From positions 1-64,000 of the forward strand of contig CABZCA010000007.1 of assembly GCA_902524115.1 (NCBI GenBank): 64,000 nucleotides of DNA, read 5' to 3'. The position numbers were made by a program, and so were the translations under genes. The notes under the pieces were generated by a model. It did not search any database, was not told the origin of the DNA, and was given only the letters and a program-made list of their open reading frames with translations. Shown one piece after another: positions 1-64,000 of the stretch. This DNA is from an uncultured Pelagibacteraceae bacterium (GTDB lineage Bacteria; Pseudomonadota; Alphaproteobacteria; Pelagibacterales; Pelagibacteraceae). Position 1 is the stretch's first letter. Every line of letters begins with the position of its first letter.

Positions 1-1050
1 TATTCAGTTAATTTTTTAATTGGTTTTCATTTTATTTTAAATTCTCCAGATTATCTTAAAAAAAAGAAAATCGAAAAACTCAATTTAAAATATGATGATA
101 GATCACAATTAGAGTATGTAGAAGATAGTCCATATTTGATATATCCAATGATAACTCCTAGAGAGGTAATGCAAAATAATAATGAATTAATTTTATCTAA
201 TATTACTAATTCAATTTATGTTCAATGTAATGAATTTGGTGAATGGAAAGAGATCAAAACAGATAAATATGGGTTTAATAACAAAGATGAAAAATCTAAA
301 TATAATATATTAATCGCCGGAGATTCTTTCGCACATGGATTTTGTGTAGAAAAATCTAAAGAAGTTCATGAAGTATTAACATCCATGAATATTGATACTT
401 ATTCAATTGGAATTGCGGCAAATGGGCCGATGATTTCTTTAGCATCAATGATTGAAATAAGTAATAAAATTGAATTTGATAAAGTTTATTGGTTAATTTT
501 TAGAAATGATTTTTTTGATCTAAATTGGGAATTATCAAATAATTACTTAAAAAATTATTTGAAAGAAGATTTTTTAGGTTTTAATTATTTTGATAATATA
601 GAAGATAAAAATAATATTCAAAAAAAATTCATTTCTAAAAATAAAAATAAAAAAAAAAATTTTTCTTATCAAGAGTCTTTTTTTGAATTAAAATTTATTA
701 ATGATTATGTAAAGAAAATATTTTTTAAAAAAAAACAAGTCAAGATAAATGAGAATATGATAAGTAAAATATTTAAAATATTTAATCAAAAATTTATTAA
801 TAAAGATAAAGTGATAATTTATCTTCCAGATTACAAATGTTTTAACGATGAGTATTTATTGTGTGATAAAGAATTTCAAATTTTAGAAAATATGTCAGCT
901 AATTTGAATATCGAATTACTTAATTTTAAGAATGTTATTGATTCTTCAAGCTTTAAGGATATTTTTGCACTTGGTTTGAACAGATTGCATTACTCAGAAT
1001 TGGGGTATAATAAATTAGCTAATTTAATTTACTCCCAAGCTGTTAATTAA
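1..1050 (+). CDS. SGNH/GDSL-hydrolase-like protein, probably surface-glycan related; 5'-truncated by the window edge
   Basis: The 136..1050 ORF frame stays open back to base 1 (YSVNFLIGFHFILNSPDYLKKKK...). It has GDSFAHG and a late HYSELGY block typical of SGNH hydrolases. Confidence 0.6.
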   Translation, partial: YSVNFLIGFHFILNSPDYLKKKKIEKLNLKYDDRSQLEYVEDSPYLIYPMITPREVMQNNNELILSNITNSIYVQCNEFGEWKEIKTDKYGFNNKDEKSKYNILIAGDSFAHGFCVEKSKEVHEVLTSMNIDTYSIGIAANGPMISLASMIEISNKIEFDKVYWLIFRNDFFDLNWELSNNYLKNYLKEDFLGFNYFDNIEDKNNIQKKFISKNKNKKKNFSYQESFFELKFINDYVKKIFFKKKQVKINENMISKIFKIFNQKFINKDKVIIYLPDYKCFNDEYLLCDKEFQILENMSANLNIELLNFKNVIDSSSFKDIFALGLNRLHYSELGYNKLANLIYSQAVN

Positions 1051-1062
1051 GTTAATTTTTAA

Positions 1063-1152
1063 GGAGAGGTGGCCGAGTGGTTGAAGGCGCACGCTTGGAA
1101 AGCGTGTATAGGGGAAACCCTATCATGGGTTCGAATCCCATTCTCTCCGCCA
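1063..1152 (+). tRNA. tRNA-Ser (anticodon GGA)
   Basis: GGAGAGG...CTCTCCGCCA acceptor, long variable arm, anticodon loop CTTGGAAAG, GGTTCGAATCC T-arm, encoded CCA. Confidence 0.95.
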
Positions 1153-1317
1153 TTAATTTAGAGGAAAAAATGGTCATTATTTGAAAAAAACTAGATAAAG
1201 TAAATTTTTTAAATAAATCCTAAATTTATGTTGATAACACTTACTAATTTAAGCTTAAAGTCACAAGAGATTTTATTAAAAATTTCAAACATGGTATAAA
1301 GAAACACTTCCTTATAA

Positions 1318-3381
<2,064 letters not shown>

Positions 3382-3384
3382 TTA

Positions 3385-4662
3385 ATGGAGTTTAGCGCCA
3401 GTTCCAAATCATCGTACTTAAATAAAATTACATACGTCAATTTAAGATGGATAGGTGTAATAGGTCAATTTATTACTATAAATGCTGTTGCATTCTTATT
3501 TAAATTTGAATTTAATTTTTTATTAGCAAATATTATAGTTTTATTAGGTGCTTTAAGTAACATTTTCTTATTTTATTTTTTTAAAAAAAATCAGTTACAA
3601 GAAAAAATATCTTTAACCTTTCTTACCCTTGATATAATACAATTAAGTTTTCTGATTTATTTAACTGGTGGTACTATAAATCCATTCTCAATATTCTTAA
3701 TAATACCAAGTATATTTGCCTCAAATAGTTTAAGTATTAGAACAAATATTTTGTTAATAATTTTGACAATTTCTGCAATAATTTTTCTTACCTTCTATCA
3801 TCAAGAATTACCCTCACCATTAAATGAATATATTTTTAGTAATTACTATTATTATTCAGTTCCTTTAGCTTTAATAATTGCACTTATTTTCCTGAGCTTT
3901 TTTGCTTTAACATTTGGAAATGAGTCAAAAATTAGAAAAGATGCATTAGATAAAATTCAGGAAGTTATTTCTAAAGAGAATGAATTAGTATCTTTAGGAG
4001 GACAAGCTGCAGCTGCAGCTCATTCTTTAGGCACTCCACTTTCTACAATTAAAATTATTTCTCAAGATTTATATGATAATTTTAAAAACAACAAAGAATT
4101 AAAAAAAGATGTTGAATTACTTCTGAGCCAAGTTAATAGATGCAATGTAATATTAAAAAAATTGTCTTTAAATCCTGCAGTTGAAGATGATTTTATAGAT
4201 AAGGATATTACTCTGCATAATTATGTGAAAGAAATTGTGAATTCTTTCAAAGAAATATCAGATAAAAAATTTATCATCAATACTGAGCAGAATTATAATT
4301 CCATTGAAATTTCAAAATTAATTGAAGTTGTTTATGGCATAAGAAATTTTATTGGAAATGCAAATAAGTTTGCAAAAAAAAATATTTATATTTCAATAAC
4401 TAGTGACAGCGAAAACTCTTCGATATCGGTCGAGGATGATGGTTCAGGATTTCCTAAAGACATATTAACCAAAATTGGAGATCCATATATAAAATCATTG
4501 CAATCTAAAAATAAATCAAGAGCAGGATTGGGTTTGGGAATATTTATAGGTAAAACTTTGTTAGAAAAAAATAAGGCAAAACTCTTAATTAGGAATTCAG
4601 TGACCAGAGGTGGTGCAGAAATTAAAATAGAGTGGTCTAATAAAGATTTAATTAGTCTTTAG
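3385..4662 (+). CDS. regB: RegB/PrrB-family sensor histidine kinase
   Basis: Multiple TM helices, GGTINPF quinone-site-like heptapeptide, H-box [18 protein letters not shown] cysteine, HATPase_c motifs ([17 protein letters not shown]). Confidence 0.8.
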
Positions 4663-6455
4663 TGAAGTTTTTTATTTTCAAATAGTCCACTTAATTGATC
4701 TATCATTACATCCCCAAGTTCTTGTACATCAGAAATTTTGATTGCTTTTTTATAATATCGAGATACATCGTGACCAATTCCTATAGCTAATATTTCTACT
4801 TCACTTTTATTTTCAATAAATTTAACAATTTTTTTCAAATTTTTTTCTAAAAAGTCTCCTGAATTAACTGATAATGTTGAGTCATCTACTGGTGCTCCAT
4901 CTGAAATAACCATAAGGATTTTTCTTTCTTCTTTTCTTTTTTTTAATCTATTAAATGCCCACGTTATAGCTTCACCATCTATATTTTCTTTTAATAAACC
5001 CTCTTTTAGCATCAAACCCAAATTCTTTTTTGATTGTCTCCAATGAGAATCAGCACCTTTATAAATTATGTGTCTTAAATCATTAAGTCTTCCTGGATTT
5101 TTTGTTTTACCCAATCTATTCCATTCCTGGCGACTTTTACCTCCTTTCCAATTTTTTGTTGTAAAACCTAATATTTCAACTTTAACCGAGCATCTTTCTA
5201 AGGTTCTAGATAAAATATCAGCACATATTGCAGCTATTGTTATTGGTCTACCTCTCATTGAACCAGAGTTGTCAATTAGAAGTGTCACAACCGTATCTTT
5301 AAAATCTAAATCTTTTTCTTTTTTAAATGATAAGGAGTTATATGGATCAATGATAATCCTAGGTAATTTTGAACTATCTAACAATCCCTCCTCTAGATCA
5401 AATTCCCATGATCGATTTTGTTTTGCCATTAATTGTCTTTGTAATTTATTTGCTAACTTAGTAATTAAATCTTGAAAACTTGTAAGCTGTTGGTCTAAAT
5501 TTTTTCTCAGTTTTTGAATTTCCTCAGCTGTATCTAGACTTTCTGCTTTAGCAACTTCGTCAAATTCAGTAGTAAATATTTTATATTCTTTATCGCTAAC
5601 ACTTAAATTTTTTTTTTGTATAACATTTTCTGACTCGGCATCCTCGTTATTTTCACTACCAAGCTGATCTTCAAGTCTAAACTCATTTACATCATCCTCA
5701 CTATCCATTCCTTGGTTTATATTTTCATCTTCGCTTGTTTTACCAGAGTCATTATTATCTTTGTCTTCATTGTTATTAGAATTATTTTGATCTTGCGTAT
5801 CATCATTTTCTTCGTTTTCTTTTTCAGTTGTGTCTTCATTTTCGAATATATCCATGCTTTCTAAAATTTCAGAAAATTTAGCATTATATACCTCTTGATT
5901 TTCTAGATTTTGTTTTAAAAATTCAAAGTGTTTGTCTATAGAATTATTAAAATCTTTCTCCCAAAATTTAAGAATTTCTTTATTTTCTGGGTATAATTCA
6001 ACATTAAAAAATTTGTTTGTCATATAAATTTCAAAAGCATCTACAATATTTGTATCTTCTTTATTTGTTATTTTTTCTTGTTTAAGATGTTGAAGTCTAT
6101 TTTTATAATTTTCTTTAAAATTTTTAGAAATTCCTTTTAGCATCTCTGAACCAAGTAGTTCATATCTTACCTTTTCTGCAAGATGGTAGAGTGTTCTGCA
6201 AGAGGGATTTTGTGGGTTGTTTTTATCTAATAATTTTCTGTTTGAAAATCTTCTTTTTAAAGCCTCAGAGTCTGTTTCAGCCCTTAGTTTTTTAAATTGA
6301 TTTTTATCCTTAATATTGTCAATTTCCCCAATATCATAAATTTTTTCGTCATTTTTTTTATTTTTGACAACTTTATAGTCATCTGAAATTACTTTGTAAG
6401 TTGATTGAAGGGCTTGTTTGAATTTCTCTTTAATACTATCTTCTTTGTTCATCAA
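4659..6455 (-). CDS. cobT: CobT-like VWA-domain protein (cobaltochelatase CobT family)
   Basis: Acidic central linker, MIDAS-like [27 protein letters not shown], adjacent to cobS-like AAA+ gene. Confidence 0.85.
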
Positions 6456-7426
6456 ATTTGAATATTGATCATTGACTCAGGCAGTTCATCCCCAAAACAT
6501 CTTTGATAATATTCAGCAATAGTATTTTTTTCAGTATCGTCACATTTGTTTAAAAATGTTACTCTAAATGCATATCCGATATCCTTAAAAATTTCAGAAT
6601 TTTCCGCCCAATGTAGAACTGTTCTAGGACTCATTACTGTTGATATATCACCTGCCATAAAACCTTTTCTTGTAAGTGAAGCAACTTTTATCATGTTCGA
6701 AACTTGTTCTTTACCTTTAGGATTATTTAAATTTTTGTTCTTACCTAATATAATTTCCATTTCTTTGTCTAAACTAAGATAGTTTAATGTAGATACAATA
6801 TTCCATCTATCCATTTGTCCCTGATTAATTTGTTGTGTCCCATGATATAATCCAGTTGTATCACCTAGTCCCACAGTATTTGTTGTTGCAAAAAGCCTGA
6901 AAAATTTATTTTGTTTAATAACTTTATTTTTATCTAGTAAAGTAAAGCTACCTTCTGACTCTAGTACTCTCTGAATAACGAACATTACATCTGGTCTCCC
7001 AGCGTCATATTCGTCAAAAACTAAGGCCACAGGATTTTGAATTGACCAAGGTAGTATTCCTTCTTTAAATTCAGTTACCTGTTTACCATCCTTGATTACG
7101 ATTGAATCTTTACCTATTAGGTCAATCCTACTAACATGACTATCGAGATTAATTCTTATACAAGGCCAGTTTAGTCTAGCAGCAATTTGTTCGATGTGAG
7201 TTGATTTTCCAGTTCCATGGTATCCTTGAATTAAAACTCTTTTGTTAAAAGAAAATCCTGACAAAATAGCTAATGTTGTATCTTTATCGAACTTATAAGT
7301 TTTGTCGATTTCTGGGACGTACTCACTTGATTTTGAAAATGCATTAACTTCCATGTCACTTTCGATACCAAAAGTTTGCTTAATAGATAACTTAATGTCA
7401 GGGGTATGGTTAATATTTGGTGTCAA
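6452..7426 (-). CDS. cobS: CobS-like AAA+ ATPase
   Basis: Walker [10 protein letters not shown], Walker [11 protein letters not shown]; overlaps cobT by 4 nt. Confidence 0.88.
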
Positions 7427-7943
7427 TTTTGTCCTTATATGTATTTTTTAATTGAGTGTAAGCCAAAGTTATTACTTTTAGCTTGTCTTCAAATTTTTTA
7501 TTTCCAGAATTCATATCAGGGTGAAATTTTTTGACAAGCTTTTTAAATTTTTCTTGGACTTTTTCCCATTTTAATCCAACACTAATCCCTAATATATTAA
7601 AGGCTTTTAAATCGTTATTATTAAATTTAAATTTATTCATATTATTAAAGTCATTATTAAATTTAAATTTATCCATCTCATCTTTTAAAGCATTACTCCA
7701 AAGAACTTTGAAGAAATTATCAGATGAACTAAAACTTTGTGTTGGTTTGTGCCAAGTCATGTCAGACCTTAAAAAATCTATTATTTGTTGATCACTCATA
7801 CCTGTAAAATAATTCCAACTTTTATTAAATTCTTTAACATGATTTAAACATAGTAATCTATAATCTTTGCTATTATCTCTTTCTTTTGGTGCTTTAAAAA
7901 GGCCTTCCTCTGAGCAATTATTCCAATCGCAAATATTTTTCAT
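7410..7943 (-). CDS. J-domain (DnaJ-like) protein
   Basis: C-terminal J domain with HPD (KFHPDMNSGNKKFEDKLKVITLAYTQLK); overlaps cobS. Confidence 0.8.
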   Translation of the reverse strand: MKNICDWNNCSEEGLFKAPKERDNSKDYRLLCLNHVKEFNKSWNYFTGMSDQQIIDFLRSDMTWHKPTQSFSSSDNFFKVLWSNALKDEMDKFKFNNDFNNMNKFKFNNNDLKAFNILGISVGLKWEKVQEKFKKLVKKFHPDMNSGNKKFEDKLKVITLAYTQLKNTYKDKIDTKY

Positions 7944-7963
7944 GATGTATAATACTTTATAAA

Positions 7964-8224
7964 ATGAACATTAATCAAATAATTGAAACTATAGAAAAAA
8001 AAATTTTGTCGCAGGATTGTATTTCAAAAGTTTATATAGAGGACAAGTCATTCTTACACAAAAATCACAAATCTAACGAAGATGGAAAATTTCATATTGT
8101 TCTTTCAATTGAGTCTGATGAGTTAAAGAATAAAAGCAAGTTATATTCAACAAGGTTTATTTACAAAATTTTAGATGATGAATTAAAAAAATATATTCAT
8201 TCGTTGCAAATCAAATTAATTTAA
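7964..8224 (+). CDS. BolA family protein
   Basis: Short ORF with BolA-like architecture (DGKFHIVLSIESDEL...HSLQIKLI). Confidence 0.7.
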   Translation: MNINQIIETIEKKILSQDCISKVYIEDKSFLHKNHKSNEDGKFHIVLSIESDELKNKSKLYSTRFIYKILDDELKKYIHSLQIKLI

Positions 8225-9319
8225 ACTACTAGATAAATATTTTTTTAAATTTATAGGGTTAATCTGAAAGTCAATTATTATTTTTCCAAAATCTTTCACT
8301 AAAATTAAGTTAATATTATTTGAATTATTTTTCTTATCACTTCTCATATAATTCATAATTTTAGACACTTGTCTTTTTTTAAATAATTTTTCAATTTTTG
8401 GTTTCATCCCGATTCTATTAATATGATTTAAAATAATATTAAATTTTTGTTTTGATAAAATTTTTCTTTTAAAACTGAATTCAACTGCATTTTTAATGCC
8501 TAAAATTACAGCTTCTCCATGATTTAATTTTTTAGAAAAACCTAAAGTAGACTCATAAGCATGAGCAAAGGTATGACCTAAATTTAATACCTTTCTGTAG
8601 TTCTTCTCTTTCTCATCTTTTTCTACAACTCTTTTTTTTATATTGCAGCTTTTTATTATGGATCTTTCAATGAAAGGTGATTTTAATTTTAAAATTTTTT
8701 TTAAATTTTTGTCTAAATAGAGAAAATTATTAAAATTATCTATAATACTACTTTTTAATATTTCAGCATATCCACAAATAATTTCTCTTTCTGGTAAAGA
8801 AGCTAAAATATTCATGTCAGAAACAACTAAATCAGGTTGATAAAAACTTCCAATCAAATTTTTTCCAAATTTATTATTTACACCTGTTTTGCCTCCTATG
8901 GATGAATCCACTTGAGCCAGTAAAGTTGTGGGAATATTTACAAATTTCATGCCTCTTTTAAATGTACTAGATGCAAATCCAACTATATCCCCAATAATTC
9001 CTCCACCAAAAGAAATAACGCAATCTTCTCTATTGAACCTATTTTCAAATAAAACTTTATGAATTTTTTCAATTGTTTGGTAATTCTTATTTTTTTCTGA
9101 TGCTGTAACTTCTATTTTAACAAGTTTATTCGTTTTTAACTTTTTGTATAAGAGTCTTTTAAAATTGTGAGGAATATTTTTATCTGTAACGATTAAACAT
9201 TTATCAAATTTTAGACGGTTAGCCTTTAAAATTTTATCAATTTTACCAATTAAATCTCTGCCAATTACAATTGAGTAGTTCTTATTGCTTGTTTTAATTG
9301 AAATTTTATTTGTATTCAT
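8216..9319 (-). CDS. aroB: 3-dehydroquinate synthase
   Basis: SFGGGIIGDIVGFASSTFKRG, PTTLLAQVDSSIGGKTGVN, GHTFAHAYE. Confidence 0.95.
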   Translation of the reverse strand: MNTNKISIKTSNKNYSIVIGRDLIGKIDKILKANRLKFDKCLIVTDKNIPHNFKRLLYKKLKTNKLVKIEVTASEKNKNYQTIEKIHKVLFENRFNREDCVISFGGGIIGDIVGFASSTFKRGMKFVNIPTTLLAQVDSSIGGKTGVNNKFGKNLIGSFYQPDLVVSDMNILASLPEREIICGYAEILKSSIIDNFNNFLYLDKNLKKILKLKSPFIERSIIKSCNIKKRVVEKDEKEKNYRKVLNLGHTFAHAYESTLGFSKKLNHGEAVILGIKNAVEFSFKRKILSKQKFNIILNHINRIGMKPKIEKLFKKRQVSKIMNYMRSDKKNNSNNINLILVKDFGKIIIDFQINPINLKKYLSSSLN

Positions 9320-9818
9320 AAATTTCTAATATCTTATTTATAATTTCAACTTTGTCTAATTTATCACAATTAATCCTGTAACTAGATAAACTATAAAATT
9401 TTGATCTTTCTTTTATTAAATTATTAATTTGACCCTTAGTAAGATTAATTACCAATGGTCTTTTCTTACTCTTATATATCCTTTTTATTATTGTTTCATT
9501 TTTCCAATTTAGCCAAAAAGATAAACAATTTTTCTTACACATTTTTCTGATTGAGGTATTTATAAAACCACCTCCACCTAAAGATATTACAGAATTTTCT
9601 GAACTTAGAAATTTTAAAGATATTTTTTCTTCAATTTTACGAAAATAATCTTCTCCATATTTAGTAAAAATGTCTGATATTTTAGAGTCCTCACTTTCTT
9701 CAATTTTTTGATCAATATCAATAAATGTTAAATTTAATTTTTTTGACAAAATTTTACCAATTGATGATTTTCCAGATCCCATCATTCCAATTAATACAAT
9801 ATTTTTATTTGATTTCAT
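9306..9818 (-). CDS. aroK: shikimate kinase
   Basis: IGMMGSGKSSIGK P-loop, DIDQKIEE, SLGGGGF; overlaps aroB. Confidence 0.93.
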   Translation of the reverse strand: MKSNKNIVLIGMMGSGKSSIGKILSKKLNLTFIDIDQKIEESEDSKISDIFTKYGEDYFRKIEEKISLKFLSSENSVISLGGGGFINTSIRKMCKKNCLSFWLNWKNETIIKRIYKSKKRPLVINLTKGQINNLIKERSKFYSLSSYRINCDKLDKVEIINKILEIYEYK

Positions 9819-9873
9819 GAGTTTCTATATTGAAAAAACACAAATATGTCTTATTTTGAAATTATTAAATTAT

Positions 9874-10056
9874 ATGCAATTTACAAAAAATACAAGTAAA
9901 GACAAAATTTTTAGCTTAGGGACAATTTTAAAAATTGTAATAGCCAGTTTTATAATTGTATTTGGCATTATTGTAATTAACCAGATTAATTTGCCCGCTC
10001 CAGACAAACAAATTGAAAAAATTTTACCAAATGAAAATTTCAAAACAATTAAGTAA
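9874..10056 (+). CDS. small hypothetical membrane protein
   Basis: Internal ATG of ORF 9817 is preferred because 9817 overlaps the divergent aroK start. One TM helix (IVIASFIIVFGIIVI); overlaps the next ORF. Confidence 0.5.
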   Translation: MQFTKNTSKDKIFSLGTILKIVIASFIIVFGIIVINQINLPAPDKQIEKILPNENFKTIK

Positions 10057-11767
10057 GATTTTAATTTCTGCTTCTTTTTTTTTGTTTGTTCTATCAGCTC
10101 AAGCTCAGGAAGTTAAAGAGATTTGGTCAGAAATAGAAAAAAAAGAGATTAAAAATACTGAACAAAAAAATGATGTAGGCACATCTATTAATACAGACCA
10201 GCTTGAAGGCGTTAAAGTAAAACTTTCCGATGAGAATATTTTAGTTGATCAAAATTTAGACAATTCGGATATTTTGTTGGCTGGATTATTCGACCCTGAT
10301 GACAACGATCTAAACCTTAATATGTGGTCAAAAACAGATGGAATAAAAATAAAAAAGTTACTGGAACAAATACAGTCTAAAAATTTATCAAGTTTCTCTG
10401 AAAGATTAATGGACGTAGCATTATTAACAAACTCTTATATTCCAAATCAAAACTTTTCATTACATGAATTTGAAAATTTCACACTTGACCATTTAATTAA
10501 AAAAAAAGATTTTGATTTAGTTGAAGAGTTTATTCAAAAAAATTCATCAATAAATGATAAAGAAAGACTCATAAAACATGTAGCTGATTATTACTTGTCA
10601 TTAAACAAAATAGAAAAATCATGCTCTGCTGTTGATAGTTTGAGTTTAATAACCGATGAATATTTAACATATTTCAAAATTTATTGTTTAATAACTCAGA
10701 ATAAAAAAGATGAGGCTCAGTTGTTGTTTGATCTTAACTCTGAGTTAGACTCTTTAAATGACTTTTTTGTTAAAAAGTTTGAGGTATTGATGGGATATGA
10801 GGATAACAACTTTATATTGTCTGATGAAAATGTTCTTTATTTTCACCTATCTCATAAAACAGATAAGAATTTTTTATACTATCCATCCATAGAGTCTGAT
10901 GAATTTATTTGGAAATATTTGTCTAACTCGAATTTACTTAAAAATTTAAATGATTTTAATCTCAGTGAAATTGATCAGGTTAAGTTTTTAGAGAAAGCAA
11001 CTAGTGAAGGTATTTTTGATGAAAGCGATCTGTTGAATTTGTACAAAAAATTTAAATATGAGATTGATGACCTCATTAATTATGAAGACGCATTAAAAAA
11101 CTTACCAGATTATGAAGGAAGGGCTCTAATGTATCAGAGGTTTTTATTAACTGATAATATAGAAAATAAACTCTCATTATTGTCAAAATTAAATAATTCC
11201 TTTGAAAACTCAAATTATAAAAAATCATTTGACGATGAACTATCTAAGTTATTAAAAAAAATGGACAAAAAAGAAATTCCCACAAAGTTTTCTGACTTCT
11301 ATCAAACCAATGTAATTACCGAAGAAAACAGAAAAAATAAAATTAAATTTAATAACGAAGTTTTTCATCAATCAAAAGTATTAAATTATTTTTTGAACAA
11401 GCAAAGTCTACCTAAAACACAAAAATTAACTGATAATTTGTTATCAAAGATAAAAAAAGATAAAAATTATTCATTCAACTTTAAAGATGTTATATTAATA
11501 AAATCATTGAGATCAGACGGAATTCAAATTGATCAAATTGATGAACTTTCTCAATATAAATCTGAATTAAATTCTGAATATGAGAAAATGATAGAGAATA
11601 AGGAATCGGGCATGATATTATTAAAATTAGTTGAGATTATTGGTGAAAAAGAATTGAATGAATTAAATAGTGAATCGCTAAATTTTATAATTGAAATTAT
11701 GAATAGAACAAAATTAATTAGTTTGAGAAATGAACTATTGTTGGAAATTCTTCCATTAAAAGTTTAA
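10031..11767 (+). CDS. large exported/periplasmic protein of unknown function
   Basis: ORF 10013..11767; second ATG (10031) gives a signal-peptide-like start MKISKQLSKILISASFFLFVLSAQAQ. No domain recognised. Confidence 0.65.
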   Translation: MKISKQLSKILISASFFLFVLSAQAQEVKEIWSEIEKKEIKNTEQKNDVGTSINTDQLEGVKVKLSDENILVDQNLDNSDILLAGLFDPDDNDLNLNMWSKTDGIKIKKLLEQIQSKNLSSFSERLMDVALLTNSYIPNQNFSLHEFENFTLDHLIKKKDFDLVEEFIQKNSSINDKERLIKHVADYYLSLNKIEKSCSAVDSLSLITDEYLTYFKIYCLITQNKKDEAQLLFDLNSELDSLNDFFVKKFEVLMGYEDNNFILSDENVLYFHLSHKTDKNFLYYPSIESDEFIWKYLSNSNLLKNLNDFNLSEIDQVKFLEKATSEGIFDESDLLNLYKKFKYEIDDLINYEDALKNLPDYEGRALMYQRFLLTDNIENKLSLLSKLNNSFENSNYKKSFDDELSKLLKKMDKKEIPTKFSDFYQTNVITEENRKNKIKFNNEVFHQSKVLNYFLNKQSLPKTQKLTDNLLSKIKKDKNYSFNFKDVILIKSLRSDGIQIDQIDELSQYKSELNSEYEKMIENKESGMILLKLVEIIGEKELNELNSESLNFIIEIMNRTKLISLRNELLLEILPLKV

Positions 11768-11783
11768 AATACTTCGATCAATT

Positions 11784-12305
11784 ATGACAATAAAAACTAT
11801 TATAACTGAACCTAATGAGATTTTAAGACAAGTCTCAAAACCAGTCTTATCTGTGGGTAAAGAAGAAAAAAAGTTAATGGATGACATGTTGGAAACAATG
11901 TATGCAGCTAATGGTATTGGATTAGCAGCAATTCAAATTGGTATCCCTAAAAGGATTATAGTGATGGATATTTCAAAAGATGGGGAAAAAAATCCAATGT
12001 ATTTTGTAAATCCAACAATTAAAAACAAAGATAAAGATAAAACAACATATGAGGAGGGATGTTTATCCGTCCCAAATTATTTCGCAGAAGTTGATAGACC
12101 TAAATATTGTGAGGTTGAATATTTAGATTATAACGGAGAAAATAAAATCTTAGAAGCTGATGGGCTCCTTGCAACTTGTATACAACATGAAATGGATCAT
12201 CTTGAAGGAATTTTATTTATAGACCACTTATCAAAATTAAAAAAAACAATGATTGTTAAAAAACTATCAAAAAGAAAAAATCCTCCTGATAGAATTATTG
12301 TTTAA
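11784..12305 (+). CDS. def: peptide deformylase
   Basis: GIGLAAIQIG, EGCLSVP, QHEMDHLEG. Confidence 0.96.
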   Translation: MTIKTIITEPNEILRQVSKPVLSVGKEEKKLMDDMLETMYAANGIGLAAIQIGIPKRIIVMDISKDGEKNPMYFVNPTIKNKDKDKTTYEEGCLSVPNYFAEVDRPKYCEVEYLDYNGENKILEADGLLATCIQHEMDHLEGILFIDHLSKLKKTMIVKKLSKRKNPPDRIIV

Positions 12306-13225
12306 TGAGCAAAAAAATTGCTTTCATGGGTACCCCCACCATTTCTGGGCAAATACTCAAATCATTGTATCAAAATGGTTTTGATATTGAGGTTGTTTAT
12401 ACTCAACCACCTGTAGCATCAAATAGAGGGCACAGATTAAATAAGTCACCCGTTCATATAATGGCTGAAATATTAAATATTCCTGTAAGAACTCCTATAG
12501 AATTAGATAATACTGTAGAAAAAAACTTTCTTCGTAAACAAAATATAAGTTTAGGTATAGTTGTTGCTTACGGGGAGATTCTTAAAAAAGATATTTTAGA
12601 AATTCCAAAATATGGATGGATAAATATTCATTATTCACTTTTACCAAAATTACGAGGTGCGGCTCCCATTCAAAGAGCAATTATGAACAATGAAACATCA
12701 ACAGGTATTTCTATAATGAAAATTAATGAGGGCTTAGACGCCGGTCCCATCTGTAATCAATATTCTATAAATATTTTAGAAAATGAAAATAGTGAGGATT
12801 TATCTCAAAGGTTAAGTAATTTAGCATCTGAAAAAATACTACAAAATATTGATGATATATTTGATAACAAAGCAAATTTTAAAGAACAAGATAATAGCAA
12901 ATCTACATATGCAAAAAAAATTAAAAAAGAAGAAGGAAAAATAAATTGGGAGGACAGTAATTTAAAAATAATAGGAAAAATTAATGGTCTATATCCTAAT
13001 CCAGGAGGTTGGTTTGAATTTCAAGGGGAAAGATACAAGATACTAAAAGCAGAAAAATCAATTTTAAGTGGAAAATCAGGATATGTTTTATCAGATAATT
13101 TTGAAATTGGTTGTGGTGAAAATTCAATAAAGATCATTGAGATACAGAGACAAGGTAAAAAAGTTCAAAAAACTATGGAATTTCTGCGTGGTAGCCAAAT
13201 TTCTAAAGGCACTGATTTGAATTAA
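12305..13225 (+). CDS. fmt: methionyl-tRNA formyltransferase
   Basis: HYSLLPKLRGAAPIQRAI, MKINEGLDAGPI; follows def directly. Confidence 0.95.
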   Translation: MSKKIAFMGTPTISGQILKSLYQNGFDIEVVYTQPPVASNRGHRLNKSPVHIMAEILNIPVRTPIELDNTVEKNFLRKQNISLGIVVAYGEILKKDILEIPKYGWINIHYSLLPKLRGAAPIQRAIMNNETSTGISIMKINEGLDAGPICNQYSINILENENSEDLSQRLSNLASEKILQNIDDIFDNKANFKEQDNSKSTYAKKIKKEEGKINWEDSNLKIIGKINGLYPNPGGWFEFQGERYKILKAEKSILSGKSGYVLSDNFEIGCGENSIKIIEIQRQGKKVQKTMEFLRGSQISKGTDLN

Positions 13226-13227
13226 AC

Positions 13228-13968
13228 ATGTTCAGATACCAAATTCTAATCGAATATGTTGGATCTTCTTTCATAGGTTGGCAGGTACAAACAAAAGGCA
13301 AAACTATACAAGGATTAATTCAAAAAAAAATTTCATATATTTTAAATGAAAAAATTACACTTATTGGTTCGGGAAGAACAGATGCTGGTGTTCATGCAAT
13401 TGAGCAATCTGCACATTTTGATGTCACTGTAAAAATCCAAAATTTAAACAAATTTTTAAAATCAATTAATTATTTTTTAAATAAATACGAAATAGCCATT
13501 ATAAAAATAAAAAAAAAAAATATGAAATTTCATGCACGGTTTTCTGCAAAAGAGAGAGTTTATAAATATGTTATTTTCAATCAATTAAGTAAACCGATTC
13601 TTCAAAATATGCGAGGATGGTTTGTTATTAAAAAACTCGAATTAAAGATAATGAAAAAAGCAGCAAAAAAGTTAATTGGAACTCATGATTTTTCAACTTT
13701 TAGAGCATCTGGATGTAATGCAAAGAGCCCAATAAGGTCAATTAAATCAGTTAAAATTAAAAAGACAAAAAACAAAATTGAATTAGAGTTTAGATCTCAA
13801 TCATTTTTAAAACAACAAGTTAGATCAATGGTTGGTTGTTTAAAATATATTGGTGAAAAAAAGTGGACATTAAAAAAATTTACAAGCGTAATTAAATCAA
13901 AAAATAGAAATTTATGCGCACCGCCAGCACCAGCAGAAGGATTATTTTTAAAAAAAGTTTTATACTAA
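13228..13968 (+). CDS. truA: tRNA pseudouridine synthase A
   Basis: GSGRTDAGVHA, RFSAKERVYKY, FLKQQVRSMVG. Confidence 0.95.
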   Translation: MFRYQILIEYVGSSFIGWQVQTKGKTIQGLIQKKISYILNEKITLIGSGRTDAGVHAIEQSAHFDVTVKIQNLNKFLKSINYFLNKYEIAIIKIKKKNMKFHARFSAKERVYKYVIFNQLSKPILQNMRGWFVIKKLELKIMKKAAKKLIGTHDFSTFRASGCNAKSPIRSIKSVKIKKTKNKIELEFRSQSFLKQQVRSMVGCLKYIGEKKWTLKKFTSVIKSKNRNLCAPPAPAEGLFLKKVLY

Positions 13969-14438
13969 ATCTTCCTATTACCCATTGAGAATTTTTTATT
14001 AATTCTCCACCTTGACTCTTCTCTTACAATATAGCCACAACAGATTTTTGACTTACATTTACAAGGAAATTGTTTGTAATCTTTGTCATAACCAAATCCA
14101 TAGTCACAAGTTAATTCCTCACCTTTTTTAATATTTTTGATTGCTTTAACCCAAATTTTAAGTCCCTTACCATCGTAGTCACAATTATTTTCACATGAGT
14201 GATTTATTAGACCAGCTGTATTCCATGGGAAATCTCCATCGAGATCATATCTTTTATTTACTGTAAATAAATATATTGGCTTACTGTTATCGTATTTGTC
14301 AGAATTCTCAGTTTGTTTTTTGGTAATTAATTTACCAATGTAATCGATTATTTTTTCACCTTCTTTTATATCTCTTGTAGCGTAAAGTCCTTTACCTTTT
14401 TTATCAATATCAGACTTTTTAATCTTATATAATTTCAT
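13965..14438 (-). CDS. SET-domain protein (putative protein lysine methyltransferase)
   Basis: KGKGLYATRDIKEGE, GLINHSCENNCDY, KKGEELTCDYGF and post-SET-like CKCKSKICCGY. Confidence 0.88.
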   Translation of the reverse strand: MKLYKIKKSDIDKKGKGLYATRDIKEGEKIIDYIGKLITKKQTENSDKYDNSKPIYLFTVNKRYDLDGDFPWNTAGLINHSCENNCDYDGKGLKIWVKAIKNIKKGEELTCDYGFGYDKDYKQFPCKCKSKICCGYIVREESRWRINKKFSMGNRKI

Positions 14439-14469
14439 ATGTTTGTGTTTATTGTTAAAAAAAATATTA

Positions 14470-15399
14470 TCAATTAAATTCTATCAACGCATCAACATGT
14501 CTTAGGGTGCTACTTTGTAAAGCTTTAAGATCATAACCACCTTCAAGAATTGAAACGACCCTACCATTACAAAAAGATTTAGAATACTCCAAGGTCCTTT
14601 TGGTAATTGTATAATAATCCTCTGTACTTAATCTCAATTGTGCTAACGGATCGTCAATATGTGCATCAAAACCCGCAGAAAATAACAAAAATTCAGGTTT
14701 AAACTGTTTTATTTTAGTTAAAACATTTTCATAAGCATTTAAATATACTTCAGAAGTTGTACCAGCTTCTAGTGGAATATTTAATACATTATTAAATTTT
14801 CCAATTTCCTTATTTGAACCTGAGCCGGGGTAATAAGGGTATTGGTGAGTAGAAACATATAATACCTTTTCATTATCATAAAAAATATCTTGAGTTCCAT
14901 TACCATGGTGAACATCAAAATCAATTATTGCAATTTTTTTGTATTTATACTTTTCAATTAGGTAATTAGCACCAACGGCTACATTATTATAGATACAAAA
15001 TCCCATAGCTTTTTCTTTTTCTGCATGATGACCCGGAGGTCTTACAGCACAAAAAGCATTCTTAAATTTTTTGTTTTGTACTCCATCTATTGCTGTAATA
15101 ATTGAACCTACTGCATCTTTAGTAGCATCTTTACTGCCAGGGGAAACAATTGTATCACCATCTAAAAATACTAAACCTTTTTTTGGAAAAGACTGTTTAA
15201 CATGATTAATATACTCCGTTGAATGAGTTTTATTTAAAAAAAATTCGTCAAATTTATTTGGTTTTTTCCATATAAGATTTTTGTTATCTACTTTTTTAAA
15301 GTTATCAATTATTGCAGTAACCCTATCAATTTTTTCTGGATGACCATTTCCAGTATTATGGTTTTTATAAGTATCTGAAGTGATTAGAGCAGTCTTCAC
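14470..15399 (-). CDS. histone deacetylase / acetylpolyamine amidohydrolase family protein
   Basis: RPPGHHAEKEKAMGFCIYNNVA, IIDFDVHHGNGTQDIFY, SAGFDAHIDDPL, LEGGYDL. Confidence 0.92.
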   Translation of the reverse strand: MKTALITSDTYKNHNTGNGHPEKIDRVTAIIDNFKKVDNKNLIWKKPNKFDEFFLNKTHSTEYINHVKQSFPKKGLVFLDGDTIVSPGSKDATKDAVGSIITAIDGVQNKKFKNAFCAVRPPGHHAEKEKAMGFCIYNNVAVGANYLIEKYKYKKIAIIDFDVHHGNGTQDIFYDNEKVLYVSTHQYPYYPGSGSNKEIGKFNNVLNIPLEAGTTSEVYLNAYENVLTKIKQFKPEFLLFSAGFDAHIDDPLAQLRLSTEDYYTITKRTLEYSKSFCNGRVVSILEGGYDLKALQSSTLRHVDALIEFN

Positions 15400-16553
15400 T
15401 TAAAATAATTTTTTAAAACTTTTGCATATATTAAACTTAATTTTTTTAAATCGGTTAGTGAGACAGCCTCATCAACTTTATGCATAGTTTTTCCTACTAA
15501 GCCAAATTCTAAACAAGGAGCTATTTTCCTAATGAACCTTGCATCTGATGTACCCCCAGTAGTTGAAAGTTTAGGTTTTATCTTAGTAACTTTTTTAATA
15601 ACATTTTGTATCATAAATGTTGTACTATTAGGCTTTGTAAGAAAAGCTTCACCTGAAACACTGTAATCAATTTTATATTTAGATTTAGTTTTATTACATA
15701 CTTTTTTTAAAACTTTGTTAATTTTTTTTTTAATGGAATTTGAAGTATGCATATTATTAAATCTTATATTAAACGAAGCATACGCAAGACCTGGAATTAC
15801 ATTATCTGCTTTATTTTTTATATTAATTTTTGTAATTTCAAGATTTGTTGGTTGAAAATCCTTTGTGCCTTTGTCAAATCTTAAATCTTTTAATTCCTTA
15901 AGTATTCTAACTAGAGCAGTCGAAGGATTATTTGCTCTATGAGGATATGCTACATGCCCTTGAACTCCTGTAACTGTTAATCGACCGTTCATACTTCCTC
16001 TTCGACCAATTTTAATCATTTCACCTAATTTATTAGGATTAGTTGGCTCTCCAACCAAGCAAAAATCTATTTTTTCTCTTTTCTTTTTTAAATAGTCCAC
16101 AACCTTCTTGGTTCCATTAATGGCATCACCTTCCTCATCTCCAGTAATTAAAAGGCTTATCGATCCTTTAAATCCTCTATTTTTTTCAACAAAAACGCTT
16201 ATAGCAGACACAAAAGCAGCTATAGAACTTTTCATGTCATTTGCACCCCTTCCGATTAAATGTCCTTTTTTAATTGATGGTTTAAACGGATTTATTGTCC
16301 AATCTCTTAAATTTCCAGCAGGAACAACATCAAGATGTCCCGCATAACAAAAATTAGGACTTTTATCCCCTAATCTTGCATATAGATTTTTAACCGGTGC
16401 ATTTCCTTTTTCTTTAAACTCCAGAATTTTAGTTTTAAACCCAAGTTCTTTTAATTTTTTTTCCAAAAATTTCATTATTCCGGCATCTATAGGGGTTACA
16501 GTTGGAAATCTAATTAGCTCTTTGGCTAATTGAAGTTCATTTATAATTTTCAT
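15396..16553 (-). CDS. dapE: succinyl-diaminopimelate desuccinylase
   Basis: YAGHLDVVPAG, GRGANDMKSS, GDEEGDAINGTKKV, VGEPT; adjacent dapD. Confidence 0.92.
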   Translation of the reverse strand: MKIINELQLAKELIRFPTVTPIDAGIMKFLEKKLKELGFKTKILEFKEKGNAPVKNLYARLGDKSPNFCYAGHLDVVPAGNLRDWTINPFKPSIKKGHLIGRGANDMKSSIAAFVSAISVFVEKNRGFKGSISLLITGDEEGDAINGTKKVVDYLKKKREKIDFCLVGEPTNPNKLGEMIKIGRRGSMNGRLTVTGVQGHVAYPHRANNPSTALVRILKELKDLRFDKGTKDFQPTNLEITKINIKNKADNVIPGLAYASFNIRFNNMHTSNSIKKKINKVLKKVCNKTKSKYKIDYSVSGEAFLTKPNSTTFMIQNVIKKVTKIKPKLSTTGGTSDARFIRKIAPCLEFGLVGKTMHKVDEAVSLTDLKKLSLIYAKVLKNYFK

Positions 16554-16558
16554 CGAAA

Positions 16559-17386
16559 CTATTCTCTCAATAGATCGTTAATAGAAGTTTTAGATCTTGT
16601 TTTCTCATCTACTTGTTTAATTATTACTGCACAATATAGTGAGGGCGCTGTTGAGCTATTTTTATCAGGAAGTGAACCTGGAACTACAACTGAATAAGGG
16701 GGAATTTTTCCATAAGTAATTTCTCCAGTCCTCCTATTAACAATTTTAGTAGATTGTCCTATATACATTCCCATACTCAGCACGGATCCTTCACCTACAA
16801 TTACACCTTCTACAACTTCAGACATTGCACCTAAAAAAACATTATCCTCGATAATAGTTGGCAGAGCTTGTGCAGGTTCTAAAACTCCACCCACACCTGA
16901 ACCTGCTGAGATATGACAATTTTTTCCAATTTGGCTACAGCTTCCTGCTCTTGCAAATGTATCAATCATTGTTCCTTCGTCTATATATGCCCCAATGTTG
17001 ACGTAGCATGGCATTAAAACTGCATTCTTACCAACAAAACTTCCTTTTCTTACTGGTGAGTTTGGCACCATTCTAAAGCCAGCTTTATCATGATCTTCTT
17101 TTGTCCATCCTACAGTCTTACCCTTTAGTAAATGAGCTTTATCATACCAGCTACTATATGGACCATTCAAATTTTCCATTGGATATAATCTAAAACTTAA
17201 CATGATTGCTTTTTTCAAATGTTGATGAGTTATCCATTCACCATTTATTTTTTCAGCAACTCGTGACTTTCCGCTATCTAAATCTTCAATAACTTGATTT
17301 ATAGTATCTTTTAAAGACTGATCTGAAGAGTGGTTTATTTGATCTCTTTTTTCCCAAGCTTCATTTATTACATTTTCTACACTCAT
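16559..17386 (-). CDS. dapD: 2,3,4,5-tetrahydropyridine-2,6-dicarboxylate N-succinyltransferase
   Basis: Left-handed beta-helix hexapeptides, FRMVPNSPVRKGSFVGKNAVLMP, GGVLEPAQALPTIIEDN. Confidence 0.95.
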   Translation of the reverse strand: MSVENVINEAWEKRDQINHSSDQSLKDTINQVIEDLDSGKSRVAEKINGEWITHQHLKKAIMLSFRLYPMENLNGPYSSWYDKAHLLKGKTVGWTKEDHDKAGFRMVPNSPVRKGSFVGKNAVLMPCYVNIGAYIDEGTMIDTFARAGSCSQIGKNCHISAGSGVGGVLEPAQALPTIIEDNVFLGAMSEVVEGVIVGEGSVLSMGMYIGQSTKIVNRRTGEITYGKIPPYSVVVPGSLPDKNSSTAPSLYCAVIIKQVDEKTRSKTSINDLLRE

Positions 17387-17389
17387 AAT

Positions 17390-18052
17390 TTACAAGTTTT
17401 TTAATAACCTTATTTCTTTTAAAAATAAAGAGAGATTTTCTATTTTATAGTCAATATAGTCTTTATCAGATTCTTTTTTACCCCAATATTCATTATTGAT
17501 TAGCCAAACAGTTGTAGCTCCTCTTTCTTTTCCAATTGATAAGTTTTTTGCAATATCTTCAATATAAATTGTTTCTGTTGGGTCAATATCAAATTTTTTT
17601 ACCATCAGATCGAATGCTTTGGCTGCAGGTTTTGGGCTATATTCCGCATCAACTATATCAAATACATCCTCAAATAGATCATCAATACCCAAATGTGTAG
17701 TTATATTATTAACATGCGCACTAGAACCATTGGTAAAAACGAACTTTCTTAAATCTAATTTTTCAATTTCGTCTCTTAAAACAATATCCTTTTCCATAAA
17801 AGATAAGTCAATATCATGAACAAAATTTAAAAACTCTTTGGGAGGAATATCATGATGTATCATTAATCCATTTAGACTTGTATCATATTTATGAAAGTAG
17901 TCGGTTTGTAATTTTTTAGCTTCGACTAAGTTAATTTTTAATTTTTCAGAAATGTATTTCGTCATTCTTTTACTTACTTGACCAAATACAGATTCTAAAT
18001 CCTGATAAAGAACACCATCACAATCAAATAGAATATTTTTTATATTTTTCAT
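17390..18052 (-). CDS. HAD-superfamily pyrimidine 5'-nucleotidase-like hydrolase
   Basis: LFDCDGVLY, VFTNGS, KPAAKAF, IYIEDIAKNL. Confidence 0.8.
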   Translation of the reverse strand: MKNIKNILFDCDGVLYQDLESVFGQVSKRMTKYISEKLKINLVEAKKLQTDYFHKYDTSLNGLMIHHDIPPKEFLNFVHDIDLSFMEKDIVLRDEIEKLDLRKFVFTNGSSAHVNNITTHLGIDDLFEDVFDIVDAEYSPKPAAKAFDLMVKKFDIDPTETIYIEDIAKNLSIGKERGATTVWLINNEYWGKKESDKDYIDYKIENLSLFLKEIRLLKNL

Positions 18053-18897
18053 TTTCTTATTAATGTTCCGGCTCCTTTATCTGAAAATAATTCAAATAAA
18101 ATTGAATGTTTTTTTCTTCCATCAATAATTCCAACACCTGTAACTCCATTCATTACTGCGTCTAAGCATGTATTGATTTTAGGTATCATACCCTCAGTTA
18201 TAATTCCATTATTTACCATCTCTAAGATTTCTGAAGATGTGATTTCCTCAATTAGTTTTTTTTCTTTATTCAGTACACCCTCAACGTTCGTCATTAATAA
18301 TAGTCTTCTACATTTCAAAGATTTTGCTATAGCACCAGCTGCTGTATCTCCGTTAATATTAAATGTTTGATTATTTTTACCTTTTCCTAAAGGCGATATA
18401 ATTGGTACTGAATTTACCTTAATTATATTTTTTATAATATTTGTATTTATTTTATTTGGTTTTCCAACAAAACCAAGTTCCTCTGCTTCTGAAATAACTT
18501 CTATAACATTATTTTTTTTTGTGTTTAATGAGATTGCTTTTGTATCTTTTTCAATTAAGGAATTTACAATATCTTCATTAAAATCAATAAGGACATCTTC
18601 AACAATATTTATAATTTTTTCGTCTGTAACTCTTAAACCTCTAATAAATTTAGATTGAATATTTGATTTTTCTAACTCTCTTTTAATTCTAGGACCACCT
18701 CCGTGAACTATTATTATTGATAATCCTAACTTATTTAGAATACTTATATCTGAAATAAAATTGTTAAAAATATTTCTATCAATAAAAACGTTTCCTCCAT
18801 ATTTAATGACTATTAATTCATTTTTATATTTATCTATATATTTTTTAACCTCGCCGATGGTAGGACCATCTTTTGGTACTATTTTTTCTATTTCCAT
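18049..18897 (-). CDS. argB: acetylglutamate kinase
   Basis: VIKYGGNVF, IIVHGGGPRI, NGDTAAGAIA, EGMIPKINTCLDAV. Confidence 0.95.
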   Translation of the reverse strand: MEIEKIVPKDGPTIGEVKKYIDKYKNELIVIKYGGNVFIDRNIFNNFISDISILNKLGLSIIIVHGGGPRIKRELEKSNIQSKFIRGLRVTDEKIINIVEDVLIDFNEDIVNSLIEKDTKAISLNTKKNNVIEVISEAEELGFVGKPNKINTNIIKNIIKVNSVPIISPLGKGKNNQTFNINGDTAAGAIAKSLKCRRLLLMTNVEGVLNKEKKLIEEITSSEILEMVNNGIITEGMIPKINTCLDAVMNGVTGVGIIDGRKKHSILFELFSDKGAGTLIRK

Positions 18898-18902
18898 TTT
18901 TA

Positions 18903-20585
18903 TTAAACAGTTTTGACGGTCGTTCTTTTGATTATTATGTACTGTTGTGCCATTGTTAATATGTTATTTATAGTCCAGTAAATAACTAATCCTGCTGGGA
19001 AAGGAGCTAGTATTACAGTCAAAAATAAAGGAAAGAACATAAATATTTTTGCTTGAACGGGATCGGGAGGTGTAGGATTTAGTTTTTGTTGCATCCACAT
19101 TGAAACACCCATTAAGCATGGCCACACACCTATTAGTAAAAAAGAAGGAGGATCCCATGGAATTAATCCAAATAAATTAAATATAGATGTAGGATCTCTT
19201 TCACTTAAATCTTTTATCCAACCAAAAAACGGCTGATGCCTCATCTCAATAGTTACAAATAAAACTTTATAAATTGCAAAGAAAAAAGGTATTTGAATGA
19301 AAATTGGAAGACATCCACTTATTGGATTAACTTTCTCTCTTTTATATAAAGCCATCATTTCTTGTTGGAGTTTCATTTTATCTTCTTTATGTAATTCTTT
19401 TAGTCTTGTCATTTCTGGTTGAAGAACTTTCATTTTAGCCATTGACCTAAATGAGTAATTTGCAAGTGGAAAAAAAGCTAATCTTATACAAGCGGTTATC
19501 ATTATAATTGCTATTCCAAAATTACCAGCTAGATTAAAGAAATATTGGATTGCAAAGAATAAAGGTTTTACAATGAAGTAAAACCACCCCCAATCTATTG
19601 CTAAATCAAACTTATTAATATTCTCACTCTCTGCATATCCATCAATAACGTTTACTTCTTTTGCAGCAATAATTAACCTGATTGAGTTACTTTTTGTTTC
19701 ATTTGCACCAACTTCAGTTGCATTTGTCTCAATAAAATTTGCTCTAAACTTATTTTTGTAATCAAAATCAGATCTAAAACTTTTATCTTTTTCAGGGATC
19801 AGACTAGTAAGCCAATACTTATCAGTTATACCAAGCCATCCAGATTGTGCATTCTTGGAATATTTTTTTTCCTCAATATCATCATAATCTTCCTCTACCA
19901 ATTGATCATCAAAAACTCCAATTAAGCCCTCATGCAAAATGTAAAAATTAGTTACATCGGGGGCTACATTTCTAATAATTTGTCCATATGGATAAAAATT
20001 ATAAGTTTTATCTGAATTATTAATAATTGTTTGATTAATATTGAAAAGATATTGTTTATCTAAACTTATTTCTTTTACGAATTTAATATTTTGATTGTTA
20101 GTCCAACTTAATTTTACAGGGGAATTAGGTGTAAGTTTATTATTTCCCTCTATATTCCATAAAGATTTTGAGTTTGGTAAGTCAATATTTTTACTAGTTG
20201 TTGCCCAACCTGTCTCTACATAATATCCATTATTAGACTGTTTAGGATTTAGCAGAATTACATTATCATCTCCATTTAAAGTATTAGTATAATTTTTAAA
20301 AGTTAAGTCATCTATTGATGACCCAATTAATGAAATTGAACCTCTAATTTTGTCATTTTCAAAAAGAACTCTTTCATTTTCTTTTAAAGCATCATTTCTA
20401 GATATTTTAATTGTTTCTTCGTCCTGAACTAATGATGGTGCATCCGTTGAAGAACTTTCACTAGTAATAGTCTTATCATTTGGAATATCTTTTTGGTCTA
20501 CTACAGCCGGAGCGAAGAATAGACTATAAAGTATTATTACAGCCGCGCTCAAAGATATTGCGGCAATTACATTTTTTGTATCCAT
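18903..20585 (-). CDS. yidC: membrane protein insertase YidC
   Basis: YidC/Oxa1 domain: KVNPISGCLPIFIQIPFFFAIYKVL, periplasmic domain, gene order with yidD/rnpA/rpmH. Confidence 0.95.
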   Translation of the reverse strand: MDTKNVIAAISLSAAVIILYSLFFAPAVVDQKDIPNDKTITSESSSTDAPSLVQDEETIKISRNDALKENERVLFENDKIRGSISLIGSSIDDLTFKNYTNTLNGDDNVILLNPKQSNNGYYVETGWATTSKNIDLPNSKSLWNIEGNNKLTPNSPVKLSWTNNQNIKFVKEISLDKQYLFNINQTIINNSDKTYNFYPYGQIIRNVAPDVTNFYILHEGLIGVFDDQLVEEDYDDIEEKKYSKNAQSGWLGITDKYWLTSLIPEKDKSFRSDFDYKNKFRANFIETNATEVGANETKSNSIRLIIAAKEVNVIDGYAESENINKFDLAIDWGWFYFIVKPLFFAIQYFFNLAGNFGIAIIMITACIRLAFFPLANYSFRSMAKMKVLQPEMTRLKELHKEDKMKLQQEMMALYKREKVNPISGCLPIFIQIPFFFAIYKVLFVTIEMRHQPFFGWIKDLSERDPTSIFNLFGLIPWDPPSFLLIGVWPCLMGVSMWMQQKLNPTPPDPVQAKIFMFFPLFLTVILAPFPAGLVIYWTINNILTMAQQYIIIKRTTVKTV

Positions 20586-20588
20586 AAA

Positions 20589-20831
20589 TTACTTTTTCTT
20601 TTTAACTGGGTCAAATCCTTCTCCACCACCCAAAAATTTTATTGGATGACAACTAAGTATTCTTTTAAATCCATTAATACTTCCTTTTAAAATTCCATTC
20701 TCTTTTAAATTTTCAATAAAATAATCTGAACATGTTGGAAGATATCTACAATTATTTCCTAAATATGGAGATATCAAAATTTGATAAAACCTTATAATCT
20801 TAATCATTAAAAATTTGATAACATTAGTCAT
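20589..20831 (-). CDS. yidD: membrane protein insertion efficiency factor YidD
   Basis: YQILISPYLGNNCRYLPTCSDYFIENL, GGGEGFDPV. Confidence 0.94.
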   Translation of the reverse strand: MTNVIKFLMIKIIRFYQILISPYLGNNCRYLPTCSDYFIENLKENGILKGSINGFKRILSCHPIKFLGGGEGFDPVKKKK

Positions 20832-21169
20832 TTAATTTTTTTAAAGTCTTCTATTGTTAGCATTTTTATTTTTTCATAAGGATCTTTGCTTACTGATATT
20901 CTAGCTATCAATAAATAGCAGTAGTTAAAATTTATATTAATAGATTTTACTGCATCATTCATAATATTTCTAAGCCTTCTTTTTATTCTATTTCTAGTTA
21001 CTGCATTCCCAATTTTTTTTTTAGCTACAAAACTAATATTTAATTTATTGTTATTTTTATCAGAAAGTTTTTTAAAGAAAATTGTTAAATATTTGTTAGA
21101 TATTTTTTTTCCCTTTAGAATAGACTTAAAATCCTCGTTTTTAGAAAGACTAACAATCTTATTTTTCAT
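20828..21169 (-). CDS. rnpA: ribonuclease P protein component
   Basis: KKIGNAVTRNRIKRRLRNI; between rpmH and yidD. Confidence 0.93.
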   Translation of the reverse strand: MKNKIVSLSKNEDFKSILKGKKISNKYLTIFFKKLSDKNNNKLNISFVAKKKIGNAVTRNRIKRRLRNIMNDAVKSININFNYCYLLIARISVSKDPYEKIKMLTIEDFKKIK

Positions 21170-21306
21170 TAAACGTTTGTTAATTTTTTTCTTCCCTTTG
21201 CCCTTCTTCTTTTTAATACTTTTCGTCCACCCTTAGTTTTCTTTTTTGCTCGAAACCCGACAGCTTTTTTTCTCTTTCTATTACTTGGTTGATATGTACG
21301 TTTCAT
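21169..21306 (-). CDS. rpmH: 50S ribosomal protein L34 (absent from the ORF track because it is short)
   Basis: Reverse strand translates as [45 protein letters not shown]; stop overlaps the rnpA ATG by 1 nt. Confidence 0.96.
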
Positions 21307-21388
21307 TGTTGTTAAATAAATGTTAAATTCCGGTAGTTATACAAATATATGTATATAAGTACAGCGATTTTTAATAAGTTAAAAATCA

Positions 21389-22105
21389 ATGAATAGAGAA
21401 AAAAAAATTAAAATCATTTTAGGTTTCTTATATCTGGTTATTATATCAAGTTTTTTAATGATTTTTTTTGCTAATTTTTCTTTAGGTGAGGTTACAAGTT
21501 ATGATTTTATAAAAAATAATTATCATTACTTATCTCAAATCAAAAAATCAAATTATATTATTGTAAGCTTATTGTTTATTTTATTTACCATTTTGTGGGT
21601 TTTATTACTTGGTTTTGGATCTCCGATACTCCTTCTTGCAGGCTTTATTTTTGGAAAGTGGATTGGATCAATCTATGCCACCCTTGCACTTTCATTAGGT
21701 GCAACAATATTATATTTGATTGCTAATTACTTTTTTAAAGACATTGTTGAAAAAAAATTTTCTGCCAAGTTTATTTATTTAAGAAATAAATTTAAAAAAA
21801 ATGAATTTAATTTTTTTCTTTTGTACAGGTTTATTGGTGGTATTCCTTTTTTTATTTCAAATATTTTGCCAACAATTTTTGACGTTAAACTGAAAAATTT
21901 TTTCTTTGGAAGCGTACTTGGTATGTATCCCCAAATATTTATTTGGTCTTCTTTAGGATCAGGTCTAGGTACAATAATTGAAAATAACTTAAAGGCTCCA
22001 TCTTTAATAGATTTAGCCTTTTCTACTGAAATTTATATGCCTATAATTGGATTTATAATCTTACTTATTTTTGGGTTAATTCTCAAAAATAAATTTTACA
22101 AATAA
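21389..22105 (+). CDS. TVP38/TMEM64 (DedA/VTT-like) membrane protein
   Basis: LLLGFGSPILLLAGFIFGKWIGSIYATLALSLGATILYL and FRFIGGIPFFISN-type VTT pattern. Confidence 0.8.
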   Translation: MNREKKIKIILGFLYLVIISSFLMIFFANFSLGEVTSYDFIKNNYHYLSQIKKSNYIIVSLLFILFTILWVLLLGFGSPILLLAGFIFGKWIGSIYATLALSLGATILYLIANYFFKDIVEKKFSAKFIYLRNKFKKNEFNFFLLYRFIGGIPFFISNILPTIFDVKLKNFFFGSVLGMYPQIFIWSSLGSGLGTIIENNLKAPSLIDLAFSTEIYMPIIGFIILLIFGLILKNKFYK

Positions 22106-22111
22106 ATTTGA

Positions 22112-22185
22112 TGGTGCCCCCATCCAGAATTGAACTGGAAACTCATCCTTACCATGGATGTGTTATACCATTTAACTATAGGGGC
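22112..22185 (-). tRNA. tRNA-Thr (anticodon GGT)
   Basis: Reverse strand GCCCCTA TA GTTA AATGGTA TAAC ... CATCC ATGGTAA GGATG ... TCCAG TTCAATT CTGGA TGGGGGC A CCA folds as a cloverleaf. Confidence 0.92.
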
Positions 22186-22280
22186 AATTATTAACTCAAA
22201 TTAGTGTATAAATTTAATTTTTTCAAATTATTGCCTTATTTTTTTTTAAAAATGAGTTATATCTATTCTAGGAGAATGAA

Positions 22281-22478
22281 ATGGGAATACACTATACTTA
22301 TGGAGCAAATAAAAATGCTAAGCTTATGGAAAAAAAAGCAAAAAGAGAGAAAAAACTTGCAGAAAAAAGGGCTAAGAAGCAAGTGAAAACTGGTCCTATA
22401 AAAGTTGAAGATGAAAAAGCTATTCCTATTGATCAAGTTATAACACTAGATCATCTGACAAATCCTAACAAAAAATAA
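22281..22478 (+). CDS. small Lys-rich hypothetical protein
   Basis: 65 aa ORF MGIHYTYGANKNAKLMEKKAKREKKLAEKRAKKQ...; preceded by aggag-like RBS. Confidence 0.65.
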   Translation: MGIHYTYGANKNAKLMEKKAKREKKLAEKRAKKQVKTGPIKVEDEKAIPIDQVITLDHLTNPNKK

Positions 22479-22481
22479 AGA

Positions 22482-22586
22482 ATGAGTTCAAAAAAGAATA
22501 ATTTTAGTAAACTTGAACTTGCTTTAAGAAAAAATCTAAAAAAAAGAAAAGAATTTCAAAAAAAAACAAAGAAAAAAAATAAATAA
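22482..22586 (+). CDS. 34-aa Lys-rich hypothetical microprotein
   Basis: [34 protein letters not shown]; 3 nt after the previous stop and its stop codon overlaps the dcd ATG by 1 nt. Confidence 0.5.
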
Positions 22587-23140
22587 TGTCAGTTCAATCT
22601 GATAGGTGGATTATTCAAATGGCTAGAGATAATAATATGATTTCTCCATTTGAAGATAAACAAGTCAGAGGAGATAAAATATCTTTTGGAGTATCTTCAT
22701 ATGGTTATGACGCGAGGGTATCTGATGAATTTAAAATTTTTACTAATGTAAACTCTGAAATTGTAGACCCTAAAAATTTTAAATCTTCCAATTTTATAAC
22801 AAAAAATGCATCAGAATGTATTATACCACCTAATTCATTCGTATTAGCAAGAACAGTAGAATATTTTAAAATTCCAAAAAATGTTTTGGTTATATGTTTG
22901 GGAAAATCTACATATGCGAGATGTGGAATAATTGTTAATGTTACCCCTCTTGAGCCAGGTTGGGAAGGACATGTGACTTTAGAATTTTCAAACACAACTC
23001 CATTGCCAGCAAAGATTTACGCCAATGAGGGAGTTGCACAATTTGTTTTCATTAAGGGCAATGAAGACCCTTTAGTTTCCTATGCTGATAGAAATGGAAA
23101 ATATCAGGGTCAAACGGGAGTAACACTTCCAAAAATATAA
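22586..23140 (+). CDS. dcd: dCTP deaminase
   Basis: [47 protein letters not shown]. Confidence 0.95.
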
Positions 23141-23142
23141 TA

Positions 23143-24405
23143 ATGGATAAATTTATTGTTAAAGGCCCTTGCAAAATAAAGGGTGAAATTTCAATTTCAG
23201 GCTCAAAAAATGCTGCTTTACCAATTTTAGCATCAACCATCTTATTTGAAAAAGAGGTCATAATAAAAAATTTACCTAGCGTTAAAGATATAGATACAAT
23301 GATTAACCTTTTAAAATCTCTTGGCTCAGAAATAAAATTTAATAAAAATAGAAAAATTGTTAAAATAACAAAGAAAAAAAAGCAAAATTTTTTTGCATCA
23401 TATTCACTTGTTAGAACGATGAGAGCTGGAATTTTAGTTTTAGGAGCACTTGTTGCCAAACATCAAAAGTCTATTACTTCATTACCTGGTGGCTGTCTAA
23501 TAGGTGCAAGACCTGTAAATTTTCATTTGAATGCACTTAAAAAACTTGGAATGAAATATAAAATTAAAAAAGGCTATATCCATGCGAGTACTAAAGGGAA
23601 ACTAAAAGGTGCGAAAATTAGATTTTCAAAAATTAGCGTTGGTGCAACTGAAAATACAATTATAGCTGCATGTTTAGCAAATGGAATTACAATTCTTAGA
23701 AACTGTGCAATCGAACCGGAGATAATTGATTTAATAAATTTTTTAAAATCAGGTGGTGCGAAAATAAAATTCATAGGCAAACGTACTTTGCAGATAAAAG
23801 GTATTAAATTTTTAGAAAGTACAAGTTATTCAGTGATGTCAGATAGAATAGAAACAGGAACTTTTTGTGTAGCTGCATGTTTAACTGGTGGCAACTTAAA
23901 AATAAATAATTTTGATCCAAAAATAATAAAAACAGAATTATCATTACTAAAAAAAGTTGGAGCAAAAATTAAAGTAGCTAATAAACAAATTCATATATCT
24001 GGACCAAAAAGAATTAAAAATTTAAGTAATTTAGTTACTAAAGAATATCCAAACTTCCCTACAGATTTGCAAGCACAGTTTATGGTTCTACTTTGTAAGG
24101 CTAATGGCAAAAGTTCAATAACTGAAAGTATTTTCGAAAATAGATTTATGCATGTTGCTGAATTAAGAAGATTAGGTGCTGAGATACTAATAAAAAAAAA
24201 TAAGGCATTTATATCAGGTGATACTAACTTCGAAGCTGCTGAATTAATGTCTAGTGACTTAAGAGCTTCAGTTGCATTAGTTTTAGCTGCAATAGTTGCA
24301 AAAGGATCATCTACAATTAATAGAATTTATCACTTAGATAGAGGATATGAAAATATTGAGAATAAACTCAGAAAAGTTGGTGTAAATATTCGACGGGTTA
24401 ATTGA
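23143..24405 (+). CDS. murA: UDP-N-acetylglucosamine 1-carboxyvinyltransferase
   Basis: SGSKNAALPILASTIL, LPGGCLIGARPVNFHL (catalytic Cys), EYPNFPTDLQAQFM. Confidence 0.96.
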   Translation: MDKFIVKGPCKIKGEISISGSKNAALPILASTILFEKEVIIKNLPSVKDIDTMINLLKSLGSEIKFNKNRKIVKITKKKKQNFFASYSLVRTMRAGILVLGALVAKHQKSITSLPGGCLIGARPVNFHLNALKKLGMKYKIKKGYIHASTKGKLKGAKIRFSKISVGATENTIIAACLANGITILRNCAIEPEIIDLINFLKSGGAKIKFIGKRTLQIKGIKFLESTSYSVMSDRIETGTFCVAACLTGGNLKINNFDPKIIKTELSLLKKVGAKIKVANKQIHISGPKRIKNLSNLVTKEYPNFPTDLQAQFMVLLCKANGKSSITESIFENRFMHVAELRRLGAEILIKKNKAFISGDTNFEAAELMSSDLRASVALVLAAIVAKGSSTINRIYHLDRGYENIENKLRKVGVNIRRVN

Positions 24406-24812
24406 TGGAAAATCAATATTTAAAAAAGATAATTGCACAAACCCCCGAAGATCTCCATATTATTTCAGCTTGCTGTTCTGAGGGGAAAGTTAATATTGAT
24501 GATGTTAAATATTTAGCTTCTAATAAAATTTTTTTGATTTCAATAGCAAGATATAGCAAAGAAGAGGTAAATAAAAATAAATTAATAAATAGTATTATTA
24601 AATTTGAATTTATTAATTCATCAAAATCAAAGAATATAGACCAAAAAGACACTAATCTTACTTTAGAACTTTTAACAATTGATATTTTTAAGAAAGAGGA
24701 GAATTTTGAAATAACTATGTTATTTTCAAAAAATAGAATTATAACTCTTGCCGCTGAAGTAATTGAGGTGACACTAGAGGATCAAAAAATAGTAAATGAT
24801 AAAAATAATTAA
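24402..24812 (+). CDS. DUF2948-like protein
   Basis: Between murA and hisD; AQTPEDLHIISACCSEGKVNIDDVKYLASNKIFLISIARY. Confidence 0.65.
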   Translation: MMENQYLKKIIAQTPEDLHIISACCSEGKVNIDDVKYLASNKIFLISIARYSKEEVNKNKLINSIIKFEFINSSKSKNIDQKDTNLTLELLTIDIFKKEENFEITMLFSKNRIITLAAEVIEVTLEDQKIVNDKNN

Positions 24813-26061
24813 TTGTAATAAAAAAAACTATTTAAATAACTTAACTAAATTTTTAGATTTAAGGAGATCTGGAAAAAGAATTGAAAATAAAACTATATCT
24901 AACATTTTAAAAGATATTAAAAATTATAAAAATAAAAGTCTTTTAAAATACGAGAAAAAATTTAGTAAAAATAGTCAAATTAAACCAAGTATTAAGCAAA
25001 TTAACAAAGCTATTAAATCTTTAGATCCAACAATTAAAAGAGCTATAGATTTTGCTTACAAACGTATACTCAAATTTCATAATTTACAAAAAACTAAAGA
25101 TATTTTTTATAAAGATAATCTAAATAATAAAATTGAATATAAATATGTACCAATTCAATCGGTTGGCATTTATGTTCCAGCAAACTTACCATCTACATTA
25201 TTGATGAATGCTATCCCAGCCAAAATTGTAGGTGTTAAAAGAATTGTACTAGCAAATCCAAAAAATAATGGAAAATTAAATCCTGCAGTTTTATATGCAG
25301 CAAAAAAGGTAGGAATAAAAGAAATTTATTCAATGGGCGGCGCGCAAGCCATAGGCAGTTTAGCTTACATTCAAAAAGTAAATAAAATTGTTGGACCTGG
25401 CAATATCTTTGTTGCTGGTGCTAAAAGACAAGTTTTTGGAGATGTAGGTATTGAAGGAATGATCGCAGGTCCATCTGAGATAACAGTGTTAGCAGATAGT
25501 AAAACTAATTTAAATCAAGTTACTACATCTATGATTGGTCAAGCAGAACATGACTCAAATTCTCAATGTATATTAATCACTAAAAATTCTAATTTGATCA
25601 AAAAATTTAAGAAAGATTTAGAATTAAAATTAAAAGATTTACCAAGAAAAAATATTGCATCCAAAAGCATTAAAAATAATGGACTAATTTTAAAAGTATA
25701 TAATGATAGACAAATTATTGATTCAATTAATGAGATAGCTCCTGAACACTTAGAAATAAATGTTAGCAATTATAAGAAGTATAAGGATAAAATTTTTAAT
25801 ACGGGAAGTATTTGTATAGGAAAATATTCTCCTATGGCATTAAGTGACTATGCTGTTGGCACAAATCATGTATTACCAACTAGTTCGTCAGCTAAATTTT
25901 CGTCAGGCTTAAGTTTAAGTGAATTTTATAAAAAAATTAGCCTTATAACTCTTTCAAAAAAAGGTGTTGAGAAAATAGGAGAATACGCTACACATCTCGC
26001 TGAGTATGAAGAATTAAAAGGTCATGCTTTGAGTATAAAATCTAGAATAAATAAGGAGTAA
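24796..26061 (+). CDS. hisD: histidinol dehydrogenase
   Basis: VGIYVPANLPSTLLMNAIPAKIVGV, GGAQAIGSLAY, GPSEITVLAD, QAEHDSNSQ, NHVLPTSSSA. Confidence 0.95.
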   Translation: MIKIINCNKKNYLNNLTKFLDLRRSGKRIENKTISNILKDIKNYKNKSLLKYEKKFSKNSQIKPSIKQINKAIKSLDPTIKRAIDFAYKRILKFHNLQKTKDIFYKDNLNNKIEYKYVPIQSVGIYVPANLPSTLLMNAIPAKIVGVKRIVLANPKNNGKLNPAVLYAAKKVGIKEIYSMGGAQAIGSLAYIQKVNKIVGPGNIFVAGAKRQVFGDVGIEGMIAGPSEITVLADSKTNLNQVTTSMIGQAEHDSNSQCILITKNSNLIKKFKKDLELKLKDLPRKNIASKSIKNNGLILKVYNDRQIIDSINEIAPEHLEINVSNYKKYKDKIFNTGSICIGKYSPMALSDYAVGTNHVLPTSSSAKFSSGLSLSEFYKKISLITLSKKGVEKIGEYATHLAEYEELKGHALSIKSRINKE

Positions 26062-26067
26062 CAAAAT

Positions 26068-26283
26068 TTGTCGAAACAAGATTTATTGGAATTTAAAGGT
26101 AAAGTAATCGATCTATTACCTAACGCTATGTTCCGAGTAAAGCTTGAAAATAATCACATTGTTACAGCTCATACAGCTGGAAAGTTAAGAAAGAATAGGA
26201 TTAGAGTTCTTCAAGGTGATAATGTAACAGTTGAAGTAACACCTTATGATTTGACAAAAGGAAGAATTATTTTTAGGTTTTAA
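26068..26283 (+). CDS. infA: translation initiation factor IF-1 (TTG start)
   Basis: [60 protein letters not shown]. Confidence 0.96.
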
Positions 26284-26288
26284 ATAAT

Positions 26289-26364
26289 GGCTTCGTAGCT
26301 CAGTTGGTAGAGCAGAGCCCTGAAAAGGCTTGTGTCGCTGGTTCGAGTCCCGCCGAAGCCACCA
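26289..26364 (+). tRNA. tRNA-Phe (anticodon GAA)
   Basis: GGCTTCG TA GCTCAGTTGGTAGAGC AGAGCC CTGAAAA GGCTT ... GGTTCGAGTCC CGCCGAAGCC ACCA. Confidence 0.95.
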
Positions 26365-26394
26365 TTTTTGATATAAAAACTAATATCAAAAATG
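26363..26394 (+). terminator. perfect 12-bp hairpin after tRNA-Phe (terminator or processing structure)
   Basis: CATTTTTGATAT-AAAAACTA-ATATCAAAAATG, overlapping the tRNA CCA end; no strong U-run follows. Confidence 0.45.
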
Positions 26395-26482
26395 CTTGCA
26401 ATCAATTTTAAAATCTAATAATTATCCCGCAAGCTGAAGTTTAGCTAAGTTTAATATAATAAAGAAAGAGTAAACAAAAAGT

Positions 26483-26695
26483 ATGAGTACATTAAAAGGT
26501 AAAGTAAAGTGGTTCAACGGTAAGAAGGGCTACGGGTTTATAGAAAGAGAAGACGGAGAAAAAGATTGTTTCGTTCATGCAAGCGCAGTTCGTGAAGCAG
26601 GACTTCGTTTTTTGAATGAGAACGACGCTGTAGAATTTGAAATTCAGGATGGAGACAAAGGTCCAAGCGCAGTTAATTTAAAGAAAACTTCTTAA
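26483..26695 (+). CDS. cspA: cold-shock domain protein
   Basis: [31 protein letters not shown]. Confidence 0.94.
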
Positions 26696-26717
26696 AATTT
26701 ATTTCATTTAAAATTTT

Positions 26718-26760
26718 GTATAGGAATAAAAGTAGGTAAACCCTATGAATATTCCTATAC
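26718..26760 (+). terminator. stem-loop downstream of csp (terminator or small RNA element)
   Basis: GTATAGGAAT ... ATTCCTATAC perfect 10-bp arms with an internal TAGG/CCTA pairing. Confidence 0.4.
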
Positions 26761-26926
26761 AATACATACTTGCATTTTAAGTTTAAAATGCTATTTAACC
26801 TTCATGATTAAAAATAGTAAAATTTTCGTATCTCACAAAAGACATCATTTTCATGCTGGCTTGCAGCTAGCTATTTAACTATTTTAAAATTTAAATTTAA
26901 CTCTAATTAGTATAAAACAACAACAG

Positions 26927-27001
26927 GCCCTGGTGGTGAAATGGTTATCACGAAAGTTTGTGGAACTTTAGTTTTTGGTTCAATTCCAAGCCAGGGTACC
27001 A
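26927..27001 (+). tRNA. tRNA-His (anticodon GTG)
   Basis: GCCCTGG TG GTGA AATGGTTA TCAC G AAAGT TTGTGGA ACTTT AGTT TTTGG TTCAATT CCAAG CCAGGGT A CCA; discriminator A73. Confidence 0.92.
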
Positions 27002-27005
27002 AAAA

Positions 27006-28400
27006 ATGAATAAAGAAAATAAATTAATACCTGGGTTGCCCTCAGGATTTGAGGATCGTTGGGACAAAAAACTTCTTCTCAAAAAAAAGCTGTTATCAGT
27101 AATTGAGAATAATTTTATTAAGTTTGGTGCTGAACCACTCGAAACACCATCGTTCGAAATAAGTGAAAATATAGGATCTTTTCTAGTAGAAGATGAAGCT
27201 AATCCTATGTCTGATGTATTCTCATTTAATGATGGAGATAAAGGTATTACTCTTCGATACGATCTTTCAAGCCCACTTGCTCGATTCTATGCGCAGTATA
27301 ATCAAGAGCTTCCATCAATTTATAAAAGATATGCTATTCAAAATGTATTTCGCAACGAAAAGGCAGGTAATGGAAGATATAGAGAATTTTTGCAGGCAGA
27401 TTTTGATATTGTAGGAAATGTTAGTTCATCACAAGCTAACGCTGAACTTTGTAATTTAATTTCAGCAACACTTTTAGAATGTGGATTAAAGAAAGATCAA
27501 TTTACAATTAATGTAAGTAACAGAAAAATAGTTCAAGGTTTACTAGATGAATTACAAATAACTGAGGATAAACAATTAAAAGTTATTAGGGCAATTGATA
27601 AACTTGATAAGCCTGGATTTGGAATAAAAGGTGTAGAGGACCTTTTGAGAAAGGAAAGAAAAGACACTAGTGGTGCTATTACAAAAGGTGCAGATTTGAA
27701 TGATAAGCAGGTCTCTAAAATATTAGATTATTTGAAAATTAAAGAATTAAATGAACTGAAACAAAATTTAAAAAACTCATTATCGCAAGAGGGAATTAAG
27801 GAGTTAGAAGACTTTTTCGAGGTCCTTGGATATGGATCAAACTTAGATCAAGTCAAAACTAACTTCACAATTGTCAGAGGCTTGGCGTATTATTCTGATT
27901 TCATCGTTGAAACTAACTTAAATTTTAAAGTTACAAATAATAAAGGTAAAGAGGTAGATATTGGCAGTATTTGTTCGGGCGGAGCCTATGCAAAACTTAT
28001 ATCAAGATTTAAAGGAGTTGATATTCCAGGCACAGGAATAAGTTTTGGAGTAGATAGACTTTTATTTGCACTAATGCAGTTAGAACAAATTGAATTAGAC
28101 GAACGAAAACCAGTTCTAGTGTGTGTAATGGATCAAAAATATTTAAAAAATTATTACGAAATTTTAGATCTTTTAAGACAAAACAATATTAATTCAGAAA
28201 TATTTTTAGACATCAAAAAAAATCTTGGTAAACAGCTTACTTATGCTAACAAACGCCAATTATCAGTTGCAATAATCTGTGGAGAAAATGAATTTAAAGA
28301 TAATACAGTGACCATTAAAAATTTAAAGGGTGTAAAGGGTGAGAATAATAAAACAATACCCAAGAAAGATTTAATCGATGAAGTCAAAAAACTTATCTGA
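27006..28400 (+). CDS. hisS: histidyl-tRNA synthetase, divergent alphaproteobacterial-type
   Basis: ATG 27006 (MNKENKLIPGLPSGFEDRW); class II motif-2-like region YAIQNVFRNEKAGNGRYREFLQADFDIVG; VRGLAYY; GISFGVDRLLFAL. The track start 26958 is a TTG inside tRNA-His. Confidence 0.88.
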   Translation: MNKENKLIPGLPSGFEDRWDKKLLLKKKLLSVIENNFIKFGAEPLETPSFEISENIGSFLVEDEANPMSDVFSFNDGDKGITLRYDLSSPLARFYAQYNQELPSIYKRYAIQNVFRNEKAGNGRYREFLQADFDIVGNVSSSQANAELCNLISATLLECGLKKDQFTINVSNRKIVQGLLDELQITEDKQLKVIRAIDKLDKPGFGIKGVEDLLRKERKDTSGAITKGADLNDKQVSKILDYLKIKELNELKQNLKNSLSQEGIKELEDFFEVLGYGSNLDQVKTNFTIVRGLAYYSDFIVETNLNFKVTNNKGKEVDIGSICSGGAYAKLISRFKGVDIPGTGISFGVDRLLFALMQLEQIELDERKPVLVCVMDQKYLKNYYEILDLLRQNNINSEIFLDIKKNLGKQLTYANKRQLSVAIICGENEFKDNTVTIKNLKGVKGENNKTIPKKDLIDEVKKLI

Positions 28401-29427
28401 AAATATACTTAAATCGCTAAAAACAAGTGGATTTGATTACATAGATTTAGATACAGTAATTCCAACCAATCTAATTCTCGAGAGATCTGGGGAGTCTTTT
28501 AGAAGTTTAATTTTTTCATTTATGGACCAGAATGGAAAGGAAATTTGTTTAAGACCTGACTTAACTATTGCTTCATGCATCAAATATCTTAATCAAAAAA
28601 AAAAGAGATCTTCGAAAGTATTTTATAATGGTCAAGCATTTAGAAAAGTTCAGAAAAAAAATGAAAAAATTATTAGAGATCAAATAGGTTTCGAGATCAT
28701 AGGATCAAAAGATGAAAAAAGAGATGATAAGCAAATAATAAATACTGGTATTAAAGTTTTAAATAAATTTAGATATAAGTCTGGGAGTATAACAATTGGA
28801 AATGTAGAAATTTTTCACTTATTGATAAATAAATTAGATATTCCAAAAAGGTGGAAACTTAGATTGCGAAGACATTTTTGGCGAGAGGATTATTTTAATG
28901 AATTATTAAGACGTTTAGAGACTAATTCAGATGTAGATGAAACTATCGTTGAGTTAGATAAAAAAAGATATTTTAAAATGTTTAAACAAAATCAAAATAG
29001 AAATATAGCAGGGCGTCCTCTTAGAGAAATACTGATCAGATTTGATAACAAAATTAAAGATCCTAGAAGACAAGTAAAAGGTCAAAATGTAGTGAAGATC
29101 ATAAGGGAATTTTTAAAAATTAATTGCAAAATGAGTAATGCAGCAACCACTCTTAATGCTTTTTTTAAAAAAAATAAAATAAATCTTACTGTGGGTAAAA
29201 ATTATTTTCCAATCACAAAAGATAAGGTTTCAAAATTAAATGTAAATTTTTCATCTTCTTTTGGAAGACATCTGGAATATTACACAGGGATGGTATTTAA
29301 GATTATAATAAATTCAAACTCTAGAAAAATACAGGTTAATGGAGGTCGTTATGACAATCTTATTTCTGATTTAGGATCTTCAAAAAAAATCCCGGCAGTT
29401 GGAGGTGCAATAAATTTAAATGATTAA
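28378..29427 (+). CDS. hisZ: ATP phosphoribosyltransferase regulatory subunit (HisS-like)
   Basis: HisRS-like fold lacking the C-terminal anticodon-binding domain, LRPDLTIASCI, directly upstream of hisG. Confidence 0.88.
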   Translation: MKSKNLSENILKSLKTSGFDYIDLDTVIPTNLILERSGESFRSLIFSFMDQNGKEICLRPDLTIASCIKYLNQKKKRSSKVFYNGQAFRKVQKKNEKIIRDQIGFEIIGSKDEKRDDKQIINTGIKVLNKFRYKSGSITIGNVEIFHLLINKLDIPKRWKLRLRRHFWREDYFNELLRRLETNSDVDETIVELDKKRYFKMFKQNQNRNIAGRPLREILIRFDNKIKDPRRQVKGQNVVKIIREFLKINCKMSNAATTLNAFFKKNKINLTVGKNYFPITKDKVSKLNVNFSSSFGRHLEYYTGMVFKIIINSNSRKIQVNGGRYDNLISDLGSSKKIPAVGGAINLND

Positions 29428-30097
29428 AATTGGCATACCTAGCAAAGGTAGACTTAGAGGAGACACTTTAAGTATTTTTAAAAATAAAAATCTTAAAATT
29501 TTATCAGAAAGAGGAGAAAGAGATCTTTTTGGATATATAAAAGGAAATAAAAAAATAAAAATAGTATATCTCCATGCAAGAGAAATTATTGAAAGATTAG
29601 GAGATGGATCATTAGATATAGGTTTTTCAGGTTATGATCTATTAAAAGAGGCTGAATTAAATATTCAAAATAAAGTTATTATTAATAAAAAACTCGATTA
29701 CGGAAATGCAACTCTTGTTGTAGCTGTTCCTGATGAGTGGATAGACGTACAAACACTTGCTGATTTAGAGGAAATTTCTTTTGATTTTAAAGATAAAAAG
29801 AAAAGCAGGTTGAGAGTTGCAACAAAATATCCAAATCTAACTAGAGAGTTTTTATTTTCAAAAGGAGTAACTCAATTTAAATTAGTTCCCTCTCTTGGAG
29901 CAACTGAGGTATATCCATTTACTGGTTCATCTGAGATTTTAACCGATATAACCAGTACAGGGGAGACTTTACGTGCAAATAATTTAAGAATTTTAAAAGA
30001 TGGAAATATTCTTAAAAGTACAGCAATCTTAATGTCGAAAAAAAAATCAACTAACCAAATTGGTCTAAAGAAAATTTTAAATTTACTTAGTTCTTAG
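29420..30097 (+). CDS. hisG: ATP phosphoribosyltransferase, short form
   Basis: IGIPSKGRLRGDTL, GDGSLDIGFSGYDLL, ATKYPNLTREF, DITSTGETLRAN. Confidence 0.94.
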   Translation: MIKIGIPSKGRLRGDTLSIFKNKNLKILSERGERDLFGYIKGNKKIKIVYLHAREIIERLGDGSLDIGFSGYDLLKEAELNIQNKVIINKKLDYGNATLVVAVPDEWIDVQTLADLEEISFDFKDKKKSRLRVATKYPNLTREFLFSKGVTQFKLVPSLGATEVYPFTGSSEILTDITSTGETLRANNLRILKDGNILKSTAILMSKKKSTNQIGLKKILNLLSS

Positions 30098-30141
30098 CTT
30101 TTCTAATTGAATTTTAAAATTTCACGTATATCCTACGAATC

Positions 30142-31242
30142 ATGAACACAATAATTCTTATTTTACTTTCACTCTCACTTATTAGTTCTGTATTAATTAT
30201 ATATTTGAATTTTAAATCAAAGAATGAAACTCATCATGAGAAGGAAAATCAGGAGATTGAAAGACTAAATCAAGAAATTATAAATTTAAAAGAGTCTTTA
30301 AATACAACGATAAATAGCACCATGAGCTCAATGGCTACTTCTTTTAATAATCTTTCATCAGGTGTAACAAAAGATATGACAAATGCTTTAACTCAAGTTG
30401 ATCAAAAAGTAGCTTCCTTTAATGCTCAAGTTGAAAATCTAAATGAAAGTCAAAAGGGGATTAATCAAATTTTGGCAGGTGTTAAAAAGTATGGAACCTT
30501 AGCTGAGTTTAGTTTGGGCTCCCTGATTAAGGATTTGTTGCCAGCATCTCAATACTCATCAAATGTAAAAATGAAAGAAGATACGGGTGAAAATGTTGAA
30601 TTTGCAATTAAACTTCAAGATGGGATTTTAGTTCCAGTTGATAGCCACTTTCCAGTTGAAAGATTTAAGGCCATCCAAGATGCCCATCAGGAAGACGATA
30701 AAAAAGCAATGGCTGATGCAAGAACCAAACTTGCTAGAGCATTTAAAGAAAAAGCTAAAAGCGTGAACGAAAAATATATCGTTCCACCAAAAACGACAGA
30801 TTTTGCGATTGTTTATGCACCAACTGAAAGTTTATTTTTAGAATTAGCTAATTATCAAGATCCATCTACAAAAGAATTATTAACTCAAGAATTAATGAAG
30901 AAATATAAAGTAACTATCATGGGCCCTAACAATTTATCTGGTTACTTACAATCACTTCATATGGGATTTCAAAGTTTAAGAATTAAGAAACATGCATCAG
31001 AAATTTATGACCATTTAAAAAAGATTAGCACCAGATTTAATATGCATTTTAATAATGTTTTAGTTTTAAGAAAAAAATTAGAAGAAGCAATGTCGGTCGT
31101 TGATAGTTTTGGCAAAGATGCTAGAGCAATAAACAGAAGTATTGACTCAATAAAAAATCCTAATGATGACGATGATCCAGATCCAAGTTCTCCATCTCCA
31201 ATTTCTGGTTACGGTCAGGATGAAAAACGAAAAGTTTCTTAA
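30142..31242 (+). CDS. rmuC: DNA recombination protein RmuC
   Basis: N-terminal TM plus coiled coil, KLQDGILVPVDSHFPVERF, FAIVYAPTESLFLEL, TIMGPNNLSGYLQ. Confidence 0.9.
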   Translation: MNTIILILLSLSLISSVLIIYLNFKSKNETHHEKENQEIERLNQEIINLKESLNTTINSTMSSMATSFNNLSSGVTKDMTNALTQVDQKVASFNAQVENLNESQKGINQILAGVKKYGTLAEFSLGSLIKDLLPASQYSSNVKMKEDTGENVEFAIKLQDGILVPVDSHFPVERFKAIQDAHQEDDKKAMADARTKLARAFKEKAKSVNEKYIVPPKTTDFAIVYAPTESLFLELANYQDPSTKELLTQELMKKYKVTIMGPNNLSGYLQSLHMGFQSLRIKKHASEIYDHLKKISTRFNMHFNNVLVLRKKLEEAMSVVDSFGKDARAINRSIDSIKNPNDDDDPDPSSPSPISGYGQDEKRKVS

Positions 31243-31253
31243 AGCCTAAATGA

Positions 31254-31940
31254 ATGAAATGGAGTAATAAATTTATTTATCCAAAATCTACAAGGTCAAT
31301 TGAGGATGGATACAGAAAATATTCCTTAGGTGAGGAAAAACTACCAAGTGTTACCACAATTTTAAGTGCTACTAAATCCGAAGAGGAAAAGGCAGCTATC
31401 AAAAATTGGCAGGAGAGGGTAGGTTTTAAAGAAGCAAATAGAATTAAAACTGAAGCATCTTCAAGAGGAACGTCAATGCACTCTTATATTGAAGATTACT
31501 TAAGAGGCAGGATTAATGAAAGCATTTTTGAAAGTAACGAACAATACAAAAATATGGCCAAAGAAATAATTGAAAAAGGTATTGATAATAAATTAGATGA
31601 AATTTATGGGATGGAAGAAACTATTTATTATCCAGAGCAATATGCTGGAACTGCAGATTTAATTGGAATTTATCAGGGCAAAGATGTAATAATAGATTTT
31701 AAACAAAGCAATAAACCAAAAAAAACAGATTATATTCAAGATTATTTCTTACAACTTGGAGCATATACTTTGGCTCACGATGTCGTACATGGAACAAAAA
31801 TGAAAGCAGGGATAATCTTACTCTGTACAAAAGATATTCTATTTCAAGAATTTAAAATTGAAGGTGCAGAATTAGAGATGTATCAAAATTTATTCATGGG
31901 AAGAGTAAAAAAATTTTACGAGATGAATAATATAGCTTGA
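31254..31940 (+). CDS. PD-(D/E)XK superfamily exonuclease, MGME1/RecB-nuclease-like
   Basis: LPSVTTILSAT, RGTSMHSYIEDYL, GTADLIG...VIIDFKQS nuclease core. Confidence 0.8.
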   Translation: MKWSNKFIYPKSTRSIEDGYRKYSLGEEKLPSVTTILSATKSEEEKAAIKNWQERVGFKEANRIKTEASSRGTSMHSYIEDYLRGRINESIFESNEQYKNMAKEIIEKGIDNKLDEIYGMEETIYYPEQYAGTADLIGIYQGKDVIIDFKQSNKPKKTDYIQDYFLQLGAYTLAHDVVHGTKMKAGIILLCTKDILFQEFKIEGAELEMYQNLFMGRVKKFYEMNNIA

Positions 31941-32063
31941 CTTTTACCAACCAATCCATAGAACAGATAAAACTAACTAGAAGCTACTTGTTTAGATGCA
32001 AAGGTTTAGTCCTAAAAACTTTCCAAAAACCCATCAAAACAAAGCTAATTTGAGGTTAAAAAT

Positions 32064-33497
32064 ATGAATTTAGCAATATGGGATGTGGAAAGCTCAAGTG
32101 CATCAACTTCTTTCGGAAGTATAATTGAAATTGGGGGAATTTTAGTTGATGAAAACTTTAAAGAGAAAGATCGATTTAATTTAAGGTGTAGTCTTCCTGA
32201 AGGAGAGATATTTCAGGCCATGGCCTTAATAGTCAATAAGACATCGATAAAACAACTAACTCAAACAAACTTAAGTCATTATCAAATGTTGGGAGAAGTT
32301 GAAAAAATATTTAAAAAATGGAGTCCTGCAATATTTTTAGGTTGGAGTAGCCTTAATTTTGATGAAGAGATGATAAGGAAAGAGTTTTTTAAAAATATTA
32401 GATATCCCTATATTACCAATGCAGCACCCAATAAAAGACATGATGGTATAAATATTGCAAGAGCTGCTTATGCAGTTGATCCTACAATATTAGAAACAGA
32501 AATTAATGAAAAAAATAATCCTGTATTTAAATTAGCGTCCTTAGCTCAAATGCAAGGAATTGATGCAAGTGATGCTCACTCAGCACTTGCTGATGCCGAA
32601 TTGACTGCAAAAATTTTAAAGATTGTTAAAAATAAACAAGAGCATACTTGGGAGTCCTTTTTAAGAACTGCGAATAAATCAGATACTGAAACTATAATGA
32701 AAAAGGGTGAAGTAGTAACTCTAAATGAATATTATTATGGTAAATCGAGACTTCATTTAGTTGTACCACTACATCCAAAACATTGTATGCACCCAATTTA
32801 CCAAGGATGGTATTACTCCATTGATTTGAGAACTGAAATACAGCCTTTAATAAATAAATCAATAAATGAATTAAAAGTTGAGATGAAAAAAACACCTAAG
32901 TTTTTAAGAACTATACGTGCAAATAAAGCACCTATTATAATTGATGCGAAATATGGAATAAATGCTGAGCCTTATAACAAACTTGATAAAAACGTAATTA
33001 AAAAAAGAGCAGAATTTGTTCAAAATAATGAACAATTTTCTCAAAATATATTAACAGCTTTAAGGGAAGTTGCGGAAGAAAAAGAGCAATCAAAATCGCA
33101 AGAAGATATATACGCAGAAGAAAGCATTTATACTAAATTTACATCAAATAAAGATACAGCTCTTTTCCCCGCTTGGCACGCAGCACCATGGAAAGAAAAA
33201 TTAAATTTACTAGATAAATTTGATGACGATAGATTAGTTGGGTTTGGTAAAAAAATTATATTTCAAGAGGCCCCAGAAGTTTTGCCAGAGACAATGTATA
33301 AATCAATAAGAAGAGAAATTGCCAAAAGAATACTAAGTGAAAGGCAAGAGAAATGGTGGACAATACCTACATTATATAATGAAATTGATACTTTAAGAGA
33401 AAAATACACTAATGAGAATGATCACGAAAAATTAGCTCTCCTTGATGAATTCAATACTTATGCAATGTCTATTCAAAAAAAGTACGAGAATGTTTGA
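32064..33497 (+). CDS. sbcB: exodeoxyribonuclease I-like DEDD exonuclease
   Basis: IWDVESSSAS (DxE), GWSSLNFDEEMIRKEF, DAHSALADAELTAKI, ExoI-type C-terminal region. Confidence 0.8.
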   Translation: MNLAIWDVESSSASTSFGSIIEIGGILVDENFKEKDRFNLRCSLPEGEIFQAMALIVNKTSIKQLTQTNLSHYQMLGEVEKIFKKWSPAIFLGWSSLNFDEEMIRKEFFKNIRYPYITNAAPNKRHDGINIARAAYAVDPTILETEINEKNNPVFKLASLAQMQGIDASDAHSALADAELTAKILKIVKNKQEHTWESFLRTANKSDTETIMKKGEVVTLNEYYYGKSRLHLVVPLHPKHCMHPIYQGWYYSIDLRTEIQPLINKSINELKVEMKKTPKFLRTIRANKAPIIIDAKYGINAEPYNKLDKNVIKKRAEFVQNNEQFSQNILTALREVAEEKEQSKSQEDIYAEESIYTKFTSNKDTALFPAWHAAPWKEKLNLLDKFDDDRLVGFGKKIIFQEAPEVLPETMYKSIRREIAKRILSERQEKWWTIPTLYNEIDTLREKYTNENDHEKLALLDEFNTYAMSIQKKYENV

Positions 33498-33563
33498 TGT
33501 ATAAAATTAAATATATGCATTTTTAACTATTGAATAAATAAAATTAATTTATATAAAACTTAT

Positions 33564-33881
33564 ATGGCAACAGTAAAATCTACAGACGAAAGTTTTGATC
33601 AATTAGTTAAAGATAATAAGATATTAATTTGTGATTTTTGGGCAGAATGGTGCGGTCCATGCCATATGGTGGCTCCCAGCTTGGAAGAAATCTCAAATGA
33701 AATGTCTGACCAATTATCTGTTGCAAAACATAACATTGATGAAGAGCCAAATACGCCAACAAAATATGGTGTTCGAGGAATCCCTACGATGATTTTGATG
33801 AAAGACGGAAATCATGTTTCAACTAAGGTTGGGGCGGTTCCAAAAAGTGAAATTGTTTCTTGGATAAAAGAAAATATCTAA
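33564..33881 (+). CDS. trxA: thioredoxin
   Basis: FWAEWCGPCHMVAP, YGVRGIPTMILMKDG. Confidence 0.94.
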   Translation: MATVKSTDESFDQLVKDNKILICDFWAEWCGPCHMVAPSLEEISNEMSDQLSVAKHNIDEEPNTPTKYGVRGIPTMILMKDGNHVSTKVGAVPKSEIVSWIKENI

Positions 33882-35143
33882 TTTAATCTTAAAATTTCTC
33901 CAGCAAGATATAGTGAACCAACGCAAAGTATGATAGTATTTTCATTTTTAGATAACGATCTTATACTTTCTTCAATACCATTAGAAAGTTTCAAATTTAA
34001 TTTAAAATTATCTAACTTTTTTCTAAAATCTTCTTTTGTAATACCACCATCTTGATTAGGAATATCAATTAAAGTAATCGAATTTACTATATTTTCAAAA
34101 GCTTTTACAAATTCTACATGATCTTTATCTTTCATCATGCCTACTATAAGATTTACTTCATCATTTTGATTTTTAATCCAATGAGCAATGGAAAAACTTG
34201 CGCTAATGTTGTGACCGCCATCTATTATTAGTTTATTATTCCCAGCAATATCTTTTAATTTACCAGATTTTATTTCTTCAAGTCTTGCTTTTAATGAAAT
34301 ATTTTTTATACCATTTACAATATTTTCATCTTTAATACTAAAAATCTTTCTTGATGCAGCAATTGCGGTACTAATATTATAAAGTTGATGATCTCCAAGA
34401 ATACTTGGTTCAGGTAATACTAATTCTCCTAACTGATCTTGATATTGAATAAATCCGTTCTCGGACTTTGCAATATTAAAATCCTTTCCAAAAAAATATT
34501 TATTTGACGTATTTTTCTTCAATGATTTTTCTATTTTATCTCTTATTTCATTATTTACTTGTTTATTAATAAATATATTTGAGTTTAAAAGCTTAGCTGT
34601 TTTTTCATATATTACCCCTTCAATTGATTTATTTTCAAGCCATTGAAAGTGATCATTGTGAATGACACCAACAAGTGTCATTAAATTTTCCTTAAATACA
34701 TTTGTACTATCAAATTGATGAAATAATCCAGCTTCTATAATATTAATGTTATCTCTGAAATTTTCAGCATGTTTTAAAAATGCACAAGTTAAAATTTCAA
34801 ATAATGTTGCATTGTCATCTCCTAAAGTTTTTTCAACATCAGTCAGTAATTCTATTAAATCATCTTCATTGATCTCATTATCTTCAAAAACGTATCTTTC
34901 TGTATAAGAGAGAAGGTGTGGTGAAGTATAAAGATTAGTTTTGTACCCAGCTTGGTTTAGTATTGACTTAAGACTATAGCACATGCTTGCTTTAGCATTA
35001 GTTCCAACAACTGTGACTACATTTTTTAACTTATCTTGCGGATTACCAAGCTTTTTTAAAAGATTAAAAGTTCTTCCCAGAGATAAATCTAGTTTTTTTC
35101 TATGATGCTTCTCTAGTTTGATTATTAGTTTCTGAAGTTTCAT
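33878..35143 (-). CDS. folC: folylpolyglutamate/dihydrofolate synthase-like Mur ligase
   Basis: YKTNLYTSPHLLSYTERY, LKARLEEIKSG, LIIDGGHNISAS; P-loop variant GTNAKAS. Confidence 0.85.
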   Translation of the reverse strand: MKLQKLIIKLEKHHRKKLDLSLGRTFNLLKKLGNPQDKLKNVVTVVGTNAKASMCYSLKSILNQAGYKTNLYTSPHLLSYTERYVFEDNEINEDDLIELLTDVEKTLGDDNATLFEILTCAFLKHAENFRDNINIIEAGLFHQFDSTNVFKENLMTLVGVIHNDHFQWLENKSIEGVIYEKTAKLLNSNIFINKQVNNEIRDKIEKSLKKNTSNKYFFGKDFNIAKSENGFIQYQDQLGELVLPEPSILGDHQLYNISTAIAASRKIFSIKDENIVNGIKNISLKARLEEIKSGKLKDIAGNNKLIIDGGHNISASFSIAHWIKNQNDEVNLIVGMMKDKDHVEFVKAFENIVNSITLIDIPNQDGGITKEDFRKKLDNFKLNLKLSNGIEESIRSLSKNENTIILCVGSLYLAGEILRLN

Positions 35144-36029
35144 TTAAATTTTCTAAATGTATATCAGAATTTTTTTTAAGTAATATCGATAGAAGATTTC
35201 CCACTTCTTTTTGTATGTCTTTTCTATGTACTACTCTGTCAACAAAACCGTGTTTCTCAACAAATTCTGCAGTTTGGAAGTCAGAGCTCAATTCTTCTTT
35301 AACAGTTGCTTGTATTACCCTTTTTCCTGCAAAAGCGATTAGGCATCCAGATTCTGCAAGATGAATATCTCCTAACATTGCAAAAGATGCAGTTATTCCT
35401 CCAGCGGTAGGATCTGTAAAACATACTATGTAAGGTAAATTATTATTTTTAAGTTCGTTTATAGCTAGTGTTGTTCTAGTCATGTTTGCTAAAGCAATAG
35501 TTGACTCAAACATTCTTTGTCCTCCACCACAAGGAAAGAACAAGTAAGGTGTTTGGTTGTCTATTGCGTGTTGTACTCCATAAATTATTGCCTCTCCCTC
35601 AGCAGCTCCAACTGAACCTCCAATAAAATCAAAGTTTATTGCACCTGCTGTTACCTCTATCCCATTTATTTTTCCCTTTGCAATCATAACTGCACAATTT
35701 TGGTTAGTCTTCTTCCTCGCAATCTTAAGTCTATCTTTATAAGATTTTGTATCAACCCAATTTAATGGATCTTCTGTAGGTATGGGAGACTCTAAAATTT
35801 GATAAGCATTTTTACCAAATACTGTATCAAACCTTTGTCTACAACTAATTCTATGATGCTTTCCGCACAGATTACAAACCCATAAATTATTTTCTAAATC
35901 TTTCTTTAATATTGGACCCTTACAACAACTTGTCCAATCTGAATTTGCTATATCTTCTTTTGAAGGTCTTTTTTTAAGGACCTTCTTTATTTTTTCTCCA
36001 AAATTTATAGCTTTTGTTAACCAATTCAT
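35100..36029 (-). CDS. accD: acetyl-CoA carboxylase carboxyltransferase subunit beta
   Basis: GGSVGAAEGEAI, FPCGGGQRMFES, DPTAGGITASFAMLGDIHLAE, FAGKRVIQATV. Confidence 0.93.
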   Translation of the reverse strand: MNWLTKAINFGEKIKKVLKKRPSKEDIANSDWTSCCKGPILKKDLENNLWVCNLCGKHHRISCRQRFDTVFGKNAYQILESPIPTEDPLNWVDTKSYKDRLKIARKKTNQNCAVMIAKGKINGIEVTAGAINFDFIGGSVGAAEGEAIIYGVQHAIDNQTPYLFFPCGGGQRMFESTIALANMTRTTLAINELKNNNLPYIVCFTDPTAGGITASFAMLGDIHLAESGCLIAFAGKRVIQATVKEELSSDFQTAEFVEKHGFVDRVVHRKDIQKEVGNLLSILLKKNSDIHLENLNETSETNNQTREAS

Positions 36030-36826
36030 GATATTTTTTTTCTTAGTTTATTAACCATCTTACTTACATTTATGACAGGATTTTGTCTATTGCTTAAACT
36101 TCTAGTAATTTCTTTACAAATTTGACTACCAACAACAAGTCCATCTGTATTTTTAAAATTTGATATAGTTTTTTCAGTTATCCCAAAACCAATAACACAA
36201 TTTTTTTTAGGACTTATTTTTTTAATTTTATTATAATTAGCTAATATTTTTTTTGGAGAAACTTTTAGCTTTCCACCCGTAGTAGACAACATACTTATAT
36301 AATAAATCATATCATGGGAATCTTTTGTAATACTTTTTAGTCTTTTATTTGAGGTTGTAGGGGATAATAATTGGATAAAATTAATTGAATTTTTTTTACA
36401 TTTCCTTGAAAAAATTTTATTTTCTGGCCACGGCAAATCAACCACTATTAAACCATTAACACCTGATTTTTTACATTTTTTTAAAAAATTATTTTCACCA
36501 TATTGGAAAATCATATTGTAGTAACCCATAAATATTACTGGTTTTGAATTTTTATTTTTTTTAAAATCTCTTACAATTTTAAAAATATCATTCATCTTAA
36601 TACCATTTTTAATCGCTCTATAAGCACTAGTTTGAATTTGGCCTCCATCTGCTACTGGAGTGTTATGAGGCACACCAACTTCTAAAATATCAGCATAATT
36701 TGAAATTGCTTGTAAGATTTCTAAAGATTGTTTCTTTGAGCTATCACCAGCAACGGTGTAAGTAAGTAAAGCTGGTCTTTTCTCATTTTTTGCTTTTTTA
36801 AATGCAAGGCTAATTGGATTTAACAT
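36026..36826 (-). CDS. trpA: tryptophan synthase alpha-like TIM barrel
   Basis: DILEVGVPHNTPVADGG, VIGFGI, GLVVGSQI; divergent active-site loops. Confidence 0.85.
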   Translation of the reverse strand: MLNPISLAFKKAKNEKRPALLTYTVAGDSSKKQSLEILQAISNYADILEVGVPHNTPVADGGQIQTSAYRAIKNGIKMNDIFKIVRDFKKNKNSKPVIFMGYYNMIFQYGENNFLKKCKKSGVNGLIVVDLPWPENKIFSRKCKKNSINFIQLLSPTTSNKRLKSITKDSHDMIYYISMLSTTGGKLKVSPKKILANYNKIKKISPKKNCVIGFGITEKTISNFKNTDGLVVGSQICKEITRSLSNRQNPVINVSKMVNKLRKKIS

Positions 36827-38060
36827 ATTTCTTTCCCAATTTTTTTTCTAAAATACTTCTATCTTTATATGCATCTCCACAACTATTAATAATTACAACT
36901 GTATCCTTGCTAAATTTTTTTGCTTCTTTGATTGCTACAGAGAATGCGTGACTTGGTTCAAGCGAAGGTCTTAAATTTTCATATTTTGTTACTATTTGGT
37001 AAGCTTTTAAAGCTTCTTCATCACTAGCTGCTGTATACCTTGCGCGTTTAGTATCTTTTAAAAAGCAATGGAGTGGAGAAATTCCAGGATAATCAAGACC
37101 TGCAGAAATTGACTCAGTTTCTTCAATCTGACCATCGCTATTTTGATTTACATATTGAGCTGCACCATGAAGTATACCGATTTTCGAACCATAAGTTAAG
37201 GGAGCTGCATGCCTTTTACTTTTGGTTGGTCCACCTGCCTCAACCCCAATAAATTCAACTTGTTTTTTATTATAATCCATAAATTCATTCCAAAAACCAA
37301 AACTTGAGGAACCTCCTCCTACACAATTATATAGTTTAAGTTTTTTAGGAACATCACCAAATTCATTTATTAATTGTGCTTTAAGTTCTCTAGAGATTTG
37401 ACTGGTACTCCATCCGCATATTCGAACAAAAATTGCAGGTCCCACCGTACTACCCACACACATTGCAGTTGTATCGCAATTTGCGACCCAAAATCTAAAA
37501 CATTCTGAAACAGCATCCACAAGTGTTTGACTTCCTGAGTATACAGGAATTACGTCTGCACCATTTTCTTTCATGGCTTTAACATTTGGTTGTTGTCTTT
37601 TAATATCTTTTGCACCCATAAATATTTTACATTTCAAACCAAATTTCTTAGCTGCCATACTTAACATCTTACCAGCGTACCCGGCGCCGGTGTCGCCAAT
37701 TATTACTTTCTTTCCAGACCTTTTAGCCATTAAACAATGTACAGTTGCATTATAAATTTTGTGGGCCCCTCCATTAGCATCAGATACAACTTTGGACCAA
37801 ATCTGTGCTCCACCAACATATTTTGTTAAATTATTTAACTTGATAAATCTTGTGGGTGTCCCGATCCAATTTTTGAAATACCTATCTCTTTCTTTTATAA
37901 AATTTTTGTCATTTTTTAATTTATTAAATTGTATTTCAAGATCTTCTATAGGTTTTTTAAGTGTTTCAGGCACAAAATTTCCACCAAATTTTCCACCCCA
38001 AAAACCAAGTCTATCTCCTTGATCTATGACTGGAATTCCTTTTTTAAGTTTCATTTTCAA
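36810..38060 (-). CDS. trpB: tryptophan synthase beta-like PLP enzyme, divergent
   Basis: GNFVPETL, GGAHKIYN (PLP lysine), DTGAGYAGK, VGGGSSSFG, SISAGLDYPGISP, LEPSHA. Confidence 0.85.
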   Translation of the reverse strand: MKMKLKKGIPVIDQGDRLGFWGGKFGGNFVPETLKKPIEDLEIQFNKLKNDKNFIKERDRYFKNWIGTPTRFIKLNNLTKYVGGAQIWSKVVSDANGGAHKIYNATVHCLMAKRSGKKVIIGDTGAGYAGKMLSMAAKKFGLKCKIFMGAKDIKRQQPNVKAMKENGADVIPVYSGSQTLVDAVSECFRFWVANCDTTAMCVGSTVGPAIFVRICGWSTSQISRELKAQLINEFGDVPKKLKLYNCVGGGSSSFGFWNEFMDYNKKQVEFIGVEAGGPTKSKRHAAPLTYGSKIGILHGAAQYVNQNSDGQIEETESISAGLDYPGISPLHCFLKDTKRARYTAASDEEALKAYQIVTKYENLRPSLEPSHAFSVAIKEAKKFSKDTVVIINSCGDAYKDRSILEKKLGKKYVKSN

Positions 38061-38667
38061 TTTTAAAATTTAATAGTTTGTTAATTTTTCCTAAATCTTT
38101 TTTACCATCTTCGTTTTCTAAAGATCCACTTAGATCTATAATGTAATCTTTATTTTTAAAATTTGGAATATCTTCTATTTTTATATTTCCAGCAATCATT
38201 TTATTTACTGAATTAGGTATAGAATTTAATAATTCATGATTAAATCCGATTGACTTCTCATAACCTTTGCCATCAAAAAGAATTAGATCTGAAATTTCAT
38301 CATAATCTTTATATTTATCAACATCTTTTTGATTTTGAATTGTTAAAGCAGTAATTACTTTAATGTTATATTTTTCCTTTATTATTCTTGTCTTTTCAGG
38401 ACTTACATCATACAGCTGATAAAAGTCAAAATTAAGTTCTTTAATTTGTTCTAAGATTTTGTCATCTGGATTAACAAGCACAGAAACAAAACTTGTCTTA
38501 TTTTTTTTTATTCCAACCAATTTTTTTAACTTTTCATATTCTACATACCTTTTGCTCTTCTTGTAATTGGTTATAAAACCTACAAACTTGGGAGGAAATT
38601 GATGATTTAAGATATAACTTAAAGTCTCAAGATCAGAGACCCCACAAATTTTTATTCCTTTAACCAT
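38044..38667 (-). CDS. trpF: phosphoribosylanthranilate isomerase-like TIM barrel, divergent
   Basis: GIKICGVSD, SKRYVEYEKL, DLILFDGKG; between pyrF and trpB. Confidence 0.75.
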   Translation of the reverse strand: MVKGIKICGVSDLETLSYILNHQFPPKFVGFITNYKKSKRYVEYEKLKKLVGIKKNKTSFVSVLVNPDDKILEQIKELNFDFYQLYDVSPEKTRIIKEKYNIKVITALTIQNQKDVDKYKDYDEISDLILFDGKGYEKSIGFNHELLNSIPNSVNKMIAGNIKIEDIPNFKNKDYIIDLSGSLENEDGKKDLGKINKLLNFKIENET

Positions 38668-39338
38668 TATTTCAGATGATTAATTAAATTTTGAAGATTG
38701 TTTTTAATATTTCCTCTAGTAATTGGTCTTCCAATCACTAACCAGTCACTCCCATTTTTATAGGCTTGTTTAGGTGTCAATATTCTTTTCTGGTCATCTT
38801 TATTGGAGTTAAATCTTATTCCAGGAGTAATTATTTCTTTTTTAAATACTTTTTTAACAATATTTATTTCTTTAGGACTACACACAACTGCGTCCAGCTT
38901 AGCTCTATTGGCTAATTTAGCTTGATTTAATACTACTTTCTTTACATCATTATTAAATCCAATTTCTCTTAATGATTTGTTGTCAAGAGAGGTAAGAATT
39001 GTAACACCTACCAATTTTATTTTCCCAGAGACTTTTTTTGCAGCTTTTAATGAATCCAGTCCTGAACTTATATGAATAGTTATGTAATTGAAATTTAAAT
39101 CTTTCACTGCTTGTATCGCTGATGCGCAGGTATTTGGAATATCTAATAATTTGTAGTCTCCGAACGTAGTCTTATTTTTTAATTTTGATATAAAGTTTCT
39201 CCCACCTTTAGAATTTAAAAACTCCAACCCAAATTTATATCCTATTTTGAGTTTTGAATTTTTTGTACTCTTAATTATTTGTTTTATTTTGTAAATATTT
39301 TTACTATCACAGGCTATAAAAACTTTATTTTTTTTCAT
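38667..39338 (-). CDS. pyrF: orotidine 5'-phosphate decarboxylase
   Basis: GDYKLLDIPNT (DxKxxD), TPGIRF, GSDWLVIGRPIT. Confidence 0.92.
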   Translation of the reverse strand: MKKNKVFIACDSKNIYKIKQIIKSTKNSKLKIGYKFGLEFLNSKGGRNFISKLKNKTTFGDYKLLDIPNTCASAIQAVKDLNFNYITIHISSGLDSLKAAKKVSGKIKLVGVTILTSLDNKSLREIGFNNDVKKVVLNQAKLANRAKLDAVVCSPKEINIVKKVFKKEIITPGIRFNSNKDDQKRILTPKQAYKNGSDWLVIGRPITRGNIKNNLQNLINHLK

Positions 39339-39615
39339 TAATTTTTTTAAACCACTCTTTTGACATCTTAAATTGAATAGTCTTTTTTTCTGGAGTATTT
39401 ACTTTTTCATTTGTTTTTGGATTTCTTGCAACTCTTGCCTTTTGTATTCTTGGCTCTAATGAAAATACATCCCTAATTTCAACTCTTTCACCACGTTTTA
39501 AAGCTTCTTGCATTTCATACAAGGTGATTTCAAAAAATTTTATCAAATCTTTTTTTAAAAAATTTGGGTAATTATTAGCAAGTTGTCTGATTAAATCTGA
39601 TTTTACAGCTGGCAA
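39325..39615 (-). CDS. ihfB: integration host factor beta / HU-family DNA-binding protein
   Basis: MPAVKSDLIRQLA, GERVEIRDVFSLEPRIQKARVARNPKTNEKV; adjacent rpsA. Confidence 0.9.
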   Translation of the reverse strand: MPAVKSDLIRQLANNYPNFLKKDLIKFFEITLYEMQEALKRGERVEIRDVFSLEPRIQKARVARNPKTNEKVNTPEKKTIQFKMSKEWFKKINEKK

Positions 39616-39618
39616 TTT

Positions 39619-41358
39619 TTATTCAGTTTCCTTTTTCTTCTTATCATCTAATTGTTCAGAGAGTGAAGAGAATGGAAGATTTTTACCACTTAGAGGACTT
39701 GAATGCTCTCTGATTGCTTTAGCATTCATTATCTCCTCAAGTAATTTAATACTTAAAGATACTTTTCTCTTCTCAAAATTCAATTCTGATATTGCTGCAT
39801 CTATTCTTTCACCTCCAACAAATCGGGATGGTCTAGCATCACTACTGCTCATTGCTATCTGAGATTTTTTTATTAAAATCTCCACATCACAATCCTCTGG
39901 TTTTACTAGCAAACCTTTATTATCTGATGAAATTACCTTCACAGTAACGGTATCGTTAATTTTTTTTGATCTGAACCAATCAAAAGGGTCGTTTTGCATT
40001 TGTTTTAAACCAACTCTTACTTTTTGATCAGATTTTTTAATTTCTAGAATTTTTACCTTTAACTTTTTCCCTTTTTCATATTTTTTCAATTCTTCTTCGG
40101 GTTTGCCAGTATATGAAAGATCATTTGAGTGTAAAAATCCATCAATATCAAAATCAGCCAGTTTAACATAAATTGCGTAATCATTAGAATTATTTACTAC
40201 TCCTTCAATTTCTGATCCTACTGGATAATTATTTTCTAATATGGAATATGGGTTATCTTGTGTTAACCTATGGGAAATCGCAACTCTTCTTTTTTCCTTG
40301 TCTATTTCAGTAATTACACAATCAATTTGGTCGCCTACATTGAATATTTTTTTGGGTGAAATATTTTTCTTTGTCCAGCTAATCTCACTACTATGAAGCA
40401 AAGTGCTTAACCCAGGCTCTAATTCACAAAAACATCCATAATCAGTGATCTTTACAACTTTTACCATATATTTGCTGCCAATCTGGTAGTTAGAAATGTG
40501 TTCAAATGGATCTGGGGATAATTGTTTAAGAGAACATCCAACTTGTAATTTATCCATATCAATTGAAATGACTTTTAAATTGTGTTTTTCACCAATATTA
40601 AATATCTCATCAGGATGGTTAACTCTACTATAGCTAATTTCTTGGAGGTGGCAAAGCGTGTCAATTGTGCCCTCTGGTGTTGTCACCTCAAAAAAACAAC
40701 CAAATGAGGAATATCCTTTTACCACAGCATCTTTGATAATGTCTCCAACCTTAAATTTTTCTATTATTTTTACTTTATCTTCTTTTTTATTTGATGATAC
40801 AACTTGTCTTCTGGATACCACACTATTCCCTCTCACCATATCAAGTTTAATGAGAGCAAATTTTTGCTCTACACCTATTAAATGATCAATATTTTTAATT
40901 GGCTTATCAGAAATTTGAGATCCTGGACAAAACATAAGAGAGCCTGTTTCTATATGTTCAACAATTACTCCTCCTTTTGTTTTTTGTGTAATTTTTCCAT
41001 TAATTAATTCATTGTTCTCATAACATTTTACCAGCTTATTCCATCCCTTTATCTTTTGGGCTTTATGAGCTGACACTACGACATCACCATTCTTATCCTC
41101 AATTTTTTCTAGGAGTACAGAAATCGTTGAGCCCTCTTTCAAACTTTCATCAATACCAATCAATTTCATTTCATTAATGTCAATTACTGGTTCACTTTTT
41201 AAACCTGGTATAAAAAGAAAAACATACTTATTTGTTATTTTTGTAACTTTCCCATCAATTATCTTTCCTTCTTCAATTTTATTCTTTGATAATTGACTGC
41301 TTAATAACTTTTGGAATTGCTTAGTTTTTGGTGATGATAGGTCTTTATAAATTTCCAT
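39619..41358 (-). CDS. rpsA: 30S ribosomal protein S1
   Basis: Multiple S1 repeats (GKITQKTKGGVIVE, VKITDYGCFCELEPGLSTLLHSSEISW). Confidence 0.95.
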   Translation of the reverse strand: MEIYKDLSSPKTKQFQKLLSSQLSKNKIEEGKIIDGKVTKITNKYVFLFIPGLKSEPVIDINEMKLIGIDESLKEGSTISVLLEKIEDKNGDVVVSAHKAQKIKGWNKLVKCYENNELINGKITQKTKGGVIVEHIETGSLMFCPGSQISDKPIKNIDHLIGVEQKFALIKLDMVRGNSVVSRRQVVSSNKKEDKVKIIEKFKVGDIIKDAVVKGYSSFGCFFEVTTPEGTIDTLCHLQEISYSRVNHPDEIFNIGEKHNLKVISIDMDKLQVGCSLKQLSPDPFEHISNYQIGSKYMVKVVKITDYGCFCELEPGLSTLLHSSEISWTKKNISPKKIFNVGDQIDCVITEIDKEKRRVAISHRLTQDNPYSILENNYPVGSEIEGVVNNSNDYAIYVKLADFDIDGFLHSNDLSYTGKPEEELKKYEKGKKLKVKILEIKKSDQKVRVGLKQMQNDPFDWFRSKKINDTVTVKVISSDNKGLLVKPEDCDVEILIKKSQIAMSSSDARPSRFVGGERIDAAISELNFEKRKVSLSIKLLEEIMNAKAIREHSSPLSGKNLPFSSLSEQLDDKKKKETE

Positions 41359-42013
41359 TAATTAATAATTTTTTGTCTATAATAGCTTTTATCTTTTTAA
41401 AGCAAGCCTTCTTACTTAATTTAGTAGTATTAATCAAGATAGAATCTTTTGTTTTTTTCAGTGGGCCATGTTTTCGTTCTTTGTCAGATTTGTCCCTTTT
41501 TTTAAGGCTTTTAAGCACTTCATTATATGTAATTTTTTTGTTTAATTCCTTATATTCAACAAATCTTCTTTTTGCTCTTACCTTGAGGCTAGCAGTAATA
41601 AAAAACTTGAACATTGCATCTCTTACTTGAATTGTGATTATATCTCTTCCATCTAAAACAGATCCCCTGTATCTTTTTGGTGGCTGATAAGCACATTTTT
41701 GTTGAAATTTGTGAACAATATTTCTAATTTTTTTATCTTTTGCTATTTCAGAAGCAGCCGTTGCAACTTCATTATTTAATAACATTTTGTTTTTTAAATA
41801 ACTAATTTTTAGTTTTTCAATTTTATTTTTAACATACAAATATGAAAATTTTCTTTTATTATTAAGTTTCAGTTTTCCTATATACCTATAAATTTTTCCA
41901 GTATCTAAATAATATAAATTATAATGCTTACAAATTAATTTTGCTTGAGTACCAGCACCTGCTGCTGCAGGTGAGTCAATTGCAACTGTTATTATATTTT
42001 TCCTTTTTTTCAA
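41345..42013 (-). CDS. cmk: cytidylate kinase-like protein with non-canonical P-loop
   Basis: YYLDTGKIYR, VLDGRDIITIQVRDAMFKFFITAS, RDKSDKERKHGPLKKTKDSILINTT; Walker A reads SPAAAGAGT. Confidence 0.88.
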   Translation of the reverse strand: MKKRKNIITVAIDSPAAAGAGTQAKLICKHYNLYYLDTGKIYRYIGKLKLNNKRKFSYLYVKNKIEKLKISYLKNKMLLNNEVATAASEIAKDKKIRNIVHKFQQKCAYQPPKRYRGSVLDGRDIITIQVRDAMFKFFITASLKVRAKRRFVEYKELNKKITYNEVLKSLKKRDKSDKERKHGPLKKTKDSILINTTKLSKKACFKKIKAIIDKKLLINGNL

Positions 42014-43335
42014 TGAATTCTAGCTCCAATTTTCCTCAAAATTTTAAGAAAATTTGGAAAAGATGTATTAGCACTTTTTTTATCGTTAATTTTCCAATTC
42101 CCACCTAATGTTAAAGCTGTGATGCAAGAAAGAAAAAAAATTCTATGATCTTTCAAAAAATTTTTCATTTCAAAGTTTTTTGATAAAATTAAATTTGGAT
42201 TACCATAAATATTTATATCATTATTAAACCTCTCTATTTTAACTCCAATCGATTTTAAAAATTTAATTCCTAAATTTAATCTCTTTGATTCTTTCTTATT
42301 CATTTCTTCTAAATTTTGAAATCTCGATATACCTTTAGCTTTTGCAGCAACTAAAAATATTATTAAAAACTCATCAATTGCAGAACTATTTAAATTTGAT
42401 GGACAGTTTATAGATTTTAAATCTTTTTTACTTTTTACAACAACATCTGCTATTTCTTCTCCATTATAAATTTTTTTATTTTTCAGTTTTATATTTGCTC
42501 CCATCTTATTTAAAATAGTTATAATTCCTAGTCTACTTCTGTTTACATTTACATTTTCAATAATAATCTGTGATTTATTCGAAAGAAGAGTTAAAACAAT
42601 AAAAAAAGATGCTGAACTAATATCTCCTGGAACATCGTAGTCAAATGACTTAAATTGAGTTTGGCCTTTTATTAATATTTTATCAATTTTCTTTCTATTT
42701 TGAACATCTATAGGATAATTCAAAAATTTTAACATTAATTCAGTATGGTTCCTTGATTTTTTTGAGTTTAAAATAGTTGTACCAGGGGTGTGAAGAGCAG
42801 CCAAAATTATACAGGACTTTACTTGAGCGGAACCTATATTTTCATTGTATGTAATTGGCCTAAGAAAATTGCTCCCATGTATTTCTATTGGTAGACAATT
42901 ATTTCTGCTGGTTATATTAACACCAAAAAGTCTTAAAGGTTTAATAACTCTAGAAAAATCTCTCCTAGACAAGCTTTTATCACCAATTAATTTTACTCTA
43001 AATTTAATTTTAGCTAGTAAGCCAAGAATTAACCTTGCAAGGGTACCAGAATTTCCTGCATTAATTGTAATTTTCTTTTTTATGTCAAAATTGTTTAGAC
43101 CTAATCCTTCTATGTAATAAGTATTTCTAATTTTTTTAAAGTTTACTCCAAGTTTTTTTATAGTTTTAAGCGTATTTATTACATCCTCTGACTCAAGAAG
43201 ATTTTTAATTTTAGATGTGCCAACTGCTTGAGATGCTAAAAGTATTGATCTTATCGAGATACTTTTATCTGAGCTAACTTTTATTTTTTTCTTAAAGGTT
43301 TTAATTTTATTACTTATGAAAATATGATCAGACAT
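42010..43335 (-). CDS. aroA: 3-phosphoshikimate 1-carboxyvinyltransferase
   Basis: SSDKSISIRSILLAS, NAGNSGTLARLILGLL, GDKSLSRRDFSRVIKPL, DVPGDISSASFF. Confidence 0.94.
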   Translation of the reverse strand: MSDHIFISNKIKTFKKKIKVSSDKSISIRSILLASQAVGTSKIKNLLESEDVINTLKTIKKLGVNFKKIRNTYYIEGLGLNNFDIKKKITINAGNSGTLARLILGLLAKIKFRVKLIGDKSLSRRDFSRVIKPLRLFGVNITSRNNCLPIEIHGSNFLRPITYNENIGSAQVKSCIILAALHTPGTTILNSKKSRNHTELMLKFLNYPIDVQNRKKIDKILIKGQTQFKSFDYDVPGDISSASFFIVLTLLSNKSQIIIENVNVNRSRLGIITILNKMGANIKLKNKKIYNGEEIADVVVKSKKDLKSINCPSNLNSSAIDEFLIIFLVAAKAKGISRFQNLEEMNKKESKRLNLGIKFLKSIGVKIERFNNDINIYGNPNLILSKNFEMKNFLKDHRIFFLSCITALTLGGNWKINDKKSANTSFPNFLKILRKIGARIH

Positions 43336-43342
43336 AAATAAA

Positions 43343-44119
43343 CTAATTTATTTTAAACTCATCGCCAAAATATGCTGAACGAGCACTTGAATCTTTTACA
43401 ATTTCGTCAGGACTTCCTGAAGCTATAATTTTTCCATTAGATAAAACAATTGCTCTATCAACACAGCTTAATAAATCTCTAGCCTGATGATCACAAACCA
43501 CAACCGTAATTTTTTCTAGAGATTGAAGGTTTACAATTATTTCTTGAAGCATTTTTATCGTTAAAATATCCAAAGCTGCAAATGGTTCATCTAAAAGTAA
43601 AATACTTGGGTCATTTATTAATGCCATTGAAATTACTAATTTTTTCTTTTGGCCACCTGATAAATATTTACCTTTTATTTTTAATATAGGATCAAATTCA
43701 AATTGAGAAATAATTTTTTCAATCTTTTTTTTTCTAAGGTCTTTATCTTTAATATGAATTTCTCCAACAAGATTTAAATTTTCAATTAAACTTAAGTCTT
43801 GAATAAATCCTCCATGTTGAGGAACATACCCAATTTTATATTTTGTTGCCCTCTCATATATTGGAATTTTCGTACAATCAGTTCCGTCTATATATACTTT
43901 TCCAAAACTTGGATCTTTTAAACCAGTTATAATATGAAAAATTGTCGATTTCCCTACTCCATTAGGTCCAAGCATTCCTAAAATTTCTTGTTCATTTATT
44001 ATTAAGTCTAAACTATTTAGTATTTGTCTTTTGTTATAGATCATTGATATTTTTTCTAGTTTTAAAATAGTTTTTTGATTTTTAAATTTTTTAATTCTAA
44101 ATTTTTTTATTAATGCCAT
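43343..44119 (-). CDS. lptB: LPS export ABC transporter ATP-binding protein
   Basis: LGPNGVGKST, YLSGGQKKKLVIS, LLLDEPFAALD. Confidence 0.93.
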   Translation of the reverse strand: MALIKKFRIKKFKNQKTILKLEKISMIYNKRQILNSLDLIINEQEILGMLGPNGVGKSTIFHIITGLKDPSFGKVYIDGTDCTKIPIYERATKYKIGYVPQHGGFIQDLSLIENLNLVGEIHIKDKDLRKKKIEKIISQFEFDPILKIKGKYLSGGQKKKLVISMALINDPSILLLDEPFAALDILTIKMLQEIIVNLQSLEKITVVVCDHQARDLLSCVDRAIVLSNGKIIASGSPDEIVKDSSARSAYFGDEFKIN

Positions 44120-44892
44120 TATTTAGTAATAACCTTTATTTCGGTCTCTACACTTTCAGGATTGATATTTATATCTTTTGTCTTTAAATCAAATTCTACT
44201 ATTCCAGCTTTCATTAATGAAAAAGGATCAGTAACTTCAACACTATTATAAGCTATTGCTTTATTAGTTTCCATATTAATATCAAAATTCATACATGTAA
44301 TTTTTTTATCTTGATAATTTACTATTACATCACCATAAAACTTTGAATTAAAATTTACAATATTATATTGTGCATATTCAGATTTGATAAAAATTGTGTC
44401 TCGATTCTCAGATTTTATTTCACCTCTTACGTTATCAAGATCTAGAATATTTTTATTTTCAATATTCGTTTTTCCTGAGTTAGCTAGTAAACGGAACCTA
44501 TTTCCTTTTTGATCTATCGATGAATATTCGAAGTCTTTTACAAGATTCTGAATTTGTTTTTTATTTTGGCCGGTATTTTTTTCACTTTTTTTAATATTAT
44601 TATCAGTTTTTTTTTCTAACTCTTTATTTTCACTTTTTTCTTTAATTTTTTCTAATACTTTTTGCTGAGTATTAATTTCTTTTTTATCAATTTTTTTATT
44701 CAAATTGCTATTTTTAATTTCTAATTCTGATATTTTTCTCTCGAGCTCCTCTACTTTATTGTTATCTAACTCAGGTATTATTATTTCTTCAACTATATTT
44801 TTATTTGGCTCAAAATATTTAAGATATACACTACTCACTATAATTAAAATTATTATAAGAATAATAATTTGGATAAAAGTTTTTACTGACAT
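44119..44892 (-). CDS. lptC: LptC/LptA-like LPS transport protein with TM anchor and Lys/Glu-rich linker
   Basis: N-terminal TM; beta-strand repeat region (NVRGEIKSENRDTIFIKSEYAQYN...FYGDVIVNY); between kdsD and lptB. Confidence 0.6.
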   Translation of the reverse strand: MSVKTFIQIIILIIILIIVSSVYLKYFEPNKNIVEEIIIPELDNNKVEELERKISELEIKNSNLNKKIDKKEINTQQKVLEKIKEKSENKELEKKTDNNIKKSEKNTGQNKKQIQNLVKDFEYSSIDQKGNRFRLLANSGKTNIENKNILDLDNVRGEIKSENRDTIFIKSEYAQYNIVNFNSKFYGDVIVNYQDKKITCMNFDINMETNKAIAYNSVEVTDPFSLMKAGIVEFDLKTKDININPESVETEIKVITK

Positions 44893-45897
44893 TTATGTTA
44901 TATTTGCATCTAAGATATTATGTATATGTATAAAACCAACTGTTTTACTTTTCTTTTTATTTTGATGCACACATAAACTTGTTATTTTTCTCTCGTTCAT
45001 AATCGAAAGGGCTTCTGCAACAAGGGTATCTTTGTCAACACTAATTGGATTTTTTTTCATAAAATTACCAATTTTTAAATTCATAAAATTTGAGTTTAAG
45101 TTTGACATTCTTTTTACGTCACCATCGGTTAGTATTCCTATTGTATTATTAAGCCTATTTTTTACTACTAATGTTCCTAATCCTCTTTTTGTTAAATTTC
45201 TTAAAGCTATTTTCATACTTACTTTTTCTTTTATAAAAGGTATTTTATTTCCAGTTACCATTAAGTCTTCAACCGTCTTAAGTTTAATTGAAAGTGAACC
45301 ACTTGGATGAAATTTTTTAAAATCTACTTTTCCAAACTTTTTATAAGTCATACAAGTCATCGCAATTGCATCACCTAGTGCAATTTGAACTGTCGTAGAT
45401 GAAGTTGGCACAAAGCCACCGAATCCAGCTTCTTTCACATTAGGTAATAACATTTTTATATCTGCATTTTTGTATAAGATTGAGTCTTTTTTAGATGTTA
45501 TTCCAATTAATTTTATATTTCTATTTCGGGATGTAAATTGAATAATATTTTTCAATTCATCACTTTCCCCACTTAAGCTTATAAGGATGACAATATCATT
45601 TGAGGTTATCTGACCCATATCTCCATGGCTCGCGCTTGAAGCGTCAAGAAAAAATGATGGAGTACCAGTGGAAGAAAGTGTTGCAGCCCATTTTCTCGCA
45701 ATTATTCCACTTTTTCCAACCCCAGAAATTATAATTTTACCATTTTTACATTTAAGTATTATTTTTATTATTTTTTGAAAAGACGGACCAATTGAAGTTT
45801 GGAGTTTTTTAAGAGAATTTATTTCTAGTTTGATAACTTCCTTAGCAATACTTAATAATCTTTTATCTTCCATTTTAATGTGACCAGATATCTTCAT
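44893..45897 (-). CDS. kdsD: arabinose-5-phosphate isomerase (KpsF/GutQ)
   Basis: SIS domain (ISGVGKSGIIARKWAATLSSTGTPSFFLDASSASHGDMGQI) plus CBS domains. Confidence 0.93.
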   Translation of the reverse strand: MKISGHIKMEDKRLLSIAKEVIKLEINSLKKLQTSIGPSFQKIIKIILKCKNGKIIISGVGKSGIIARKWAATLSSTGTPSFFLDASSASHGDMGQITSNDIVILISLSGESDELKNIIQFTSRNRNIKLIGITSKKDSILYKNADIKMLLPNVKEAGFGGFVPTSSTTVQIALGDAIAMTCMTYKKFGKVDFKKFHPSGSLSIKLKTVEDLMVTGNKIPFIKEKVSMKIALRNLTKRGLGTLVVKNRLNNTIGILTDGDVKRMSNLNSNFMNLKIGNFMKKNPISVDKDTLVAEALSIMNERKITSLCVHQNKKKSKTVGFIHIHNILDANIT

Positions 45898-46486
45898 TAA
45901 ACGAAGCTAGATCTAATTCAACTCTTGTATTTATAAATTTTATGGTTTTATCGTAAAGATATTTTCTTCTTTCTCTTTCTAATATTTTTTTCAGAGACTC
46001 ATAAATTTCATGTAAATAGATAACATCTTGAGCACAATATTTTAATTGCTTATCTGATAATTCTCCACCAAAATCTGATGATTGCAATTGTTTGCTTATA
46101 TCTATTCCTATAAATTCTTTAATTAGATCTTTAAGACCATGTTTATCTGAATAACTTCTGGCAATTTTGCTCATTATTTTTGTACAGTTTATATTTTCAA
46201 TTTCTATTTTTAAATACTTGTTTAAAAATAGTAAATCAGCTCTGGCAAAATGAAATAATTTATTTATTTTTTTATTACTTAGTAAGTGTTTTAAATTCGG
46301 TGCATTATAGCTGTCTTTATCTAACTGAATAATATGTGCATCATTTCTTCCATTGGAAATTTGTACTAAACATAGTCTATCTCTCTGAATATCTAAACCT
46401 GTGAATTCACAATCAACAGCTATCTTGTCACTGAACTCTATTTCATCTGGTAAATCGCCTTTATGTAATTTAATATCTAAATTCAT
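45875..46486 (-). CDS. rnd: ribonuclease D-like 3'-5' exonuclease
   Basis: VDCEFTGLD (DxE), LFHFARADLLFL, YCAQDVIYL. Confidence 0.88.
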   Translation of the reverse strand: MNLDIKLHKGDLPDEIEFSDKIAVDCEFTGLDIQRDRLCLVQISNGRNDAHIIQLDKDSYNAPNLKHLLSNKKINKLFHFARADLLFLNKYLKIEIENINCTKIMSKIARSYSDKHGLKDLIKEFIGIDISKQLQSSDFGGELSDKQLKYCAQDVIYLHEIYESLKKILERERRKYLYDKTIKFINTRVELDLASFNEDIWSH

Positions 46487-46504
46487 TTTAATAGATATAT
46501 ATAT

Positions 46505-47470
46505 ATGAAAAATCAGGATTCAATTTTAATATTTGGTTCATCTGGTCAGATAGGAAAATCACTAATTAGAAAATTTACAAAAAATAACTATAGAGTTATT
46601 GCGGTAACCAGAAGCATTCATCGTAAAGGATATCGTATAAAAACTCAATCTAACTATGGTTACTTGGAGATAGAGGAGATTAAATCGTTTAACGAAGAAA
46701 ATATTTCAAGATTAATGAAAAGATGTTCAATTTGTATTAATTTAATTGGGATTTTATTTGAAAAAAAAAAAAATCATTTCAATTTAATACACTCAGACTT
46801 ACCTGCTTTATTATCTAAGATTGCCTCTAAAAATATGATAAACCAATTTATTCATGTATCTGCACTTGGAATCGATAATGCATCAGACAGTTTGTATGCA
46901 ACAAGTAAGCTAGAAGGGGAAAAAAAAGTAAGAGAAAATTTTTCAGAAGCTGTAATTTTAAAACCTTCGATAGTTTATTCAGTTGATGATAATTTTACAA
47001 CAAATTTCATGCGCTTACTAAGTATGCTCCCGGTTATGCCTTTATACTATGGTGGAAAAACTAAATTTACTCCAATACATTTATCTGATTTTACCAATAT
47101 AGTATTCAAAATTGTGCAATCAAAAATATCTCAAGAAACTATTGAATGTGTGGGACCACAAGTTTTTACGTTTAAAGAATTGTTATTAAAAATCTTAAAA
47201 TCAATGAATAAAAAAAGGTTGTTATTTCCTTTACCTTTTTCTTTAGCAAAAATAAATGCTAAATTATTTCAATTATTTCCTAGACCATTAATAACAATGG
47301 ATCAACTTAAATTATTAAAATATGATAATATCGTTTCTAAGAAATATAAAACAAATTTTGATTTTAATATGAGTGCAAATAAAAAATTTGATGAAGAAAT
47401 TAACCGTTATAGTTATAATTGGACTAGTGGAGGCCAATTCTCAAAAAAAAGATTGGACAAATTAAATTAA
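46505..47470 (+). CDS. NAD(P)-binding NDUFA9-like epimerase-family protein
   Basis: ILIFGSSGQIGKSLIRKF, HVSALGIDNASDSLYATSKLEGEK. Confidence 0.85.
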   Translation: MKNQDSILIFGSSGQIGKSLIRKFTKNNYRVIAVTRSIHRKGYRIKTQSNYGYLEIEEIKSFNEENISRLMKRCSICINLIGILFEKKKNHFNLIHSDLPALLSKIASKNMINQFIHVSALGIDNASDSLYATSKLEGEKKVRENFSEAVILKPSIVYSVDDNFTTNFMRLLSMLPVMPLYYGGKTKFTPIHLSDFTNIVFKIVQSKISQETIECVGPQVFTFKELLLKILKSMNKKRLLFPLPFSLAKINAKLFQLFPRPLITMDQLKLLKYDNIVSKKYKTNFDFNMSANKKFDEEINRYSYNWTSGGQFSKKRLDKLN

Positions 47471-47724
47471 TGTTAGCTAATGTCATATATTTAATAGTAT
47501 TTATAATTTTAGCTTTTGTTTTATCAATCGCTGTAAAAGCAATCACAAGAGGTGTTGAAGCTAAACAAATCATAAAGGATGAGAAAAATCTTGATCAATA
47601 TAAAGATAATCAAAACCCAAATTTAGAGTTTGTAGATCAAATAAAAGAATTAAAAGATTTGTATGATAAAGGTATTTTAAATGATGATGAGTTTAAAAAG
47701 GCTAAAGAAAAATTACTAAAATAA
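47470..47724 (+). CDS. small membrane protein with SHOCT-like C-terminus
   Basis: TM helix plus IKELKDLYDKGILNDDEFKKAKEKLL. Confidence 0.75.
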   Translation: MLANVIYLIVFIILAFVLSIAVKAITRGVEAKQIIKDEKNLDQYKDNQNPNLEFVDQIKELKDLYDKGILNDDEFKKAKEKLLK

Positions 47725-47725
47725 T

Positions 47726-48220
47726 TTATGCAGATTTTACTTTTTTTTCTATAAATTTTGGAACCTCATCTTCTTTGTCGACAATATCATCCTTTTTACC
47801 TTTGGGTTGAAAGACAATCATTAGGTGTAAGGGGCAATAAGAAAACTTTTCTACAGTTTTTCTGCCACAAAAAGATGAGTCTTTTTCATCTGGATGCCCT
47901 TCCATATATTTACAAGTATTCTCGTTTAAATCTTCTAAATGTAAATTTTTTGCAGGCTCAAAATTTTTATCTAAAAGTAATGATCTAAATTTATGTTTCC
48001 TGCTTACTTTTTTTAAATAATTATTGTTAGGTGCTGTAACTCCAGGATTATTTGAAACTAATGATCTGGTTTTAATTTTTGCAGATAGATTTAATCTATG
48101 TGCTTTTCCTATTACAGCATTTCTGCTTACTCCACCTATAATTTCTGCAATTTGACTTGCTGTTTGGCCCTTCCCCCAGAGTTCTCTAAGTTTGCTAACT
48201 TTTTCATCTGTCCAGCTCAT
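47726..48220 (-). CDS. gcrA: GcrA family cell cycle regulator
   Basis: SWTDEKVSKLRELWGKGQTASQIAEIIGGVSRNAVIGKAHRLNL. Confidence 0.92.
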   Translation of the reverse strand: MSWTDEKVSKLRELWGKGQTASQIAEIIGGVSRNAVIGKAHRLNLSAKIKTRSLVSNNPGVTAPNNNYLKKVSRKHKFRSLLLDKNFEPAKNLHLEDLNENTCKYMEGHPDEKDSSFCGRKTVEKFSYCPLHLMIVFQPKGKKDDIVDKEDEVPKFIEKKVKSA

Positions 48221-48348
48221 ATTTACTATATTTAGTGTATTATAATATTTTTACAACATCATCTTGAAAACACAATTAGAAGCTTATAACAAGCTTTTTC
48301 TTTCCTTTTTTAACAATTATTGAAAAAAAAGTTTATTAATAAATACTT

Positions 48349-49161
48349 ATGGTTGAATTACAAAAAAAATATCAAATTGGAGCCAGAAGATTTGGCCTTG
48401 TAAATTGGGTTGGAACTTACTCTTTATTTAAAAAAGAAGTTCTAAGATTCTTAACAGTCTCAGGACAGACTTTGTTTGGTCCAATACTTACCAGTATATT
48501 ATTTTTAACAGTAATTTCTTTAGCTATAGGAGATCAAAGAGCTGATGTATTAGGCGTTCCATATATAAAATTTTTAGCAAGTGGTCTGATAATGATGCAA
48601 GTAATTCAACAAAGTTTTGCTCATTCTAGCTCTTCATTAATGATGGGAAAGATGATGGGTACAATTACTGATGTTGTTCATAGTCCCTTGTCTTCATCAG
48701 AGGTTGTATTTGCTATAACTTTTGCGTCTGCAGCTAGAGGTTTATTGATTGCTTCAGCTTCAACTTTGATATTTATTTTTTTTATAGATTTATCAATACA
48801 AAATTTTCTTTTATGGTTTATTTATTTATTCTTGGGTGGCTTATTTATGGGTTCACTTGGAATAATAGTCGGTCTATACGCAGATAAATTTGATCAAATG
48901 AGTACTGTTACTAATTTTATAATTGTACCCTTAAGCTTTTTAAGCGGTACTTTTTATAGTATCGATAGATTACCTAATTTTTTAAAAGTTCTAAGTAATT
49001 ATAATCCTTTTTTTCATATGATAGATGGATTTAGATATTCATTTATTGGTCAATTAGATGGATCAGTAACATTTGGTATTGCATTGCTAACTTTTTTAAG
49101 TTTAGTTATTACTTATTTTGCATACTTTCTTGTTCACAAAGGTTATAAAATTAAATCATAG
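48349..49161 (+). CDS. ABC-2 type transporter permease
   Basis: Six-TM ABC2 membrane protein (GQTLFGPILTSILFL, VPLSFLSGTFYSIDRLP). Confidence 0.88.
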   Translation: MVELQKKYQIGARRFGLVNWVGTYSLFKKEVLRFLTVSGQTLFGPILTSILFLTVISLAIGDQRADVLGVPYIKFLASGLIMMQVIQQSFAHSSSSLMMGKMMGTITDVVHSPLSSSEVVFAITFASAARGLLIASASTLIFIFFIDLSIQNFLLWFIYLFLGGLFMGSLGIIVGLYADKFDQMSTVTNFIIVPLSFLSGTFYSIDRLPNFLKVLSNYNPFFHMIDGFRYSFIGQLDGSVTFGIALLTFLSLVITYFAYFLVHKGYKIKS

Positions 49162-49167
49162 TAAAAT

Positions 49168-50343
49168 ATGAGTTCTTTAGCTAAAAACTATAAAAGAAGA
49201 AACCTATCTTTCAACAAAGGTAAAGGATCTTTTTTGTTTACTAAAAGAGGAATAAAGTATTTAGATTTTGTACAAGGAATTGCCGTAAATTCTTTAGGCC
49301 ATGCAAACCCAAATTTAGTAAAAGCAATTAATAAACAATCAAAAAAACTTTGGCATGTTTCTAATTCTTTCATAATTCCAGAAGGAGAGGAATTAGCTAA
49401 AAAACTAACAAATAAAACTTTCGCAGATGCTGTTATTTTTCAAAATAGTGGAACAGAAGCCACTGAAGCTGCCATAAAGGTTGCTAGAAGATATTTTTAT
49501 TCTTTAGGTAAACAAAAAAAAAATAGAATTCTATGTATAAAAAATTCTTTTCATGGGAGAACTATTGCGGCAATAAATGCAAGTGGATCTAAAAAAATGG
49601 TAGAGGGATTTGGACCAAAAGTGGGTGGATTTGATCATTTTAAATTTGGGAACCATAAAGAATTAAAAAGAAAAATTACAAGCAAAACAGCAGCTATAAT
49701 GATTGAACCAATAATGGGTGAGGGAGGTATTAAAGTCGTACCTTCATGGTGTCTCAAAGAATTGAGAAAGATTTGTAATCAAAAAAAAATTCTTCTTATT
49801 TTAGACGAAGTTCAGTGTGGAATTGGGAGATCAGGTAAGTTTTTTTCATATGAATATGCAAACATAAAGCCAGATATAGTTCCAATTGCAAAAGGAATTG
49901 GAGGCGGGTTTCCAATAGGTGCAGTGTTAATGACAAAAAAAGTTTCTAAGGCTATGGTTCCAGGTACACACGGATCTACTTTTGGTGGAAACCCTTTAGC
50001 AATGTCTGTTGGAAATGCTGTAATGGATGAAATTTTTAAAAAAGGCTTTCTTTCTAAAGTTAAAAGTAATTCAAAATATTTTATTTCAGAATTAAATAAA
50101 ATTAAAAATAAATTCCCAAACATTATTAAAGAAATAAGAGGAACAGGATTAATTTTAGGAATGCAGTTACATCATGATCAGACAAAATTTATACAAAGTT
50201 TAATGAAAAATAAATTGTTAACAATTAGAGCAGCTGAAAATGTTATAAGAATTTTGCCACCATTAAATGTAAACAAAAATGAAATAAATATAGCTTTAAA
50301 AATTATCAATAAAGTTTGTGAAGGGTATAAAAACAATGAATAA
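49168..50343 (+). CDS. argD: acetylornithine aminotransferase
   Basis: FQNSGTEATEAAIKVAR, SFHGRTIAA, LDEVQCGIGRSGKFF, IAKGIGGGFPIGA, HGSTFGGNPLA. Confidence 0.93.
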   Translation: MSSLAKNYKRRNLSFNKGKGSFLFTKRGIKYLDFVQGIAVNSLGHANPNLVKAINKQSKKLWHVSNSFIIPEGEELAKKLTNKTFADAVIFQNSGTEATEAAIKVARRYFYSLGKQKKNRILCIKNSFHGRTIAAINASGSKKMVEGFGPKVGGFDHFKFGNHKELKRKITSKTAAIMIEPIMGEGGIKVVPSWCLKELRKICNQKKILLILDEVQCGIGRSGKFFSYEYANIKPDIVPIAKGIGGGFPIGAVLMTKKVSKAMVPGTHGSTFGGNPLAMSVGNAVMDEIFKKGFLSKVKSNSKYFISELNKIKNKFPNIIKEIRGTGLILGMQLHHDQTKFIQSLMKNKLLTIRAAENVIRILPPLNVNKNEINIALKIINKVCEGYKNNE

Positions 50344-51268
50344 TTTTCTTCATATTAGAGATATTCCCATAAAAGATTTAAAAAAAATTATTTCAGATGC
50401 AAAATACAGAAAATTAAAAAGAAAAAAATTAGATACCCTTGATCCAGACAAAGACTCACCTTTAAAGGGGAAAATTCTTTTACAGATGTTTGAAAAATCT
50501 AGCCTTAGAACTAGATTAAGTTTTTATTTGGCTATTAAACAATTAGGTGGAGGATCCTTAACGTTAAGACCAGAGGAGTTACACTTAGGTATTGGTAGTG
50601 AAAGTATAGCAGATACATCTAAAATCTTATCAACTTATGGTAATGCTTTTATGTTGAGAACAGATTCGGATAAAAAATTAGATCAATTCAAAAAATATTC
50701 AAGTATACCAATAATTAATGGATTAAGTCCATCTTCACATCCCACTCAGGTTTTGTCAGATATTTTTACTATTCAAGAAATTAAAAAGAAAAGTATTTCA
50801 AAATTAAAACTATGTTGGATAGGAGATGCTAACAACAATATGATGAATAGCTTAGTAGAAGCTTGTATAAAATTCTCTGTTTATCTAAATATTGCATGCC
50901 CTAAAAGCTATCAGCCAAATAAAAAGCTTATTTCTTTGATAAAAAAACAAAAAGGAAAGATAAAAATTTTTAATAAAAAAGAAATAGCTATCAAAAATTC
51001 TGATGTTGTAATGACAGACAAAATCATTTCTTTAAACGATAAAGTGAATAAGAAAAAGAAACTTAAATCTTTTAAAAATTTTAAAGTTGATACAAAAACT
51101 ATGAATTTAGCTAAGAAAGATGCAATATTTTTACATTGTCTACCAAGAGGAAATGAAGTTACAGAAGAAGTCTTTCTTGGGAAACAATCTAAAGTATGGC
51201 AACAAGCTCTAAATAGAGTTTATGTTCAAAAGAGTATTTTATTATATTGTTTTGGTAAACTAAGGTAG
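50336..51268 (+). CDS. argF: ornithine carbamoyltransferase-like
   Basis: FEKSSLRTRLSF, NGLSPSSHPTQVLSD, FLHCLPRGNEVTEEVF; start moved to MNNFLHIRDI (50336). Confidence 0.88.
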   Translation: MNNFLHIRDIPIKDLKKIISDAKYRKLKRKKLDTLDPDKDSPLKGKILLQMFEKSSLRTRLSFYLAIKQLGGGSLTLRPEELHLGIGSESIADTSKILSTYGNAFMLRTDSDKKLDQFKKYSSIPIINGLSPSSHPTQVLSDIFTIQEIKKKSISKLKLCWIGDANNNMMNSLVEACIKFSVYLNIACPKSYQPNKKLISLIKKQKGKIKIFNKKEIAIKNSDVVMTDKIISLNDKVNKKKKLKSFKNFKVDTKTMNLAKKDAIFLHCLPRGNEVTEEVFLGKQSKVWQQALNRVYVQKSILLYCFGKLR

Positions 51269-51790
51269 TTGTAAAGGACTATCAGCATTAGCATTCATAT
51301 ATAGAATTACTGAAGCTCTATCTTTGTCTTTTTTTAATCCTGCAAAAGCCATTTTGGTACCCTTTATATATGAAGCGGGTTTTATTAAAAAACTATTCAT
51401 TTCTTGGAATGTCCAATCTTTTCCAAATGCTATCAAGGCTTTTGAATATTTGTAATCTTCCAGAGCGCCCATATTTCTTCCTAGTACATTATAAAGTGCC
51501 GGCCCAATATTATTTCTTCCACCTTTTTTAATTGAATGACATGCGCTACATTTTTTAAATACTTTCTTTCCATGATCAACACTTCCCATGGCTAATAGAG
51601 CAGATATATCAACTTCTCCAACATCTGCAGAAGCTTTCGAGCCATCTACTTCAGCAAATTCAACTTTATAAGCTGATTGACTTGGCTTCTCTACGTAATA
51701 GATAATGTCTGAAATTTTAGTTATTCCAAATATAACAACAAAAATAACAACTACAGCTGCTATAATTTTATTAATTTCAAATGAGTCCAT
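51260..51790 (-). CDS. membrane-anchored c-type cytochrome
   Basis: N-terminal TM, single CSACH haem motif, IGPALYNVLGR, KGTKMAFAGLKKDKDRASVILYM. Confidence 0.9.
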   Translation of the reverse strand: MDSFEINKIIAAVVVIFVVIFGITKISDIIYYVEKPSQSAYKVEFAEVDGSKASADVGEVDISALLAMGSVDHGKKVFKKCSACHSIKKGGRNNIGPALYNVLGRNMGALEDYKYSKALIAFGKDWTFQEMNSFLIKPASYIKGTKMAFAGLKKDKDRASVILYMNANADSPLQLP

Positions 51791-51851
51791 GATTTTTAAT
51801 TATTATCCTCGTATAACATGTTAAACAAAAAAAAAACTAAATTTAAATTTA

Positions 51852-51877
51852 ATTATTGCGTCTGAAAGACGCATAAT
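51852..51877 (+). promoter_or_regulatory. GC-rich hairpin in the kdsB 5' region
   Basis: ATTA-t-TGCGTCT-GAA-AGACGCA-TAAT, ending 9 nt before the kdsB ATG. Confidence 0.5.
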
Positions 51878-51886
51878 ACTTAGTTT

Positions 51887-52624
51887 ATGAGCAATACAGT
51901 AATTTTAATCCCCTCAAGATTGGCTGCAACAAGGTTACCAAATAAACCTTTATTAAAAATTAACAATGTTTCAATTATCAATCACGTTTACAAAATTGCA
52001 AAATCATCTCTTATTGGAGAAAGTTATGTTGCAACCGGTGATAAAGAAATATTTGAAGAGGTCACTAAGCTTGGAGGAAAATGTATTTTAACCAAAAAAG
52101 ATCATAAAACTGGAACCGACAGAATTTTTGAGGCTTATCAAGAGTTAAGAGATGACAATATTGAATATGTAATAAATCTTCAAGGAGATGAACCAATGCT
52201 TAATATTGAGGATGTTACTAATCTCCTCAAAAAAACTATTGAAAAAAAATCTAAAATTTCAACATTAGCTTGTCAAATTGAAGACGAAAAATTTTTCTTA
52301 AACAAAAATGTTGTAAAAGTAACAACAAAAGTGGAACTTCATCAAAACAATTTATCAACAGCAACATCATTCACTAGAGAAATTAAAAATAATCAAAAAA
52401 ATATTTACCACCATATAGGAATATATATTTATAATGTTTCATATTTAGAAAAGTTTGTACAATTAGAGCAAACTCAGAATGAAAAATTTCAAAAACTTGA
52501 ACAATTAAGACTAATGGATAACAATATTGAAATAGATGTTGGATTAGCAAAAACTAAACCAATTGGTGTAGATACTGATGAAGATTATCTAGAAATAAAA
52601 AAAATTATGGAATATAAAAATTAA
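51887..52624 (+). CDS. kdsB: 3-deoxy-manno-octulosonate cytidylyltransferase
   Basis: ILIPSRLAATRLPNKPL, ATGDKEI, NLQGDEPML. Confidence 0.94.
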   Translation: MSNTVILIPSRLAATRLPNKPLLKINNVSIINHVYKIAKSSLIGESYVATGDKEIFEEVTKLGGKCILTKKDHKTGTDRIFEAYQELRDDNIEYVINLQGDEPMLNIEDVTNLLKKTIEKKSKISTLACQIEDEKFFLNKNVVKVTTKVELHQNNLSTATSFTREIKNNQKNIYHHIGIYIYNVSYLEKFVQLEQTQNEKFQKLEQLRLMDNNIEIDVGLAKTKPIGVDTDEDYLEIKKIMEYKN

Positions 52625-52627
52625 ATT

Positions 52628-53455
52628 ATGAAAATTGCTTATCAAGGTGTTGCAGGAAGTTACAGCGAAAGTTGTGCTAAAAAAATGTATCCAGAGAGTG
52701 AAACAATACCCTGCAAAACATTTGATGAATGCTTTGAAAGGTCTAGTGAAGATAATTCAATAAAATCTTTAATTCCAGAATCAAATAAAACTACTGGAAA
52801 TATTGGCGTCGAATATTTAATCTTTAAATACAGATTAAATATTTATGCAGAGCATTTTTTTCCAATTAACCATAATTTATTAGGATTAAAAGACTCCAAA
52901 ATAGGAGACATAAAAGATGTTTACTCACATGCACAAGCATTAAGCCAATCTTCAAGTTTTATTAAAAAAAAAAAATTCACAGAAAATGTTAGAGCAGATA
53001 CAGCTGGTTCAGCAAAATTTGTTTCAGAAACTAAAGACAAATCTAAAGCTGCTATAGCTTCTAGTCTAAGTGCAGAAATATATGGTCTTAAAATTCTACA
53101 AGAAAATGTACAAGATGACAAAGACAACGTGACTAGATTTTTATTACTTGGTAAAGATATTTTTCAGCCAGATTTTTCTGATGATAATCATATAACATCA
53201 ATATTATTTAAGTTGAAAAGTAAACCTGCTGCTCTTTACTCTGCACTTTCAGGATTTGCAATAAATGGAGTTAACATGAGCAAACTACAAAGTTTTCCAG
53301 AAAAGAACTCATTTTCCTCATATTTTTTTCTGTGTGATATTGATGGACATATAGAATCTCCTAAAATCAAAAACTCACTTGAGGAATTAGGTCTGCATTG
53401 TCAAGATATGCACGTTCTAGGTGTTTATAAATCTGATAAATTTAGACAAAAATAA
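52628..53455 (+). CDS. pheA: prephenate dehydratase
   Basis: AYQGVAGSYSE, VYSHAQALSQ, DTAGSAKFV, NVTRFLLLG, ACT-like C-terminus. Confidence 0.88.
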   Translation: MKIAYQGVAGSYSESCAKKMYPESETIPCKTFDECFERSSEDNSIKSLIPESNKTTGNIGVEYLIFKYRLNIYAEHFFPINHNLLGLKDSKIGDIKDVYSHAQALSQSSSFIKKKKFTENVRADTAGSAKFVSETKDKSKAAIASSLSAEIYGLKILQENVQDDKDNVTRFLLLGKDIFQPDFSDDNHITSILFKLKSKPAALYSALSGFAINGVNMSKLQSFPEKNSFSSYFFLCDIDGHIESPKIKNSLEELGLHCQDMHVLGVYKSDKFRQK

Positions 53456-53504
53456 ATCTATAACTTTCTTGTAGAATAGAAATTTTTATTGATATAATAA
53501 AGTT

Positions 53505-53591
53505 GGAGGCCAGTCAGGTGGTGTTACCACAAATCCCCCAGGATCGAAAGATAGCAAGGGTAGTGAGTATTTTCCAGGTTGGTTGGTCTCC
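53505..53591 (+). ncRNA. ffs: bacterial signal recognition particle RNA (4.5S-like)
   Basis: Domain-IV core CCCCCAGGATCGAAAGATAGCAAGGGTAG with GAAA tetraloop and pairing ends GGAGGCCA...TGGTCTCC; lies before dnaX. Confidence 0.88.
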
Positions 53592-53597
53592 TTAATA

Positions 53598-55232
53598 ATG
53601 ACAGAAAATTTAAAAGTACTAGCTTTAAAATATAGACCTCAAGTATTTGAGGATTTAATTGGCCAAGAGATTATTGCTGAAACAATTAAAAATTCAGTCA
53701 TCTCCGATCAAACTGCGAACGCATTTTTATTCACTGGTATTAGAGGTGTTGGAAAAACAACTTTTGCAAGAATAGTTGCTAAGGCATTAAATTGTGAAAA
53801 TGGTGTTGAAAATCTTTGCAAAAAAGATTTTTGTGAACATTGTAATTCAATTGTTAACTCAAATCATATTGACGTTTTAGAAATGGATGCTGCTAGTAAG
53901 ACTGGTGTTGATGATGTAAGAGAGCTTATTGAATTTTCAAGATATGGACCAACAACTGCTAAATATAAAATTTTTATTATTGATGAAGTTCATATGTTAA
54001 GCAAACAAGCATTTAATGCACTTTTAAAAACATTAGAGGAACCACCAAAATATTTAAAATTTATTTTTGCAACAACTGAAATCAAAAAAATTCCTGTAAC
54101 AGTAATATCGAGATGTCAACGTTTTGATCTCTCTAGAGTGAAATCTGAAGAGCTTTTTAATTATATAAAAATGATTAAAGACAAAGAAGGAGGTAAAGTT
54201 TCAGATGAAGCTTTAAAATTAATTGTTAAAATTTCAGAAGGATCTGTTAGAGATGCATTATCATTGTTAGATCGTGGACTTGTTGCCAATCAAAATGATG
54301 AGGAATTAAATTTAGATAAAGCACAAAGTATTTATGGATATTTTGATAAAAGTTCTCTGATAGAATTGATAAAAAATTTGTTAAGTGGAGATGAAAAAAA
54401 AGTATTTGAGTTGTATAGAAAAATTTATGATTCTGGCGTAGATCCCAAAATTTTTTTGAATGATTTTCTTGAGGTTTTATATTACCTAAAAAATATTAAT
54501 TTTATAAATTTAGACGGAAATAATTTTTCTTTAAATGATCAAGATTTTAGTAATCTTTCCTCAATATCTGAAAATTTAGATTCAAAGGATATAATCCTTT
54601 TTTGGCAATTTACACTTGATACAATGGAGGAAATTAACATAGTTTCAAATCCAAATTTATCAGTTGAAATGTTCCTTTTCAGATTAATGAGAATAAAAGG
54701 TTTAAAGGAGAAAGATGTTGAGGAAAGCTTTACTGGAAAAAATCCTGATACTTTAATTAAAGAACCTGAAAAAAAAATTACAAGTAAAACAATAGATCAA
54801 ATCAAAAATATTTCACAACAAGAAAAAATTGAACCAAATTTAAATAAAGATGAAGTAATAAATGAACTTAAAATAGGTTCATTTGAAAGTTTGATAAATC
54901 TATGTACGGAAAGGAAAGAAGCAAAGCTTAAATATGAGCTTGAAACTAATATAAATTTAGTTTCATTCACTGAGGGTTTAATAGAAATATCTTTTAATGA
55001 AAACTTAGACAAAGACTTTATTAAAAATCTATCTAACAAGCTGTACGAATGGACATCCAAGAGATGGATTATCTCTCTATCAAAAAACCAAGGACAAATT
55101 TCAAAAAAAGAAAAAAATAAAATTGATGAGAAAAAAATATTTAATAATGTTAAAAAGTCTGAAGCATATAAAAAAGTGATCGAAGCATTTCCTGATGCAG
55201 AATTAATAAATGTTGAGTTGAAAGAGGATTAG
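53598..55232 (+). CDS. dnaX: DNA polymerase III subunit gamma/tau
   Basis: KYRPQVFEDLIGQE, FLFTGIRGVGKTTFAR, IIDEVHMLSKQAFNALLKTLEEPP; start corrected to ATG 53598, outside the SRP RNA. Confidence 0.95.
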   Translation: MTENLKVLALKYRPQVFEDLIGQEIIAETIKNSVISDQTANAFLFTGIRGVGKTTFARIVAKALNCENGVENLCKKDFCEHCNSIVNSNHIDVLEMDAASKTGVDDVRELIEFSRYGPTTAKYKIFIIDEVHMLSKQAFNALLKTLEEPPKYLKFIFATTEIKKIPVTVISRCQRFDLSRVKSEELFNYIKMIKDKEGGKVSDEALKLIVKISEGSVRDALSLLDRGLVANQNDEELNLDKAQSIYGYFDKSSLIELIKNLLSGDEKKVFELYRKIYDSGVDPKIFLNDFLEVLYYLKNINFINLDGNNFSLNDQDFSNLSSISENLDSKDIILFWQFTLDTMEEINIVSNPNLSVEMFLFRLMRIKGLKEKDVEESFTGKNPDTLIKEPEKKITSKTIDQIKNISQQEKIEPNLNKDEVINELKIGSFESLINLCTERKEAKLKYELETNINLVSFTEGLIEISFNENLDKDFIKNLSNKLYEWTSKRWIISLSKNQGQISKKEKNKIDEKKIFNNVKKSEAYKKVIEAFPDAELINVELKED

Positions 55233-55233
55233 A

Positions 55234-55551
55234 ATGACAGATTTTTCAAAATTAATGGAAAAAGCTAAAGAAATTGAGAGTAAAATGAAAGAAAGCCAAG
55301 AAAATATTAAAAAGATAGAGGTTGAAGGTGTTTCTGGAGCTAATGATGTAAAGGTTACGTTAAATGGAGAGGGAACTATGATCTCAATTAAACTTAGTGA
55401 AAATGTTTTAAAAGAAGAAAAAGTAATACTAGAAGATCTTATTACTGCTGCTCATAATAACGCGAAATCGCAACTTAAATCAAAAACAGCAGAGGAAATT
55501 TCTAAGGCCTCAGGAAATTTTGGAATACCCGGATTTAAGTGGCCTTTATAA
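55234..55551 (+). CDS. ybaB: YbaB/EbfC family nucleoid-associated protein
   Basis: MTDFSKLMEKAKEIESKM, between dnaX and recR. Confidence 0.93.
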   Translation: MTDFSKLMEKAKEIESKMKESQENIKKIEVEGVSGANDVKVTLNGEGTMISIKLSENVLKEEKVILEDLITAAHNNAKSQLKSKTAEEISKASGNFGIPGFKWPL

Positions 55552-55556
55552 TTTAA

Positions 55557-56162
55557 ATGCAAAATATTCCTGAAATAGAAAATTTAATTAAGCTAATATC
55601 TAAATTACCAGGGCTAGGACCTAAGTCAGCAAAAAGAATGATTTTGAAAATGATTAATAATCGTCAAGAATTATTAAAACCATTGGCTCAGAACTTAAGT
55701 GAAGTATTTAAAAATGTCATGAGATGTAAAATTTGTGGAACTTTAAAATCAAATAATAGTCCATGTGATAATTGTGAAAATAAGAGTAAAAGATTTAATA
55801 AAATTTGTGTTGTAGAAAATATTTCAGACCAATGGGCAATAGAAAGTTCATCTATTTTTCAAGGTTACTATCATATTCTTGGAGGAACACTTTCAAATAA
55901 TAATAGTCAAAACAAGGAAGACCTGCTGATCAATTCTCTAGTAGAAAGAATAAGTAGGGATAATATAGATGAGGTAATTTTGGCAACAAGTGCAACCGTG
56001 GAGGGTCAAACTACTGCATTTTATATTCAAGATACTCTAAAAAAAACAAACATTAAGATTTCAAAACTAGCACAAGGTTTACCTGTAGGTGGGGAAATCG
56101 AAAATTTAGACGACGGTACTCTTATATCTGCTTTTAAAAATAGAAAAAAACTAGAAGCTTAA
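55557..56162 (+). CDS. recR: recombination protein RecR
   Basis: LISKLPGLGPKSAKRM, CKICGTLKSNNSPCDNC, GLPVGGEIENLDDGTL. Confidence 0.95.
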   Translation: MQNIPEIENLIKLISKLPGLGPKSAKRMILKMINNRQELLKPLAQNLSEVFKNVMRCKICGTLKSNNSPCDNCENKSKRFNKICVVENISDQWAIESSSIFQGYYHILGGTLSNNNSQNKEDLLINSLVERISRDNIDEVILATSATVEGQTTAFYIQDTLKKTNIKISKLAQGLPVGGEIENLDDGTLISAFKNRKKLEA

Positions 56163-58313
56163 TTAACTTTTTTTAATTAATCTGTTTAAGTGCAAGAGAG
56201 GTTCTGTATAGCCAGAAGGCTGTGACTTTCCATGAAAGATTAATTCACATGCTGCTTTAAAAGCAATAGATTTATTATACTCTGGTGACATGCTTTCGTA
56301 GCTAGAATCGTTTTTATTCTGTTTATCTACAACTTTTGCCATTTTTTTTAAAATTTCAAGAACCTGTCTATTCGAGCACAAGCCATGATGAAGCCAATTA
56401 GCAATATGTTGAGATGAAATTCTCAAAGTTGCTCTATCCTCCATTAATCCAATATTGTTTATATCTGGAACTTTGGAACAACCTATACCTTGATCAACCC
56501 ATCTTACTACATAACCCAAAATAGTTTGGGCAGAATTTGAAATTTCAGTATTAATTTCATCAACAGACCAATTAGGACGATCTGCTATTGGTATAGTAAG
56601 AAGATCAGATAATTTTGATGGCTCTCTTTTTGATATTGATTTTTGTTTTTCAAAAACATTCACTTCATGGTAGTGCATAACATGTAATGCGGCGGCAGTT
56701 GGAGAAGGAACCCAAGCACAATTTGCACCTGCATTCACATGTCCAATTTTTTGTTCCATCATTTCCTTCATTTTGTCAGGCATGGCCCACATTCCTTTAC
56801 CTATTTGAGCAACTCCTGAAAACCCACATTTTAAGCCTATATCTACATTATTATCCTCATAGGTTTTAATCCATTTAGACTCTTTCATATCTCCTTTTTT
56901 GATCATTGGTCCAGCTTCCATTGAGGTATGCATCTCATCACCAGTTCTATCCAAAAATCCAGTATTTATAAAAAATACTCTATCTTTAAGTGTTCTTATA
57001 CATTCTTTGAGGTTTGCAGATGTTCTTCTTTCTTCATCCATAATTCCACACTTAATTGTATTTTTTTCTAATTTTAAAACTTCTTCAACTTTTGTAAAAA
57101 TTAAATTAGTAAATTCTGTTTCCTCTGGACCATGCATTTTTGGTTTAACAATATAAATTGACCCTTTTCTCGAATTACCTTTTCTTTTTAAATCATGAAT
57201 ACAAGCTGCTGAGGTTAAGAAAGCATCCATTATTCCCTCAGGAACCTCTGATCCATCTTTTAAAGTGATTGCAGGGTTTGTCATTAAGTGTCCAACGTTT
57301 CTCACAAGCAAAAGACTTCTTCCATGAAGTTTTAATTTTTCACCATTCAATGAAGTGTAACTCCTATCTGGATTAAGTTTTCTTTCTAATTCCTTACCAT
57401 TTTTTTCAAATATTGATTTTAAATTTCCTTTCATCAATCCTAACCAATTTCTATAACAAGTTACTTTATCTTCAGCATCTACTGCGGCTACACTATCTTC
57501 ATGGTCACAAATTGTTGATACAGCAGACTCAATTATAATATCGCTTATACCAGCAGCATCTCTTGCAGCACTAAATGCTCTAGGATTAATAATTATTTCA
57601 AGATGAAGATTATTATTTTTTAAGATTATAGCATTTGGTTTGGCTGCATCCCCTCTATGACCAATAAACTTCTCTAAATCTGATAAATTATATTCTTTAT
57701 TTTCCTTATATATTGAAAGTTTTTTATTCTTTACTACTAAACCAGTAATATCTTTCCAGTCAAGATCATTTATTTGAAAATATTTGTTCAAAAAGTTTCT
57801 AGTGTATTTAATTACTTCTTGTCCTCTTAAAGGATCATATTTTTCACTTCCACTTTCTTCAGACTCTATTATATTTGATCCATAAAGACTGTCATATAAG
57901 CTTACCCACCTTGCATTCGCTGCATTTAAACTATATCTAGAGTTCATTATTGGAACAACTAATTGTGGTCCTGCTATATTAGATATTTCTTCATCTAAGT
58001 TTTTAGTTGCTATTTTAAAATCTTCACCTTTTTTTTTCAAATAACCTATTTCTTCCAAAAAATTTTTGTATTTATTATAGTCAATCTCGTGGTCTCTATT
58101 TTTTTTATGCCACAGATCTATTTCTTGTTGTAATGTTTCTCTGATTTCGAGTAATTTTTTATTTTTAGGCGCTAATTCATGCACTACTTTGTCAAAGCCT
58201 TTCCAGAACTCGTCAGGACCAACATTAGTATCCAATAAAAGCTCATTTTTGACAAAATCAGCCAGATTTTTTGCTACAGATAAGTTGTGGATTTTGATGT
58301 ATTGCTCTCTCAT
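56163..58313 (-). CDS. glcB: malate synthase G
   Basis: SLYDSLYGSNII, IMDEERRTSANLKECI, FINTGFLDRTGDEMHTSMEAGPM, GANCAWVPSPTAAALHVMHYH. Confidence 0.96.
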   Translation of the reverse strand: MREQYIKIHNLSVAKNLADFVKNELLLDTNVGPDEFWKGFDKVVHELAPKNKKLLEIRETLQQEIDLWHKKNRDHEIDYNKYKNFLEEIGYLKKKGEDFKIATKNLDEEISNIAGPQLVVPIMNSRYSLNAANARWVSLYDSLYGSNIIESEESGSEKYDPLRGQEVIKYTRNFLNKYFQINDLDWKDITGLVVKNKKLSIYKENKEYNLSDLEKFIGHRGDAAKPNAIILKNNNLHLEIIINPRAFSAARDAAGISDIIIESAVSTICDHEDSVAAVDAEDKVTCYRNWLGLMKGNLKSIFEKNGKELERKLNPDRSYTSLNGEKLKLHGRSLLLVRNVGHLMTNPAITLKDGSEVPEGIMDAFLTSAACIHDLKRKGNSRKGSIYIVKPKMHGPEETEFTNLIFTKVEEVLKLEKNTIKCGIMDEERRTSANLKECIRTLKDRVFFINTGFLDRTGDEMHTSMEAGPMIKKGDMKESKWIKTYEDNNVDIGLKCGFSGVAQIGKGMWAMPDKMKEMMEQKIGHVNAGANCAWVPSPTAAALHVMHYHEVNVFEKQKSISKREPSKLSDLLTIPIADRPNWSVDEINTEISNSAQTILGYVVRWVDQGIGCSKVPDINNIGLMEDRATLRISSQHIANWLHHGLCSNRQVLEILKKMAKVVDKQNKNDSSYESMSPEYNKSIAFKAACELIFHGKSQPSGYTEPLLHLNRLIKKS

Positions 58314-58409
58314 AAATTGAAAATCTTATAATAAATTGTCATTTTTGCGCAATCAAAATTGCTTATTTTAACAATTTATCGCCTTTTTTGTTTATAATAC
58401 ATACTTTAA

Positions 58410-59516
58410 ATGAAAAATTATCTAAATTTTGAGACAGACATCAAAAATCTTGAAGAGGAATTAGATAAACTAAAAGACCCCTATAATCAGGAAGGTTTAT
58501 CTGAAGTCGATACTTCAAAAATAAGCAAAGTTGAAGAAGAAATAAATGAAAAGTTAGAGAAAATTTATTCTAACTTAGATCCATGGCAGACAGCATTAGT
58601 TGCTCGTCATGAAGATAGACCTAAAGCAAAATTTTTTGTTGAAAATCTTTTTGATGATTTTATCCAACTTTCTGGAGATAGATATTATGGTGAGGACAAA
58701 GCTGTTATAGCTGGTTTTGCAAAATTTGATGGTAAATCTGTTTTAGTAATTGGTCAAGAAAAGGGATCAGATCTTAATAAAAGAATAGACCATAATTTTG
58801 GAATGATGAGACCAGAGGGTTATAGAAAAACAATTAGACTTATGGAGTTAGCTAACAAGTTTAAAATTCCAATTATTTCTATTGTTGATACTCCAGGAGC
58901 GTATCCAGGAGTTGGCGCAGAGGAAAGAGGTCAAGCTGAAGCAATAGCAAAATCTATTGAATGCTCTATGAAGTTAACAGTCCCTACAATTGCGATAATA
59001 ATTGGAGAGGGTGGATCTGGAGGAGCAATAGCATTGGCATCATCCAATAAAGTAATTATGCTTCAAAACGCAATATACTCTGTTATTTCTCCTGAAGGAT
59101 GTGCCACCATTTTATGGAGAGACCCAAAAAAAACTTTAGAAGCTGCAACTGCAATGAAAATGTCATCCAGCGATCTTTTAAAATTAAATATAATTGATGA
59201 AATAATCCCAGAACCAGTTGGAGGTGCTCATCGAGATAAAGATCTAGTATTGGATAATATAAGAGACTCATTAAAGAAAAATTTAGATTTTTTTGAGACA
59301 ATGGATAAAGAGGAAATTCTTACTCATAGAAAAAATAAATTTTTGTCAATTGGAAGAAATAAAGGATTTACAACACAATCAGAAGATGGAAATGATCTAT
59401 CTATGAAGGCAAGTGTAGTTGAAAAAATTTATCGAAACTTTAAAAAGAATTCTAAAATTTATTATGGTGTTTCTGTTATAGCTTTATTAATTTTACTTTT
59501 AAGTATTTTTTTATAA
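58410..59516 (+). CDS. accA: acetyl-CoA carboxylase carboxyltransferase subunit alpha with C-terminal hydrophobic extension
   Basis: [53 protein letters not shown]-terminus [18 protein letters not shown]. Confidence 0.95.
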
Positions 59517-62033
59517 AGCCCCATGGCAATGTTTATATTTCTTTCCAGAATTACAAGGGCAGGGTTCATTTCTTCCAATCTTTTTTGTTGAAAGCTCGTC
59601 AAATTTTTTACTTAAATTTTCATTTCTTTGTTCTTCTTGGCTACTTTCTATAAGCTTTAAATTAAACAAAATTGTAATTAAATCATACTTAAGTTTACTT
59701 AATAAATTTTCAAAAAGTGTAAATGCCTCTTTCTTATATTCTACTAAAGGATCTCTTTGTCCATAAGATCTTAAACCAATGACTTGTCTTAATTGTTCTA
59801 AATATTGAATATGTAATTTCCAATTTTGATCAATTAGTTGTAAAAAAATTCTTTTTTCTATTTCGTTATATTGCTCTTCATTTAATATTTTTATTCTCTC
59901 TTCTCTTGAACTTTTAAATTTATTTTTTATTTTTTCTTCAAACGCCTTATTTTCAAGATTGACTAATTCATTAATTTCAATTTCTTCAAATGATTTTCCT
60001 AATAAAGATTTTAATTGCATATTGATTTCATTTGATCCTGCATTGGCTAACTTTTTTGTTTTCTTAAGTTTCAAATCATCAATAATTTCATCCAGAAAAT
60101 TTTCAGAATATTGCTTAGAGTCTTTATTTTCAATTACTTCATTTCTTTGTGAAAATATTACTTGCCTTTGATCGTTTAAAACATTGTCAAACTTCAAAAG
60201 AGTTTTTCTAATATCAAAATTTCTTGCCTCAACTTTTTGTTGTGCTCTTTCCAATGCTTTATTTATCCAAGGATGGTCTATACTTTCTCCATCTTTAAGT
60301 CCAAGTTTTTCAAGTATATTATTCATAGACTCAGACCCAAATATTCTCATCAAATCGTCCTCTAAACTTACATAGAATATAGAACTACCTTCATCACCTT
60401 GTCTGCCTGATCTTCCTCTCGCTTGATTATCTACTCTCCTACTTTCCATTCTTTCTGTACCAATGACAAACAATCCTCCCAATTTTTTTATCTCAGCTTT
60501 ATCACTTTCATCCTGACCTCCCAATTTGATATCAACACCTCTACCTGAAATACTCGTAGTAATAATTATTGATTTTTTTTTCCCTGCATCTGCAATAATT
60601 TCAGCTTCTTTTTGGTGATTTTTCGCGTTTAAAACTGTATGTTTTATATTTTTTTTATCTAATAGGTTTGAGAAGTGTTCAGATTTATTTATACTTGAAG
60701 TGAAAACTAATAATGGCTGACCTTTTGCGTTACATTCAACAATCTTACTAATTATTGCTTCGTCTTTTTCGTTACTAGTTCTAAATATTTGATCATTCGA
60801 GTCTTCTCTTATCATCTTCTTATTAGTAGGTATCGACACTACTGGTAGATTATAAATTTCAAAAAACTCCTCTGATTCTGTTAAGGCCGTACCAGTGCAG
60901 CCGGCTATTTTTTTGTAGAGTTTAAAGAAATTTTGGTAGGTAATTGATGCTAAAGTTTGATTTTCAGCATTAATTGTTAATTTTTCTTTTGCCTCTAGAC
61001 TCTGATGAAGGCCATCACCAAACCTTCTTCCTGGCAGCTGTCTACCTGTTTGCTCATCAATTATGATTATTTGCCCATCTTTTACAATGTAATCTCTACC
61101 ACTCTGAAATAGATGGATTGCACGTAATGATTGATTAACTAAATGAACAATATGAAGGTTTTCTGGATCATAAAAATTTTTATTTTTTAGTATTCCAGCA
61201 TTAGAAAATATATTTTCAACATTATCCACACCTTTATTAGTTAACAAAATATTTCTATCCTTTTCATCTATTTCAAAATCCTCTTCTTTCAAATTTTTCA
61301 CAAGTTTATCAACAGCTATATATTGATTAGTTTTATCTTCTGTTGCTCCTGAAATTATTAGAGGTGTTCTAGCCTCATCAATTAAACAAGAGTCAATTTC
61401 ATCAACAATTGCATAATTATGTTCTCTTTGAACCATAGTCTCTTTGGAAAATTTCATATTATCTCTTAAATAATCGAAGCCCAATTCACTATTAGTAGAG
61501 TAAGTTATATCTTTTGAATAATTTTCTTTTCTCTCCAAATCATCTTGTCCAGTATTTATATATCCACAAGTCAAACCTAAAAACTCATAAATCTTACCCA
61601 TATTCTCGCTATCTCTCTTAGCCAAATAATCATTTACAGTTACTATATGGACACCTTTTTTTTCTAGAGCATTAAGGAAAGCTGCAAGAGCTATGGTTAA
61701 TGTTTTACCTTCTCCAGTTTTCATTTCTGCAATTTTATTCTCATGGATTACAACGCCACCAATTAGCTGAACATCAAAGTGTCTTTCATTTCTTATTCTC
61801 TTAGAGGCTTCCCTAACCATTGAAAAAGCTTCAGGCAATACTTCGTTTAAACTTTTACCATTTTTAATATCTTCAATTAGTTTCTCAGTTTTTTTTGGAA
61901 ACATTTCATCAGATAAATTTTTTAAGTCTTTTTCTAAAAGATTAACTTTATTGATTATTTGTTGAATTCGGCCTAGTTCCTTTTCATTTCCGCTTTTAAT
62001 AAGCTTTGAAAATATATTAAGTGGGTTGAACAT
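59511..62033 (-). CDS. secA: preprotein translocase subunit SecA
   Basis: [77 protein letters not shown]. Confidence 0.97.
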
Positions 62034-62091
62034 TTTGATATAAAATTAAATATTTGAAATATATAGTAATTAATTAATTATTTTAAATATC

Positions 62092-63393
62092 ATGAAATTT
62101 AACATAAACAATTTTATAAATACTAGCAGCCAAAGCTCTAAAATTGTTGATTTTCAGGATTTAGATCATATTGATGGAGTCTCGATTTCTGCAGTCAGCG
62201 CCGGCTTATATAAATTTAAGAGAGATGAATTAGTTTTATTTTATTTTAGAGATGGTGCAAATTATGCTTCTGTATATACACAATCAAAGTTAATATCAGA
62301 AAATCTTAAATGGAATAAAAAAATTAAAGCAAAAAAAATATTTGCATTATTAGTTAACACTAGAAATGCCAATGCATTAACAGGTCCAGACGGCTATAAT
62401 GCATTGAAGAAAATTTCTTTAGACTTGTCCTCAAAATTAACTGTGATACAGAAAAGAGATGAAGATGCTCCAAAACAAATTTCTTCAAAAGAAATACTTT
62501 TTGGTTGTACAGGTACAATAGGAGAGAAATTTCCATTAGAAAAAATTAAAAATTCACTACCTGAATTAGTTAAGAAAATAAAATATACACAAAATAAATT
62601 AATCTGGATGAAAGCTGCAATGGGCATAATCACAACAGATTTAAAACCCAAAGTATCAATGGCCGAAACAAAAATTGGTTCATCAAAAATTAAAATTTAT
62701 GGAATTGCAAAAGGTTCAGGCATGATTTACCCCAATATGGCAACTACATTGGGTTATATATTTACTGATGCAACTTTATCCTCATCAGTTTTAAATGATG
62801 TATTAAAAAATAATATAAAGTCGACATTCAATGCAATTTCATGTGATGGTGACACAAGTACAAATGATATGGTTTCTATATTTTCAACAAGCAAAGTTAA
62901 TCACTCAGAAATTAAAAAATATAGTGACAGTAAACTTAAAAATTTTAACAAGGCAGTTCATGATGTCTTATTAAATTTAGCTAAGCAAGTCGTTTCTGAT
63001 GGAGAAGGAGCTTCTAAATTTATTTCTATTAATTGTATTAACTGCAGAACTGAAAAAGATGCAAAAAATATATCTTTTAAAATAGCAAACTCATTATTAG
63101 TTAAGACAGCCATTGCGGGAGAAGATCCAAACTGGGGGAGAGTAGCTATGGCAATTGGAAAGAGTGACTTTAAAATTAATGAACAAAAATTATCTATTTC
63201 TTTTGGACAATATAAAATTTATCACAAAGGATCTTTATACAAATCTTATGACGAAGAAAAAGTTAAGGAATACATGAAAGGTCAAATAATTGAAATAGAA
63301 GTTGATATTGGTCAGGGTACCAAAAAATTTAAATCGTACACTATGGATTTAACAAAAAAATATGTTGAAATTAATGCGGATTATAGGACTTAA
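62092..63393 (+). CDS. argJ: bifunctional ornithine acetyltransferase/N-acetylglutamate synthase
   Basis: NTRNANALTG, CTGTIGEKFP, AKGSGMIYPNMATTL, AIAGEDPNWGRVAMAIG. Confidence 0.96.
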   Translation: MKFNINNFINTSSQSSKIVDFQDLDHIDGVSISAVSAGLYKFKRDELVLFYFRDGANYASVYTQSKLISENLKWNKKIKAKKIFALLVNTRNANALTGPDGYNALKKISLDLSSKLTVIQKRDEDAPKQISSKEILFGCTGTIGEKFPLEKIKNSLPELVKKIKYTQNKLIWMKAAMGIITTDLKPKVSMAETKIGSSKIKIYGIAKGSGMIYPNMATTLGYIFTDATLSSSVLNDVLKNNIKSTFNAISCDGDTSTNDMVSIFSTSKVNHSEIKKYSDSKLKNFNKAVHDVLLNLAKQVVSDGEGASKFISINCINCRTEKDAKNISFKIANSLLVKTAIAGEDPNWGRVAMAIGKSDFKINEQKLSISFGQYKIYHKGSLYKSYDEEKVKEYMKGQIIEIEVDIGQGTKKFKSYTMDLTKKYVEINADYRT

Positions 63394-63433
63394 CTATATT
63401 GAAATTTCATAGACTAATATTTAAATAATAAAT

Positions 63434-63859
63434 ATGATCAAGTATTTGCTAAAATGTAAAGATTGTAAGCAAGAATTTGAAAGCTGGTTTAGTACCTCAA
63501 ATGAGTATGATAGGTTGCTGAAATTAAAACTTTTAAATTGTCAATCCTGTGAGTCCATAAATGTTGAAAAATCCTTGATGTCACCTAATTTATTGAACAC
63601 CAAGAAAAAAGAAAACCTAAAAGAAATAAAAAAATATAAAGATGTAAGAAAAAAACTTTCTGACTACAAAAAATTTGTAAAAGATAATTTTGAGTATGTT
63701 GGAGAAAATTTTGCGTATAAAGCAAGATCAATCCATTATGATAAAAAGAAACCCAAAAAAGGTATATATGGTAGTGCTTCTCTTAAAGATGTTAAGGAGT
63801 TGAGAGAAGAAGGAATAGAAACTGACATTATTCCATGGATAGAGGCAGATAAAAATTAA
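63434..63859 (+). CDS. DUF1178 family protein
   Basis: MIKYLLKCKDCKQEFESWFSTSNEYDRL...NCQSC and PWIEADKN. Confidence 0.85.
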   Translation: MIKYLLKCKDCKQEFESWFSTSNEYDRLLKLKLLNCQSCESINVEKSLMSPNLLNTKKKENLKEIKKYKDVRKKLSDYKKFVKDNFEYVGENFAYKARSIHYDKKKPKKGIYGSASLKDVKELREEGIETDIIPWIEADKN

Positions 63860-64000
63860 ATTTTCTTAAATTCTGAAATGTAATTGACAGACTTATCAGA
63901 GGTTACAGACCATTTATTTAAGATAGGGTTAAAAGTTATTCCATCAATTTTTTTTAATTTTAAAGAATTTTTTTTACAAATATCTGTTAAATATTCAGGT
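63856..64000 (-). CDS. ubiG: C-terminal fragment of ubiquinone biosynthesis O-methyltransferase (truncated at the window edge)
   Basis: Reverse-strand translation PEYLTDICKKNSLKLKKIDGITFNPILNKWSVTSDKSVNYISEFKKI* resembles the UbiG C-terminus (G.xYNPi...VNYi). Confidence 0.65.
   Translation of the reverse strand, partial: PEYLTDICKKNSLKLKKIDGITFNPILNKWSVTSDKSVNYISEFKKI

Follow-up and report, generated by a model that had tools for sequence, protein, structure and literature searches.

Cytidylate kinase (Cmk) recharges the RNA and DNA building block CMP, and in enterobacteria its gene usually stands in the order aroA-cmk-rpsA. The lysine of the Walker-A motif, or P-loop, is regarded as necessary for holding the phosphates of ATP; few residues in biology are as strongly conserved, and mutating it is a routine way of inactivating P-loop enzymes. 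Among the WNK protein kinases, the catalytic lysine is missing from its usual place and is supplied from another, and for these enzymes the relocation has been shown. In the CMP kinase of Thermus thermophilus (ttCMPK), the P-loop residue Lys15 forms a bridge between the beta-phosphates of ADP and CDP, and the transferable phosphate is bound by Arg153 and Arg171 (PMC7259600). In mycobacterial CoaE, also a P-loop kinase, a Lys14Ala mutation lowers kcat by only 19%, and Asp32 is catalytically critical (PMC3019153).

Here we analysed a window of 64,000 nucleotides, meaning the whole stretch of DNA under study, from the draft genome (79.7% complete) of an uncultured Pelagibacteraceae bacterium. Its cmk gene (Table 1) begins with a TTG codon overlapping the stop codon of aroA and lies in the gene order lptB-aroA-cmk-rpsA-ihfB-pyrF-trpF. 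The encoded protein scores above the cut-off of the PF02224 (Cytidylate_kin) profile (140.7 bits against 26), at the border of that of the NCBIfam cmk equivalog TIGR00017 (135.5 bits against 135.55) and below that of PF13189 (Cytidylate_kin2; 26.8 bits against 28). An AlphaFold model of the lysine-less Cmk, which has a mean pLDDT of 83.4 and moderate confidence in the P-loop block (mean pLDDT 68 over residues 11-20), predicts the Cmk fold: the 21 best-matching PDB entries are Cmk without exception, with E-values from 6.1e-14. This predicted fold, the length and the aroA-cmk-rpsA operon are shared with bacterial Cmk of known structure (Escherichia coli, 1KDO/2CMK; Staphylococcus aureus, 2H92; T. 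thermophilus, 3AKC), as are the CMP-binding Ser/Thr-Gly-x-x-Tyr-Arg, the DGRD motif and the RDxxDxxR of the LID.

The P-loop is different. Where canonical Cmk has DGPxxxGKGT, the minus-strand codons at 41948-41977 (gac tca cct gca gca gca ggt gct ggt act) read DSPAAAGAGT. In alignment with solved Cmk structures, S14 (41972-41974) stands for the first P-loop glycine and A20 (41954-41956) for the Walker-A lysine. An earlier note on this DNA had pointed to both substitutions within 41948-41974, that is S14 to T22, and to the retention of DTGKIYR, DGRDI and RDxxDxxR; our reading bears it out on each count. Because SPAAAGAGT lacks the lysine of a GxxxxGK(S/T)-type P-loop, the protein is classed here as a lysine-less homologue of Cmk and not as a canonical Cmk.

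Table 1. Coordinates of cmk, its operon neighbours and its active-site features in the window
Feature	Position	Strand	Basis or remark
cmk, lysine-less cytidylate kinase, 222 aa	41345..42013	(-)	ORF; PF02224 and TIGR00017 profiles; fold match
aroA (EPSP synthase), upstream operon neighbour	42010..43335	(-)	PF00275
rpsA (ribosomal protein S1), downstream operon neighbour	39619..41358	(-)	five S1 domains; synteny
P-loop D13-T22, DSPAAAGAGT	41948..41977	(-)	sequence read
DTGKIYR (37-43)	41885..41905	(-)	K40 at 41894-41896, candidate substitute cation; R43 corresponds to CMP-binding Arg
DGRD (121-124), CMP-phosphate Arg and cytosine Asp	41642..41653	(-)	invariant in lysine-less Cmk; roles of equivalents from PMC7259600
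LID arginines R149, R150	41564..41569	(-)	invariant
RDKSDKER (173-180), LID/catalytic R173, D177, R180	41474..41497	(-)	R173, D174, D177, R180 invariant in lysine-less Cmk
K187, second candidate cation	41453..41455	(-)	K or R in 38/38 lysine-less representatives

The altered loop is conserved well beyond the window and is shared by many SAR11 bacteria of the ocean. Across 107 distinct lysine-less Cmk of Pelagibacteraceae, drawn from single cells, MAGs and single-contig genomes, the lysine position holds Ala (101 sequences) or Gly (6), and the first P-loop glycine is Ser in every one, so the conservation that the earlier note proposed to check is present. S14, G19 and G21 never vary, and A16-A18 hardly do. 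At the DNA level, a degenerate pattern for the motif matches in 61 of 297 Pelagibacteraceae genomes and in 59 of the 127 that are at least 90% complete, while the reversed pattern, used as a control in the same search, gave 0 matches. Across the phylum, a degenerate pattern covering only some of the possible lysine-less P-loops hit 20 of 399 genomes, one of the hits coming without a locus, and among the loci returned only the window's own encodes a Cmk. The canonical GK is found in the aligned PDB Cmk and in all 30 Cmk sampled from other alphaproteobacterial families, and the Adk of the same genomes retains its GPPGAGKGTQ with a canonical GKGT.

The lysine-less Cmk are under strong purifying selection: the median pairwise dN/dS is about 0.17 over 1682 pairs, many of which lie near synonymous saturation (median dS 1.06). 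All four GCN codons are used for A20, and both TCN and AGY for S14, yet the serine is invariant. A sequencing or assembly artefact might be suspected in a draft genome as incomplete as the window's; we reject this explanation, and chance, since the motif recurs, its synonymous sites varying freely, in more than 100 distinct sequences from genomes of all three kinds, single-cell, MAG and single-contig. A Cmk with the canonical lysine is indeed present in some sibling genomes, which the earlier note would have taken as a sign of error, but theirs belongs to a different lineage (about 38% identical) and is not a corrected version of this one; with the loss both conserved and selected, the observation stands.

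Some individual records deserve mention. One copy (L137, 3001-3649) has a match length that is not a multiple of three, hence a frameshift, and was excluded from the structure alignment. A contig titled Parcubacteria group bacterium (L102, NYYU01000013.1) bears a typical Pelagibacteraceae lysine-less cmk and is probably mislabelled or misbinned. A phage origin of the lysine-less Cmk was rejected, phage Cmk being less than 60% identical and the search giving no viral contig relative. No earlier paper on lysine-less SAR11 Cmk was found in the literature searched, which reached few subscription journals.

The lysine-less proteins form one clade, with an SH-aLRT of 99 on all columns and of 98 when the P-loop and position-40 columns are removed, in which case extra members are added. 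Within it, SxxxxG(A/G) takes the place of the Walker-A GxxxxGK of other bacterial Cmk, and the DTGxxYR motif carries Lys or Arg. A basal member (L170, genus g9) has Ser at the lysine position (DATAGSGSTS), and another member (L231, g156) reads DSPAAAGAGS. Two sister Cmk of genus g6 (L040 and L060) have an intact lysine-bearing P-loop, DGPAASGK(G/N)T, and differ in this from the clade; they share with it the operon position, a lysine in DSGKLYR and the stretch AYNPPKxFxGS(V/I)LDGRDI. As these lysine-bearing proteins combine the shared stretch with DSGKLYR, the sequences suggest that Lys40 is most likely older than the loss of the P-loop lysine. We propose that the Walker-A lysine was lost once, in the ancestor of the clade, that the loop was then fixed as S-P-A-A-A-G-(A/G)-G-T, and that the Lys40 already in place may have made the loss tolerable.

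The slot between aroA and rpsA occurs in three states within the window's genus: with a lysine-less Cmk, with a canonical-lysine Cmk of the ADGSSASGKTT type in close relatives, or with no cmk at all. The second state was seen in five congeners, whose Cmk are about 36-39% identical to the window's: G004 (C3:101600-105600, L181), G068 (L148), G133 (L157), G223 (L158) and G169 (L159). In all five, the flanking genes are far more alike than cmk; between G004 and the window, rpsA is 89% identical and cmk 38%. These are apparent cases of in-place gene replacement. Since one type of Cmk replaces the other in the same slot, we infer that both do the same job, which suggests that the lysine-less and canonical-lysine Cmk are functionally equivalent. 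In the third state, aroA adjoins rpsA with no cmk match between them (L213-L217, L237-L250, L252-L253); several genomes with an empty slot, including the single-contig G062 and G063, have a canonical cmk of the CDGESASGKST type elsewhere. In genera g5 and g7, cmk and the upstream aroA share one open frame of 657-669 aa (L151, L152, L154-L156), which suggests an AroA-Cmk fusion. The operon cmk of G191 (L230/L251, C1:62366-62996) is split over two overlapping frames; this frameshift marks either a pseudogene or an assembly error.

The earlier note had also called for a search for another CMP/UMP kinase; in the single-contig lysine-less genomes G012, G066, G067 and G070, a search for Cmk turned up no further intact copy. 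A second PF02224 match was rejected as a MiaA-like protein with GPTASGKS, and PF13189 gave only the same gene or sub-threshold matches in these genomes. The lack of a second enzyme there bears on whether the protein might be a pseudo-kinase kept for structure or regulation, with CMP phosphorylation left to some other enzyme or absent from the cell. The missing catalytic lysine and the frameshifted copy in G191 could be read in this way, but the invariant catalytic Arg and Asp residues and a dN/dS of 0.17 make it hardly probable at all.

Elsewhere in the active site the known residues are retained. Compared with the ADP and CDP contacts of the Thermus enzyme, all equivalents other than the lysine are invariant (R43, R97, R123, D124, R149/R150, R173, D177 and R180), as are the CMP-binding set (S/T-G-x-x-Y-R, Arg110, DGRD) and the LID arginines with RDxxDxxR. 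We consider it likely, from these sequence comparisons, that the protein still works as a CMP/dCMP kinase although its P-loop has no lysine, the missing charge being supplied by the LID arginines and probably by Lys40, inherited from a lysine-bearing ancestor. Phosphate transfer from ATP to CMP would be retained; the beta-phosphate would be held by the backbone amides of the P-loop and by Thr22-Mg2+, and the charge bridging donor and acceptor phosphates would come from R149/R150, R173 and R180, with a further contribution most likely from Lys40 or Arg40 of DTG(K/R)IYR. This substitute cation is the least certain part of the explanation.

Among the columns compared, Lys40 is the best candidate for such a cation. 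Position 40 is Lys or Arg in 105 of the 107 lysine-less Cmk (36 of 38 representatives) and in 16% of the lysine-bearing Cmk sampled within the family, an association that has no statistical power because the loss has a single origin and thus gives one independent pair. In our own motif alignment, position 40 falls where Adk and CoaE have a catalytic Asp (DTGKIYR against STGDMLR and DGDVLAR, respectively), and the CoaE residue aligned with it is Asp32. Among further Lys/Arg columns, K209 falls in the C-terminal helix, K168 was rejected because it is Asn in L228, and K187 remains the second candidate. Two lysine-less Cmk have Met (L009) or Leu (L128) at position 40, so that K40 either is not strictly needed or is served there by another residue. 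It is possible, if somewhat doubtful, that the catalytic cation has been relocated to the DTG(K/R)xYR helix and the P-loop remodelled to SPAAAG(A/G)GT; a pre-existing lysine would have enabled this P-loop analogue of the WNK relocation. The likeness to WNK kinases is one of concept only; their fold is unrelated, and for Cmk the relocation is a proposal.

Since the P-loop lysine of ttCMPK bridges both transferring phosphates, the activity of the lysine-less Cmk could be much reduced. A slow enzyme with no substitute residue, for which backbone amides, Mg2+ and the LID arginines suffice, might serve SAR11 bacteria because they grow slowly and need to recycle little CMP. The absence of K40 from L009 and L128 fits this reading, as do the lineages with an empty operon slot and, among them, four draft genomes (G185, G189, G192 and G204, 90-92% complete) in which no cmk was found anywhere. 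So does the CoaE Lys14Ala mutant, a P-loop kinase with the same Lys-to-Ala change that keeps 81% of its kcat (PMC3019153), though it is an engineered protein and the lysine-less Cmk a natural, fixed state. We nevertheless think it unlikely: the loop is not drifting, given its invariant S14, G19 and G21 and nearly invariant A16-A18, and position 40 is kept as Lys or Arg almost throughout.

Two P-loop positions, Gly to Ser and Lys to Ala, have changed in concert and been fixed together, which might instead reflect another phosphoryl donor or another nucleotide as acceptor. Three lysine-less copies outside the operon, in non-core neighbourhoods, could be taken in the same sense: L177 (G135) and L228 (G211, which also has a canonical operon cmk) lie near a gene resembling ATP sulfurylase, and L232 (G122) has a sialate-synthase-like gene and one for a KdsC-like phosphatase nearby, all identified by eye. 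Against this, the CMP-binding residues are invariant, and the core-operon lysine-less Cmk fills the slot held by a canonical Cmk in sister genomes; a changed donor or acceptor is accordingly quite improbable. The three readings that the earlier note had offered thus fare differently: best supported is that of an alternative phosphate-binding residue, with Lys40 as best candidate; weak activity is possible; and the invariance of the CMP-side and LID residues, the place in the operon and the lack of another Cmk make a changed role less likely.

A clade of nucleoside monophosphate kinases in which the loss of the lysine has been fixed under purifying selection is a natural test of the need for this residue, and the lysine-less and lysine-bearing Cmk in the same slot of close relatives form ready-made pairs for comparison. 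The clade also cautions that a missing lysine is no ground for calling P-loop proteins inactive. If the preferred explanation is true, a bacterial group that ranks among the most abundant in the ocean would harbour a natural family of P-loop kinases that work without the Walker-A lysine.
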